From positions 3,968,001 to 4,032,000 of the forward strand of contig OZ017746.1 in the NCBI GenBank assembly GCA_963969365.1: DNA of 64,000 nucleotides. Direction: 5' to 3'. This DNA comes from Asterochloris sp. CNOR1. Its lineage: Eukaryota; Chlorophyta; Trebouxiophyceae; Trebouxiales; Trebouxiaceae. The notes beneath the pieces were generated by a model. It worked only from the letters and a program-made list of their open reading frames with translations, did not search any database and was not told the DNA's origin. This document shows positions 1 to 64,000 of this stretch, one piece after another; within the stretch, counting starts at the first letter, position 1; each line of letters opens with the position of its first letter. The position numbers were made by a program, and so were the translations under genes.

Positions 1-3000
1 TGTTGTTTGGATCAAGGAGCGCGAGTCCAAGCACAACCTCCAGGTTGTGCGCATGGGCGCTGCTGGCACTGTGACTGCCATGGAGCGGGCCATTGAGGCT
101 GGCCACTCAGTGCTCGTTGAAAACATGGGCGAGAGCATCGATGCTGTACTCAACCCTGTCATCACTCGTTCAACGTTCAAGAAGGTAGGGGCTGCAGCAC
201 TTTAGCAGGCAGCCTGCCGCAGTGAGCCCACTGCCTCGGCGTCGGCCAGCACACAACGTAGAGCCCGCACCATGTGCTGCACTGCAGCCCCACTTTGCAG
301 CAGATCATCCTGGGCACAAGCGCAGCTCGTTGGTGAAGCCTGACATGACAGCACAAACAATCTTGCAGACTGACAGCGCTTCTCCAGGTCTGGAAGTGGT
401 GACGTTGTGATGCTGTGCTGTGCAGGGGCGCAGCATGTTTGTGAAGCTGGGGGACAAGGATGTGGAGTACAACAAGAACTTCAAGCTGGTTCTGCACACC
501 AAGCTGAGCAACCCCCACTACCCGCCCGAGATCCAGGCTGAGACCACACTCATCAACTTCACTGTCACTGAGAGCGGGCTGGAGGACCAGCTGCTGGCCC
601 TGGTGGTCAACAAGGAGCGCCCTGACTTGGAGGAGACAAAGACACACCTCATCATTCAAAACACAGAGTTCACCATCAAGCTCAAGCAGGTGGGTCGAAG
701 TGTGGCCCAGCCATGAGCTGCAAGCAGTTTCAGGTAAAGTGTGCTGTGTCATTTTGAATCCTGAGTTCACCATGGACCTCAGAGCAAGCTTGGCCTGCCA
801 GCTCTGCCAGGCTGGGCCCCTAGCTGTGAGGCTCACAGATGCCGTACAGACCCCTGAGGTCAGGTGCCAGCCAACAGGGTACACACTTGACATTCCACAC
901 CCCTCACCTGCTATTGCCATTTTGCACAGCTTATGCAGCGTTGCCTGCCCGCAGCTTGAGGACGACCTGCTGTACAAGCTCAGCTCAGCAGAGGGCGACA
1001 TGACAGAGGATGTTGCCCTCATCGAGTCTCTGGAGGAGAGCAAGCGTGTGGCTGACGAGATCTCCCTCAAGGTGGCTGAGGCTAAGACCACTGAGGAACA
1101 GATCAACGAGGCCCGTGACAAGGTGACCTGCTTGCATGCATTATATTGTGTTGGTGCCTGCAGAAACCTGGAGCGCTTCAGCTTGTACCCTGGGGCCTGC
1201 TTGGTTGGAGCCATTGATACTTGCGCCAGTAGGAACCAGGCTTAAGCATGGTCATGCCTGGTCAGGACGGTGATCAAGTATCTTGGCATAGGGCAGCTTG
1301 CTGCCAGCAAATGCGCTGAGCATGGCATGCGTCCAGTGGTGTGACACAATTCGTGCACTGCATCTGGCCATGCCCCAGGCCTTACCTTTGCGCCCGTGTA
1401 ATCAGGCAGGCTTATTAGTAGGCTATCATCATCGGATTGCCATGAAAGGTCTGCTCCTCTGCCTCATGGGATGCTTGTTTAGGAAGTCATTGCCCTGCTG
1501 CAGTACCGCTCAGTGGCCGCTAGAGGAGCTATGCTCTTCTTCCTCCTCAACGGGCTCAACAAAATCCATGCCTTCTACCAGTACTCCCTCAATGCCTTTG
1601 TCACCGTCTTCTCGCGAGCCATTGACATTGCACCAGGTGAGCAATCATAGATGGCCAGCTGCGAGGGGCATGAACGTCTGCACTGCTGCTGCAGGCCTCC
1701 TGCCACCCCTGTCGCATGCTGAGACCGCTGTTTGAGCCCTCAACTTGCATGCAGGTGGGCGCAAGCAGAAGGCACCCAAGGTGACCCTTGAACAGCTGAC
1801 TCGACGCGTTACTGGCGAGCCCAAGGACTTCCAGGAGGTCATGGAGATGGCTCGGCGCAGCTCACAGGGAGGAGGAAGGTGCGATGGAACCCAAGACAAC
1901 AGCTGCATTTGACCACTCCACAGGCTGGCATCAAGACCTCGTGTGGTGGCATACGCCCAATATTCTGCAGCAAATGCACCTTGTGCGCCTGGCTGCCCAC
2001 CTGGCTGGGGAGCATGCATGGCAAGCAAATGCACCAGCAGGGCAGGTAGGCTGACGTCAATTGCTGTGTGCAGGACAAGCACGGCGGGGGCTGCTGCCTC
2101 GATGAGCCAGCCTGACCAGCCTGAGGCCATTCCTGAAGAAGAGGAAGTCAGTGGGGTGCCCACCCCAGAGCAGCTTGAGATCCGGCTGACCAATCTGCTG
2201 GAGACCTGCACCTATGTGGTCTTCAACTACACACGCAGGGGCCTATTCGACCGCGACAAGTTGATCGTACTGACCCTGCTGACCTTCCAAATCATGCTCA
2301 AGGTGGGAAAGCCATGAGTTGTCACTCTTTGCTGAGCTTTTCTGCGCTGCGGCCTTGCCTCCTTGCATGGCTGGGCTTTGCAATGCTGCCAATTTGCATC
2401 CTGCCATGGGCTTGTTGGTGCCGCTGATACAGGCGAGGGCAGGTTGTCTAATTGCCGTGCAGGAGCAGCAGATCAGTGCGGAGGAGTACGACGCCCTCTG
2501 CAAGGGCATGAGGGTGACCACGCCGCCACCCATCACAGATGATCTCAGCAGATGGATGAATGAAACGCAATGGGCAGCTCTGCAGCCGCTGACTCAGTTG
2601 CCTGTGAGCCTGACTGGTGCCTCTTCGTCTTGGGGTGCACAATGCTTGCAGCCTGCTTCCAAAGCAGCAGTCAGCTCAGGCAGCCATGCAGGGCCAGCAC
2701 AGCTCCACCTCCAGCATGACTGCAGCTCACAAACTGTGTGAAGCCCTAGGGGTACAGCCTGAGCTGCGTTCTGGTACCTTTGGCCATCCTGGCCTTGCCA
2801 GTCCATTGCATTCACTCTGCTCCCCTGAGGTGCATGCAGGCCTTTGCCACTCTTCCAAAAGATATCGAGAAGAACAGTGATGAGTGGGAGAGGTGGTGCA
2901 ACAATGAGGCCTCTGAGAAGGCCCCGATGCCAGGAGAGTGGAGCAAGATCAGCGACTTCAGGCAGCTGCTGATCGTGCGCGCCCTCAAGCCAGGGCGTAT

Positions 3001-6000
3001 CACAAATGCTCTCCAGGCAGGCGCCTGTACTGACATGCTGCCAGCAACAGCACCCTGTACTTGCGCCCCACTTGGCAGCATTGCGCCCCCACTGTTGTCT
3101 TCTGATCCCTCACTCAGAAACCTTTTCAGGCACCCGGCTCACGTCTCTGCCCCACTGCTGCAGAACTTCTGCGAGAAGAGGATGGGCAGCAGATATGTAA
3201 ACCAGGACGCCTTCAGCCCGCCTGTGGTCATGTCTGAAGCCAGCAGCAGCACGCCCATCTTCTTCATCCTGTTCCCAGGCTACTCCCCTAGCAAGGAGAT
3301 TGAGGCGTATGCTGCCACTGTTGGCAAGACGGTGGCCTCTGGCAACCTCACTCTGATCTCCATGGGGCAGGCAAGTCTGCCCTCAGCTCTCTGTGCCTGT
3401 TCGACGGGGCCTCACTCATGACCTGCACACCAGAGTTTCTCTATTTGTCAGGACTCAGAGCCACAATGAGCCTTGAGCAATTGCAGGTCTTGTGGTGTGT
3501 CAGCGCTGCCATTACAGCGCTGTCCCCAAGCCCAGCACTTCTGCTCCCGCCAGTTGTGGGCATGACAGACACCCTATCATCACAGGTTTCTGCCAGGTCC
3601 TCACGTCCAAAGGTAATGGCGTACCATCACTATATGACCGCCGTCATAATGCTTGCATGCAGGGCCAGGAGGGACCCGCAGAGGCTGTCCTGGACAAGTA
3701 CACCAAGGAGGGCGGCTGGGTCTTCTTGGACAATGTCCACCTCATGCAGGTGAGGCCTGCCCACAGTGAGCAGCAGCTGTGCTAAGCAGTCTTGGCAGCC
3801 TGGTCTCTGTGGTCCCTGCTTCCTGAGGCCCAGCTTCTCAGGCTTGCCCTTTTGTGTAGCGGCCTGTCCGCTGCATGCTGGCTGCCCAGTGCCCTCCAAC
3901 TGGACTGGGGTGTGCTGCAGGGCTGGATTCCCAACCTCGAGCGCAAGCTGGAGGTCGCTGCAGAGACAGCACATGCCGACTTCAGGTGTTTCTTTTCAGC
4001 AGAGCCAATCAACGGCGCGCCCCAGGTGAGCTTTGACACCCCACTGCTCTGCAAGACCTGGGCTGTATGGTTGCTGCCATCTGTGATCACTGATCCTGTG
4101 TGATAAGGCTCCCCCTGCTTCTGTCTGCAGGCCAAGATTGTTCCAGAATCCATCCTGCAAACCTGCATCAAGATCTCCAATGAACCACCCAGCGACATGA
4201 GGTCCAACATGCGCAGAGCATTTGCAGCGTTCAGTCCGGAAATGTGTGAGAGGTGTGCCACAGAGAGATGCACACAACAAGATGCTGCCAGAGCGCTTGT
4301 GCATGGCCAAGCATGCATCTTGCTTGCTTGCACAGCTGCACAGTGAGCCAGCCTTAAGCTGAAGTGAGGCCAAAACAGAGCACTATCACAAAGCTTGCCC
4401 ACCCTGCCACATGTGCTGCCACCTGCTGCAGGCCCAGCACACCTGGCAAGCAGACTGCTTTCAAGTCCATTCTTTTCGGCTTATGCTTCTACCACTCCCT
4501 GCTGCTGGGGCGCAAGAAATTCGGCACAGGCATTGGGTCGGGGGCAGGCAGCGGCCTGGGCTTCTGCCGCGGTTACTCCTTCAACATGGGTGACCTGACC
4601 ACCTGTGGGGATGTGCTGTTTAACTATTTGGAGGCCAATGAGGCTGTACCATGGGACGACCTGCGCTACATGTTTGGGGAGGTGTTCTATGGCGGCCACA
4701 TCACAGATGACATGGACAGGAGGTGGGGCCTGTGCCTTCTTTGTAGGCATGGCTGCCTTGGCTGGTAGCATCTTTGGCTCCAGCAGCAAGAGGTGCTGTT
4801 GCTACAGCACCTCTTGCTGCTTGCTCTCAGCTCAGAGAGCAGCATCAACTAGCAGCAGACTTTGTGCCGCGCCTGCTCAAGCTGGCAAGCTGACATGATG
4901 CTGGGAGGACAGCTCTTGGCATGAAGCGCCAGATCGCAGCCCTGCAGCACTGCTGCAGGTGCTGCACCACCTACCTGCAAGTCCTCATCAAGCCAGAGAT
5001 CATGCCCCAAGGCACCGAGCCACCCACCCTGCAGCTTGCCCCAGGCTTCAGAGCGCCCTTCCCCAAGGACTATGGCAGCATGAAGGAGTACATCGAGGCC
5101 TCGCTGCCAGCAGAGTCGCCCATCATGTATGGGATGCACCCCAACGCTGAGCTATCGCTGCTGACGTCCCAGGTGTGATGGCATGCTGCAGCAGCAATTA
5201 CGCGCCATCTCTGCATTGCGCGCAGCTACTGCAAGCTCAGGGCTCCATGTTGTGACAAGCTACACCAGGAGTGGGCGCTTGTCACGAGTTCATGTTTTCA
5301 ATGTGCCCCTTTCAACAGCTGCGGCAAAGCAACCTGCACACATGCTGCCTGCCCATTTCACACACTGCCTGGCCTGCAGGGCGAGACCCTGTTCCGCACC
5401 GTCATTGAGGTGACTGGCGGAGGTGGCAGCGGTGGCGGAGGAGGCAGCAGTGAGGCTGCTGTGCGGGCAGCTTTGGAGGACTACAAGGCTCGCCTGCCAG
5501 AGGAGATCAACATGGTGGAGGTGTGCCATGCATGCCTGGCCGCGATGCAGAGATGGAGCTCACTGCACCTCCGTCAGCCTGAAGTTTTGCTTGCTGCTGT
5601 GTGTTTTGACACTTGACCCTGCCATCTGCTGCAGGCTCTCTGTTGCATCCCTTTAGCCATCACAAAGCAGGCGCTAGCCTTGCTCTTGCAGACAGTCCAC
5701 TGTGTCTGCTGCACAGATTCACTGCTGTCGAGAGTGTACAGCACATAGAACCCCATGCCAGGCTGTGATGCTTTACATGGGTGCTCTGGCCATGCTGGCC
5801 ACACTTGGCTTTACTAGCTGCTGCACTGCAGGTGGCGGCGTGGGATCCATGTCTGTCTGGACATCACTATGCTGCCTGAGAAACACGCATCAGCATCTGG
5901 AAGCTTTGCACCGCAGGTGGAGGCACGTGTGCGTGAAAAGACGCCCTACGTGGTGGTAGCCCTCCAGGAGGCTGTGCGCATGAACACTCTGCTGGAGGAG

Positions 6001-7717
6001 ATGCGGCGCAGCATGGAGGAGCTGCTTCTGGGCCTGGATGGAGCGCTCAATATGAGCGACAAGATGGAGAAGCTGGCTGTGGGGATTGCAACCAACAGCG
6101 TGCCTGCGCTGTGGATGGCCCAAGTGTCCACACGGTACCAGGAGGTGTACACGCTCAGCTCATGGTATCAGGTGATCAGATTGGCAGAGTGCTTTGAGGA
6201 CTGTATGATCACACTGACTGTGTGATGGGTCGGCAGGGAGTACATGCTCAGCGCTTGGAGCCCACGTGGGTGGGGGGCAGAGTGCTTGGGGGTCTTTAGA
6301 GCAGCTGTGTGGTAGTGAGTGGCCACAGACTGTGGTGTGTATCTGTCAGTGGGTGGCACCAGGTGAGTGGTCAGAGGGAGCTCAACTGCTTTGAGGGTCC
6401 GTGGGTACTGAAGCACACCCTGCAGCACAAAAAATATGGATGCCAGGAGGCTGGGCTCTGATTGATGTTGATGCTAAGGAGCACTGTGGTGGCACAGCCT
6501 GCCTGGGTGCTAATTTAGTGCATGACTGATATGAGCATGTCTGCAGCATGGTGTGGAGCATGTCTGTAGGACGGCAGAGGGAGTGCTGATCGTCAGCCTG
6601 AAGGTCGGATCTGGGCTGGCAGGTTTATCAGCACCTCCATTGCACCTGCCTTCTGGGCTGCTGACCAGCAGAGGCTCCTGAAGTGTGAGCAACGCTGATC
6701 GAGCACATCGCCCGAACTGCAGGACGTCTTGAAGCGTCATGAGCAGCTTAGGGCATGGACTGGTGGCGACATCTCCACGCCCAACTCTGTCTGGCTGCCA
6801 GGCCTTTTCAATCCAAAGGTGGGCACCCTTGCTGTCAAAGTGGGGTCAGGCTGCCTGCCTCAGCTCAGAGGCTGACATTTGACGCTGACAGCACAGCATG
6901 ACCAAGCGCTGCAGAGCAGTGCATTGCTGCCATTCTTGTGGGGTTCGGGATATGAGCTGCAGGACTGGAGGGCACCCTTGGCAGCTGTGAGTGCCCCGAC
7001 CATGCCTTCCAAGTGATGCTGCCTCTCCATGCCTGCAGGCTTTCCTGACGGCCGTCATGCAGACATATGCCCGCCAGCACAAGCTGCCTTTGGATGTCAT
7101 GAAGTTCAGGACTGACATCACTACAAAGTCAGTCGAGCAGATATCTGAGCCTGCACCAGTGGGCTGCTATATCCACGGTGAGACCCACAGGAGGCAAACT
7201 CTGTTGCGATTGCAGCCCCCTACCAGATGCTGTTGATCCCTCTGGAAGTGCCGATTTCCAGCCGCTGCACACCAAGTCCTGTCCAGCGGTTTGGTGACAA
7301 GCTGCAGCGGCTGACCTCCCCTCTGCCGCCCGTGCAGGTCTGTGTCTTGAGGGTGCCAGATGGGACAAGGAGGATAGCTGCCTCAAGGACTCTCTGCCCA
7401 ACGAGCTCCATCCTGCACTGCCAGTTGTCCAGGTGGGCCGTCCAAAGCATTGCAAGGCAGAGCATTGGGCCATTCTTGAAGCCCAGGAGGGTCGCAATCT
7501 CTTCCCCTGACAATGCCATGTCATGCTGCAGGTGGTGCCAGTTACAGTGGACCAGTATAGCTTGCAGGGGTACTACGCTTGCCCTGTGTACACCAACATG
7601 CAGCGGGCGAATGTATACTCGCCAATTGTTAGTATGTTCACACTAAAGACTGAGGACCCCGCTCACAAATGGGTTCTGGCCTCAGTGGCTGTCCTGCTCC
7701 AGGATGAGCTTGCTTGA
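1..7717 (+). CDS. Outer-arm axonemal dynein heavy chain, C-terminal part (5' end outside window)
   Basis: This is the motor subunit of a ciliary outer dynein arm, an ATP-driven microtubule motor. The window opens inside the AAA5 region and runs through AAA6 and the C-terminal domain to a TGA at 7715-7717. Exons I could read include 1-184, 426-689 (with LINFTVT), 955-1122, 1483-1636, about 2073-2301, from 2463, from 2839, about 3165-3369, 3661-3748 (with VFLDNVHLM), 3922-4025, about 4440-4722 (with [13 protein letters not shown]), about 4979-5173, 5381-5520, about 5912-6170, 6723-6819, about 7040-7180, 7339-7431 and about 7532-7717. The wording resembles the alpha/beta outer-arm class (DNAH9/11/17-like) more than gamma/DNAH5; that subclass is my inference from remembered family features. 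The first two-thirds of the protein (tail, linker, AAA1-4) lies upstream. A glycine-serine stretch sits at about 5410-5452. Its 3' end converges on the RimO gene. Confidence 0.93.
5410..5452 (+). other. Gly/Ser linker inside the dynein heavy chain
   Basis: Within the exon after [11 protein letters not shown] the codons read [15 protein letters not shown]. The glycine codons are mixed (GGA, GGT, GGC), so this is not a simple DNA microsatellite. It falls between the GETLFRT motif and the LPEEINM motif, a stretch known to vary in length among dyneins. Confidence 0.8.
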
Positions 7718-7865
7718 GCTGCTGAATTCTTATACTGATCTGGGGCTGCTGAAGCAGCCAGCCTGAGCATTTCAACACAAATGACCAGGAAAATGTTGGT
7801 CAGGGTGGGGTGATAGCGTGATGGATGTCTTGGGAAGTTCATCACAGAATGCACAGCTTACCCTG
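7718..7865. other. Short convergent intergenic region (dynein 3' / RimO 3')
   Basis: About 148 bp separate the dynein stop codon from the RimO stop codon, so the two 3' UTRs must be very short or overlap. I see no clear TGTAA polyadenylation signal for the dynein within it. Confidence 0.5.
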
Positions 7866-10800
7866 TCAGCAAACAGGGCTGGCTTCCAGGTCGTACAAGA
7901 CCGAGCCATGAACTTGGCACCTTCTCATCTGGCCAATCTCCAGGGGAGGCATGCCTAGAGATTCTGACAGAAACACACAAGGGTCAACATCTGGTGCATC
8001 AAATTGGGTTCTGCCGATCAATTCCCCATCGTCACTGATGCTGTCAACCAGAACATCCACCTGCAGATGGTGCAGAGCGATTGAGCTGGTATTGCTGCTG
8101 TGAGGCACGTGATTTGCAATGGCCAAAGTTGCTGCAAGGGCCTGCAGACAGATGCCTGTCTTGCATCTCAGGCTTCTGTAGAAGCATGACCAGCCGTTCT
8201 GCATGGCATGAGCCCACCTCCTGCCCAACCATTCCCTCGGCAAAGCGCTCGCCCACTTCCTGCTGCAGCGCCACCAGCTCATCACGTCTTGCCTGCCGCT
8301 CCTCCTCTGGCACCTGCAGCCAGTGGCAGCCCTTAGAAAGTGGCCAGGCCACATCTATGGCCACTAAGACTATGCCTGTAAAGAGCCGCACACAGCAGGC
8401 GGCATGATGATTAAGGCTTGGAGTTGTCACCACCATTGCACTCGTGCATGGCAGAGATGTGTGTGTGAAGAGCTGCGCTCAGCATGCAGCAGCTTGGCCC
8501 TGGCAGGCAGCTTGCACCCACCTGCTCAGGGTATGACGCTGCGGGTGTGCCATCTTCCTCAGAGTAGGTGAAGCACCCCATCCGCTCAAACTGAAACTGC
8601 CGGCAGAAGTCGACTAGCTCCCTGTGATTCCCCTCAGTCTCACCTGCAGAACACGGGGCATGCAATAAGGCTGCCAGCCAGCCACAGAAACAGTGTACAG
8701 CACCAGCTGCTTCTGCCTCTCAGGCTTGTTGTGCGGCTCAGATGGGGTCCTGGCAGCTGTCCACTTGCTGCCTTCAACCTCTGCCCCCAAAAACTACTTT
8801 CAATACTGTTCCATGAGGGGGAGGCCATAATGCTTGCCCAGGCTGGGGGCTGCCAGAAAATGCGCCCAACACCACAGGCACATGCGAGGCAGCAAGCATG
8901 AGGCCAACACAGTCCAGCCCAGCTGACCTGGGAAGCCAGCAATGAAGGTGGTGCGCAGGACCAGCCCAGGGATGCGGTCCCGGAGCTTGGTCAGCAGCTT
9001 CACGGTATGATCTTGGGGTGGGCGGTTCATGCTGAGCAGTGTGAGGTTGCTGATGTGTTGCAAAGGGATGTCGATGTATTTGCACACCTGCAGCCGACCT
9101 CCTGAGATTAGCATTCAGGCTGGACGCAAACCTCTCAAGCGCGGCAGCTGCGCATCTGACAGCTGCAGGGCACCGCAGCAGGCACCTCAAGCCTGTGCCC
9201 CCAACACTGTGCAGCTGCAGGGAGATTCTGACACACTCAGTGTAGTCGACTGAGTGGGCAGACGATGCTCCACCTTGGGGTTGCTGGCTATCTCTTCTAT
9301 GAGCTCGTCAGTGAAGTAGGAGGGGTATGCATACAGGATGCGCATCCAGTGCAGCCCGTTAATCTGGCCAAGTTCCCTCATCAGCTCTGCCAAGCCATGG
9401 CCGTTCCTCCAGTCCTGGCCATACTGGTTTGTGTCCTCTGCATCAGGGAAGGAGGATTGAGGAAGGCCCAGGAACATGGCTGCATGTTCAAAGACAGCAC
9501 TTGTTATGTGTACGTGCAGCATGAGCTGCAGCAAACCTGCTATGAGGTTGAGTTCCTTCACGCCTGAGGCCACCAGGGCCTTGGCCTCTGTGACCACATC
9601 CTGCCAGGGCTTGCTCCTGAACTTGCCCCTGCAGCACAGTGAAGACGCAGGGTCCAGCTCTGGAGCAAGGCAGGCCACGCCATGCAGGAGAAGAGGAGGG
9701 CGCTTGTTGCGACACCAGCCATCACCTGAAGCCAGGGATGGCACAAAAGGTGCACGCGTGGTTGCACCCTTCAGCCACCCTCAGGTAGGCTGTGTGCCGG
9801 GGGGTGAGGCGGTGCCTCTCCAGCTCGGGCCTGAAGGGCACCGTTGCATTCCCCACCTGCGGAGGCAGCGAGAGGGCTGCAGGCCAGGCAGTCGCAGCAG
9901 CAGATCCTTCAGCGCAGGCAGGTCGAGAGGGGCAGCCCCAACCTGCACTCTGGCACGTTTGGCCGGGTGGGCATCTGCCTCAGACTGCTCCATGCCCAGC
10001 AGGCCCTGCAGGCTGCTTGTCAGGTTGCCATAGTTCTGGAACCCCATCACCAGATCTGCCTCTGGGATTTGCTCTGCACAGCAGCGCGTGACTGTGAAGG
10101 ACTGAAGGTGCACCTGCCAGCAACAGCAACAGCATGGCTGAGCTTGCCTGCCAGCTCTGCAGAATACCGCTGCGCTAAGCACCCAGTGACAATGATTTTC
10201 TGGTTGCTGCCCTGAGCTTTCTGCTGTGCTGCCTCAAGGATGGCCTGCAGGGCAAGCGGCGGCTGCTTGGTGATGCGCAAGCAGCAGGCTCAGCTCATTC
10301 CAGCTGAATCATGGTCTTCAGGGAGACTTCAGCCAGCAGCTCACATCTATGCTCTCTGTCTTCGCTTCTTCCACGAAGGCACATGTGTTAATAACCTACA
10401 CAGAGTCAGCAGCTGCTTGGTAAGCAGACCCTCAGAGCAAGACCATGTGTCTAAAGCTAGGAAGACAACTGCTGCTAAGGGAGTCCCTCACAATGGCATC
10501 GGCCTCTGCATGGTCCTCAGTGACCGCCAGGCCTCCCCTCAGCATGTCGCCCAGCATCACCTCTCCTGCAGCAAGGCGACAAGATGTTGACTGCACCCCT
10601 GTATCACGCAGCACTCTCCTGGCAAGATCTCCCCTTCACCAGCACCACGGCAGCAGCAGGACACAACAAGTCCACCTGGGGTTCAAGCAGCCGTCAGCCC
10701 AGCCTGACTCACCATCAACTGTGTTCTTGGGGCATCCAAGCTGCACCATAGCAACCTTTTTGGGGTTGAAAGCCCCAGCAACATCCTGCTGAGACCTCTG

Positions 10801-10905
10801 CTGGGGAGGTGCTACAGATGCACAGCAGGGACCATGGTGTCTGGCCCTCTTGCAGCCCTGGGCCCTGACCCCAACAACAGCAGGTGACGTCCCTTTCAGC
10901 AGCAT
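7866..10905 (-). CDS. rimO: RimO-type ribosomal protein S12 methylthiotransferase, probably organellar
   Basis: This is a radical-SAM enzyme of the MiaB/RimO family; RimO adds a methylthio group to an aspartate of ribosomal protein S12. The first exon (10713-10905) starts MLLKGTS and reaches [13 protein letters not shown], the first cysteine of the N-terminal UPF0004 cluster. Later exons carry [13 protein letters not shown], a VTGCLAQRY cysteine and the radical-SAM motif [14 protein letters not shown] (Cx3Cx2C, near 9745-9790). Further downstream come [17 protein letters not shown] and [15 protein letters not shown], then a C-terminal TRAM-like part ending ...DLEASPVC. The roughly 50 basic or Ser/Ala-rich residues before the domain look like a transit peptide, so action on plastid or mitochondrial S12 is inferred. 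The PLQHIS and GFPGET wording favours RimO over MiaB. It is divergent from the VID27-like gene. Confidence 0.9.
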
Positions 10906-11413
10906 GCTGGCTGAACAAGTAGGTTGAAGAAGGGAAGTGGACAGCGAGTAGACAGAATCACTCCATCATTTTGAAGCCAGTTTTGGCCAGGCTGTGCTGC
11001 GCAAGGCAATCAGACCCGCAGATCTATTGAGACCACCTTGAGCATCAAACTGAGCACCACAGGAGAGCACAACTTTCTTTTACTGATTCTACTCGGACTG
11101 GAGTGCAGCACTCATGGGAGCAAGTCAGAGTGCTGAGCGAACAGCAGAGTCCAGCACATCTGCTCCTGCAGAGCCACAGGTGTGCAACAGGCAGTGTGCA
11201 CAGAGGCAGATCAGATCAAGCAGCAGTGTACAGTCGTCAAGACTATCTGCATACAGCTCTGTGCAGATTTTCATCAACAGCTTGCTGCACCCTCTTGTCT
11301 ATTGAGAGCCACCACTGCACCAGACACCTCAGCTGACCAACAGCTACACCCAGCTACCAAGGCTGTGAGATGTCGAATGACACAGACAAAGCTTGAGCAC
11401 GTCCGCTGAAGGC
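10906..11413. promoter_or_regulatory. Divergent promoter region, RimO (-) and VID27-like (+)
   Basis: About 500 bp lie between the RimO start codon (10905, minus) and the VID27-like ATG (11414, plus), so both 5' UTRs and promoters must sit here. The stretch is richer in A and T than the flanking exons. I see no convincing TATA box or other named element and no open frame worth calling. Confidence 0.5.
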
Positions 11414-14400
11414 ATGACTGGCTATATGTGCAAAGTCAGTAGTTCCGCCATGCAGGCGGGCCCCCAGGCTACACAGCTATTCAAATTTGAGCAGAGCGGC
11501 GGGGCTGGCTCATGGGAGAGGTATTCCGCCAGTGTCAGCTGGGACTTTGTGAATGTAAATGCCGACAGCCGCAGTTTGGCCGCAAAATGGCAAATTGAGG
11601 CTGGGGAACTTGAGACAGAGGTGAGGCAGAGCGATGACACAACAATACAGCCAATGCATGTGCATCTCGACCTGGCCTGGTTGCCTCGGCTAGCTGCCGT
11701 GCCCTGGACACCATTGCTAGTGCACAGTGTAGCATTGCCAGAGCCTGCCTGCCATGTGAGGCATGCCATGCCTGCCTCAGGATTCATTGCCTGCATCCTG
11801 CTCACAGCACCCCAATCCCTTGGCACACAACCCCTGCAGGTGTCTGACCAATTTGTGTGCGAACTGGCCCAGCAGCGGTGCATCATTGGGACCGCAGCAG
11901 GCGATGCCTGGGCCCTCAGATTCCCCACCGCTGCAGCGTGCCAGGCCTTTGCAGACAAGTACAATGCCTGCCTCTTTGAAAACACCTATGAGAAGCCCTA
12001 CACAGATGCTGAGCGAGCACAGGTGGGTTTGCAAAGCCAGGCAGTGTTGCCTGTGCTTGAGCAACCAGCTATAATGCCTGTCTGACAAGAATTGTGAGAA
12101 GCCCTTGACAGATGCCAAGCGGGCATATATGAGGCTGCAAAGGCCAGACATTCATGCCATGTTGTGTGCCTGCGTGAGCCTGCCTTTGCCACTGCATGTC
12201 CCAAGGTGCACTGGTGTTGCAGTAGTCACGCTTTGATGCAATGCCTGCCTGTGCGGTTGCGCCATTGCCAGGGCAGTAGGCGCGCGTTGGTGACCGCTGC
12301 CCCCGCCTCTGCGCAGGTGTTTGGCAATGACTCTGTGCTGGGCAGGGGCAACGAGACAGCCGAGTCTGCGCAGCAGTGGCAAGACGATGTGGACATGCCG
12401 GTGAGTCTGTGTTCAGATAACACAAAGCTTGATCCTGATCTGTGCTTGCAGCTGTGCAATGCTGCATCCAGGCTGCACTGGCCTCTCTGCAGATCTCAAC
12501 CTGCAGCCCCTCTGCACCACTTCTGGTTTCATGTGTTCCAGGTCGGTGTGCCAAGGCAGTGCCTGCTTTGTGTGTGCAGTCTGCAGCGCCCCAGTGCTTG
12601 CCCTAGCACTGGTCCTGACCTGTGCTGCAGACTACCACCACCACGGTGTGGGGACGTGTGGTCCAAGCATCCATGTCAACCTGATGCCTGTTGTGTGTGT
12701 GCAGGACGGGTGTCCCCTGCGCACTGCTGACGCACGCCACCTCTCCATCTGCGGGCTGCCTGCACCTGTTCATGGGGCATGCAGGCCATGTATCAACTAT
12801 GAGCTAGTGGCTTTATGTGTGCAGGAGGCAGCTCCTCCAGGGGTGGCAGAGCGCTACCGCAGGAGCTCAGCCATTGGGACGCCAGGCAAGCAGGCATATG
12901 GAGTGCGCATGGGCGCCGGCGTCAACAGCTACGTTGTGCGCGACAAGCAGATCGAGGTTCTCAAGAATGTCCACGGAGGTGTCAGGGTGAGGCAAATTGC
13001 CATCTGAGTGATCACTTGCTGTCTGGGGCTGTGATTGCTGGCAGCCCAGCCCCCTCATGTGCAGTGTGGTGCATGGATGAGGCAGACCTTGGCATGCTGC
13101 CTGTGGTGGCAGCAGCAGGCAAGCAGCATGTGGCTCAGATACCACACATGTTCAGCGTGTGACACAGGTGGACCTGAGCTTAGGCGTTGCGTGCTGCAAA
13201 TGCTGCAGGCGAGCAACCTGAGCTTCAATGTCACGCCCCCCCGCGGCAGCAGCAGCTTCACGCCCAGCAAGCTCATGCTGATGAACCAGGAGCAGCGCAT
13301 GAACATGCTGAGCCCCGACAAGGGTGACCGGTTGTACCACACTGACATAGAGACCGGCAAGTGAGTGTGTCTTGCACCAGTCTGTGGCCGGGCCAAACGC
13401 CTCTTGTGCAGTGCTCTGCATTGCCAAGGTTACACAGCAGCAGCACGACCGGCAGCACAGTGCAGCTCTTGAGGCACCCAGCAGCTCTGCCGCTGAGCCT
13501 GCCTGTACCATGTGGGGTTGCACCACATCCTGGATACTTGCACTGCTGACCCCCACCGCCTGATGCTGCAGGGTTGTGTCAGAGTGGGGCTTTGAGAAGG
13601 ATGGGCTGGGCAGGGGCATGGTGGACATGGTCAATGACTCTAAGGGAGCCCAACTGGATAACAGGGACACCTTCCTGGGCATTGGCTCCAAGACGTAAGT
13701 CTGCTGTCCAGCCTGCCAAATGCATCACCTTCAGTGCACGCATGGACTGCCCAGCCTGCCATATGCTGCAAGATGCCTGTCTCACAACCTACTCAGCCTG
13801 CATGATTCTGCTGTCTGTGTCTTGGACCAGACAACACCTTCTGCAGGTATCACTTGCACCCCTTGGCCTGCACGCTGTATACGTGAACATACACACATGC
13901 CAAGCTGCTCAGGCGGTGTTGTCCTGTGCAGGCTGAATCGGTGGGACATGCGCGCACCTGAAGGCATCGTGCAGGAGATGGGCAGCCCTTCAGTCATGGG
14001 CTGGCAGGCCGGTCACGACTACAAGACCAATGTCAAATTCACCTGCATGGCTACCTCAGGCAAGCAGAGGCTGCATGTATGGGCATTTCAGCAGCTGCAG
14101 CACTGAGCCATGCAGCCAGCTTGCATGTATGCCAAATTAAGTGTGGACTGCTGCCACATGCTGGGTGCTTTTGCAGCAATTAGCTGAAGATCAGGCGGCA
14201 GCATGTGCCGCAGAAAAGTCAGCCCGCCTTGCTGCCGTGCAGGTGATGGGTATGTTGTGATTGGCTCTGAGGATGGCCAGGTTCGTATGTTTAGCGAGAC
14301 AGACAAGGCTCTATCCCGGGCCAAGACCAGCATCCCAGGCCTGGGCGCCCCCATCACATCTGTGGATGTGACATATGATGGGAAGTGGGTGGTGGCCACC

Positions 14401-15677
14401 ACCAAGAGCTACCTGATGGTCATCAAAACCAGCTACAGAGTGAGTGAAATTGCCTGATCTCCCTTGCACCTCGTGGCGAGCCTTCTCTGGCTGATCTGGT
14501 GGCGAAGGCCTAGCTGCGCAGTAGTGTCACCAGTTTCCAGCAAGAAGTGGTGCCACTGCTGAACGGCCAAAGCCTGTCAGAGAAGCATGCACAGCACCGG
14601 GGTGTGAGGTGCTCAGCGCAGCTCAAAATCTGGACTTCGCATAGCCCCGGTATCTTGAGAGGCCACTGTACTGGTAGCACATCCTCTCAAGCTGCTCTGA
14701 TCTACAAGGGCTTCAGTTTGTCCAGCTGCGCCTTTCGTCTACCAGCCAGCCAGCCAGGCCTCTCAAACCTGTTGGAGAGACCTGCTGCCAGGCTGGCCCA
14801 GCAGCACCTTGCATTGGCCCCTTGTGGCTTCATGTTACTGCCCTGCAGCACCTTGCCTGAGCTGCATTAGACGGGTGCTAGCTAGGCAACCAGAAGAGGC
14901 CCCTGGTCTGCCTTGCAAGAGCCACCTCTTGCCAAGTTCTGCACTGTGCACAGGCAAGCCAGGCCAGTTACCCTGACACCCCTGACCCGCCCTGCAGGAC
15001 AAGGGCGGCAAGGAGACCAATGGCTTCAAGGGACGCATGGGGGCCAATGCCCCTGCCCCCCGCCTCCTGCGCCTGAAGCCGGAGGACATGGCCAAAGTCG
15101 GGGGCGCCCCCCTGCGCACCGGGCGCTTCACCTGGGTCACCGAGGCTGGGCGCCAGGAGCGCTGGATCGTGGCCAGCTTGGGCAGCTACACAGTGCTCTG
15201 GAACTTCAGGTGGGTGGGCAGCGGGTGCCGCCTCCCGCTGTGGCTCCTCAGGCATCAAACAGCCACATGTAGGCCTGCCGTCTGGGGCAGTCAGCTCTGC
15301 TGGGCTGAGGTAGCTCAGCAAGAGGTCCACAAGGTGCAGGCTCGACACGACGCCAGAAAGACTTGCCTGACGTTTTGTCTGATCCGCACATGCTAAGCGC
15401 TCCCAAGCACATCCTGTCATTGTGCAGGGATTGTCTTCATGTCTGCTCAGCTACTTCCCGCGTGCTGTGCAGGACTGTCAAGCTGTGTGAGCCCACGCTG
15501 ACCTCATATGGTGGCCTAACCACATGCACAGAGTACCACCTGAGCCAGAAGCCCGAGTCTGTGGTGGACTCTGTCTTTATGCATGACAACTACGCGCCCT
15601 CACCACATGGTGATGAGAACTCCATGGTGGTCGTCACCAAGCATCAAGTGTACAGTCTAGCAGATGATGATGAGTGA
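11414..15677 (+). CDS. VID27/CYPRO4-like protein with C-terminal beta-propeller
   Basis: This resembles the VID27 family (yeast vacuolar import and degradation protein 27; CYPRO4 in plants); its molecular role is poorly known. I chose ATG 11414 (MTGYMCKVSSS). The N-terminal exon has LFKFEQSGGAGSWERYSASV, typical of the PH-like N-terminal part. An exon at about 11840-12020 carries FPTAAACQAFADKYNACLFE. Then come AYGVRMGAGVNSYVVRD, LYHTDIETGKVVSEWGF, FLGIGSKTLNRWDMR, GDGYVVIGSEDGQVRMF, VDVTYDGKWVVATTKSYLMV and RWIVASLGSYTVLWNF, the signature stretches of the VID27 propeller. The last exon ends SLADDDE with TGA at 15675-15677. The intron after the FADKYNACLFE exon holds a decayed copy of that exon at about 12070-12125. 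At least nine introns are present. Confidence 0.9.
12064..12126 (+). repeat. Decayed copy of the VID27 exon segment 11953-12020 in the next intron
   Basis: The run tataatgcctgtctgacaag matches tacaatgcctgcctctttga about 111 bp upstream, and the match continues through gagaagccc, acagatgc and gcggg/gcgag. The intronic copy has a stop codon and indels, so it is not coding. This is direct sequence evidence for a local tandem duplication spanning exon and intron. Confidence 0.8.
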
Positions 15678-16173
15678 ACATGCCACATATTTGCAACCCC
15701 TTCCCTCCCTCTATGACCTGTGCACACGTGTGTGTCTGCAATGCTTTGACATTATGAAATGGATTTCGCTTCTCAAGCTTCTGGCAGCATGTATCACCAG
15801 TTCTGCTGAAGCCAGAGATGTATGACGTGCATGCACGGGTGCAACCCATGGGCATTGCTGTATACGTCTTCCGCTTAGGCCTCAGGCGACGACCTTCATC
15901 TACAATTAGGTGGTGCCTGCACATGTCCCCCAAGGACATGTGCTGTCCTTCCCACATTGCCTCTCTTGCAGCAGAAGCGGCACCGATTGCTGTTCACCCA
16001 TCTCAAAGTATCCATTGACCAGCCGGGCTTGCACAGGTTTGTCTTCCCTCCACTCTGCCCTGGCAGCAAAAATAGAAAGCAAGCCAGACATTATAGTAAT
16101 AAATTTGAAGTGCCCACTGTTCAGCAGTGACTGAAGGCCCTACTGCACAGCACAATTAACCCAGTGCCTTTCG
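15678..16173. other. Intergenic region between VID27-like gene and COQ10 (tandem, same strand)
   Basis: About 500 bp hold the 3' UTR of the VID27-like gene and the promoter and 5' UTR of COQ10. The AT-rich stretch ataatttgaagtgcccactg (from about 16096) lies roughly 80 bp before the COQ10 ATG. No recognisable gene is present. Confidence 0.4.
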
Positions 16174-18210
16174 ATGCGCCGAGGCGCACTGCAGCAGCTC
16201 ATACGATCAGGGCTCCACATTGCACAACAGCAAGAGTGCCAGGCCATGAAAATTTCGCAGCAGTTTTGCCTCAGGAATCTGAGCTCATTGACAAACCATG
16301 ACGCGCATGCCTGCCATGGCTCTTTCCCAGAGCGTGCGCAATATAGTGGCTGTCTGCTCCAACCCTTGACGGTACAGCAGCGCTGCCTGTTCTCACTGCC
16401 AGGCCAGGGGGGCGACGATTGCAACAAAGACTACAAAGAGCGGCGGCTTATCGGGTCAGCACAGTTCTCCACTTACAGGCCTTTCAGCAGAGGCCACCTG
16501 TCACTGCTGCCCAGAGCCATGTCATGATGCCTCTGCTGGCTGCAGGTATTCACCACAGCAGCTGTACTCGGTGGTGGCTGCCGTTGAGCATTACAGGGAG
16601 TTTGTGCCCTGGTGCCAGAAATCAGAGCTCATTAAAAAGGAGGACGACAAGTACCTGGAGGCAGTGCTGGAAGTTGGGTTCAAGCTGTTTGTGGAGAGGT
16701 GCGCTGGTGACAAGTGCTTGCACTGTGCGCTCACAATGCCTCTGCAGCTGGAGCAGCCTGCGGCAGGCATTTCTGTCCCAGCCACCCTTGGGTTGGGTGC
16801 TTGTGTTCGGGTTGGGTGCCTGTATGGGCCTGGCTCCATGTGAGTAGGCCTGCTGCTGCCTGCATGGGCCTGCTCCTGCCTCAATGGGGATGCCGTACAT
16901 GCAGGCGCCTCTACAGCCAAGATCTGCCTGGTGGCTGCTCAAGTTGCGTGCAGGCTGTTGGGCCGTCATGCCGTCTTGAAGGCTCCATTTTTCTGCCAAG
17001 TGTTGCTGTGCGGCATTGGCTGATGTGCCTGCCTGCTGTCCATGGCCTATGGGAGCACGCCTGGGGTGCCTTCAGCCCTTGATGTGCTATTAGCCCTGTT
17101 CCTGCTGTTTCCCTAGCCAGGCTCCCTGCCGGCGGAGTCAGTGGAGTCAGTCATCAGGAGCTGGGCAAGGAGATCAGAGGGGCCTGGGCTAGAGCAGTGG
17201 TGCAAAGGGAGCAGAGGCAAGCCTGCCTCCAGCCAACACCCACAACCTGCAATGCACCTCTGTTTTGCAGGTACACCTCTCAGGTGTTCCTCAAGCCCGG
17301 GCACCAGGTCATCTCCAAAGTCTACGACAGCACATTGTTTGACCACTTAGATAGCACATGGGACTTTGCGGTGGGCCCCGCACCCACCAGCACCTGGCTG
17401 ACCTTCAGCGTCGACTTTGGCTTCAAGTCGCCGCTGTACCGTCACATAGCAGCAGTATTTTTTGAAGAGGTGGGCTGCACTGCTCTGTCAGTCTTTTGTG
17501 TGTGTGTTGAGCTTGATGTGGAGAGGGTGCCGAGGGCTTCTGTGCAAAGGGCATGTGTCTGTCTCCACACAGGCTGCTGGCTGCGTATGCGCAGCTCAGC
17601 CAGAAGCTGTTGCACATCAGGGGAAGGTGCCTCTCTGCAATATCTTCAGGCAGGCTGGGACAGGCTGCTGGCTGACATGCGCAGCTCAAGCCGGAGGTGC
17701 TTCTTGCTGAGAGTATCTGCTAAAAGCCTCAACCGCACAGTACCTGTTTCTGCTGAAGCAGGCTGTGAGCTTTGTCTACGCAGCTTGATGTGCGTCGCAT
17801 CCCATAACAGAGGGAGGCGGCCCACCCCACAAGCAGTCAGCCTCTGGGTTGCTATCTGCGCCTGTGCAGCCCGAACAGGAAGTGCTGCCTGCAGGTTGTC
17901 GCCCGCATGGTTGGAGCCTTTGAGCAGCGGTGCCAACATCTGTATGGACCATCCTCTCTGCAGAAAAAGACAAGCGCTGAATCCAGACAGGTGAGCCACA
18001 GTTGCATGTGGTGTGGGCCTGTTTGCCTTAATTGGAGCGTGTTGATAGCACACTGCCATCATCACAGATTCAGACTCCACACTGCTCTTGCTACCATTCA
18101 TCTGGGCTTGCCAGCGAGGCGCATTACTTGACAGAATGTCTTCGTGCTGCAGACAATAAAGCCCCTCTCAGCAAGGGGATGACAGCAGGGCAGGGAAGTC
18201 TGCACCCCTA
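16174..18210 (+). CDS. COQ10: Coenzyme Q-binding protein COQ10 (START/polyketide-cyclase fold), mitochondrial
   Basis: COQ10 binds ubiquinone on the mitochondrial inner membrane and is needed for efficient CoQ function. Exons 16174-16454, 16546-16698, 17271-17469 and 17895-17990 join in consistent phase (2, 2, 0, 0). Exon 1 starts MRRGALQQLIRSGLHIAQQQ, a basic arginine-rich stretch that fits a mitochondrial presequence, and ends ERRLIG. The domain follows: YSPQQLYSVVAAVEHYREFV, PWCQKS, VGFKLFVERYTSQV, VYDSTLFDHLDSTW, FKSPLYRHIAAVFFEEV and VARMVGAFEQRC, all family hallmarks. The C-terminus is uncertain. After 17990 a GTGAGC donor is followed by an acceptor near 18066 that opens about 47 codons to a TAG near 18210; otherwise a short read-through ends near 18130. 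The third intron holds a 91-bp tandem duplication (17571 and 17662). Confidence 0.92.
17570..17700 (+). repeat. 91-bp tandem duplication in a COQ10 intron
   Basis: caggctgctggctgcgtatg at about 17571 is repeated as caggctgctggctgacatgc at about 17662, each followed by cgcagctca and a gaagc/gaggtgc tail. It lies wholly inside the intron between exons 3 and 4. Confidence 0.75.
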
Positions 18211-18241
18211 GGTGGTGCCGCTCCAAATGCAATCAGTTCAC

Positions 18242-18997
18242 ATTGAACTCAGACCACTCCAGACTGGGCTGGTGCAAGCCCATCAGCTGCCCAGCCCCCT
18301 GAAATTTTGGTCCAGAACGCCATCTGAGTCATCAGGCTGCATGGCAGCATGCACAACCGTGTGAAGAGCTTTCTGTGCCCACAAACAGCAAGACCGACAT
18401 GCAGGCAGACTTGACCCACCTTTGATTGACCTGTGACCGCACTGCAACAGTGTCCCCAGCTTCATATGTCTGCTGCTGGGCCTTGAGTCTGGCTTTGGAC
18501 CTCAGCTGTCTTAATGAAGAATGGGTCAACAGCAGCTCTGCCTGCAGGGCATGACACATCCTCAGGGCATGTCCCTGCACAGCCTGTCAGCAGCCTACTG
18601 AGCTGATTAATCTCCAGCGCTGCACGCATGCACTGGGTGGTCCGCTCACGTCCAGCTCGCTGCACCAGGCATTGTAGTTCACATCAATGGGCGCCTCTGG
18701 CCTGCCCTGGACCTGGGACCGGAGCAGAATGGTGTTGTGCTTGCTCCGCTGCCTCTGGCTGTGCGTGTGTGCCATTGTGTGCTTTCTCACACAGGGCTGG
18801 CGCCCAGCAAAGCACTGAAGGATGTGCTGGCATGCACTGCCCTGAGCCTCTGCAGCCACAACTTCACTTGTCTCAAACCCGTATAAGAGTGCTTCAGGCT
18901 CTGACGAAAATCACGCACCAGCCTCTCGCGATGACTGCAAATTTGCTTCAAGCTTGTCATGTGTCCAGCCAACTCTATGCCAGGATTTGGAGGTCAT
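18242..18997 (-). CDS. Possible small gene of unknown function
   Basis: On the minus strand an ATG at 18997 opens MTSKSWHRVGWTHDKLEANL. Joining by a GTGATT donor to an acceptor near 18770 continues into QRQRSKHNTILLRSQVQGRP and then APIDVNYNAWCSELD. Further open stretches on the same strand read LEINQLSRLL and LRQLRSKARLKAQQQTYEAG, and one frame closes with LHQPSLEWSEFNVN then TGA near 18242. The charged, leucine-spaced stretches suggest a short helical or coiled-coil protein. I cannot join all pieces in consistent phase and do not recognise the family. It would converge on COQ10 and diverge from the gene starting at 19205. Confidence 0.35.
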
Positions 18998-19204
18998 GCT
19001 GCGGTGCCCTATGGCTCTTCCGGCAGGTGAGTCAAACGCTTGACCTATTGTCGAGTCACATGGGAGTTGCGCCCCCATGTAAACGGCCGGCAAATGGAAC
19101 CTATTGCATGTGATCAGTGAGGGTGAGAGCATAATGCTCCCGGTCATAAGATGCCTATCAGGTTGGGCATAGTAACCAACACTCAGGACAGGTGATCAGC
19201 CATC

Positions 19205-22200
19205 ATGCCAGAGGCCTCCAGCAAAGCAGCTCTGACTGCAGGTACTCCTGCATCAGTAGGTGAGCCCTGCATGTCATTTGTGCATGTCTGACGTGTCATT
19301 CATTGGCCTGTCACTGGCAGCAGCTGTACAGTGGTGCCTAGAGTGCATCTGAGTGCCTGCAGGGAGGACAGTTGAGCCCTTGGTAGCAGCGAGGCAGACA
19401 AGCGTGCCGTACAACCCCCAGCTTGCTCACAGATGGGCATTCTTCGCCAAGACTTTGCTCGTGCTGTGGCGCATCCAGCCTCACCCAAGCGACGATGAGG
19501 AGAGTGCCTCTGGGGAGGCGCGGCCGGTGTTCAACCCCCAGTACTCGCTGGCTGCGCCAGATCGGGCAGCGCTGCAAACAGGTGGGCCTGAGCATAGGCT
19601 GCTGCATGTCCTCAGTCTTCAGTACTGGCTGGCTGCACTAGGCTGGCAGCTTTGCAGTGAGGAGATGAGTGGTTGAGGCGGGAGGCTGGGCTCTGCATGC
19701 CAGCTTCCGTTGGTGGCAGGTGCAATTCTGGGCTTGTGCTGCCATTGCCTGATGTCTCCAGCCTTCAGTGCTTGCCAGCTGTGACAGACTCAGCAGTGCT
19801 GCAAGCAGGTGGTGCAGAGTTCACACACAAAGCCCATTCTCCTTGGGACCAGACAACTGCATTGTGCTGCATGCCTGTGCTGTTACCTGCACATCAAGTT
19901 CTGCAAGCATTTGTTGCTGATGTGCGCTCGACATGGCCAGCTTGATCTGGCCCAACAACGCTCAAACCTGCTGCAAGCTATTGGATCAGCTCTGTGTCGT
20001 GTCGGTCTAGGTGCAGCTCAGGCTCCGCTGCCCAGGGAAATGCTGACACCAGCATGTCCTGCTGTGTCACGCTGCCCCTCCTTCTGGCACAGGTAACGGC
20101 AACCTTGCCAATGTGTCAGCAGCGCACGCTGCTGTGTCACACAGCCCTTTTTGGTGGCACATGTGCTGGTGCAGTGGAGAGCGCCCAGGCACATGCTGTC
20201 ACCAGCATGTGGTGCTGCGTCACAATGCCCCTCTCTATGCCACAGGTGCTGGCGCAGTTCAGGGCGCAGCAACCTTCGATGGCTCTGCACTTGACAGCGA
20301 CAGGTCAAGCGTGGCCTTCAAGGAGTTCCCTCCTGGAGAGCCGTTGGAGCCCATGAGGCAGCTGTCGCTCAGCAGCATTTCAGAGGCCACAGACAGCGCA
20401 AGATCCACAGAAGGTGCAGTGTCTGAAAACTTGGAATATCAAGGAGCCAGCAAGCTGTTCAGCAGAGGGAGGTCTGTCACGAGGGAGGTCTGTGCATACC
20501 TTGTCGGTTGAGCTGCCATGCTTGGTGGGGACGGTGTTGCAGATGTCACCACGCAGCAGAACTCCATCCGCGCAAAGAGCAATGGCCTCTTGGCAGGTGA
20601 GATCGCCTGATGCTCATCGCAGGCAAGCATGGGCGCCGTAGCCACTGCCAAGCTGGAGGAAGCTGCAGGTGCCAGGACTGACATGGGGCGGCGCCTGCAA
20701 GACCTGTACTCTGGCCAAACCCTTCACCTTACCAAGAGCTTTGCTGCGGGCAAGGTGGAGGGTTTGTCATTGCTTCAAAGGAGCGATTTGATTTTGTCCT
20801 GCAATGATGCAAGCCTCTTGGGATTATCTTCACACTGCCAGGCAGTACACCAAGCTTGAAGAGGTGACTGCAGTACTCAGGGACACACATGTCCCTGAAC
20901 AACCCTGCACTTTGCTACAGAGCCAGCCTCAAAGCGCTCCAGCAGACCCTCAGCGGAGGCGTCTGCACGGCAGCCACACAGCAGCAGTGGCGGCAGAGGA
21001 GCGCCAGCTGCGGCAGCGCCGGCAGGAACGGGGCCAGCACCCCCGGTGCTGCCAGTCATTGCAGAGGGGTTGGCGGCCCCTCCTGAAGGTGCTCCACCTG
21101 TGCGGCTGCTGTGAAACGACACTGATCTGGTCACTCAGGCTGCCGTACGGCATGCGTAATGTGCAGTAGCTGTCCGGATCTCATGCGGTGTCAAGGACTC
21201 CTTGCTACCTGATCATGGCTAATGAGGTGGTGTCAGAGATCACCACCGACTTGGCCGCATCTCTGGGCCGCATCTCTGGGCTGGGGCCACTCATGGTATG
21301 GGTCTGGCAACCTCTCAGCTTGCATTTGTCATGCAGGTGGTGGCAGTGCAGGCAGTGCCAGGGACGGGCCACAGATCCGACAGCAAGGGCCTGGCATGTT
21401 TGGGCCCAGCCCTTACGCACTGCCGCTGTCCAATGCAAAGTCCACGGCTGGGAGGCCTCCCATTGTCAGAGCGGTGCGAAGCAGCAATGGCAGCCTCTCT
21501 GCAGGTGGGCCGCAGAGCAGGATGATGAGCAGCTGGTCTCACATTAGTCAAGAGTCGACATCTCAAAGCCGTGCTGAACCCGCTGGCGTGCCTGCTGTGC
21601 CAGCAGAGCAACAGCATGGCAGACAGCATGGGCAAGTTGCAATTCAAAGTGCTGTCGGTGAAAGGGGTTCCTGACCTTTCTGGATTGCCTGTACATCTAC
21701 ATGTATACGGTGGCAGCGTCTACTTCTTCTGCTGAGGCTGGCAGGCCCCGCAAAGTGTACAGGGCACTCCTGGAAAGGTGGCTGACCTAAATCTTTCCCT
21801 GGTGCTTCAGAGTCTGGCAGGGTCTGCAGTCTCTGTTACAAGGCTTCTGCTTGTGCTGCAGACTGGCATGTCATGTGGACCAGCTCCCCTGTGCACCTCA
21901 GCCTTTCATCATGTTCACTTGTCTTGCAGGGGCTGGCACAAGTCGCAATGTGCTCTGAGCCCCCACTTTCAGCAGCTCTCCCCTGTGCCGCAGAGGCTGG
22001 CAGGGCCCGCAACATCTACCGGCGCATGACCTCAGACTCCAGCCCCCGCAGCGCTGTGGGGCAGCCACGTAGCAAATCTCCCACCATCAAAGCCGTTCGA
22101 GCCCCTGACGATGGTGCACCAGCCTCTCTGGCAGCACTACGGCACCAGGAGCCAGCTGGTGAGCATGCCTGTGCAGGTCTTATCCGCGAAGGCTGTTGGC

Positions 22201-25200
22201 AGTGTTGCTGTTCGCTGCTGCTGTGCCTGGAGGAGCCAGCCAGACACCAGCTCACACAGTCAGTGGCCACACAGTTGCTCCAGATGGTCAGCTGCTCCAT
22301 CTTCTGGGCTTGCTAAGCTGCCTGCAGCCCTGATACTGCTGGGGTTAGCTTCACAGCAGCAGCAGCAGGAGCCATTTGCAGGACAAGCTCTATCGAATGC
22401 TGCCCCAGCCTACTGCAGGGAACGCGGTGTGCAGCCCTTATGCTCAGAGGCTGCACAATAAAAGCGGTGTAGTCGCTGTTTGGGGGGGTGCCGCGTAATC
22501 GGCCATTCTGGCCGCACTGCCGGCACCCATCCTGCTTCCGGGGCCGGGCTGCTGGGCTTCACTGTCTGGCACCCAGAAGTGGCAAGGTTACTGTAAAGTA
22601 CTCAGAGTACTTGAAAAGCACCCTTACGTTCAAGGGGTACTGCATGACTTGCCTGCAGGGAGGCTGCCAGGCGCGCAGGCGACTGGATCAACCGCTGCGC
22701 CCGTGCCAGGCAGCAGCGCCCTGCACAGCCCCTATGCTCGCTCGCTCTCGGAAGCCAAGGCCCCCAGGGGGGGGCGGTCGGCCATCATGCGCTCCCCCCG
22801 CAGCAGCGATGGGCCCTCACAAATCCTGGCAGACCCCAAAACGCAGCCTGCAGGCAAGACCGATGCTTCTGGCCATGGACCGACATGCATCTGGCAGCTC
22901 TGACTGGAGGCCATGGCAGCCCTGTGCTGCAAATTACACATGAAACTGGCCAGACATGAGGTCAATGTCAATCCGGGCTGCTGAAGGCAGGTTTTTGGTG
23001 CTGTCCTGGGCTCCTCTGTCTGCCCTTTTCAAGGCTGAACAATTCAGTACAAACTGGGGCCCCTGAGACTGGCCGGCAGCCCTGCAGAGCTGGGGCTGCA
23101 GCTGTCTTCCCTACGCGCCCCACTGCCGCAAAGACCTGCCACTCGACTCACGCATAGGAGCCAGAGCCTGCTGCCTGCAGATGCCGCACAGCCAAGAGCA
23201 GCAGGGAGGGAGCATCCTGGTGACTTGCGACAGCCTGTGCTGGCAGATGCTGTCAATCAGCAGCAGCAAGGGCACCACTCCACTCACACCTGACAGCTGG
23301 TGCTTGCTGGCCACAGGTGATCAATCCCCAGCAGCGGCAGCGGGGCAACGGGAGCTGTCCAGCAGGTTGCTCAGCCGGGATGGCAGCTCGGCGACTGGGT
23401 CCTCATTTGCCAGGGCGGCTCAGGTGGCTGCGGCTGCACAGCAGCCGCCAGCTGAGCCAGCGCCAACCCCGCAACAGCAGCCTTCTGGGCCCACTGGCTC
23501 GGCAGGAGTGCCTGCCGCTGACGTGGCACCTGCGCAGGGCCCCACCGACGGAAAGGCGCAGCATGGCCGGCAGTCCTCTTTTCGGCGCCTGCTGAGCAGT
23601 TTGAAGCGGCACAGCCACACTGGGGGGCCCCAGCAGGTGCAAGATGGAGGCGCTGGAACTGGCGCCAGCGCTGCACACAGAGCCCGTTTCTCAGCTGATG
23701 GGAGCTCCCACAGTCTGCCTCAGCAGCCGCGAGGGAGGGCGGTCCACCGGAGGACCTCCAGCCTGCAGCGGAGAGTGGACAGAATCCTGGACGGGCTGCT
23801 GCGTGATGCAGAGCAGCACCCACAGGAGGCCCCGCTGCAGGGGGCACAGGGGATGGGCCCCCATCGCAGAACATCCAGCCTGCGGCGGCTGGAGGCTGAT
23901 GCAGTCCTGGATGGGCTGCTGTCAGATGTGGAGCAGGTGGCCCAGCAGGCCCCTCTGCAGGCTGCACAGGGGAGGCCTGCCGGCAGCAGGGCCGTCAGTC
24001 TGCAGCGGCGGGATGCGGATGCAGTCCTGGAGGGGTTGCTGCAGAGCGTGCAGGAGGCAGAGGCAGCTGCAACAGCCCACCTGGCCACCATCCCTGAGGA
24101 GCCTGCCCCCAACCCTTCGGGCAGCAGCAGCACGCGTGCCCTTCTGCCGCAGCAGGACACTGAGGCTGGCCGCCCTGCTGGCAACAGGGCCGCCAGCAGG
24201 AGTGTCACCCTGCAGCAGCGGGACGCCGATGCAGTGCTGGATGGGCTGCTGCAGGCCCTGCAGGAGGCAGAGGCGGCTGCTGCCAAGCACCTAGCCCTCA
24301 GTCGCAGCGCCAGCTTGCGAGCTGCCCAGCCTGGGAGCGCTGCACCCCGCCCTGCAGGCCGCAGAAGCGTCAGCCTGCAGCTGCGAGAGGCAGACGAGGT
24401 GCTGGAGGGGCTGCTGCAGAATCTGCAGGAGGCCCAGGCGGCGGCTGTTGCTCACATTGCCACGAGCGATGAGTCCAGAATCCGCAAGAGAGAGAGCCAG
24501 GCTGGGGGGTGAGCTTCTGGGAAGATGTTGCGCAATGCAGCGACTTCTCCGGCAGAACAGGGTTGCCCAACTTGCCGCCGTCAGTGCTGCCTGCATGCGT
24601 CACGGGAGCTGGGGCTGGGCATTGGTGCTGTGACGCAGTTGACAGCAGATTCAAGTGTTGCGCTGCATTTTGAAGTGACAGCAGCTGCCGGTCTCGCCAT
24701 CAGCATACAAGCCCAAAGGGCAAGTTTGAGCCAGGCTTTTCTAGGCAGGGCAATGGCTGCTGAGAGCAATACAGCCAGGCAGCAGGCCACGCGGGGATCT
24801 GCTGAAGCTGAATCAAGACTGTCTGGTGGCGACTCCATGGCCAGCATATGTGCGCCCAAAGGCACAGCATCAACACAGGCTGTGTCACCATCTACTTTCA
24901 ACACCTGTGCAGCAATCTTGCTCCTATTCCTGCAGGCAGCCCTCAGGTGGCGAGTCCCGGCCTGGCTGGCGCCGCACAGTCAGTCTGCAGCAGCGGGATG
25001 CTGATGCAGTGCTGGAGGGGCTGCTGGAGAGCGTGCAGGAGGCAGAGGCAGTCGCTGCAGCTGCTCTGGCTGCCGAGCGGGACGCGGCTGCAGTCCGCAG
25101 GGCCGCCAGCATGCAGCGGCGGGACGCGGATGGAGTGTTGGAGGGGCTGCTGCAGAGTGTGCAGGAGGCTGAGGCGGCGGCCCTGGCCTACATAGCAGCT

Positions 25201-28200
25201 GCCAGCAGCCCCAGCCTGCAAACGCAGGAAGCAGAGGCCGTGCTTCAGGAGCTGCTGCAGGCTTCGGAATCTCCAGAGGCTGCCCCGCCCCCAGCCCTGC
25301 AGCTGGAGCATGAGCCGGCGGCACCTGTTGGCCCAGAGAACATCGATGAGCAGGAGGTGGATGCAGGCAGCTCTGCAGACGGCGTCCAGGCAGACAAGGA
25401 GCAGGCAGAGGCAGCTGAAGGGTGGCTGGAGTCCCAGTACGAAAACGATGCCTTTGAGGATGAGCAGGCTGCATCTGACTACTTCCAGGACAAGTTCGAG
25501 GAATTGCCTCAGGGTGAGCCTGCCTCCCTGTTGACCCTGACCATGTGGGGCATGGTCAATGCAGGTGGTGCTTGTCCCGAGGCAAGATTACTTGCATTTT
25601 AGCACCAGGCTGAGGGCTACTGCCTCCCCTTTCACCCTGATCCTGTCGGGAATGATTCTGTATGTCAACCAAGGTGGTGCTTGCCCCAGGACAGAGGCGC
25701 TTGCAATTCAGCACTAGGCTGAGGGATACTACCTCTGGGCAGAGCACGGTGGACTCTGGCAACTGCTTGACTGACAGGAGCTGGGCAATGCATGCTGCCT
25801 CAAGGTGAACACCACTGGCAACTCTCGGGGGCTGCCTTGTGGTGGAGCACCTTGGCCTGCAGCCTGTGGCTGAGTGACATGGGGCTGCTCCGGCAGTCCA
25901 TGTGAAGCCTCTGACTCAGCAAGTCACTTGGCGGCTTCTAACAGACCAGTATGGGATGGGGTTCCCCCAGGCATCTCTGCTCCAGCCTCTTGTGCCCCAC
26001 AAGCATTCAAGCTGAGGTGCAGTGCACCCTTCTGGTGCAGTCGCACCGCTGGAGCACGATGCTGCACCAGCACAGGCTGCAGAGGGCGGGCCAGCTCAGG
26101 AGGATGGTACAGAGGCCTCGGAGGCGCCAGCACCTGCACCTGCAGAGGAGCCTGTCCTGGCAGCAGAGGAGCCTGCAGAGGTGTCAGCTGAAGAGTCAGC
26201 AGCGCAGGTGGTGACGACTCCCAGCACAGCGTCTTGCCCCAGTCCCAGGCTCAGTGCTGGCAGTGCAAAGGCACTGCTGCCTTCCCCACCCCCCGGCAAG
26301 CAGCGACAGCATGTGCAGCAGCACGTGAGGCAGCCGGTGAGAATGTTGGGCGTGCCATATGACCCCGCTGGCCTGAAGTGTGGTCAACCTTGGTACACCC
26401 ACAGGTTCCAAATAGGACAGCCCCCTGCAGCCCTGCCTTGTGCAGGAGGCAGTGAGACCTGACACTCAAGTGCACACCCGAGGCGCTGCTGGCTGTCATG
26501 AGCACTGGCCATGACCACCAGCCGTGCTTGTTCACCTCCTAGGCCAAGCGACGTCCCCCACAGAGTCGCTGGACGTGCAGCTGCTCAACAAGGGGCTGCG
26601 GTGGAGGTGACATGGGTGCAGTGGAGGTGACAGGGCTGGTTCTTGATAGCCAAGCTCATGCGGGGCTGTCCCTGTGCAGGCTCGCATAGTGAGGCGCCCC
26701 AAAGCGTCGCCAAGCCTCCCACGGATCAGTCGGTCTCAGAGGGCAATCGATCACCCTGGGGTTCAGGTGAGACACCTCTGCGATCTCTGCCCTGCAGCCA
26801 CTGGCGAGGATAGCACCTCCCCTGCCTTGCAGCAGGGGATTGAGGAAACCACCTCTGCTGCTCTGTGTATCGGCGCGCACTTACCGTTATGCAGATAGGT
26901 GCCCGGCTTAAGCACATTACGGGAGGGGGCAGTCTTGCTCAGCAAGTATGAGGCTGGCAACGGGTGGTCTTGCTGAAGTCTGTGGTGGTGCTGCAGACGG
27001 CACAAGAGGGCAGCCGCCCGAACCGGAGGAGGAGGGAGCACCTGCGCCTGGATGTCGTGACTCATCTGGAGTATGACATCATGCAGTGCCTGGTCAAGGA
27101 CCGGCCGCAGGTGAGCCATTGACAACAGCACAATGGAGTGCCCATGCAGCTGAAGATGCAGCTGGACAGCCTTAGCAACCGCCGAAGGTGTTTGTCCACT
27201 GAAGGCGAGGCCTTTCTGTACCTGTCAGCACCTGACTGTCCCCCGAGCTGCCAGGCTCAAAAGGTTGTCCATGATGATGCTCTGCCAGCGAATGACTCCC
27301 ATTATTGCCCATGAGCGTCTACAACTATCTTTGACTCTTGTGAGACTGAGCCTGTGCATGTCATGCCTTCTGCAGCACCTGGGCTGGCTGCTCTGCAAGG
27401 CTGAGTGGATGGGGGTGCCCAGCACCAATCCTGCCGTGGGGGCGGCCTTCACAATCTGTGAGCTGCAGCGTCGGGCCACCTCCCCCAGGAGCAGGCCAGA
27501 GACCCACCAGTGAGGCACCCTTTTCTGTTTTTACAGCAGCCTTTTTTCTTGCTTCGCTGCTGCTGAACGCCGGAGTCAGCAGCCAGACCTGTGACACCAG
27601 AGCCCCAGTCCCTTTCTTGCATGGTTACCGCTAGATGCCAGACTCAGTAGCCAGACCTGTGAGACCAGACGGGCCCTCCAACCACCGTCAACATGCGGTT
27701 GTGATGTAGTGCAGCTGCAGAATGTGTTGTGTATTGGCTGATGTTACGGGCGGGACACATTGCTGCCTTGTGGCACAGGTATCCGTAGGTGATGGTGCGT
27801 GATGGAACTGCTATGGCAGTTGTCATCTATCAGCACAACACATGTCATGCAACAGCCCCTCACCCCACCACTCCCGCCTGAAGGGGCTGTACAGCCCAGT
27901 GCATCTTGGCTCACGGCAGTCCCCCAGATATGCTGATCCTTGTGCCAGCAGCGAACCAACCTCATATGACCTGATGGCCCCCTGCAGTCCCGGCACCAAG
28001 CATCCGTGTGCACCATCCTATTGCAGGCCTGCAGAAGGAATATGCCGAGTGCGCCACTTCACGTCTGCTTATGCGTGTGCCTGCAGTGAGCCCCAGGCGT
28101 TGCAGAACTCCCTGACGGGAGTGCTGAGGCTGTGCCCCAAGCTGGGCATCCTGCCAGGGGTCGTGACTGCCAGCCCAGCCTTCCTGGCTGCCTCCCGCGC

Positions 28201-29342
28201 AGTGCAGCGTCTCGCTGTGAAGCAGGAGGCCACAGAAGCCACTGCCAAAGGGGACCCGGAGGCCATGGCTGCAGTGTTGCAGAAGGCGGCCCGGTTGGGG
28301 CACATGTCCATCTGCAGGAGGCTAGAGGTGCACGGCCTGCATGACTACCCACTCAGCAAGTCCAGGCAGGCTGCAGCATGGCAGGACCTGCTGTGGTGCT
28401 GAGTGCAGGACGCACGAGAGCACACTCGTCATGTGGGTGAAGTGGTTCACTAGCAAGCACCTGGTCAGGTGACAGCCCAGTGCAGCAGCGCCTAGCTGAC
28501 GCTCTCCTGCTGTGCTGCAGCAAGCCCTGGCGCCCTGTGACAGCCTGCCTGCCCAGCAGAGCAGCGCCAAGCTGAGCATGGAACAGCAGGAGCGCCAGCT
28601 GCATGTGCTGAGCGCCACTGTGCGCCCAAAGTCCGTGGCCAGCCTGATGAGCAGCCCCGTGCCGGGCCGGCGGCAGCCGTTCCAGACCCGCAGCCTGCAG
28701 GGAGACGCCCTGCAGCAGCTGCTGGAGCATGATCGCGAGCAAGTGAGGCCCTTGCACAATGGCTGAAATAAACTGAAGAAACCTCTGTAGCACAACAGCA
28801 CGAGTAGCTGCCTACTGACTGCCGTCTCAGCAATATGCACCAGGCAGATGGTCTCAAGCTTTGCTGCTGGCTTGCTGTCGTTGTGAAGCTAGCTCTGGGC
28901 ACCAGAGCAGAGAGTGGGCCCTTGTCTTCATGTGCAGCCCCCTTGTGCTGCTGGACCTGGCGCCTCTGCCAATGGCCCCAACTTGCTTAGCCTGCAGGAG
29001 GCGGCCAATGCAGCATGGCAGGGGCACCCCTCTTGACTGCTGTAAAGGCAGCGTTCCTGCATTGCTGGGCCATCTTGCTGCTGCATGCAGGAGGCGGTCC
29101 ATGCAGCTTGGCGGGCGCGCAAGGCGCTGCTTCGTAGCCAGTCCCCGATCTCGCAGTCTGCCTCCTCGCACGCCATCCCTGAGTGGTTCCGCCAGTGCCT
29201 CCAGCTGCGCACCGCCCTGAACGACGAGGAATTTGGCAACTGGTACAAGAACAGAAAGGGCGCCCTGACAGGGTGCAGCTCAGACATGGTCAGCCTAAGA
29301 TACCTGCGCCAAGTGGAGGCAGAGCTCCAGTCTTTCAGGTAG
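19205..29342 (+). CDS. Large repeat protein of unknown function, built from phase-1 exons
   Basis: I do not recognise the family. A model starting at ATG 19205 (MPEASSKAALTAG) joins many exons that begin and end in phase 1 on a glycine codon: 19205-19241, 19363-19581, 20246-20413, 20541-20598, about 20922-21085, 21337-21504, 21992-22157, 22679-22855 and from 23317. The exon from 23317 to 24508 and the next (24936-25513) encode about eight copies of a roughly 40-residue unit with core RDADAVLEGLLQSVQEAEAA. Upstream exons are Ser/Arg/Pro-rich with recurring VRAVRSSNGS-like blocks, which look like disordered phospho-acceptor regions. Downstream are an acidic Pro/Ala/Glu exon (about 26042-26337), HLRLDVVTHLEYDIMQCLVK (about 26997-27110) and helical exons from 28087 ending RQVEAELQSFR at 29342. 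No signal peptide or membrane segment is evident. It may be two genes; a split between 25600 and 27000 cannot be excluded. Confidence 0.6.
20056..20268 (+). repeat. Three tandem copies (about 70-83 bp) running into an exon start
   Basis: gctgtgtcac or gctgcgtcac recurs at 20061, 20131 and 20214. Each is followed about 20 bp later by a ggcacaggt-like or ggcacatgt-like sequence. The third copy provides the real acceptor and start of the exon at 20246 (gtgctggcgcag), and the second carries gtgctggtgcag at about 20164. Acceptor plus exon start were therefore duplicated together. Confidence 0.7.
23730..25260 (+). repeat. About eight coding repeats with core RDADAVLEGLLQSVQEAEAA
   Basis: Each unit is roughly 38-60 residues: a basic Ser/Thr stretch (RRTSSLQ, RAVSLQ, RSVTLQ, RRSVSLQ, RRTVSLQ, RRAASMQ), then R-x-A-D-A/E-V-L-x-G-L-L and an Ala/Glu-rich helix. 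Copies lie at about 23740, 23860, 23980, 24180, 24355, 24970, 25090 and a shortened one at about 25210. An intron (24509-24935) interrupts the array between copies 5 and 6. The Arg-x-x-Ser/Thr before each helix resembles a basophilic kinase site (inference). Confidence 0.85.
25555..25745 (+). repeat. 109-bp intronic tandem duplication
   Basis: The run from ggtggtgcttgtcccgaggc at 25564 recurs from 25673 as ggtggtgcttgccccaggac. The next 50 bp also match (acttgcattttagcaccagg against gcttgcaattcagcactagg, then ctgaggg). It sits in an intron of the large repeat-protein gene. Confidence 0.85.
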
Positions 29343-30142
29343 CCATTAAAGAAAGGGTGCACAAGCAGTGCTGCCACCTGCAGTGACTACCTTGGTTAAG
29401 CAGACATATTGATGTGGCAGGCACCAGCAATACTGCGGTATGCACAGGGTTGGAGGCAGCATCTGTCTCCCAGGTGGCTCTCTATGGTTGTGATCTGGGC
29501 TGTCCTGGTCTGCGTGAAGCACCGGCGCCACGTGCGGGCAGAGCTGTAGTTATCCAGGACTGTTGTGTCTCATCAGAGGAATGACTTAGACACCCATGGA
29601 TGCAGATTAGTGGCCAGGGAAGGTGCCCACCTGAGTTGCTTAAGTGGTCAAGGTGTTGATGGGGAGTGTGAGGTAGCGTGGCACAGACTGCAGAGCACTG
29701 TGCAGACTGAAAGTGCCGATGCTGGAGGCTGGCCGCAGGGGGGCTGATTGGTGCCTGCCCTGCGCTGCAGGCAGATCTGCAAGGCAAAGCACGATGCCGC
29801 CCGGGAGAATGGCTGGTGCGACAGCCATACTGCCATCCACAGCAGCGGCCTCTTTGAGCAAACCTCACCAGAGCAGCCCTCCTGAAATTTGAAGTCAGTC
29901 AGTAACAGCACTCATACCCTGCAAGTGGAGGCCCAAGTAGTATTTGAACTGTGCATCCTTTACATGATACACACAAAAAGACTGGCCTGTGGCCAGCTGA
30001 AAGAACATACAGAACTTATATCACTTGTCATGGCATGCCCTGTCAAAGTATTTTACAGTGTAAGCAGGGTCCTCTAGCCAACGTTAGGTCACAGATGTAC
30101 AGGGCTGCATCTCTTCTGAGAACTTCTCATGCTTGTGCGGCT
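29343..30142. other. Intergenic region before the Cgi121 gene
   Basis: About 800 bp between the stop at 29342 and the Cgi121 ATG at 30143. It should contain the 3' UTR of the repeat-protein gene and the Cgi121 promoter. The last 250 bp are more A/T-rich than average. I see no other gene; short open frames here have no recognisable similarity and no consistent splice structure. Confidence 0.4.
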
Positions 30143-31160
30143 ATGAAGTCTCATGAGCTAGACATCAACCTGCCTGAACCGCAATCCCTGTCACTTTGGC
30201 TGTGGAAGAATGTCTCAAACAGCCAGTGAGCAGCAGACTGCTGACAGGCAGACTACTGTCTGCGAAGGCCTTTGATGCATTCTGCATTTCATGCAGGGAC
30301 TTGCAGAAGGCCATTGTGGCCCAGCAGCTGCAGCCAGAGGTAGCCATCATTAACGCAGCTCTGGTGAGCGTTTCAACACAGCTCACATTAGTCTGCCCCG
30401 CAAGAAGTAGAAAGTCTGGTCACCTCCAGACAGTTTGACTGTTGCATACGCAGGTTGCAGATCTGTTCGTGGTGCACCTGGCAGCACATAAGGCCTTGGC
30501 AGCTCAGAAACGCAGCAAGCTGACTACAAAGTCGCTACATTCAGAGCTGGTCTTCAACATTGCCGGCATTCGCCATGTAAATCCCTTGAGCACGTGTTGC
30601 CACACGATCTCTGTTGCATGCACCTCTCCCATGCAGAGAAGGGCGCCGCATAGAAGTGACCTGCATGTTGAAATTGTGCGCAGACCATTGTCATTATTTG
30701 ACAAGGCCGTCATCACCCACTCCTGTGCCTGCAGATCAGTGAGAGCTTGAAGCGCTTTGGCGTGCAACCAGACACTAAGCACCTTCTGGTCTGTCGGTTT
30801 GACGCTGATGAGGCAGAGGTGGGCAGTCTTGTTGCATGTGAGCAGCTTGTCGTGCCAGTTCTCCTGTGTTGCCCACCGCATGAGTGCACTCTCAAACCTG
30901 GCATCTGTGCTGCAGAGGGCTGCCATTGAGGCAATGGTGCATGGGGAGGCCGTCGGCCTCGATCACCTCCCTGAGCTCCGCGACACAGCAGCCATCACCA
31001 AGGTCAGACCCTGTCTTGCGTTGTATGGCTGCTGTGAGAGAGCTTGGGTGAAATAAGCACAGATGCCTTGCTGCAGGCGTACAAAGTTGGACCTCAGGAG
31101 CTCCAAGTGGGCAGTCTTGCTGACGCTGCAGTGATGAAGATAGCTGCCAGAGACTGCTGA
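30143..31160 (+). CDS. TPRKB: KEOPS complex subunit Cgi121/TPRKB, complete
   Basis: Cgi121 binds the Bud32/PRPK kinase in the KEOPS complex, which makes the t6A37 modification on ANN-decoding tRNAs and helps recruit the tRNA. Six exons (30143-30225, 30297-30363, 30454-30576, 30735-30818, 30916-31002, 31077-31160) join in perfect phase to give 175 residues, the length I recall for human TPRKB. Matching features in order are WLWKNVSNSQDLQKAI (N-terminal strand and helix), LFVVHLAAHKALAAQKR, KLTTKSLHSELVFNIAG, ISESLKRFGVQPDTKHLLVC, GLDHLPELRDTAAITK, YKVGPQELQVGSLADAAVMK and the C-terminal IAARDC. All introns are GT-AG and shorter than 160 bp. Its 3' end converges on the SPX-MFS gene, about 170 bp away. 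Confidence 0.95.
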
Positions 31161-31210
31161 CATGTACTTTGCAACTTCTTGCTTTCATTTCATCATTTGA
31201 ACTCAGTGCT

Positions 31211-31220
31211 TGTGTAAAAC
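31211..31220 (+). terminator. Likely green-algal polyadenylation signal for Cgi121
   Basis: tgtaa in the context cttgtgtaaaac lies about 50 bp after the Cgi121 stop codon. UGUAA is the known poly(A) signal of chlorophyte algae. The position fits but is not proven. Confidence 0.5.
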
Positions 31221-31330
31221 ATCACAGCATCGATTCTGTGCCATCTCATGCGCATTGCACGCGATCAGCTGACAATTGTCCTGCTGACTTCTGGACAGCC
31301 TCAAAGGCTTTGTGGTCTCCATGTTACTGT

Positions 31331-34300
31331 CTAGCAGGCCAGTCTCTTCCAGATCGCAATCATGTAGCCCAAGCTGGCAGCTGTGATGACGGCCAGCAGA
31401 CCAAACAGCGTCTGGCCAAAATGGTTGAGCTGCGTGAGGGAGGTATCGCCAGTAAACTTGGCAACAACAGACAAAAGAAAATTGCCGCACAGGCGTCCAA
31501 TTGTTCCTGCCTCAGTGCTGATGAGGCCTGCAATCCAGCAAACATGGCCTTCCTGCACGGTAGGTACAGGTACGACACAACACAAGGAAAAGTCTGTCGG
31601 TGCGCATTACCTGCATTCCATGTGCCCGAGGCCAAGGATGGATGCATGACCTTGGAACACAGAGACATTGCGGTCCCTTCAAGCACAACTGCAGAGCAGA
31701 AGGGGCAGGGAGTGAGTTGCAAGAACTTGATTTGCAGCAAGAGCTGCCAAATCAAGTTCAGGTGCACAAATGGCACCACTGCAGCCCCAGTAACCTCCAT
31801 CAGTAGCCTCAACAACTGCGCCTGCTAAAAAACATGTTTGGAGGCAATGAAACTACACCTGAATCCAGCGGCACACAAGAAGGCAGCGAGCAGGAATTGC
31901 ACCTGTGCAGAAGAAGAGCAGGAGACCGCCTGAGAAGTACAGCCACATAGGGCTGCCAGCGCAGAAGCACATCGCGCAGGCCACAATCGTCAGAAACAGA
32001 GCTGAGGCATTCACGGTCCGGTCTGAGACATAGTCAGCCACGTAGCCCACAATAGTGTTGACGGGGATGACGCTGCAGAGGCAGAACAACACCAGTCAGC
32101 CATGCAAGGGAAGGCTGAGAGCCGTGCCGACGTCTGCTCAACCTGTGTGGAGCTGTGAGCAGCCAGGCAATGTCCCCATCCCATCATTGCGAATGGCATA
32201 AGGCAACAGGTCACTGGGTCCAGCTTCCATCTGTGAATCAGCCCACCAGATAAGGCCCTCGGCCTCTGATTTAAGAGCGCCAAAGGCGGCAGGCCACTGG
32301 ATGCAGCCTGCATCTGTGCAACCTGCATCCTCTACTGTTGGGGCCTCTGGCAGGCATCAGCTCTGGCTAGCCTGCTGCTGAGCTGAAAGGCACCTGGAGC
32401 TGTCCAGCAGCACATCCAGCATCATTGCTTGCAGGCAGGGAAAGCACCCGCGCTGTCCATGCAGACATGGCATGTTGGGCTTGTGCTGTCTGCCCAGGCA
32501 AGTTAGCAGGATCTGACCCACAACACAAGGCACCCCACTTGGTGCCAGGCACAGCCTGCAGCAGGCCTCCCCTGCAGTCCATCTGCACAGGCGGCTAGTG
32601 AACAGGGGCAACATCTGACATGGTGTCAGATGCCCTACCTGATGCCAAAGGCAGCCAATAGCAGGCCAGCCTCCCCAGCAGTCCACCCATACAGGCGGCT
32701 GGTGAAGAGGGGCAGGCTGTCCAAGTATGCCTGCTGCACCAGCTTGAGCAGGTAGAGGACGATGATGGCGCACAGCGTTGGCTGGATGGTTGCCTTCCAG
32801 TCCGGCGTCCCCGGCACCATTGTCTTTGCCTGCAGACAGCAGCCGCTGGGGATTCTGGCTGTCGGGACGCACCTGTCACAGCCAAAGCAAATGAGGGGCA
32901 CCAGTGAACCCCTAAGCAGATCATGTCATCAACCTGCAGGCATTTTCGCCTTTCTGCCTGCAAGCAGTTTTGCTGGCCACTGACACCTACCTGTGCAGGG
33001 TGCTTGTGCCCATGATCGCTGGCGGGGGAGTGCCCTCCCTTGTCCAGGCTGCTGGGTCGCTCGTTTACAACAGGGCTCCCATTTGCGTGCCGATTCCCCA
33101 GCAGCGGCTGCTCAGCGTCTGGCAGGCTGTCCTGGCTGTGATCAATTTGAGACGCCCTGCACGGCAAAGTATGCGCTATTGGGCAGTGATTAAGGCTTTG
33201 GCCAGCAGGTATGCTCGCTTTACCGGGAGCAGCTGCAGGCTGCAGAGGCTGCCCTCTCTCTGCAGATGGCAGAGCCCTGCGAGACTGCAGGCATGTCTTG
33301 AAGGGCGCCCTTCACACTGGACAGCTCTGCCTGAGCTTCTGAGCTGCTGGCCAGGGATTGCGCAGCTGGTGCCAGGCTTTGAGTGTGCATGTGTGAGTGA
33401 TGCTGCACGGGCACGAGGCCGGCAGCTGGCATGTGATGGGCGCAGTGCAGTGCAGGCAGAGCCCCCGGTGCTGGCCAGGTTGTGACGTGGCAGCGCCAGT
33501 CCACCAGATGGGATGACCATACACGGCAAAAGCAAACCACAGCCTTGCATGGTGACAAACCTATGTTCTCCTCAATAGAGCTAAGGGTCTGGCCAGCAGT
33601 GCAGGGGTGCATGACTGCGTCCCTCCAGCCCAGGCACCCCAACTGACAGGGCAGGGTGCATGCTCACCTGACAGGAGGCTCACTGAAACAGATGAGCGTG
33701 ATGGTCAGGAAGACCACCCATATGGCGCTCATGACCCAGGCTCCCATGGTCACGGGGTTGAAGCTGAGGCCCAGGTAGTGCAGGTCAGGGAAGTGCTGCA
33801 GAGGGAGGGCCAGCAGGGGACCCAGAGCCATCCCAGCGGCGCTGCAGGTCACAAAGGCTGCAGCGCACAGGGTCGAGTGTTGGAGGTGCAGGGAGGAGCA
33901 GAGCTGCACTGCATGGGGGGGCCCCAAGAGGCGCGCCGGCTGTGCTACAAGATCATGGATGCTGCATGGATTGAGGTGAGGTGTGCAGGGAGGACCTGTG
34001 GTGCACAGCAGGGGGCACAGAGGCATGTTGGCTGCACCTGGTGGTTGCAGAAGTGTGGGTTGTCAGCAGGAGGGCAGCAGGCAGTAATGAGGGACACAAA
34101 TAGCATCAGCTACCCCGTTGATGTGCAGGAGGTGCCAGGCAGCGTGCCGAGTTTGGTACGCTGACGCGCTGCGCTCCTGGATGCCACGTTGGTCATGAGC
34201 CACATGCACAGCAAAACCTTCCCCTCACGTGCTGCAGGAGCACAAGGCTTCTAGCCCATACAACGTTTGCAGAGTAACCTGGGCGGGCTCACCTGCGCTC

Positions 34301-37300
34301 GCCTTGGTGCGCTGGGCCTTGGGAGTGAAGTCAGCAATGTATCTTCTGTTGACTGTGCGGGCAGACCCTGCAGCGTGACAAGTTGCACATCATCACGACA
34401 GGCCACCCCAGATTGTGTAAGACGCAGCCCTGAATCTTGTTCACTGTGCTGGCGGCCCTGGATGTACACAAATGAACCAGGGCAAGGTGACACGGCAGCC
34501 TTTAATCACAGAGCAAAGCCAGTGCACAAGGCCATGAGGAGCAAGACGGCTGCTCTGGCATCGGCAAGACGGAAACACCAGTGATGTCAGGAATGCGGAG
34601 CGAGGAAGCCCCTGCACAGCGCAGCAAATCACCAACCTCTGACATTGCAGCAAGCGCATTAGCCCTGATTGACACACTATCCAACCCTAGCAGCAGGATG
34701 CAGCTTACTCCCAGGCTCATCAACAAGGCCTGAAAGCAGGGCTCAGCTGTGCACTGAGCTCACCGAAGCCGGTTATGAGTCTCGCCAGCAGGAGGATCCA
34801 GAAGCTCTGGAAGTCGTAGCCAAGGCAGTACAGAAAGTTGCCAGCCAGGCAGGCGATGCCGCTGGCAATCAGTGGCGCCTTGAAGCTGGAGTTTGTCCAT
34901 ACTGAGTACACTGCAGTGCACAGGCCTCTGGTGACTCAGGGCAGCGTGCGAAGCTGAGCACACAGGCACAGCGCATGCAGCGCACAGAGTTGCTGTCCCA
35001 GCGGACAGTGTGAACCTGTCCAATCTGAACACAATAAGAACAGTGCTGCGCACAAATTGGGTTTGCAAGGGATAGGCGGCTGGTACGTCAGCAGTTGAGA
35101 ATGACGCAACCAGAGACTTGAGAGACAAAGGACTGGAGAGAGCACGACATACAATGCCTTGATCTGTCAGCAGCCCTGGGCTGGGCGGACTTGAGGTAGC
35201 GGTCACAAACTGGCTGCTTGACCTTCAGCATTGACGTGAGGAAGGGCTCTGAGAGGAGCCTCTGCTTACATATTACTTACCCACTGTGCCAGGAATGGAG
35301 GCCACATCAGAGCACCCAATGACCAGCCCAGCCACAGACGCTCCAGAACCTATGTAGAAAAGGTAGTCTCTGATGTTGGGCAGCACCAACTGGTAGTTGG
35401 CCTGCATGCTGACAAGCTGGCATCAGCAGCGAGGGCAGGTAAAAGCAATGTTAAACATCTGTGGGACAAGCGTGAGCAATGAAGGCAGACAAGCAGCTAC
35501 AGGAAGCAGTGGGTCAGCATTGCACTGGGATTGAGGATGCATGCAAAGGCAGCTTCTGTCTGAGGGAGGGCCTATCTCAAGGCAGCGTCTTGCTGCTTGC
35601 AGCTGCAGACCCACAGTGTAAATGAGGCATGACAAAGCTCAAACTCAGCTCACCATGTAGAGTCCTGAGCTGGTACAGTTCAGTATGAGCCCTAGCATGG
35701 TTGCCACAGCCTTCTCATCTGCATGGCAGACATTCCCTCAGCCTGTCAGCACAGGCATCGTGACAGTGCTGCTGGCTGCACAGATCCTGCCAAGGAGGCG
35801 CATCTACACAGTCTGATGCAGCCCACTCCTACATTTGCTGTTGACCAAGAAGCTGCCGGCTTGCCGAGCTTGCCACTGCCAACAGGGGCTGCTCTCCCGC
35901 CTGGAGGTACTGTCCCGCCTGTGCGAGAGACAGCCTGCACCCACCTGGGGGAGGAGGCTCAAATATGCCGGCCCGCCGAGCATACCACTCGAGGGCATGC
36001 ACCAAGCTGGCATTGCGACGGGCCTCCGTTTTCGCGCTCTCCATGTGCTCCAGCACCTCCTCCATGGACTGCGCCAGGTCCACGTCAGCAGCCGATGTGG
36101 CGTCCTGCATCAAGGGTGCGAAGCTTGTCGGTACAAGGGGATATGATGCAAGCAGCTGAAGCCAAAACCCCATGGCGGGAATCCTTGTTGGCAGCTGAGG
36201 CAGACCACCCCACCAGCCATGTTGTCCTGTGGAAGATTTTGCACAGTGTGGTGCACATCAGTAAGCCTTTTAGCTTGCTCAGTTCGCAGCAGCTGCAGCA
36301 GCTGCTGAGATGTCACCCTGCCTGCCGAGGGTGCCTGATCAGTCTTACATGGCGAAAGACACGGACAGTGCCATGTTCCTGTGGTTCAGGTGCCTTTCTC
36401 TCCTGTATGGCCCAGACCGCAGGCAGCACAGGATCCCTGCTTCCAGCAACAGCTGAACATGGCCATCAACTGCCCAGGTCAGCACAGGGCCCCTGTGCCC
36501 AGCAGCAGCTGCAGAGCGCCACCAACTCTCCACATCAGCACAGGATTCATGGGCCCAACAGCAGCAGCCTGGGGCCAGCCACTCCCACAACGGCACTGAC
36601 AGCTTTCAAAGCCAGCGCTGTGCTCTGACCCTTGTTGCCGACAATTTGTGCTATCTGGTTGGCAGTTGCCATGCAGCTGTGCCTGCTTCCCAAGAGAAAT
36701 CAGCATGACGTTCCAATGCACCGCTCAGTCATGACTCAAAAAGTTTGCAGGTTCTGCATGCAGTGTGCTCCAGGCTCACATTTAGGTCGTCCGCTGTGTG
36801 TTGGGATGGAGAGAGACAACGAAATTGCTTCTGTCAATCATCACAGCCAACTACTTTGCTTAGCCCTAGGCCAGCCCTACACAGCAAGCTCACCTCCAAA
36901 TCCTGGGTGCTGCGCTTCAGCAGCACGGCCCGCCACGCCCGCAACTTGGCGTACATGCCGCGCAGCTTGTCGCCGCTGCGCTGCAGGCTGGGGTGGTTCT
37001 GCATGTTGTCCAAGTCTGCTGCAACCTGAGCTGGCAGGAAGGTGCCCTGCAGGGCAGCAACAGTAGCCTGAATACCCGAACATAGACTGTGGCTCTAGCT
37101 GAGACATGAGACCCTGCCCACAATGGCCAGCAACATGGGCTGACTCTATGCAACACCATGGCTCCTGCCATTCCATTTTGCAGGGTAATGCTTGACAGCA
37201 ACAGAGGGTCAAGCAAGGGGGGATGGGCATATCTAAACACTGAGCAACAGTGCCACTGCCAGATTGTAAACCTGAAGCTGCATACCTTGCTTAGTAGAAG

Positions 37301-39747
37301 GCAGAGCCTCACATGACACCATGCATGTGCAACCTTGGCAGCATCAACAGTGCTGGCAGGGATGTCATTGCATGCACGCCACGCAGTTTGACAAACAAAA
37401 CAGTGTCTCACTTGCAGCATCTTCCAGCCCGGCTCATGCGGGTGCTCGATTTCAAGGGCAAGATATCCTGGTGTGGGCTTGAGCGGCTCCACGTTCTTTG
37501 CATACTTCTTCAAGCTCTTCCGCAGTCCCTGCAGCGTCACCAAACGAGGTCAGACAGCCTGCTGCAACTCCTGCTGAAGCTGCCGTCATACTGGGGCTAA
37601 TACAGTGCTAACAATGAGCTGCTGGGCACCAGTGTGTAACTCTCTGCACTTTTGACTAAGGCAGGCATGCCCTGGCAAGTACCCAGCCATGCAATAAGGC
37701 AGCCTCTCTGCTGCTCCGTTCCGCAAGCGTGGTGAGACTGTCTCTCCATACCCAGCAGATGGCTGGGCGCATGAGCTTAGCCACTCAGATCTAGCTCATC
37801 AGCATATCAAGGCCCCAGGAGGCCCCTGGGCCCCAAAGGCACAGCCTGTCATGGTGACGGGAACAGCATTGCTGCCTGTTCACATTGCCCGCTGCGTCAT
37901 GGGCTCACCCGCATGTTGAGACTGACGAAGCCCAGGAGGTGGCAGATCTCCTGCGCCAGGTCCCTCAGCCTATGGATGCGCTGGTCAATCTGCTGCAGAC
38001 TGCTGCGCACAGCCGCCTGGTCTGCCTGCATGTCAGGGCGGTCTACAGTGACATCCGGACCCGCAGCAGATCTGCTGTGCATTGATGTGCTCAGCCGCCT
38101 GGCCTGCCTGCACCGCAGGGCGGAGCAGAGTGATGCTGGCACGACAGCAGAAATGCTGGACGCTGTCTCCTGCTCTGCCTGCATCACAAGGCAGGGTGCA
38201 GTGACGTCCAGCATCTGCATCACAAGCCGGTGTACAGTGACACTCAGCACCACAGTAGACCTGCAGCAGCCTGCTGTGCCCCAGCCGCCTGGTCTGCCTG
38301 CATCATGAGGCGGAGCACAATGACGTCCAGGCCCACAGCAGGTGCATGCGCCAGGTCCCTCAGCCTCTGAAGGCGCTGCTCACTTTGTTGGACACCGCTG
38401 CACAGGGCTGCCTGCTGTACCTGCACAATCCAATGGGGTGGCTGGTCCACATCACCACTGAGCCAGAGGCTCGTCCCCATGCAGCTGCCGCAAGCTTTGA
38501 GTGGATGTTGCATCCCCCTCTGAAAGTGTTGCAATACTGAGCGACAGACCGGCCACCACGCTTGGCATGAAATGTCCAGCAGGACACTGGCTTGCGTGCA
38601 TGGCAGCGCATGCAGCAGCACAACCATCTCCAAAAGTCTCATGCCATGCAGCAGTGCATGAGAAGTGCTGCTTCCTTGAAGCCAAAGTGTACACCATGCG
38701 GCAGGTCAACAGACGGTAGCATGCACCAGTTTGAAGCTGCCAGCTGAGACCACCTGATGCCATGCAGCAGCCGCATGCTGCATTGCCAAGCATGTGCAAT
38801 CAGCCCAGTCAGAGACTCACGACCTGCAGGAGCTGCATGGCGCCTGCAGCAGTGCCCATATTGTATGAATGAGCACCTGCTCATCCTCAATACTCTGCCC
38901 TGGCTTCAGCTGAGGCAGCTCCCGCTCCAGATCCCTCAACTCCTTTTCTATGTCAGCAGCCTTCTCCCCATAGAAGGCCAGCACCTTTTGCAGCTCGCCA
39001 TCTAGGGTGCCTGCCGTGGGTGAAGGTGGAATTTGGGTGGCAAAGCACAGCTGGCCGCAAACTGCTGCTGTTGCAGTGCAGGCCATGACTGTAGCAGCAA
39101 AGAGCAGGCAGGCTTATACGGCTGGCTGTGAGGTGGTTGTACGAGGCAGAAGCAATACCTATGCCGGGACTCAGCATGGGCACAGGACTTCCACTGCTTT
39201 TGCAGTGACCAGCCTCGCGGCCCTGACATGTCAGAGCTCAGCCAGCCCTGCACGTACCTGAGTATATGTATTTTTTGGCCACATACACCTGCAGCTCACA
39301 GCAACAGAAATTCAGGATCAGTCAGCCTGAAGCAGGACCTGTGGATCGCGCACGCTGCAGGGCCAGCATGCATCACACCAGCCTGTCAGTCACCTCTTCA
39401 AGTTCAGGCCTGTCCTTCAGCTCAATCATCTCCTTCACCAGAAGCTTTAGCTTCGCATAGTCCTGCAAGGCAACTAGGGCAGGAATAGAGCATGGCATAG
39501 GGGTGACGCAGACCACTGGGTCTCGCTACGGGGCACACAAGACAACATCAGGCTTGGCAGTGAGTGATGGATGCACTGCTTCCAGGCACAGCAGACAGCA
39601 TCCACAATGGCGGCAAAGGGGCTTGCATTGCAACTCTCATCATGTCAGGACATTGCTGCCAGGCACAGGAGCATCGTTACTTGCCAGATAGTATTCTTGC
39701 CATTCCATGTGCTGATCATGTCTGATCGTGTGCCCAAAGCGCACCAT
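31331..39747 (-). CDS. SPX-MFS vacuolar phosphate transporter (PHT5/VPT type)
   Basis: An N-terminal SPX domain senses inositol pyrophosphates and a major-facilitator domain moves phosphate, typically into the vacuole. ATG at 39747 starts MVRFGHTIRHDQHMEWQEYY (exon 39685-39747). It joins through a GC-AG intron to DYAKLKLLVKEMIELKDRP (39394-39462), then VYVAKKYIYSG and GELQKVLAFYGEKAADIEK (about 38860-39007). The SPX lysine cluster is in GLRKSLKKYAKN (about 37500-37540), after GFVSLNMR. After a linker come the membrane exons: YLFYIGSGASVAGLVIGCSD (about 35290-35410), FWILLLARLITGFG (about 34770-34910), RYIADFTPKAQRTKASAG (about 34290-34325, a family signature), GAWVMSAIWVVFLTITLICF (about 33700), FTSRLYGWTAGEAGLLLAAF (about 32640-32730), SALFLTIVACAMCFC (about 31950) and the last exon ending KRLAC (stop near 31331). 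It has 14 or more exons. Confidence 0.9.
32520..32740 (-). repeat. Membrane exon and its decayed intronic copy, offset about 104 bp
   Basis: Plus-strand caggcggctagtgaacaggg at 32588 copies caggcggctggtgaagaggg at 32692, and the preceding gcagcaggcctcccctgcag resembles gcaggccagcctccccagca. The copy at 32692 encodes the transporter segment FTSRLYGWTAGEAG. The other reads FTSRLCRWTAGEAC, then loses the frame and lies in an intron. Confidence 0.8.
37920..38425 (-). repeat. Degenerate tandem copies derived from an SPX-domain exon
   Basis: The exon encoding RIHRLRDLAQEICHLLGFVS (about 37915-38020) is followed by intronic partial copies. gcgccaggtccctcagcct occurs at about 37956 and again at about 38347. 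Variants of gcctgcatgtcagggcggtc recur at about 38024, 38105, 38178, 38213 and 38299, each followed by an agtgac/agtgatgc/aatgac tail. Spacing is irregular (35-90 bp). Confidence 0.75.
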
Positions 39748-40299
39748 TTTCTAGACCTGCAGTGGCAACCCCAGAACTTCTCAGCAGGTCATCACACAGC
39801 CTCAAGCTGCATGGGGCACGCAGCAGGCAATTGCACGCTCATGGAGGGACACTTTGAAGGCAGAGCCCTGATGCCAAGCATCTTTTCATTGGCTTGCTCT
39901 TGCCATGAGGTGCCTGTGACCGTGCATGTAGAATTGGTCAACATACCTGAAGGAATGGTGCAATGGCCTGGATCTGCCTCTTAGAAAATAGGGTGGTGTC
40001 CTGCAGAACTAGCTGTGAAGTTGTGCCAACAGGGTCTGAAGTGCTGTGTACTCAGCTTCTGTCAGACGACAAGCCTACAGTGGCCAGAATTATTGGGCAA
40101 GTGTTCTTGTTTTGGTTTAGTCACATCAGCTAGATGATAGGGATATTGAATGCAGCAGCTAGCAAAAGACTTTTGCTAGGCGGCCCCGAAGCTGTGAGTC
40201 CAGTGTAACAATCAAGCCGTGACAGGAACACACACACACACAGAGGCCATTCTGCAGACGCCCTTGTGGTGAGCCATGCAAAATTTGATGTTGCACTGG

Positions 40300-40560
40300 C
40301 ATGAAAGTGATGATATTGCCTCATGTTCACGCTCATTTGATCAATCTCCTGCAGGTCCATGAACACCTTGCAGGCCATATAGAGCCTTGCAATGTTTGGC
40401 TGCTGGTCCTGCATATGCTGCCCGCCATCTCCCGGCGCAGAGCCTGGGGTGCTCGATTTCAAGAGAGAGCAGCGGCACCGCCTGCTGCACTCTCAGCCAG
40501 CTCCTGAGGCTGCCACAGACCCTGCGCCGCAGCTCACCCTGCAGGAAAAGGTGCCTGCCA
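40300..40560 (-). pseudogene. Possible remnant of an SPX-domain duplicate upstream of the SPX-MFS gene
   Basis: Minus-strand translation gives LRRRVCGSLRSWLR, then LSLEIEHPR (about 40440-40545), then VFMDLQEIDQMSVNMR (about 40310-40365). These mirror GLRKSLKKYAKN...LALEIEHPHEPGW (37430-37540) and LAQEICHLLGFVSLNMR (about 37915-37965) of the neighbouring gene. The 16-mer ggtgctcgatttcaag is identical at 37441 and 40448. The copy lacks the SPX lysines and cannot be joined into an open gene. Confidence 0.45.
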
Positions 40561-40685
40561 GTGATGCACATGCGCAGCCATATTGGCACTGGGGTGGCTC
40601 GGATGATGTGCATGGGCCATATGCAGCATGGCTTGCAAATGCATGTGAGCCCCAGCTGAGGATACTTGCTCAGCGCAGAGCACTG

Positions 40686-43600
40686 ATGGTGACGCCGTTT
40701 CCAGCAGCTCTCCAGAACACTAAATATCCGCCTTGCGCCCTGCAGAGGATCCAGAGGTGCAAACAGAGCCTGCAGCTCAACAATGGGCGCCTGTACCTGA
40801 CAGGTGCACGGGGTGTTCGATCTCCAGACTGTAGCTCTGCACTCAATCAATCAAACATGCAGCAGAGGCCGCCTGCTTGTCAGCAAGGCAGACCATGTTG
40901 TCTACTTCTGAGAAGGCTTTCAGCAGACATGTTGTTGCCTGGGAACTGGCAGTGGAGCGACAGGTTTACTTTTACTTCCATTGCCTGCCATACTTTCCAC
41001 AGCCATAGACTCGGACCATTGCTGCTGGCCTGCAGGTGTCTTTGTGCGCGCCAATGCTGTGAATACCAACAAGCGGGTGTATCCAAAGGCAAGCTCGCTT
41101 CTGGCCTGTGGCTCTGCAGCTTCCAGTCTGAGGCAGCTGCCAGTCTGCAGACGACCCGCCTGGGCCGGCAGGGCCTGCATGCTTGGCGCTGCCTTGTTGG
41201 ATTTATGGCTTCAGGCCTACACTCTGCAAAAGGTGGCTTAGATGGTCACCTGCTGCACGTCTGCCGCCTCAGCACTTACAAGGCTGACAGTGAGGGTTGG
41301 CAATGCATGTCACCCAAGTGCAAGTTCTGTTCCTTGTCCACTGCAGGAGATCATAGCGGCAGAGGTCGCCAGGTTTTACCAAAAGCTGGTGGTGGAGGGC
41401 ACTGCCTTTGGAGAGCTGTGTCACCCGGGATACACCTGTGAGACATACAAGGAGCTGCACTTAGCAGCTGTCAGCCACCAGGCAAGCAGACGACTAACTC
41501 GCTCGGCATGTAGCTGAGAGTGGCTGATGTTTTGCCTGCCAAGGTGACGTTCTTGAATCTACAGCTGTCAGGTTGTCAGCCATCAGGCAAGCAGAACATG
41601 CGTGTGCACAGCACGTGGCATCGCGGTCACCCCACCTGACAGCAGTCAACCCCCAGGCAAGCCGCATCCAGCAGTGCAGTGCCTGCAAGTGACATGCTCA
41701 GAGCGGCTGCAGCGCCGCCAGCCAGTTTTGGCCTGCAGCTGTGCCCTTCTCAGGGCGCGAGTGTGGCACGCAGCGCACTCATCTCAGCCTGCGACAACTG
41801 CTGCCCTGTGATGCTGAATCGATCTGGCCGCGGGCATGTGCCTGTCCAAGGGCATGGCTGCAAGCTTGGATGCTATGCCCAGCATGCAAGGTGGTGCACT
41901 AGAGTGCCACTTAACTTGCTGGTCCCATTGAGAGTGCCTGCTGGCAGCTTGCGGCGAGCTGGCGGCATGGCGTTTGTTGATCTCGCTGGCCCTCAAGTAG
42001 CCACACCGTTGCTGTCTCAGAGTCCCGTTGAGTGGACAGGCGAGCAGCCGCATGCCGGTGGCAATTAGTGGGCTCAGCACACATCACAGTACATTGAGCT
42101 TGGCCAGCGTCCCTGCTCACCAGTAGTTGGCTCTGGTGGGCTGACAACAGGGTTCAGAGCCAAACCCTCCTGACCTTCTCATGCCCTTCTTAGCATGGCC
42201 TGCTCTTGGCAGGACAGGGGGACTGGCTGAGTTTGATGCAGTATGCTCAGAGCGCTCCAATGCCAGCACTGCATGCTGACTCCATGCTGATGACAAGCTG
42301 CACAATCATTCCTTCTGCCTCCTGTGGAGGCCACATCTGCAATGCCCTCAGCTGAGCCCTTTACCTGTCCTGCCTCCCTGCAGGTGCTGGCACTGTGGTG
42401 GGCTGACGATAAACTGCATGGGCTCCTGGAGATCCTTGACACGCGGGCAGGGCGCCTGGCCAGGCAGCTGTACCTGCAGGGGTACCTCTTTGGGGCCTCT
42501 TCGCGGGGCTGGTGCTCCCAGGGGGACAGCGGGGAGGGCGACTACAAAACAGTCATGGACGACCTGGAGCTACTCACGTGAGTGGGATGGGTGAAACACC
42601 TGGGGCGAGGGTGGGGCCTCCTGCCGCGTGCTGGACGCCTCAAGCCCCACTTGGAACATCTGCTGCCGATGCAAGGGAAATTGGACGCGCAGGCTATCAG
42701 CTTTGAGGAGGTGGTGGGTGGTCGCGCAGGGTAGCTTGGTGTTGTGAGCTACAGTGAGGGCTGATCTGAGAGATGGAGGGGGGCTTCTGCATATCCCGGG
42801 TGGTCTTGGCTGGTCTGCATGCTCCAGGGCTGGCTTGCCTGCTCACAAAGGGCGAGCGGAGCACATGCTGAGTACTGGAGCTTGCATACAGCACAGGGCT
42901 GCTCTTGCAACTGTAAGTCCTGAGCCTACTGCCCGCACTGCTGGCATGTGGGTGCAGCAGCCCCTCATCCCCTCCCCCCCAACCCATAGCACTGGCTGCC
43001 TGCGCCAAACCTGCCAGGCCAGACCCATCAGGCAAGTGCAGCGCCCACCTGGCTTAGCGTGGTGTTGTCCGTGCAGGTTTGACCTTGCCCCCTGTCCTGC
43101 CAACCACCTGTGGCTGTACCCTGTCGTGCGAGAATACAAGGAGACCCACCAGCGAGCCGATGCTGTGCTGCAGCGGGCGATGGAGGGCGACACAGGTGCG
43201 CTGAGAAGCAGGCTCAGGCTTGCGCTGAAATACCCTTCAAATCAGGGCCTGACGCGCCATGCCCAGGTCGACCACTTTGCAGCGCAGTCCTGTGGCCGCT
43301 GCATGTGTGCTGGTTGTCCGACCTGGCAAATATGGCGTCCAGGGAAAGCTCAGGGTAGGGTGGCCTGGCTGTGCAGTAGGGTGGCCTGGCTGTGCAGCAG
43401 GCAGGCAGGCTCAAAGTTGCAGCACAGACTGCCTCTATGGGTCTTTCCAGTTTAGCTGCATGAAGGAGGGCAGTTTTAGCGTAGGAGCCACCAACATACC
43501 CTGCCATCCTCTTAAAAAACCCTAATTCTGACCTGCAGGTGTGCTTCCGCTGTACCCTTGCCTAGATCCAGCCGCTCAGAGGGATGCCTGGTCCATCCGC

Positions 43601-46206
43601 CACCGCATGCAGAGGGACAGGCAGCCCGGCGGCGCTGCCTGCCGGCGGACCGCCTCGGCCACCGTCCTTGACACCTCTGCAGCGAGGGCGGCCCTGCAGT
43701 CCAACACAGCCACCATGTCGGCTGCTGCAGCGGCTGCAGGTACAAGCCTGCAGCAGGTGACCCCTGACAATGTTCTGTTTGTGTTCCTGCTCATGTCAGG
43801 ATCTTGGTATTGTGCTCACAGCTTGCACCTGCCCACTAAAGTTGGGATACACAATTCAGAGGAGCTTTTGCGTGTGACAAAGCTGTGCTGTTTCCAAGCA
43901 GCAGCCCTGGAGGAAAGCTTGCCAGGACGCAGCTAGGGCTTGGCAAGAATGTGTGACTCATGCAGAACATCAAAGTTTACCTCTGGTCTGATGCTGCAGC
44001 GCTGGAGGCTGCCAGCACCTGGCCAAGCGTGATGGCTGCACCAGAGCTGGTGTCTGATGCCCCAAAGCCTCTGTATTCAACAGGGCTGATTCTGGTTGCA
44101 GGCGGCTGCGCTGGAGCCTGCCCAGACATGGCCGGGTGAGTCAGCTACGCCAGAGCTCCTGGACGATGGCAGCAGCGGTCCTGCGAGCTATGGCCAGAGG
44201 GCGGCAGCTCTGCTGGACGGGCTGTCAGAGCTGCAGCCTGCCAGCAGTGGGGATCAGCATGCCAGCAATGATGTGAGGCCTGCACTGCCCTTCGCCTGCC
44301 CCACCCGAGGCCATCCCATGTGCAGCCCACTTCAGCGGATAGTCAGCAAATAATCAGCAAGCTGCTGGCTAGGTTTGCAACATATAGAGCAGCAGGGAAT
44401 CAAGGACTTGCAGCACCTGCATTTGCCATGTCGCTCAAATTGTGAGTGCAGTCTCTCCCAAGAACTGCAGCAACAGACTGCCTCACATCAGCCAGTCTGG
44501 CAGGGGGTGCCTCCCTTGTGCATGCGTCCCTTCTATAGAAAGCAGAAGGGCTGCAGAACATCCTGTGGTGGCCGGCTGCAGGCAATTGAGGAGCCGCTCG
44601 GCGCCAGCAGCAGATGCACGGCAGCAGGCCCGCATGTCTCACCTCAGCAGGAGCAGGGCAGCAGGGCTGCTGGCAGCCACGCTGCTGCGGCTGCTTGCCG
44701 AGCGCCATCCTTGCCGTCGCCTGCCGCTCTACAAGTGGAGGCCTCACCCAAGGCTGCTGGGCGGGGGTCTGCGCGGCGAGCGTCTGCCACCCTGCTGGAC
44801 GTGGACTCCCCTGATGAGCTGCCGCTGAGGCACCGCGTGGATCCTGTGACGTGAGCCCTTGCATGTGATTCAGGTCCCACCTCATATGAGTCTGGTGGGC
44901 TCTGCAGGGGGACCACAGGGTGCGCCTGGAGGGTTGCTGCGAGGGTATTGCGGGACTCTCTGGGGTGATCAGATGGTGTGCTTGGGTGCAACTGGTCATG
45001 CTGCGCACTTTGCACTGCTGGGGAGTAGACCCCCTGATCAGATGGCGCCGAGGCACGGGGCGCAGCCTGTGACATGGGTTGCGCACCTGTTTGGCATGTC
45101 ACACCACACTTGAGGTCGATGGCCCCTCCAGGGGCGTGCCTGGAGGGTCTCGACGACTGGTTGAGGCTGCAGCCCTCTCAAGGGGGTTCAAGGGCTGGAG
45201 GTTAGCTGGGGGTGGCTTGGCCTATCCCTGGGCATGTGGCACCTGTTGACGTCTGTTTGATTGCCTGAGGTGTTTTGGTGGCGATGAGGCACAGGGTGGG
45301 TGTCGTGATGCGAGCTGCCTAGTGTCATGCATCTGCAGAATGCTGTTCATCCAGCCCTGGAGCTTCCCTTCACTTGAAGCTTCCATCAAAAGTATGCTTC
45401 TGAGCAGGTGGGTGCAGGACCATGAAGGGCTGCTTGACCTGCATGTCTCCTGGGCTTATCGGCAACTGCCCATGCGCAGGTGTGCCGTCTGGCTGCAGGG
45501 ATGTCAGGAGCCGCCTGACGCGCATGGAGAAGATGCTGGACATGATGCAGCTGGGGGAGTTCAAGCTGCAGGAGGTCACGCGCAAGGTACGCTCAGTACT
45601 CCTGCCAGTGGGTGCAGCTGTAGGGAGGCATGCTGAGCTGCTGCACAGGACATCAACCAGAGGGACCTAGCCCCCTCAAAACCCTAAAAAATGCAGAACA
45701 CTCACGCTCTGAGTGCTGCCTCCTGCCTGCTTCATGGGACAGCCAGGCGCTGTGGCAGGTCCTCAAACCCTGTACTCACCTTTCCTAAGCACGGTACTTG
45801 AGGGTTCCAGCCTGCCTGCCGAAAGTCTACCACAACAACTAATTTTGCATATAATCATGTCAGGCCAGGACTCTGCCTGCAGGGCCTCAAGCACAGCCCC
45901 AGCCAGCAGGCAGTCCTGCAGGCGCTGACGAAGCAGGGCAGCCAGGGGGCCTTCGCAGGCAACCCGCCCAAGCCTGGCAGTGGCCACTGCCAGCATGCCA
46001 GCAGCGGCTCAATTGGGCCTCTTATGGATCTCTCCTCAGAGCAGGTCTCAGCTGACAACACCCCTCTGCTGTCTGCGGCGGCGGCGGTTGGGCTGCTGGA
46101 TGAGGAAGAGCTGAGGAGGGCAGCCCCAGTCAAGTCCATCCGCCAAAGCCTGAGCCACAGTGCTGCGCAGCAGCAGCAGGGGAAGGCAGAGCCGCTCAGC
46201 ATATGA
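40686..46206 (+). CDS. Prohead core protease (T4 gp21 / peptidase S77) homologue with C-terminal extension
   Basis: T4-type prohead proteases cleave scaffold and capsid proteins during phage head maturation. Exons 40686-40803, 41036-41088, 41347-41481, 42384-42577, 43077-43195 and 43539-43739 join in consistent phase (1, 0, 0, 2, 1, 1). Numbered from ATG 40686, the conserved core runs LNNGRLYLTGVF, NTNKRVYPKEII (about 50-60), FGELCHPG (His83), LALWWADDKLHG and LFGASSRGW (Ser141/142), a His/Ser pair spaced as in gp21. The core ends near YPVVREYKE. The tail (exons about 44102-44268, 44580-44850, 45490-45587, 45883-46206) is Ala/Ser-rich, has a short coiled coil (RLTRMEKMLDMMQLGEFKLQ) and ends EPLSI. 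Two introns (41089 and 41482) use GC donors (GCAAGC). The start and tail exons are less certain. No other viral gene lies nearby, so its present function is unknown. Confidence 0.82.
43990..44170 (+). repeat. 109-bp duplication in the tail of the protease homologue gene
   Basis: cgctggaggctgccagcacc at 44000 resembles cgctggagcctgcccagaca at 44109, with matching tails (caagcgtgatggctgcacca against gggtgagtcagctacgccag, then gagctggtgtctgatg against gagctcctggacgatg). In translation ALEAASTWPSVMAAPEL pairs with ALEPAQTWPGESATPEL. One or both may be coding. Confidence 0.75.
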
Positions 46207-47032
46207 AAGAGCCCTGCCCGCGCTGCAGTGATGTCAATGCCTCCCTCCACAATGCAAAACTGAAGCAGCCAGAAGCCCAATTCTCTGTCCTTTGCTGTCA
46301 CAGAGACCGCACGAGAGGCTGCACCTCTGCACAACCTCGGCATGACACATTTAGTACTGCTCCTGACTAGAAACAATAGCTGACGAATTGCTGAGCACAA
46401 GACCTTTGCCTGTAGCAATTACTGCTCTGTTGCCATTTCAGTTTTCTGCTGCAGGGTAAGTACTTCCTATGCATGAATATTGCTCTGGCCACTCATTGTT
46501 TGCAGAACTCTGCTTCAAACAATTATTGTAGTGACACCAGTGGCAAGCATAAACATCATGCAAGCCTGCTGACTGCTGAGTGAACATTCTTGTTCGAATA
46601 TGGATCTGGAAATTATTTCAAGCAGTCGCGAGTGCACCTGCTAATTGCAGCAACAGCGGGTGATTGCAACAGCCTGCAGACTCCATGTAGAGATTGGGAG
46701 GTCAAGGATGAGTTTCAAGGCAGCGGCATTTCAATGATGAGTGCTGGCAGTGTACACGACAGCAGGCGACATTCCGGGCAACAGAAGCAATGGGGAAGGG
46801 CCCAAAAGATCAGATCAAAGCAGAGGGCGGTGGCTCCTCTGGGAATTGCAATGGTGGCTTGTAAGGGCTGCTGGCTGGGGTCGCAGGGACATGCCTGCAC
46901 GGAAGGGATCGGCCTGAGCATTGAGTGGTGGGGCTGGGATATTTGCAGAACCAGTCTGCAGGAGCATGCTATGACCAAGCAGCCCCAGCGCAGTGTTTAC
47001 TGCATTAAGGCTGTGGGGGCTGCTGTCAGACC
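46207..47032. other. Convergent intergenic region, protease homologue and lipase A
   Basis: About 830 bp between the stop codons of the protease homologue (46206, plus) and lipase A (47033, minus). The stretch at 46400-46620 is unusually A/T-rich for this window. A 172-codon open frame (46590-47108, plus) has no recognisable similarity, no splice structure, and overlaps lipase A codons; I do not call it. Confidence 0.4.
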
Positions 47033-50000
47033 CTACCAGAGAATGCTGGATTCACAGCGGTCAGGGGCAACTGGATGCTCTGCAACAAGCAGCCCCAGCG
47101 CAGCTTGACATGGAGGCGGAGGGGCTGCCGCAGAACCCCACCGGAGAATGCAGGATGCGTAGCGGTCAAGGGCGTGATGCTCGGCATTGGTAAACATGTT
47201 GAAGCGCCATGACCTCTCTGCCAGGGTGGCGGCCTCCTGATTCAGATGCAGTCCATTGTCCACATGCTGGAACCTGCAGACACGCCATGTGAGGCTGAAA
47301 CGGCCCTGCAAAGAGCCGCGTATGCAAGCACTGCATAAAGACAGCATGCAAGAGGCAACAGCCCGCGAGATAGTTGCTGATGTGCTGCTGCTGGTGCCAG
47401 AAGGGCCATGTTGCAGCCTGGATTTCTGCTGCAGACCACAGCAGGAATCTGCCTTGCCAGGGCCATTGTGCTCGGATGCAGTTGTGGCGCTAGTACTGCC
47501 CGTCTGCTGCAGACCTATTGAGGAGCAAAATGCCCCCCCAGTAGGGATTGTGATGCAGCAGGCCAGGCTGCAGGTTGGCCCTCTGGAGTCCAGATGCAAG
47601 CAACCGTCACGCCATCTGATTGGGCCATGCATGGCCAAGGAAGAACGCTACCCTGCCCATGGCGTGCAGTTTGAAATTGGGGGTCTCAGTCGAGCCCAGC
47701 ATGTCGCATCAGCAACCTCCCTTTTCAGTCTGCACCCAGGTCAGCAGGAGGCAGCAGGACTCACGTGAGGGCTGAGGGAAGGGCAGGGAGGGGGTCGCGC
47801 CCATTCACCACACGCACTGAACATCCCACCAGGCAGCGCACAGCCTTGCCCAGGGTGGCATTCCCGACCTTGGGGCTGCCAAAAGTGATACACCTGCAGC
47901 AGGCCACCTACATATTGGGGCAATGCTCCTTTGGTTTGTGTTCCCCAACCTTTGGGCTATTGCAGGTGATGCACCTGCAGACACAGCCACCCCAGGCTGC
48001 GCGAGAAAGCCCGGTTGTGCGTCTGGCAGTGCAATGCAGCAGAGCCTCAGGTGCAAGCAATCTGCTGCACATTGGAAACCATAGCAGAGCAGCAAAGGAC
48101 CCTGGGAAATTTTGCTGTTGCACCAAAGGCGGACAGATGCACTGCACCTGACATCAGAATTGGGCCACTCCATGGATGCCCAGAGAGCACCTGCAGCAGA
48201 CAATCACTCACTAAATTATTGACGGATTGCTGCCAGACATGCACGATATGTCACCTGCTGCTGCAGCATGGCTGCAACATGGGCCTTTGCAGTTAAAATG
48301 CGCCACATTCTTAGCACTGCCGACTTAGAAAAGCATGCTGACCTTTGCGCACAGACCCATGCATGTGCTAAGCTCTCAACTATGCTGCACACAGGGCGAA
48401 TGTCATGCTGGCAGCGCATCAACTGCACCAAGCAGGTGCTCGGCAACTGACCCAGCGTGGCCACAGCTGCTCCAGAGCTGTGCCCGCAGCAGATCACTCT
48501 GCCCGGCCACCTGCCGCCAGACAGCTCCCGCAGAACTGCGGCGGCATTGAAGTCGGGGCGCGCTGGGTCGCACAGGGCAGCCAGCTGCTGCAGGTAGCCT
48601 GCAGGCAGTCACTCACTAGGTGAGTGAAACCCATCAACAGAACAGTGACCACTTCGACTTCTGTGTGCAAGGGGTGGCACAAAGCGGCCAGCTGCAGGCA
48701 GCCTGCAGGCAGGTCAACAGAGAGACCCCCACCCACACATCAGCCACATTGGAGTCTGTGTGCAGGGGGTGGCACCTGGCAGCCAGCTGCTGCGGGCAGC
48801 CTGTCAGGCACGCAGTCGCAGGGGGAAGCCCCTCAGAGACCGTCGGCAATGTCATCAGATTCCTTGTACAAGGGTCACACACTGCAGCCAGCTGCTGCAG
48901 GTAGCCTATGGGCAGGCAGACCGGCACATTCACATTCCATCATGACACCACATCACTACATCCTGTGTGCAGAAGTTGGCACTGGGCGGCTGGGTGCAGT
49001 CTTGCAGCACATCAGCTATGTGAGCTGAGAGTGGGCATGATGAGGCAAGTAGAAACTTTTCTGAGGTAGGATTGGGCAGGCGGGGTGTGTGTCTCCCTCT
49101 GCAGGTACCTGCTGCTCTAATGCACCTGGATGTAATGCTGTCTGCCGGACAGGCTTGTGCCCTCCCCCTCTACATCAGGCACAGTGAGACTCCTCGTTCT
49201 TCATGGGGTGTCGATGCAAGAAAGGCGCTGACCTGAATGGGCTTTGGCTCCAGGGAACCTCTGCTGCAGGTAGTTGACTGATCTCGTCACAATCTGGACA
49301 TCCTGCAGTGCGCAGTGACGAGCACTCTGCAGCTGTAGCTGCCTCCGCCTAAAGGCATCAGACATGAGCATCTGGTGCACAAGTGTGAGCTGCACATCCG
49401 CGATTTAGACCATCTGGTGTGGCTGCACGATGCACCACAGGCAGCATCAGGTGCACCAGGCTAGCAACTGTGGTCCACTGCATTCTTTGGCAAAGCTGGA
49501 GCTTGCCTCAAGCAGCCTAGCAGGTGGCAACTGGCATGACAACAGATGTAGGGTTTAGGATTCAGGGTTCAGGCTTCAGGGACACGGCTGAGCACCTGCA
49601 GGCCCTGGTCCTCGCTGTGAGTACCTGCAAATGCAAACACGGCTGTGCCCGCATCCAGCCACCCGACATGTACCTGCAGCATGGGGACACCGCATCGCAT
49701 TCTGCAGTCTGTGTATGACACAATTCGCAAGTTGACTGCTCGAGGACATGCCATGTAATCGCTATAGGTGCACAGACCCTGCCTTGCTGTCTGCTATGCT
49801 GGCTGCAGCGTGCAGCGGCAGCTGGCTGGGTGCAACCCTGCAGCATGTAGCGCATGCCATGCCGCCTTCTCCACGCCTCAGTCTGCTCATGCAGCAGCAG
49901 CTGGCTGGGTGCAGTGCGGCAGCATGCAGCGCACTACATTCCTCCTGCTGCACCGCACAGTCTGCCGACGCAGCAGTGGCTGGATCAGTGCAGCTGCACT

Positions 50001-50230
50001 GCAGTCATCCTGGCATGCCACCCCTGGGTATGCTGAAGCAACAGGAGCTGGCTCAGTGTGGCCTATCAACCCCTTACCCACTTGGGTTTGCTCGTGTAGG
50101 GGGTCAACCACCAGTTTGCTGTTTGTCACGTCGGTCAGTCTCTGAAAGCTGGTGGCGTCATCGCAGCCAGCTGCCTGTGCCAGCAGCAGCGATTGGCAGA
50201 CCTTGCCAGACAAGACCACCTGCGGCGCAC
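47033..50230 (-). CDS. Class 3 lipase (alpha/beta hydrolase) with intact GHSSG, lipase A
   Basis: Class 3 lipases hydrolyse acylglycerols with a Ser-Asp-His triad. In minus-strand order: an N-terminal helix KVCQSLLLAQAAGCDD (about 50200), the oxyanion segment GTAVFAFAGTHSEDQ (about 49600-49680), FNAAAVLRELSGGRWPGRV, the nucleophile elbow ICCGHSSGAAVATLG (GHSSG codons 48471-48485), LWASMEWPNSDVR (about 48135-48175), CITFGSPKVGNATLGKAV (about 47830-47890), the aspartate motif VVNGRDPLPALP, HGPIRWRDGCLHLD (about 47590-47632) and the histidine motif NAEHHALDRYASCILR (about 47140-47190). All three catalytic positions are present. The stop is near 47033. The start is not resolved and lies among tandem repeats next to lipase B. 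The substrate cannot be told from sequence. Confidence 0.8.
47865..47985 (-). repeat. Exon start of lipase A duplicated in the intron, offset about 81 bp
   Basis: agtgatacacctgcag at 47884 (the start of the CITFGSPKVGN exon on the minus strand) recurs as ggtgatgcacctgcag at 47965. The intronic copy reads CITCNSPKVGEHKPKE. It keeps the acceptor-like sequence but loses the glycine and the downstream lipase residues. Confidence 0.8.
48565..49015. repeat. Minisatellite of about 100-bp units in a lipase A intron
   Basis: Units share gcacagggcagccagctgct followed by gcaggtagcctgcaggcag. Copies begin near 48571, 48677, 48770, 48880 and 48977 (the last is partial), each with a tgtgtgca run in between. 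Spacing is 93-112 bp and the copies are diverged. Confidence 0.85.
49795..50005. repeat. Three tandem units (about 78-86 bp) in a lipase A intron
   Basis: gcagcggcagctggctgggt (about 49810), gcagcagcagctggctgggt (about 49893) and cgcagcagtggctggatcag (about 49968) each precede gcagc-rich tails ending in catgcagcgc-like sequence. Confidence 0.8.
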
Positions 50231-50655
50231 CAACCCTGTCCCTCTGCAATAAGATCTTGGCAGAGATGTCCTCTCACCACCCCGCATGTCAGTGCGACAC
50301 CATGCTGGAGGCAACAGAAGTGAACCTCTGTGCATCCACCATGCCTTGGTTTCTGGGGCAGCCCAGTCAATTGGCACGACCTTTGCAAGACCCCTCCACA
50401 GCTTGTTGGGCAGCACAGGCAGCCTGGGCAGTGGGACACTGCAGCAAGACCCGTCAGCGGCTTGTGGGCAGCACAGACAGTGCGACCACTCCTTGACAAG
50501 ACCGTCGGGAGTTTGGTTGGCAGCACAGTCATGTTGCACAGCCATGTTGCACACACACACCCACCCACACCCACACACGCACAGATTCTGTGGGGCGGCA
50601 CAGGCAGCCCCTGACCTTGGGGAGGCCCCTGAGCAGCTTGTGTGGCAGCTTCACA
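50165..50655. repeat. Diverged tandem repeats between the two lipases
   Basis: A unit of about 60-110 bp containing ttg(c/a)caagacc... and cttgtgggcagcacag or gttgggcagcacag recurs from about 50195 to 50645. On the minus strand the units read LPNKLWRGLAK, HKPLTGLAAV, LPTKLPTVL and LPHKLLRGLPKV, related to the lipase A exon start LSGKVCQSLLLAQ. A (CA)n-like run lies at about 50556-50585. Confidence 0.75.
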
Positions 50656-53600
50656 TCATCCCGCTCCGCTGCTGTCAGGCTGTGTTCCACAGCATCCCTG
50701 CCTCCCTCGCGCAGCGAGCTTGATCCAGCCTCAAAGCTTGCAGCAGAGGGCTCCTGTTGGCCGCTGCCATGCAGGGCATCCTCGCGCCGGCTGGCAAAGG
50801 TGCTGGAACCAGCCTTCCCGTCTGCAGCAGGCGAGCCCTGCTGATTGCCCGCTTGCAGGCCATTCAGGCTCTGGCTGTGGGCGCTCCTGCTGCGGGCAGC
50901 AGCCGCGGCTGCCACAGCAGCAGCTGCAGCAGCCTCCGGCTCCTCGTCTGGGCCCAGCCCAGCCCCTACCTGGGCCCCTCCAGCAGCTTGCTGCTCAGCA
51001 GCGCCGTGGTCGGTAGCCTCAGGGTCCCTTGAGACAGGTCGGAGGGCTGCGGAGCTGCGGGAGGGTTTGCGCACCAGCCCTTGCGACTGGCCGGCCCCAG
51101 ACGGCCCAGCGTCCAGATCACCCGACGCGGCAGGAGTGAGAGTGCCATCCGACCACGTGTCTGGCTGCGTGTTGGACTCTGATGGGGCGTCAAAGCCCCC
51201 CAGCAAGGCTGCCTGGGCTGGCCATGTGACGGTGGGGACCTCTCCAGCCAGCAGAGCAAGGTTGCGCTGGCTGCGGACCTTCTGCTTGGCACAGAAGTGC
51301 GCCGGGTCAATCAGGGCCCGGCACGCTCCCCCTGCAGTGCGGGCAGGCACGTCCGAGCTGGCTGTGAAGCTGCGGAGACTTGCCCAGGCTCAGCCTGGCG
51401 CACCCCCCGATCTGCAGCGGCTTCCACACCTCTTGCACGCGACCTCTTGCTGCCCTGTCCATCCTGCACCATTCAGGCACCATGGATGCAGAGCGCTATT
51501 CCTCCTGCTTGCCCATCATGCTTAGCCTGGCTTCAATGTCTACTCTGTTTTGTCCCCACTTCCAATGTCTCCTACTGATTTTGCCCCCAACTTTCCTGTT
51601 GCCCTGCCGAAGGTGCACCCTTCAAGTACAGGCACCATGGCTACCAAAGGCGCCACTTGTCCCGCAAAAGATCGCTGGCATTCACCGGCAGGCAGGCAAG
51701 CCATCTTGCTGCCTTTGTTGTGTGGCCCATGCCAGCACTTTGGGGTTAGGGTCCAACCCCCTCTACACCTAAACTCTCTCTGCAGATGGCCACTCACCTT
51801 GCCCATCATGCTCAGCCTGGCTGCAGTCCCTGACATGGCGCAGCAGATCTCGCCCATACACCTCCAAGCGGTGAAACTGCATCCCGCGGCTGAGGGTGGC
51901 CACATTGGGCTGCTTGCCAGGCGCAAATGCTGTCTCACTGACGTAGATGGGGCCATGCTGCGGGGGCACAGCCAGCAGGGGGTGTCAGCACCGGGTGCAG
52001 CAGAACAGGGCAGCAGAGCTGAGCTGACCGACAAGCACAGCCGCATGCAGCAGCACATCTGGTGTGACTCAGCCCCTCTGGAGATCCACCCTCAAAAATG
52101 CATGGGGAGGCACCGCATTTGCCTTGGCCATTCTGCTGCATTATGCTCCTGTGCACCACATGGTACGCGGTGCTGGGTTCAGGCTTGCTCTTGGAGGGCA
52201 GACGTTCCATGCACCTGATCACAGCATCATTTGCCTTGTCCAGCAGTGCTGCATCATGATTGAGCAGGGCAACGCTGCGCACCACGTGGTGCAGGGTGCT
52301 GAGCTTGGGCTTGCTCTTGGAGGGCACAGGGTCCTTGTAAGAGAGTACACGATACGAGGTCGAGACCAGCCACCTGCAGAGCATGGAGAGCAACATTGCT
52401 GCATCTGAGCTATCTCAAATTACATTAACAGGCCTAGTGCTAAGCATGTCAGTTCCAAAGCCTGCAGCATGAAGAACAAGCTTGCTGCGACCCAGCCTTT
52501 ACAATGGTATCAGCAAGCACCATGGATTGAGAGAAGGGCCACAAGGCTACTGCATCAAGGCCATGCAAAGGCCATGCAGCATCAATCAGCCCCATACTGA
52601 GCAAACTGGCTGCCTCCAGGTCAGCCCATATGTGTCAGCGTGCCCCATGCAAAGCGGCGTGCTACTTCCAGGCTGCTCGACATGAGGCCAGCAAGGTCCG
52701 AGAGGTGCCACTCATCAGCCAGCACGACGACCAAATACGCATGTCCGTGACTGAGGGCAAGCAAAGCCCGTGCTGGCCCTGCCAGAGCAAAGCAGCCATG
52801 CCTCCAGCTTCCCAGTGAGATGGCCCTGACCATGCGCTGAACGCCCGGCTTTACTGAAGGCCCAGCTGCCCAGTGCCCAGCACCGAAGGGCGTCCTGGAT
52901 GGCGTCACTGCCCTAGCAGATGCCCAGCCAGCTGCTGGACTGCCGACACTCCATCATGTGCCATTTCCAGTCAGGCACTTTGCACTGAAGAGGCACCTGG
53001 CTGGTACATCTCTTCCAAGGCACCCGCCCAGCGAGGCAGGACAGCAGTGCGGCCTAAACCCTAAACCCTGCACCCTAACCCTGTCATGCACTATGTGAGC
53101 TTCAGCGCCCGCCAGCTGACCTGAAGGCCTCTACGAACTGCGAGTTCCCCACGCGTGGCGCTCCGAAGGTGATGCACCGCACGTCTGCGGTGGGCCACTG
53201 CAGGCCCGCCCAGCAAGCTGCGAGGGTGGCCACTGCTCCGCCGATGCAGAAGCCGGTGCAGATAATGCGTCGAGGGATGGTCTTACCTGCAGCAGGGTTT
53301 GGCCCAGTCAGGTGGTGGGGTGTGGCCGCCAAGCAGCGCCAGTCACGACGGCAGCACACAGACTGGTGGGGGGTGACAACGACAGAAGCGCCACTTGAAA
53401 GGCAGCAGAAAATTGGGTATGATGACAACTGGCAGTGCCAGTCGGAATGCGGCGACCCAGAAGTGAGCTGGTGGAGGGGAGTCTAGCTGTGATCCACTCT
53501 GGGTGTGGGACTGATGTTCAGTAGACGCCTGCACTTGCCTGTCATCTGTTTGATGACTTTGGACAGCGCTGGCTTCTTTAGCTGCTGAGGGGGCATCAGG

Positions 53601-54940
53601 AACTCATTGAAGATGTGGAGCCAGGGGGCGTGCACCTGCAAATGGCCAGTCCTGGCTTTTCTGTTGAACGTGCCTCATGCTCATCCCCGCCACACCAGAG
53701 TGGTCCCCATGGCTCGGATGCAGTCAGGTGTCTGCACCTGCAGACCTGCTGCTGTCGAGGCCAAGCACAGCACCTACGGGCAGCAGTGAGGGGCCACATG
53801 ATGCGCAGCTGCCAACCGGTGGATGTGTGGAAGCGGGGGAGGGCTGGGAGAGCACTCACTTCAACCCCCTGGATGGCCGAGGACAGCCAGTGGGGCGGTT
53901 CATTCTCCTGCCAGGATGAACCATTCAGTTGTCGATGGTACAGCTCCTGGTTGGCATCGGGGTTGGCTGTGGGCGTCTGCACCACAGGGGAGTGCAGCAG
54001 CCGTCATGGCATGAGCATTTGCAGCATCAGTGGCAGGCTGTGAGGGTCTGCAGCAGGTGTCAGGCCTGCAGATGTCATGGCATGGGCGCTGGAACCATGG
54101 AGCGTGCTGTCAGGGTCTGCAGCAGGTGCCAGTGCAGCAGCTGTCAGCATGTAAGCGCTGGCAGCATGAAGCAGCAGGCTGTGGGGGTCTGCAGCGGGTG
54201 CCTGTGCAGCACGTTTGCAGACATCACAAGCATGGAGCAGCACGGAGCAGCAGGCTGCAGTTGTGTGCAACAGATCGACACGACTGCACCATACGTCAGG
54301 TGTGCCCCTTGAGCAGAGGCACCATGAAGCAGCAGGCAATGGCGTCTGCAGCAGATTCCATTGCCTAAAATCTTGAGCTACATCACCGTGTCGCAGAGCA
54401 CTTTCTGAGCTCTGACAGGCAACTGACAGTGCAGTCATGCACCACATGGCAGTGATAGTGCTGCATGGTGCCAGGGCCTCACCCTGAACGCCAGCACGAG
54501 GATGCCATTCTCTCTGCGAAACCCAACCTGCAGGGCTGCTCCAAGCTTGCCTGCAGAGCGTCACGGGAGGAGTTTCTGATACTCGGCCAGCTGCACAGCT
54601 AGCAAGCCCAATAGCGCCATTTTTGGCAGCACGTGTCGCTGGCACTGGTGGCAGCGCACAGAATCCACAGCATGCGAAGCATGGCATCTTGCAGGCTGAC
54701 ACAGCTAGGTGCGTGACTGCAGCTGCAGATCAATGGATGTGCCGTGGCCGGGCACAGCAGGGGCAGCTCACAGTCAATCTGCTTGAAGCCATGGGCCAGG
54801 GGGCGCCTCGTGTGGGCTGCATGTGCATAGTGGTAGGCCTCACTGATTTTGCTGAGTAGGGGGCAGGACAGCTCATACTGAGAGGGGCTGTCCTCATGTG
54901 CCTCACTGATCCTTTTCAGCATGCAGGCCCAGCCAGTCAA
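50600..54940 (-). CDS. Class 3 lipase homologue with Cys at the nucleophile position, lipase B
   Basis: A paralogue of lipase A. In minus-strand order: LLSKISEAYHYAHAAHTRRP (about 54760-54850), ENGILVLAFR (about 54490-54530), ELYHRQLNGSSWQENEPPHW (about 53890-53960), WLHIFNEFLMPPQQLKKP (about 53580-53635), then the elbow RRIICTGFCIGGAVATLAA with TGC (53246-53248) where lipases have serine. Next come WPTADVRCITFGAPRVGN (about 53140-53200), the aspartate motif YRVLSYKDPVPSKSKP (about 52300-52370) and the histidine motif QFHRLEVYGRDLLRH (about 51820-51880). The Asp and His positions look intact, so only the nucleophile is changed. A long Ala/Ser/Gly/Glu-rich tail (about 50640-51300), probably disordered, ends LPHKLLRGLPK. 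Start near 54940 and stop near 50600 are approximate. It may be a catalytically altered or non-hydrolytic homologue. Confidence 0.75.
51500..51850 (-). repeat. Lipase B exon end duplicated in the downstream intron, offset 290 bp
   Basis: ttgcccatcatgcttagcct at 51509 copies ttgcccatcatgctcagcct at 51799. The copy at 51799 is the end of the exon encoding the histidine motif (RDCSQAEHDGQ on the minus strand) next to its donor; the other lies in the intron. Confidence 0.75.
52150..52335 (-). repeat. 126-bp duplication within lipase B
   Basis: ggcttgctcttggagggca occurs identically at 52182 and 52308, preceded in both by a gtgctg(g/a)g-ttc/ctt-(a/g)gg run and a ggt(a/g)cgcgg or gtggtgca run. On the minus strand LPSKSKPEPSTAYHVV mirrors VPSKSKPKLSTLHHVV. 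Both may be coding in one exon. Confidence 0.75.
53052..53086. repeat. Short interstitial telomere-like repeat (CCCTAAA type)
   Basis: cctaaaccctaaaccctgca followed by ccctaaccctg lies in a lipase B intron. CCCTAAA is the plant and chlorophyte telomere unit (TTTAGGG on the other strand). A degenerate tagggtttagg with cagggttcagg lies at about 49550-49580. Confidence 0.7.
54030..54355. repeat. 71-bp minisatellite in a lipase B intron
   Basis: gctgtgagggtctgcagcag (54036), gctgtcagggtctgcagcag (54107) and gctgtgggggtctgcagcgg (54178) are spaced exactly 71 bp apart. More diverged copies follow at about 54252 and 54333. Each unit continues with ggtg(t/c)cag/cctg and a gcagc(a/t)gtc run. Confidence 0.9.
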
Positions 54941-55230
54941 AAATCAGCCATGGATGCCCCCTGTCTGATCATGTACAGGGTGTAGCATTTCACTAGCTGT
55001 TTATTGCAGAGATTGGCAGTTGTGCAGGGGTCCTTAGCCCCATGCTCAGCATTTGGGCTTTGAGATCTGGCATCCCTGGCTTTTCCTTCTTTGATGTTCC
55101 TTCAGCTCCCAGAAACGTTTGCATGCTGCGAAGCACCATCCACCTTGCGCATTGCTCAGCCCACTGCTTCCCCAGACAAGTCTGGAGGTCCCAGAGCACT
55201 AGAAAAGCAACTGAAGCCAGACAGATCAGA
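54941..55230. promoter_or_regulatory. Divergent region between lipase B (-) and HINT (+)
   Basis: Fewer than 300 bp separate the apparent 5' end of lipase B from the HINT start codon, so a shared bidirectional promoter is likely. I see no clear TATA box or other named element. Confidence 0.4.
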
Positions 55231-56085
55231 ATGTCTTCAGAGGAAAGCAAAGCCAAAACTGCAGGCCCAGGGTGAGCTCTCGGAGCTGCCTGCCAAACGT
55301 CACACCTGAACATGCAGGATGGTGCAGGGATTCAGGGGAGCCCACCATTTTTGACAAGATCATTGCCAAGCAGATCCCTGCCGATGTGATCTATGAGGAT
55401 GATACAGTGTTAGCCTTCAGGTCAGGGGTGTGGACTGCCAATGCAGCAGCAGATCAGCAGTGCTGCTCACAGTTGCCATGTGCCACTGCAGAGACATCAG
55501 CCCACAGGCTCCTGTGCACTTCCTAGTCATTCCGAAGCACAGAGACGGCCTGACCCAGCTCAGCAATTCGACAGAGAAGAATGAGCCCGTGCTGGGCCAC
55601 ATCTTGCATATTGCCGGCAAGGTCGCAAAGCAAGGTATAATGGGGGCTCCCTCCTGTGAGGACGGCAGCTTGAGAGGTCAAGGCGGCCATGCATGAGCCT
55701 GCTCTCCTCACTTTATAGACAAACAAGAATGGGCATCTGCCTGCAGAGGGCTGTGAAAAGGGCTTCCGGATAGTTATCAACGACGGCCCTGATGGATGTG
55801 AGCTGCCAGCCTGACTGTGCTGGGGCTTGCTGTGCACTCGTCATAATGTCTGGTTTCTAGAGCATGCCTGACTGAGTGTCTAAGTTGCTGAATGCCTGGT
55901 AGAACAGTTCGCTGCACTGCCTCAAGATCTAGCTGCTGCGAGTGGCATGCCTGCTGCGTTGCCTCCTGCATGTTGATGGCAGAAGGCCTGCTGCGTGATG
56001 ATGCCCAAATGCTGCAGGTCAGTCTGTTTACCACCTTCACGCCCATGTGTTTGGCAAGCGCCAGATGAAGTGGCCTCCTGGTTGA
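55231..56085 (+). CDS. HINT1: HINT/HIT-family nucleotide phosphoramidase, complete
   Basis: HINT proteins hydrolyse AMP-lysine and other purine phosphoramidates. Exons 55231-55271, 55328-55420, 55492-55634, 55747-55797 and 56018-56085 join in phase (2, 2, 1, 1) to give 131 residues; human HINT1 has 126. The protein starts MSSEESKAKTAGPGDSGEPT, then TIFDKIIAKQIPADVIYEDD, DISPQAPVHFLVIPKHRDG, the GFRIVINDGPDGCQSV loop and the catalytic histidine triad HLHAHV, and ends with the family C-terminus GKRQMKWPPG. There is no obvious transit peptide, so it is probably cytosolic or nuclear. The exon 2 acceptor was chosen because it alone keeps phase 2 and gives the family N-terminus. The last exon is short and lies behind a 220-bp intron. 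Confidence 0.95.
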
Positions 56086-56606
56086 GAGACATGGAGCTGA
56101 CAGACAAACCTGCAACATATGTTGCTTGGCGTCCAGTTGAGCCACTTGAAATGGCAGGCAGACCAAATTCCACTGTGATGCTGTGGCAAGCAACTCTGGC
56201 ATTTATTCGGCTTCGCTTCAGGCTGAGCACCAAGAGGGCAATGCATCTCCTGTACCAGCAAGTGCAGAGCCCAGCAGTTTGGAGCCACCTGCAGGAGGTA
56301 GCCTTAGGCAGGCTGGCCATGGCTCAGCCCAGCCTGAAGGCCACTCATGACGTGCAGGCTCTGCAGCAAGTAGGAAATTGGCTAGGAGTTGCATTGGTCA
56401 ACATGTCATCAACGTCAGGCATGAGGCTCACCCTGCACCCCACCCAGGGAGCAGACAGATAAGGGTGTCACCACAGCAGCTGCATGCTTGAAAGAAGACA
56501 AATTTGAGACTGGGCCTTTTCACAGGCTTCTGGGCGCCAACAGAGGAATTTGGGGAGAGGGAGGAGGACCCCACCAGTTTACCCGTTCTGGGTCCCTGCG
56601 GCGCCC
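56086..56606. other. Intergenic region between HINT and the following plus-strand gene
   Basis: About 520 bp that must hold the HINT 3' UTR and the promoter of the next gene. A 155-codon open frame spans most of it and overlaps the last HINT exon in another frame; it has no recognisable similarity. Confidence 0.4.
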
Positions 56607-59600
56607 ATGCCTCAGCAGCATGGAAAAGTCGAGGTGAGCATTTCTCGTGCGTCTGCTGCTTGTTCGCATCCCCCGAGCTTTGCCCCCGAGCAAGTGCCCT
56701 GAGATGGCGCTTGTTGTCCGTGCCTCTAAGGCTGCACACCTCAAGCACAGCTTGCACGGCATGAGTGCAACGCCTTGCCCAGGTGGAGCTCGGTGCCTGG
56801 CAAATGCTGAAGATCAGCTCAGAGGCTTGCAGCATTGCGTTATGTGCATTCCCATGGCGTCACCTCTGCACCCGTGGCGTGCCCGGCATGCCTGTCGCAC
56901 CATCTTGGACATCAGCCTGCGCAGCGGTGAGGCCGCTACTCAGCATAGCTGCGCAGCTGGTCCTCAATGATGTTATGGCACCGCGCAGCAGATTGCCGCA
57001 GCTCCTGCGGGGTCGCACACACACAACTGCGGGTAGGGACGCACACTCTGGCGCACAATGCGCTGCCCCCCGTGCCTGCTGCAGGGGCAGGAAAGCGCTG
57101 GGCAGTCCACACTCGTGGTCAAAATTGTCAAGATCGCGCCTGCAAACACACACTTCCGCTCGCCGCACAGCACGCACAGTGTGTCCGTCCACGAGCCCTC
57201 CACAGACTGCCAGGTCACCTTCAGTGCCGTCTATCAGCCCCCCAACCTGCTGGAGCGCCCCAAGGTGCATACAGCACTCAGTGCTGGCCTCCTCCTGGAA
57301 TGATGGACCGCTCTGCTTGGCAGCAGCATTTGGGGCTGGCCAGCAGACAGCCTCAGCTACATGTCCAGTAGCAGAGGAGGTGGCTTGGTGGTCTTACCCC
57401 AGAATCTCATGGGAAGGGTCCACACCAATGCGCCTGGTGTTTCAGCTGCACAGGAGTCTGGACGATCTGCTTGCTTGCGGGCAGCTGCGTCCAAGCTGTG
57501 CAATTGTTGCAAGCGGCCCCTGTTAGCTGCTGGATGTCAGCCTGCTGCTGCCAGCCCAATCAGACGGCACTGCCACATGGGCTCTGCGGCTGGTTGCAGG
57601 TGTTCCACCAGGATGTGCTGGCCTCCCTGCTGGCACCAGACAGCGCGCAGTATGCTGTCAGGACGGCACATGAGGTGTTCACAGCCTACCAGCAGAGCCA
57701 CATGAGCCTGCCAGACATCTTCCAGGAGCACGATGCGCTGGGCCTGTCTGAGGGCATGGCAGGTGCGCATGCAAGAGCAGCTTCAAAATGGAGCTGGACT
57801 CGTTATCAAGTGTTGGCAGCATGCTGTAGAGGGGCTGAGCCCAGGCAGGCAAATGCAGCACGCCGTCTAAGGCCCCAGCTGCCTGCATTATGGGAGTTGG
57901 ATGGAGTTCAACATGGGGGCTGTTGCCTACTGCTTGCCTAAGCTGTGACTCACATTGGTGGCAGCCCCTTCAGTGCCTGGGAGGGCTTTGACTGTCTGTC
58001 AAGTGTGCCCTGTCGTGCCGCCTCTGCCTGCTGCCGTCTTCAAAGCTAGGTCAAGTCGACCTCGGCCGTCTATGTGCAAACCCTCCACAGGCCATCAGGC
58101 TGAATGGGCCCACCCCCAGGTAGGGGCAAACCCCAAGCCATGCCCCATCCCCCATCTGCTCTGGTGCTGCTGCAGTGGTCAGGCTGGAAAACGACTACAT
58201 TGGGCTCCTGATGGCGGTGGACTCCGACCGGGATGAGGACTTCCTGCCTCCAGAGGGTTGCATTGCTCCCTGCCCCATCACACCTGAAGGCAAGCACTCA
58301 GCACAGCGGTTACACAGTTGCACCTGACAGCCAGCGCCCCACTCAGCCATGCTTCCCGACCCTCCTCAGACTTTGAGGCAAGCCGTCCTCCCTGCTGAAG
58401 CCTACTGCCCCATGACAGTCACCTGGCAGCTGGCCAGAGGTCTGCCTGCCTGCCAGCCACGCACCTGCATCTGGCCTGTATCAACCTGGGCAGCTGCAGA
58501 TTGTAGAGCCATTAGCTGCAACAGGAGCTTCTCCCTCACCAGGCGCCTGCCTTTCTTGTGCCTGCTGCCTTAAGTTTAACGGTGCTCGCACAGGAGCTCT
58601 GGGAATGCAGGTCCTGATGCATACTGTCTCAACTGGTTGCATCCCAAGCTGTTGTGACATATCTGGCCGAGTCGTGCAGGGGTTCATGTATAGACGTCCA
58701 AACGGCTGTCACTGGACTGGCTGCTTGCATATCAAGATACAATGGGCTGGGCTGGTGCAGGGGCCCCAGTGGAGATTGGTCCTGATGGCACAACCACCTC
58801 GACCTCCCCGTACTTGATTCACCCGCCGGGTCTGGGAGCGGCCAAGGAATTTCTGAAGAGGGCCATCACAAAGCAGCACGCCTCCTCCCTGGCTGCCCAC
58901 ATGGTGCCTGACGCGGAGGGCATGGCGGACCTCAGCGCCCTGCAGCAGTCCGCCGAAGGGCAGCACGTGGATGCAGCTGCAGCAGCTGCTGCGGGGCTGC
59001 CTGGCACCACAATCGCGGTGGCAGACCCTGCTGCTGCTGCATCTGCGGCTGCAGCCACAGCTGACGCATCAGCTGAGCAGGTGAGGCATTGTCGCCGTGC
59101 TGGCTGGTTCTGCCAACCAACCATCATGTGCCACGGTGCCTGGCATATGTGCAGCCCGGCGATGTGTGCATGCATCTCAAGAAGGCTGGGGAAGGCTTCA
59201 GCAATTATGTAAGGCCTGCCCTGGCGCAGATTGCAGTCACATCTGCTGCTCCTGGGCTGGAGTGTCAATCATCACTGTGACATGGTCTCAGACCCCCTGA
59301 CTAGTCTTTGCGGTGTGCTGCCTCTCAGGTCTGCCACCTGCATTAGGTCAGCATAGCTCCAACAAGCTCTGTCCCTCCTGCTGCAGCCTGTGGTGCACCA
59401 GCACCATCAACTGCCCCAGACTGTGCTGGCAGCTGATGGCAGCCACGGCGGGGACAAGCCTAAGACATTCCTCCTCATCTGGGCTGACACAGCGGAGCCT
59501 GTGAAGCTCACGCCCTCCCTGTTGCTCTGCTACGTACTGTTGACGTCACGAAGGGTGAGCATAGCAGCCTGCTGAAGCGACCCTGCAGGGAGAAGGTGGC

Positions 59601-62600
59601 TGTGGGCATGCCGTGCACGTCCTGGCACTGGCAGCAGGCAAACGTTGGTCTTGCACTGCTGGTCTTTGCAGTCGTGTGTTGCCAGCTGCCTTGTGCCGAC
59701 CAACAAGCAGGAAAGGCTCTAATAGGACAGGCTCCAGTGCGGTTGATGCGTGAGCAACCTCGCTCTGTTGCTGCAAAGCACTGCCTGTTCGGGCAGTTTG
59801 CAGCTGCACAGTGGCCACCTGTCTTCGTTCCCTGCCAGCAAAGGGAAACTCAGTGTCTGAGCCCCTCTGCAGCCGTCCTCTCAGCAACCAATTTCTTGCC
59901 TTCATGCAGGAGAATGCGATGTTTCTGAGGATGGCGTCTGGCCTGGGCTTTGCCCAGATTGGCGACTATGTTGCCAGCTTCTTCTACCTCTTCAAGCGCA
60001 GGGGCCACAGGTGCGTCCTAGCCAGCACGCTTACGGAGGCCTGACAAGCGCGCCTCCTCCAGAGTCTGCTAAGCACGGTCATTTCAGTGGCGTACCTGCT
60101 GGAATGCTTTCTGCAACTTGCTCTGCCAGCTGGAAGGAAGCCTTGCCCTGCCAGAAGGACGCCTGGACTTGAGACTGTGAGGTATCATCAGATCTTTGGC
60201 CTGACCATCACACCAGTGAGCACACCTGGTGAAATACCACACTCAGCCCTTCAAACAAATTGCATTCACTTTTCAGCTGCTGCCATGGCACCAGTTGTGC
60301 AGAGCAATGGTTTCCTCACAAGTAGGAGCTAGCAACCCCTCAGTGACACCCCTCAAGCTTGCAGGTTGAAGTGCTGGGAGTGCGGCGTGAAGAAGAAGGC
60401 GCCCTGTGGGCAGACGCAGCGCAGCGATCTTCCCTGGTGCTGCCATCGACGGCTGGGGGAGTGGGTCAACCTGTTGACCATTGGGCATGATGAAAACGGC
60501 AACATCGTCTTCCATGGTGAGCACAACTGGCTATTTGTGCAGCTCCTCAAAGTCCATGGTGGGGTGGGGCAGGGTAGGGTCGCCAGCAGGCTGAAGGGGC
60601 ACACAGCCGCACCTGCCATACCATTGGTGAGCCCACTTGGCTGCCTGTGCAGCTCCTTGTGAAGTCTATTGTGGTACAGGGCATGGGCTCTGGCTGGCCA
60701 CAGGGCCATGTAGGCCCCCATGGCAATGCAGGCTCAGCTTCTTGTTGCGGTCTTGATGCCAATACGGCATCTACTGTGCACGCAGTACAAAACAGTCAGT
60801 GTGGAGCGGGGTGAGGGCACTGACAAGCGGCAGGGATATGCAGCTCCAGAATGCCTGCTGAGCATGTGCCAGCCCTCATAGGATGCCAGGGGCCACGCAG
60901 CTTAAGCTCATCCCAGCTCCTTGCCTTCAAACAATTTGAGCTGCCTGCCCAATAATGTGCTCCGGGCTGGTTTTGGGCTGCCAGAAGAGCTGGTGATGAG
61001 GCAGTGGGCCTGCATCTCCAGCATGCAGGGATAGCACATATTTGCTGAGACCAGCCATGTTTATATGAGCAGGTGTCCATTGCCCTGCAATCATGGCTGT
61101 GTCACTTCACCCTGCGGCCTCCAAATGTATTGCAAAGTTGTCTTTGCGAGCAAGTCTGGCCCCTCTGCAGGCGTGGACCGTTTCTTCCTTACGCTGCTGC
61201 CCCCCAAGAAGTCTTTGGACGACCCGAATTCCATGGAGGCCCAGCTGGCCTTTAAGCCTGCTGATGAGCAGATCGTGCCCCTTCGGCAGGTGGGTACTGG
61301 TGGAAGTGTTGTGGCGGTGGCATCCAGCAGCAATCTGTGGTTCAGCAGCAAGCACAGCACTTCTGTGCAAGGCGCTGCAAGCTGATGCTGCCACTGCAGC
61401 AGGTCTGTGTCATGCATCCTGAGCCTCCTCACTCAGCCTGCTTCAGCTAACAACAGGGCTTGTGCAGAAAGCAGCCAGCTGCGGCTTGAGGTCCCAGCAG
61501 CAACTCCATTCAACTTGCAACCTCTGTATCACAGGGTCAGCCACAGCATGAGTGGCCTCACAAGGTCGCACTGCCCCTGACCAGTGATACATAGGTTGCT
61601 GACCTGAAGCATTGCGCCGCAGTGCATGCGCATCTGAGCAGGCTGCCTGCCATGCGCAGCTGTCCTGGGTGCCTGCAGGTCTGCGCCGCACAGCCACAGC
61701 ACCCTACAACCACGCTGCAGAAAGCGTTGTCGCGGCTGGCGCCCACTTGCCACAAGCTGTGGAGCGCTTTTGACTGGATTGCGGAGCAGGTCATGCTGGT
61801 GAGTTTGCCAGCTGTAAGATATAGCAACTCTTTCAAGAGGAGCTTGTGCAGCAGGTTCTCTTTGGTTACTCTGAGTTTGGCCCAACATTTACACGAAGGC
61901 GGCCGCCCTGTGTGTCCATTATGCAGCCATGCTCCTCATTCGCTTTTTGGTGCTGCAGATTGTAGGCCACCACAATGAGGAGGCGGCTGCCCGGATGCAC
62001 GCCTGGCTGGAACGTACTTCCTTCTTCAAGGTGCCCCGCTCGCACCAGGACGAAGTTGCAGATCAGTGCGGGAAGTTGTTCGAGCAGGTAGGCATCTCTT
62101 TAGGCACAAGGGCAGACGCAGCTTGCGGGCAAAGCCTGTAGGGGGCCTACAGCGGGAAGCAGCAATTGCGCAGATGTGTTGCGGCAAGTGGCAGAAGGAA
62201 CTTGTGTGAGCACAAGGGCAGGACTCCCTCAGCAAGGGGTGCAAGGTAAGCTGAGTTTGCAGGCGCCTGGCTGGCTCTGGGCAGGTGGGTACAGGCGGGC
62301 TGCTCCAGCCGAGTGCAGCACGGATTGGGTAGGCAGGGAGTGCCGCCAAGCACTTGCCTCAAGGAAGCTGCTCAAGCAGGTGAGCAGACGTGCAGAGGCA
62401 GCTGTGCAGGAGTTCGTTGGGCAAGCACAGGTTCATCTGGGAAGGCAGTCTACATTGCCAGGTGCACCGCCCTCCTACTGCTGCCTCGAGTGACAGATGC
62501 TGTGTGCTGCCGGCTGGTAGGTTGTCCGATGTTGTTCGCTTGCCAATCCCTGCATGCACAGAGCCACTGCTGTACATGATGGCTGTTGTCAGGCGCCCCA

Positions 62601-64000
62601 GCAGTCGTGGGATGCTGCCAGAGTTGCAGTGGGCCCAATGTCAAAAGTGGCGTCAAGGGCTGTGGCTGAGTGCCAAAGCTTTCTGGTCTCTGTGATTGCC
62701 GCTCTTGCCAGGGCAAGGGTGGCCCCTGATCTGGGTCACATGAACACAGCTGACCTCCCCCCAGCGCAGCAGCTGGTGTCCCTACATGATTCAGGGTTGC
62801 CCAGCACAAATTGGGCACAAGGGCACCACTTGACCTGAACAAAACTCACACCCCACTGCAGTTGATCGACGAGCTGCTGCCCATGGTGGAGGGCGCCCCC
62901 AACCTGGGGGGCCACAACAGGACAGGGGAGTCCATGAAGGCCATCAAGGCGCGCACCAAGCCGCACCAGGGGGACAGTGGGATCCAGGGCAATCAGCGTG
63001 GCAGCGGTGGCCAGCAGGGAGGGCCTGCCACGCCCATGATGGACCCCAGCAGCCTGAACGTCAATTACTACACCAGTGAGTGCACACCAGTCACCTGTGT
63101 TCGGCTCTTTTGCATCTTGCGCGAGGTTTTGCATTTCTTGCCTCGCATACAAGGTATTCCAGAAAGTCCATACTGCACCTTTGATATCGATGATACTTGC
63201 GGCAACTTGCACTGTTGAAGTCCAGAGGCCATGCAACGGGGCGCATGTGTCTCCTCAGGTACATTGGCTCCATCTGCATGCAGCTATCAGAACTGTGCCC
63301 CATGCAAGCCTGCCTTGCAGCGAAGCCTTGGCAGGCCTCCTGGCTGGCACCCTGATGGGTGCGTACCTTGCCTCACGCAAGCCTACCACTACAGAGGTGC
63401 CCACAGCATCTGGCCAGGCCTGCAGGCAGTGCTCCCCATGGTTGCTGGTGCTGGGGATGTGGCCATAGTTGCTGTTGATTGCTAGTGTTGGGTACTTCTG
63501 ACCAGCACAGGCTGAAAGAGTCACATGAACCCTGCGGATGCGGCCAAGCTGCCTGCTTGCTTGCATGGGCAGCAGCATCAAGTCTGTAAGCCGCCTGCAC
63601 TGACACCTGCACATGCCTCTGCCGCCAACTGCCCCGCCACAGGCATGCAGATTGTGGACCAAGCAAGGCCCCCTGCCCCCTCGCCCTCCACAGCTGACGC
63701 ATGCACACATTCCTCTGCAGCCCTGGACCCTGCCACGGGCATGCAGATCTCGCTGCCCATGACGATGAACCCAGATGGCTCCTACAGCCTGCCACCTGGA
63801 GGAATGATGGCAGACCCTAGCCAGCCGCCGCAACCCTACCTGCCACCCTATGCACAGGCGCAGGCTGCCACAGAGGAGGGTGGGGAGGGCACCCAGTCTC
63901 AGCCAGATGCAGGCAAGCTGAGCTTACAGTCAGCAAAGGGACTCTGCGGGTGAAGCCAGCGGGCACAGAAGCAGTCAAGTCCCATCCACTGGGACTGCAG
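56607..64000 (+). CDS. Large multi-exon gene of unknown function (may continue past the window)
   Basis: I do not recognise the family. A plausible start is ATG 56607 (MPQQHGKVE, exon 56607-56633), spliced in phase 0 to about 57092-57265 (STLVVKIVKIAPANTHF, CQVTFSAVYQPPNLLERP). Further exons read LASLLAPDSAQYAVRTAHEV (about 57601-57760), ENDYIGLLMAVDSDRDEDFL (about 58176-58288), GAAKEFLKRAITKQHASSLA with an Ala-rich tail (about 58742-59080), TFLLIWADTAEPVKLTPSLL (about 59387-59552) and FLRMASGLGFAQIGDYVASF (about 59909-60010). Then come CWECGVKKKAPCGQTQR and WVNLLTIGHDENGNIVFHG (about 60365-60516; paired cysteines may bind metal), RFFLTLLPPKKSLDDPNSME (about 61120-61288), LWSAFDWIAEQVML, MHAWLERTSFFKVPRSHQDE (about 61960-62086), LIDELLPMVEGAPNLGGHNR (about 62862-63074) and a Pro/Gly/Gln-rich exon from about 63640. 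Whether one or two genes is unclear. Confidence 0.55.

Follow-up and report, generated by a model that had tools for sequence, protein, structure and literature searches.

A spliced nuclear gene of the green alga Asterochloris encodes a probable domesticated phage-type head maturation protease

Head maturation proteases are regarded as virion-assembly enzymes, common to tailed phages and herpesviruses. Here we report that a nuclear gene of the green alga Asterochloris sp. CNOR1 encodes, as shown by computation, a serine protease domain with the gp21 fold and a full His116–Ser174–Asp202 triad, which supports an earlier proposal that it is a homologue of the S77 (T4-type) prohead protease in a spliced green-algal nuclear gene. 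Judging from the sequence, we consider this gene to be a domesticated phage-type head maturation protease, with a probability of roughly 0.7.

Gene structure

The gene occupies a single locus of the genome and, in the window (the whole 64,000-nt stretch analysed), runs from 40392 to 46206 in 11 exons separated by 10 introns; a processed pseudogene was rejected because of this single, intron-bearing locus. The closest named upstream neighbour, the exons and the catalytic codons are as follows.

38877–39017, − strand: closest named neighbour, upstream; frame matching the SPX domain weakly (E 2.7e-4, under the curated cut-off)
40392–40550, + strand: exon 1, residues 1–53; Cys-rich N-terminus MFGCWSCICC with Cys 4, 7, 9 and 10
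40746–40803, + strand: exon 2, where the protease domain begins (RIQRC...LYLTG)
41036–41088, + strand: exon 3, VFVRANAVNTNKRVYPK; GC donor on the next intron; VYPK present in P0088, absent from P0006
41347–41481, + strand: exon 4, carrying the catalytic His116 (in GELCHP) and the loop insertion specific to the clade; GC donor on the next intron
41422–41424, + strand: His116 codon; H in 86 of 86 S77 proteins, Ala at the aligned position of the 5jbl construct of T4 gp21
42384–42577, + strand: exon 5, VLALWWADDKLHG...GASSRGW with catalytic Ser174
42498–42500, + strand: Ser174 codon; S in 86 of 86 S77 proteins, aligned to GVASRG of 5jbl, with Ala there
43077–43195, + strand: exon 6, FDLAPCPAN..., containing Asp202, the third triad member
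43081–43083, + strand: Asp202 codon; D in 86 of 86 S77 proteins
43539–43756, + strand: exon 7, GVLPLYPCLDPAAQRDA block with similar sequence in Myrmecia and Trebouxia, followed by a low-complexity stretch
44102–44272, + strand: exon 8, C-terminal linker
44582–44850, + strand: exon 9, C-terminal linker; later acceptor (44741) in P0006
45499–45586, + strand: exon 10, DVRSRLTRMEKMLDMMQLGE helix (predicted helix 457–489); Trebouxia counterpart DVQHRLQKTQKLLDVLQFGQ
45883–46206, + strand: exon 11, tail VGLLDEEELRRAAPV, resembled in Trebouxia; TGA stop

Together the exons encode an uninterrupted frame of 595 residues, and direct comparison found the translation identical to P0088, a transcript-like and presumably RNA-derived sequence in which the exons are joined. 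The first-pass annotation had placed six exons between 40686 and 43739. Six exons within those bounds do join into a single open frame in which the motifs follow the proposed order, but they are part of an 11-exon gene, and both ends required correction: 40686 falls inside intron 1 (40551–40745), the protein starting at 40392, and exon 7 ends at 43756, with the gene continuing to 46206. The His and Ser are in place as proposed, although their numbering (83 and 141/142) becomes His116 and Ser174, the first Ser of GASSRG, in the full protein.

Codon-usage scoring served only for choosing frames. Exon 1 is kept in the relative P0005 at 50 of 53 residues, compared with 28 of 56 aligned residues, gaps added, for a read-through of intron 1. 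Two public models differ from the gene described here in that pieces of the domain are missing: the JGI Asterochloris model P0006 does not adopt introns 3 and 4, both GC–AG, and loses VYPK and VSHQ, and the Trebouxia model P0008 lacks precisely exons 2 and 3 (37 residues).

Protease family and catalytic residues

The protease domain comprises residues 60–215, approximately. When the proposed profile comparison was run, the protein matched Peptidase_S77 significantly (PF03420, E 9.4e-18; 64.8 bits against a curated cut-off of 27), together with phrog_207 (E 4.3e-30) and T4 gp21 (PDB 5jbl, E 3.3e-11); besides Peptidase_S77, the Pfam results with E up to 10 held one chance match, to GDH2_N. The related proteins P0001, P0006, P0007, P0008 and P0009 also exceed the PF03420 cut-off. 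A Peptidase_S77 family search over the whole genome returned no match, because it reads each exon separately, whereas the domain is spread over several; protein queries of the genome, unlike the family search, found the gene.

An AlphaFold model of the protein has the gp21 fold, an agreement that is partly built in, because S77 proteins were in the input alignment of 45 proteins. The His, Ser and Asp, along with the adjacent Arg, are invariant in all five eukaryotic proteins. The portion of PMC5694885 consulted assigns an H, S, D triad to SPN3US gp245 in an alignment with T4 gp21. S77 proteases cut after L/I-X-E, and loss of an N-terminal segment at such a site activates them. An obvious candidate for self-cleavage, LQE at residues 50–52, reads LQE and LPE in the two Trebouxia proteins but LQQ in P0005, a close relative, with no counterpart there in Myrmecia or P0009. 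For T4 gp21, self-cleavage is described as a major gap in understanding (PMC9026906, excerpts).

In contrast to T4 gp21 (MEROPS S77, PF03420, PDB 5jbl), the algal gene is nuclear, is interrupted by 10 introns and shows no head operon in the frames scanned near it; its product carries an N-terminal Cys cluster, a five-residue insertion after the His and a C-terminal extension of about 380 residues. Herpesvirus assemblin (S21), whose third catalytic residue is His, unlike the Asp of the algal protein, gave no Pfam profile match at E up to 10.

Orthologues and phage relatives

The proposed search for orthologues in algae recovered proteins with the same triad and a common loop insertion in Trebouxia, in Myrmecia and on one metagenome contig of 2,440 bases (P0009), a spread that is a lower bound across green algae. 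Public orthologues from Asterochloris (Astpho2/1310, P0006), Trebouxia (ABBQ32_003456, P0007; FRX49_02074, P0008) and Myrmecia (WJX72_005645, P0001) are already in databases, labelled hypothetical or predicted and carrying a precomputed PF03420 match, and are nowhere called a domesticated phage protease in the literature searched. The algal gene is not named in the parts consulted of PMC9026906, PMC5694885, PMC6652019, PMC11126685, PMC9958956 and PMC7411985, and the word 'prohead' does not occur in PMC6652019 or PMC11126685. Introns are probably common to the gene described here and at least Trebouxia.

Profile searches scored the 8,000 candidate proteins sharing most words, and the tree was built from 71 of the 86 matches (P0001 and P0007–P0076) plus P0088, standing for the window protein; it omits P0003–P0006 (fragments or a near-copy), P0077–P0087 (weak, or a fragment) and P0002. 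It is rooted at the midpoint for drawing only, and its bootstrap had not settled. The stem of the eukaryotic clade is long (0.78), and the longest end branch within the clade is that of the window protein (0.59). The tree pairs this protein with Myrmecia (94/28) and not with Trebouxia, where taxonomy would place it, leaving the common introns and loop as the grounds for vertical descent.

Among the 8,000 candidates scored, the top-scoring relatives outside the eukaryotic clade were short S77 proteins of uncultured origin, P0010, P0011, P0019 and P0024 (39–41% identity, 47–49% query coverage). The top-ranked named relative, from Flavobacterium phage immuto (31%; phage-only collection), groups with P0010 (99/91), and the named relatives in that collection are tailed phages. 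Unlike the algal protein, these four proteins and that of immuto are about 200 residues long without the extension, and their loop is of the type HPESSV-----VNL, as opposed to HPSYxSxTFxxLH in the eukaryotic clade. An IMG/VR scan with a two-sequence alignment found no relative; one with a five-sequence alignment found 54 loci, none inside the eukaryotic clade and none with the loop insertion, although such scans seek short conserved stretches and distant relatives can escape them. In the IMG/VR tree, L077 (branch 10) is to be ignored, its extracted frame having no S77 motif, and L079 (3.24) and P0076 (2.43) have very long branches. We infer a phage-to-alga direction of transfer from the breadth of the phage family.

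Alternative explanations and possible role

The first-pass annotation had suggested a mirusvirus-like or phage-like integrant as the source, and a gene still lying inside such an integrant, or in an assembly chimera with viral DNA, would gain some credit from the large-DNA-virus remnant of about 540 kb described in Asterochloris glomerata (PMC6652019, in part). In the same excerpts, however, that remnant has 49% G+C and introns predicted in 36 of 462 genes, against 56–61% G+C in 2-kb bins around our gene (like the rest of the window) and 10 introns within it. Pfam matched 7 of the 30 frames scanned in the window outside the gene, some of them overlapping, and left 23 unmatched; all seven lie to the left of the gene and none is viral, the matches including dynein heavy chain and DUF7135 above the cut-offs and Polyketide_cyc and SPX below them. 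Ten frames close to the gene gave no PHROG match (E up to 0.01) and no sign of a head operon (portal, scaffold or core genes); at most of 14 phage loci, the adjoining genes carry portal, core or scaffold annotations. The T4 capsid, portal and terminase profiles (Gp23, Portal_T4 and Terminase_6C) had no match in the genome, with a positive control that worked for terminase only, and the window gave no hit in Rfam or tRNA scans. The contigs that carry orthologues in the assemblies of other algae are 4.9, 3.2 and 0.68 Mb long, which also speaks against an integrant and a chimera. We therefore rejected both a recent integrant and a chimera, an explanation now nearly refuted; what survives of the suggested source is that the closest relatives found are phage-type, whereas the frames scanned around the gene with Pfam and PHROG profiles contain no viral gene.

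Arrival through a eukaryotic virus carrying an S77 gene (mirusvirus-like or a giant virus), and not directly from a phage, is unlikely: Asterochloris has received genes from large DNA viruses (PMC6652019, in part) and the long stem leaves room for an unseen intermediate, but neither IMG/VR scan placed a sequence inside the eukaryotic clade, within the reach of such scans, and the named relatives are tailed phages, albeit from a phage-only collection. Slightly less probable still is a pseudo-protease that has lost its activity, either retained for binding or scaffolding or decaying as a relic. The window protein does have GELCHP and DTRAG in place of the GELDHP and DTPAG of most relatives, and its end branch is long; against this stand the invariant catalytic residues, exon residues that are better kept than intron read-through, and the intact frame matched by P0088. 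We regard as improbable an active protease retained for an antiviral role, which would disrupt the assembly of infecting viruses that have HK97-type capsids by cleaving their capsid or scaffold precursors. Capsid and core proteins are what the ancestral enzyme cleaves (PMC9026906, excerpts), yet a membrane-held N-terminus does not demand such a role, and no HK97-type virus of these algae surfaced in searches made for other purposes.

Under domestication, the gene would have been acquired once by an ancestor, from a tailed phage or an unseen virus carrying an S77 gene, would then have gained introns, the Cys-rich N-terminus and the long C-terminal tail, and would have been retained as a useful enzyme. 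Capsid maturation is probably not its role, because no phage head partner was found. From its Cys content, we guess that the N-terminus is S-acylated and anchors the enzyme to a membrane. The enzyme's N-terminal segment, like that of T4 gp21, and its tail might keep it inactive or position it, and activation could proceed through self-assembly and self-cleavage, after which Ser–His–Asp catalysis would process one or a few host proteins by limited cleavage. At slightly better than even odds, then, a tailed-phage capsid-maturation protease may now serve as a housekeeping or signalling enzyme, a membrane-held zymogen that cuts host proteins and is conserved across lichen algae and possibly in one other lineage.

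Phage-derived enzymes retained by eukaryotes form a short list, which this gene would lengthen. If the interpretation is correct, the conserved, spliced and catalytically intact copy in a eukaryotic nucleus shows that an enzyme of head assembly can be turned to cellular use, and this would be the first eukaryotic cellular S77 enzyme described, within the literature searched. Trebouxia is described as the most prevalent photobiont (PMC12712428, in part), and the gene offers a concrete protein for testing in lichen-dwelling algae.

Gene model and probable transcript match

The first-pass annotation placed a six-exon T4-type prohead protease gene at 40686-43739. Six exons within those bounds do join into an open reading frame whose motifs come in the right order. 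Once relatives were compared, the gene proved to start further upstream, at 40392, and to run on downstream as far as 46206. In its final form it has 11 exons, encodes 595 residues and spans 5,815 genomic bases. The protease observation is confirmed, with its gene model corrected and lengthened.

Exons of the protease gene (window coordinates; the joined translation is P0088, a database protein)
40392-40550, + strand, exon 1
40746-40803, + strand, exon 2
41036-41088, + strand, exon 3
41347-41481, + strand, exon 4
42384-42577, + strand, exon 5
43077-43195, + strand, exon 6
43539-43756, + strand, exon 7
44102-44272, + strand, exon 8
44582-44850, + strand, exon 9
45499-45586, + strand, exon 10
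45883-46206, + strand, exon 11

Every one of the ten introns has AG at its 3' end; at the 5' end eight have GT, and the two that follow exons 3 and 4 have GC. The product is identical to P0088 over all 595 residues. P0088 comes from a single 2,899-base contig (source tag 'lgn', which we take to be Logan) that cannot contain the introns, because the gene spans 5,815 bases; the contig is most probably an assembled transcript. It is unlikely to derive from a second, intronless copy, because all 11 scored matches of P0088 to the genome (56.4 Mb, 21 contigs) fell at the protease locus. Against P0005, from a close relative, 50 of the 53 exon 1 residues are conserved, compared with 28 of 56 aligned residues, with gaps, for a hand-chosen slice of intron 1 read-through.

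The Asterochloris orthologue recovered by protein searches, P0006, is the same gene modelled by JGI without the GC-AG boundaries and with a later exon-9 acceptor. Both GC-AG introns (41089-41346 and 41482-42383) have the donor gcaagc; given that the JGI model uses neither, misprediction of such introns may be common in Asterochloris. Separately, a stretch of intron 7 just upstream of exon 8 (43999-44101) resembles, by eye, the exon 8 start (LEAASTWPSVMAAPELVSDA against LEPAQTWPGESATPELLDDG), as if the exon had been duplicated; it is absent from P0088.

Active site and orthologues

The T4 gp21 construct in PDB entry 5jbl carries Ala at the family's catalytic His and Ser positions, which align to algal His116 and Ser174. 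An alignment of the SPN3US protease to T4 gp21, in the available text of PMC5694885, gives a triad of His, Ser and Asp. His116, Ser174 and Asp202, as well as Pro117 and Arg176, are each present in 86/86 aligned S77 proteins (5 eukaryotic, 67 others from profile searches and 14 from named phages).

Protein searches found orthologues in Myrmecia bisecta (P0001, 4.9-Mb contig) and Trebouxia (P0007 and P0008, on contigs of 0.68 and 3.2 Mb), a list that is a lower bound on the spread among green algae. Four fragments (P0002, P0004, P0005 and P0087) resemble close relatives, and the 523-residue P0009 lies on a 2,440-base metagenome contig. The window protein, Myrmecia, both Trebouxia proteins and P0009 form one clade (100/99 in the 86-row tree, in which the bootstrap had not settled; SH-aLRT 99 once 54 IMG/VR loci brought the tree to 140 rows). 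All five share a long loop separating the catalytic His from the SHQ motif; none of the other 135 rows has it, and one of those (L077, a viral locus) is unusable as an S77 row. In the 86-row tree the window protein pairs with Myrmecia at 94/28, which does not fix the branching order within the clade. The first-pass reading of the gene as a prohead protease of T4 type, carried in a green-algal genome, is supported.

Where window exons 2 and 3 align, P0008 is missing exactly 37 residues that are present in P0007. The best explanation is that a gene finder skipped two whole exons, in which case introns 1 and 3 would sit at the same positions in Trebouxia as in the window gene. We infer that the gene was already in the common ancestor of Asterochloris, Trebouxia and Myrmecia and has been retained since.

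Genomic surroundings

G+C content in 2-kb bins around the gene is 56-61%; the available text of PMC6652019 describes an Asterochloris viral remnant with 49% G+C and few introns. None of ten frames near the gene matched PHROG profiles, and T4 capsid, portal and terminase profiles found no match in the genome, in a search whose control worked for terminase only. Pfam matched 7 of 30 window frames, all left of the protease gene: dynein heavy chain (best E values 6.8e-31 and 5.3e-13) and DUF7135 (1.9e-8) above curated cut-offs; another dynein stretch, Polyketide_cyc (3e-4) and SPX (2.7e-4) fell short of them.

The dynein heavy chain exons (AAA_9, Dynein_C) lie at 417-6159; vegetative cells of this alga are non-motile, and the protein presumably serves zoospores. 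At 23067-25602, two + strand frames of 481 and 285 residues are built of RRxxSLQRRDADAVLEGLLQ...QEAEAAA-type repeats, with a tandem repeat of period 120 at 23785-24045; the 285-residue frame had no Pfam match.

Possible function and novelty

The available text of PMC9958956 describes the T4 gp21 crystal as a pre-active form with its N-terminus covering the catalytic centre, which suggests activation by self-cleavage. That of PMC9026906 places T4 gp21 cleavage after L/I-X-E and still terms self-cleavage a knowledge gap. Its domain and triad equip the algal protein for the chemistry of T4 gp21; added to these are an N-terminal Cys cluster and a C-terminal extension, whose helix and tail are alike in Asterochloris and Trebouxia. 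All five eukaryotic proteins have two to four Cys in their first 12 residues, which suggests S-acylation that would attach the enzyme to a membrane. One candidate site for self-cleavage, LQE at residues 50-52, directly precedes the domain. Trebouxia has a counterpart, but P0005 has LQQ, and Myrmecia and P0009 lack the motif at this position, so self-activation is proposed only tentatively. With no phage head to mature, the enzyme would most likely be used at a membrane, for limited proteolysis of host proteins.

The orthologues are public as predicted or hypothetical proteins with PF03420 precomputed, so the S77 match itself is visible to anyone looking. We found no published account of the gene in the open-licence literature, nor any mention in the available text of Asterochloris and lichen-alga genome papers (PMC6652019, PMC11126685); it may be described elsewhere. 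Lichen algae appear to carry a domesticated and probably active phage-type head protease.
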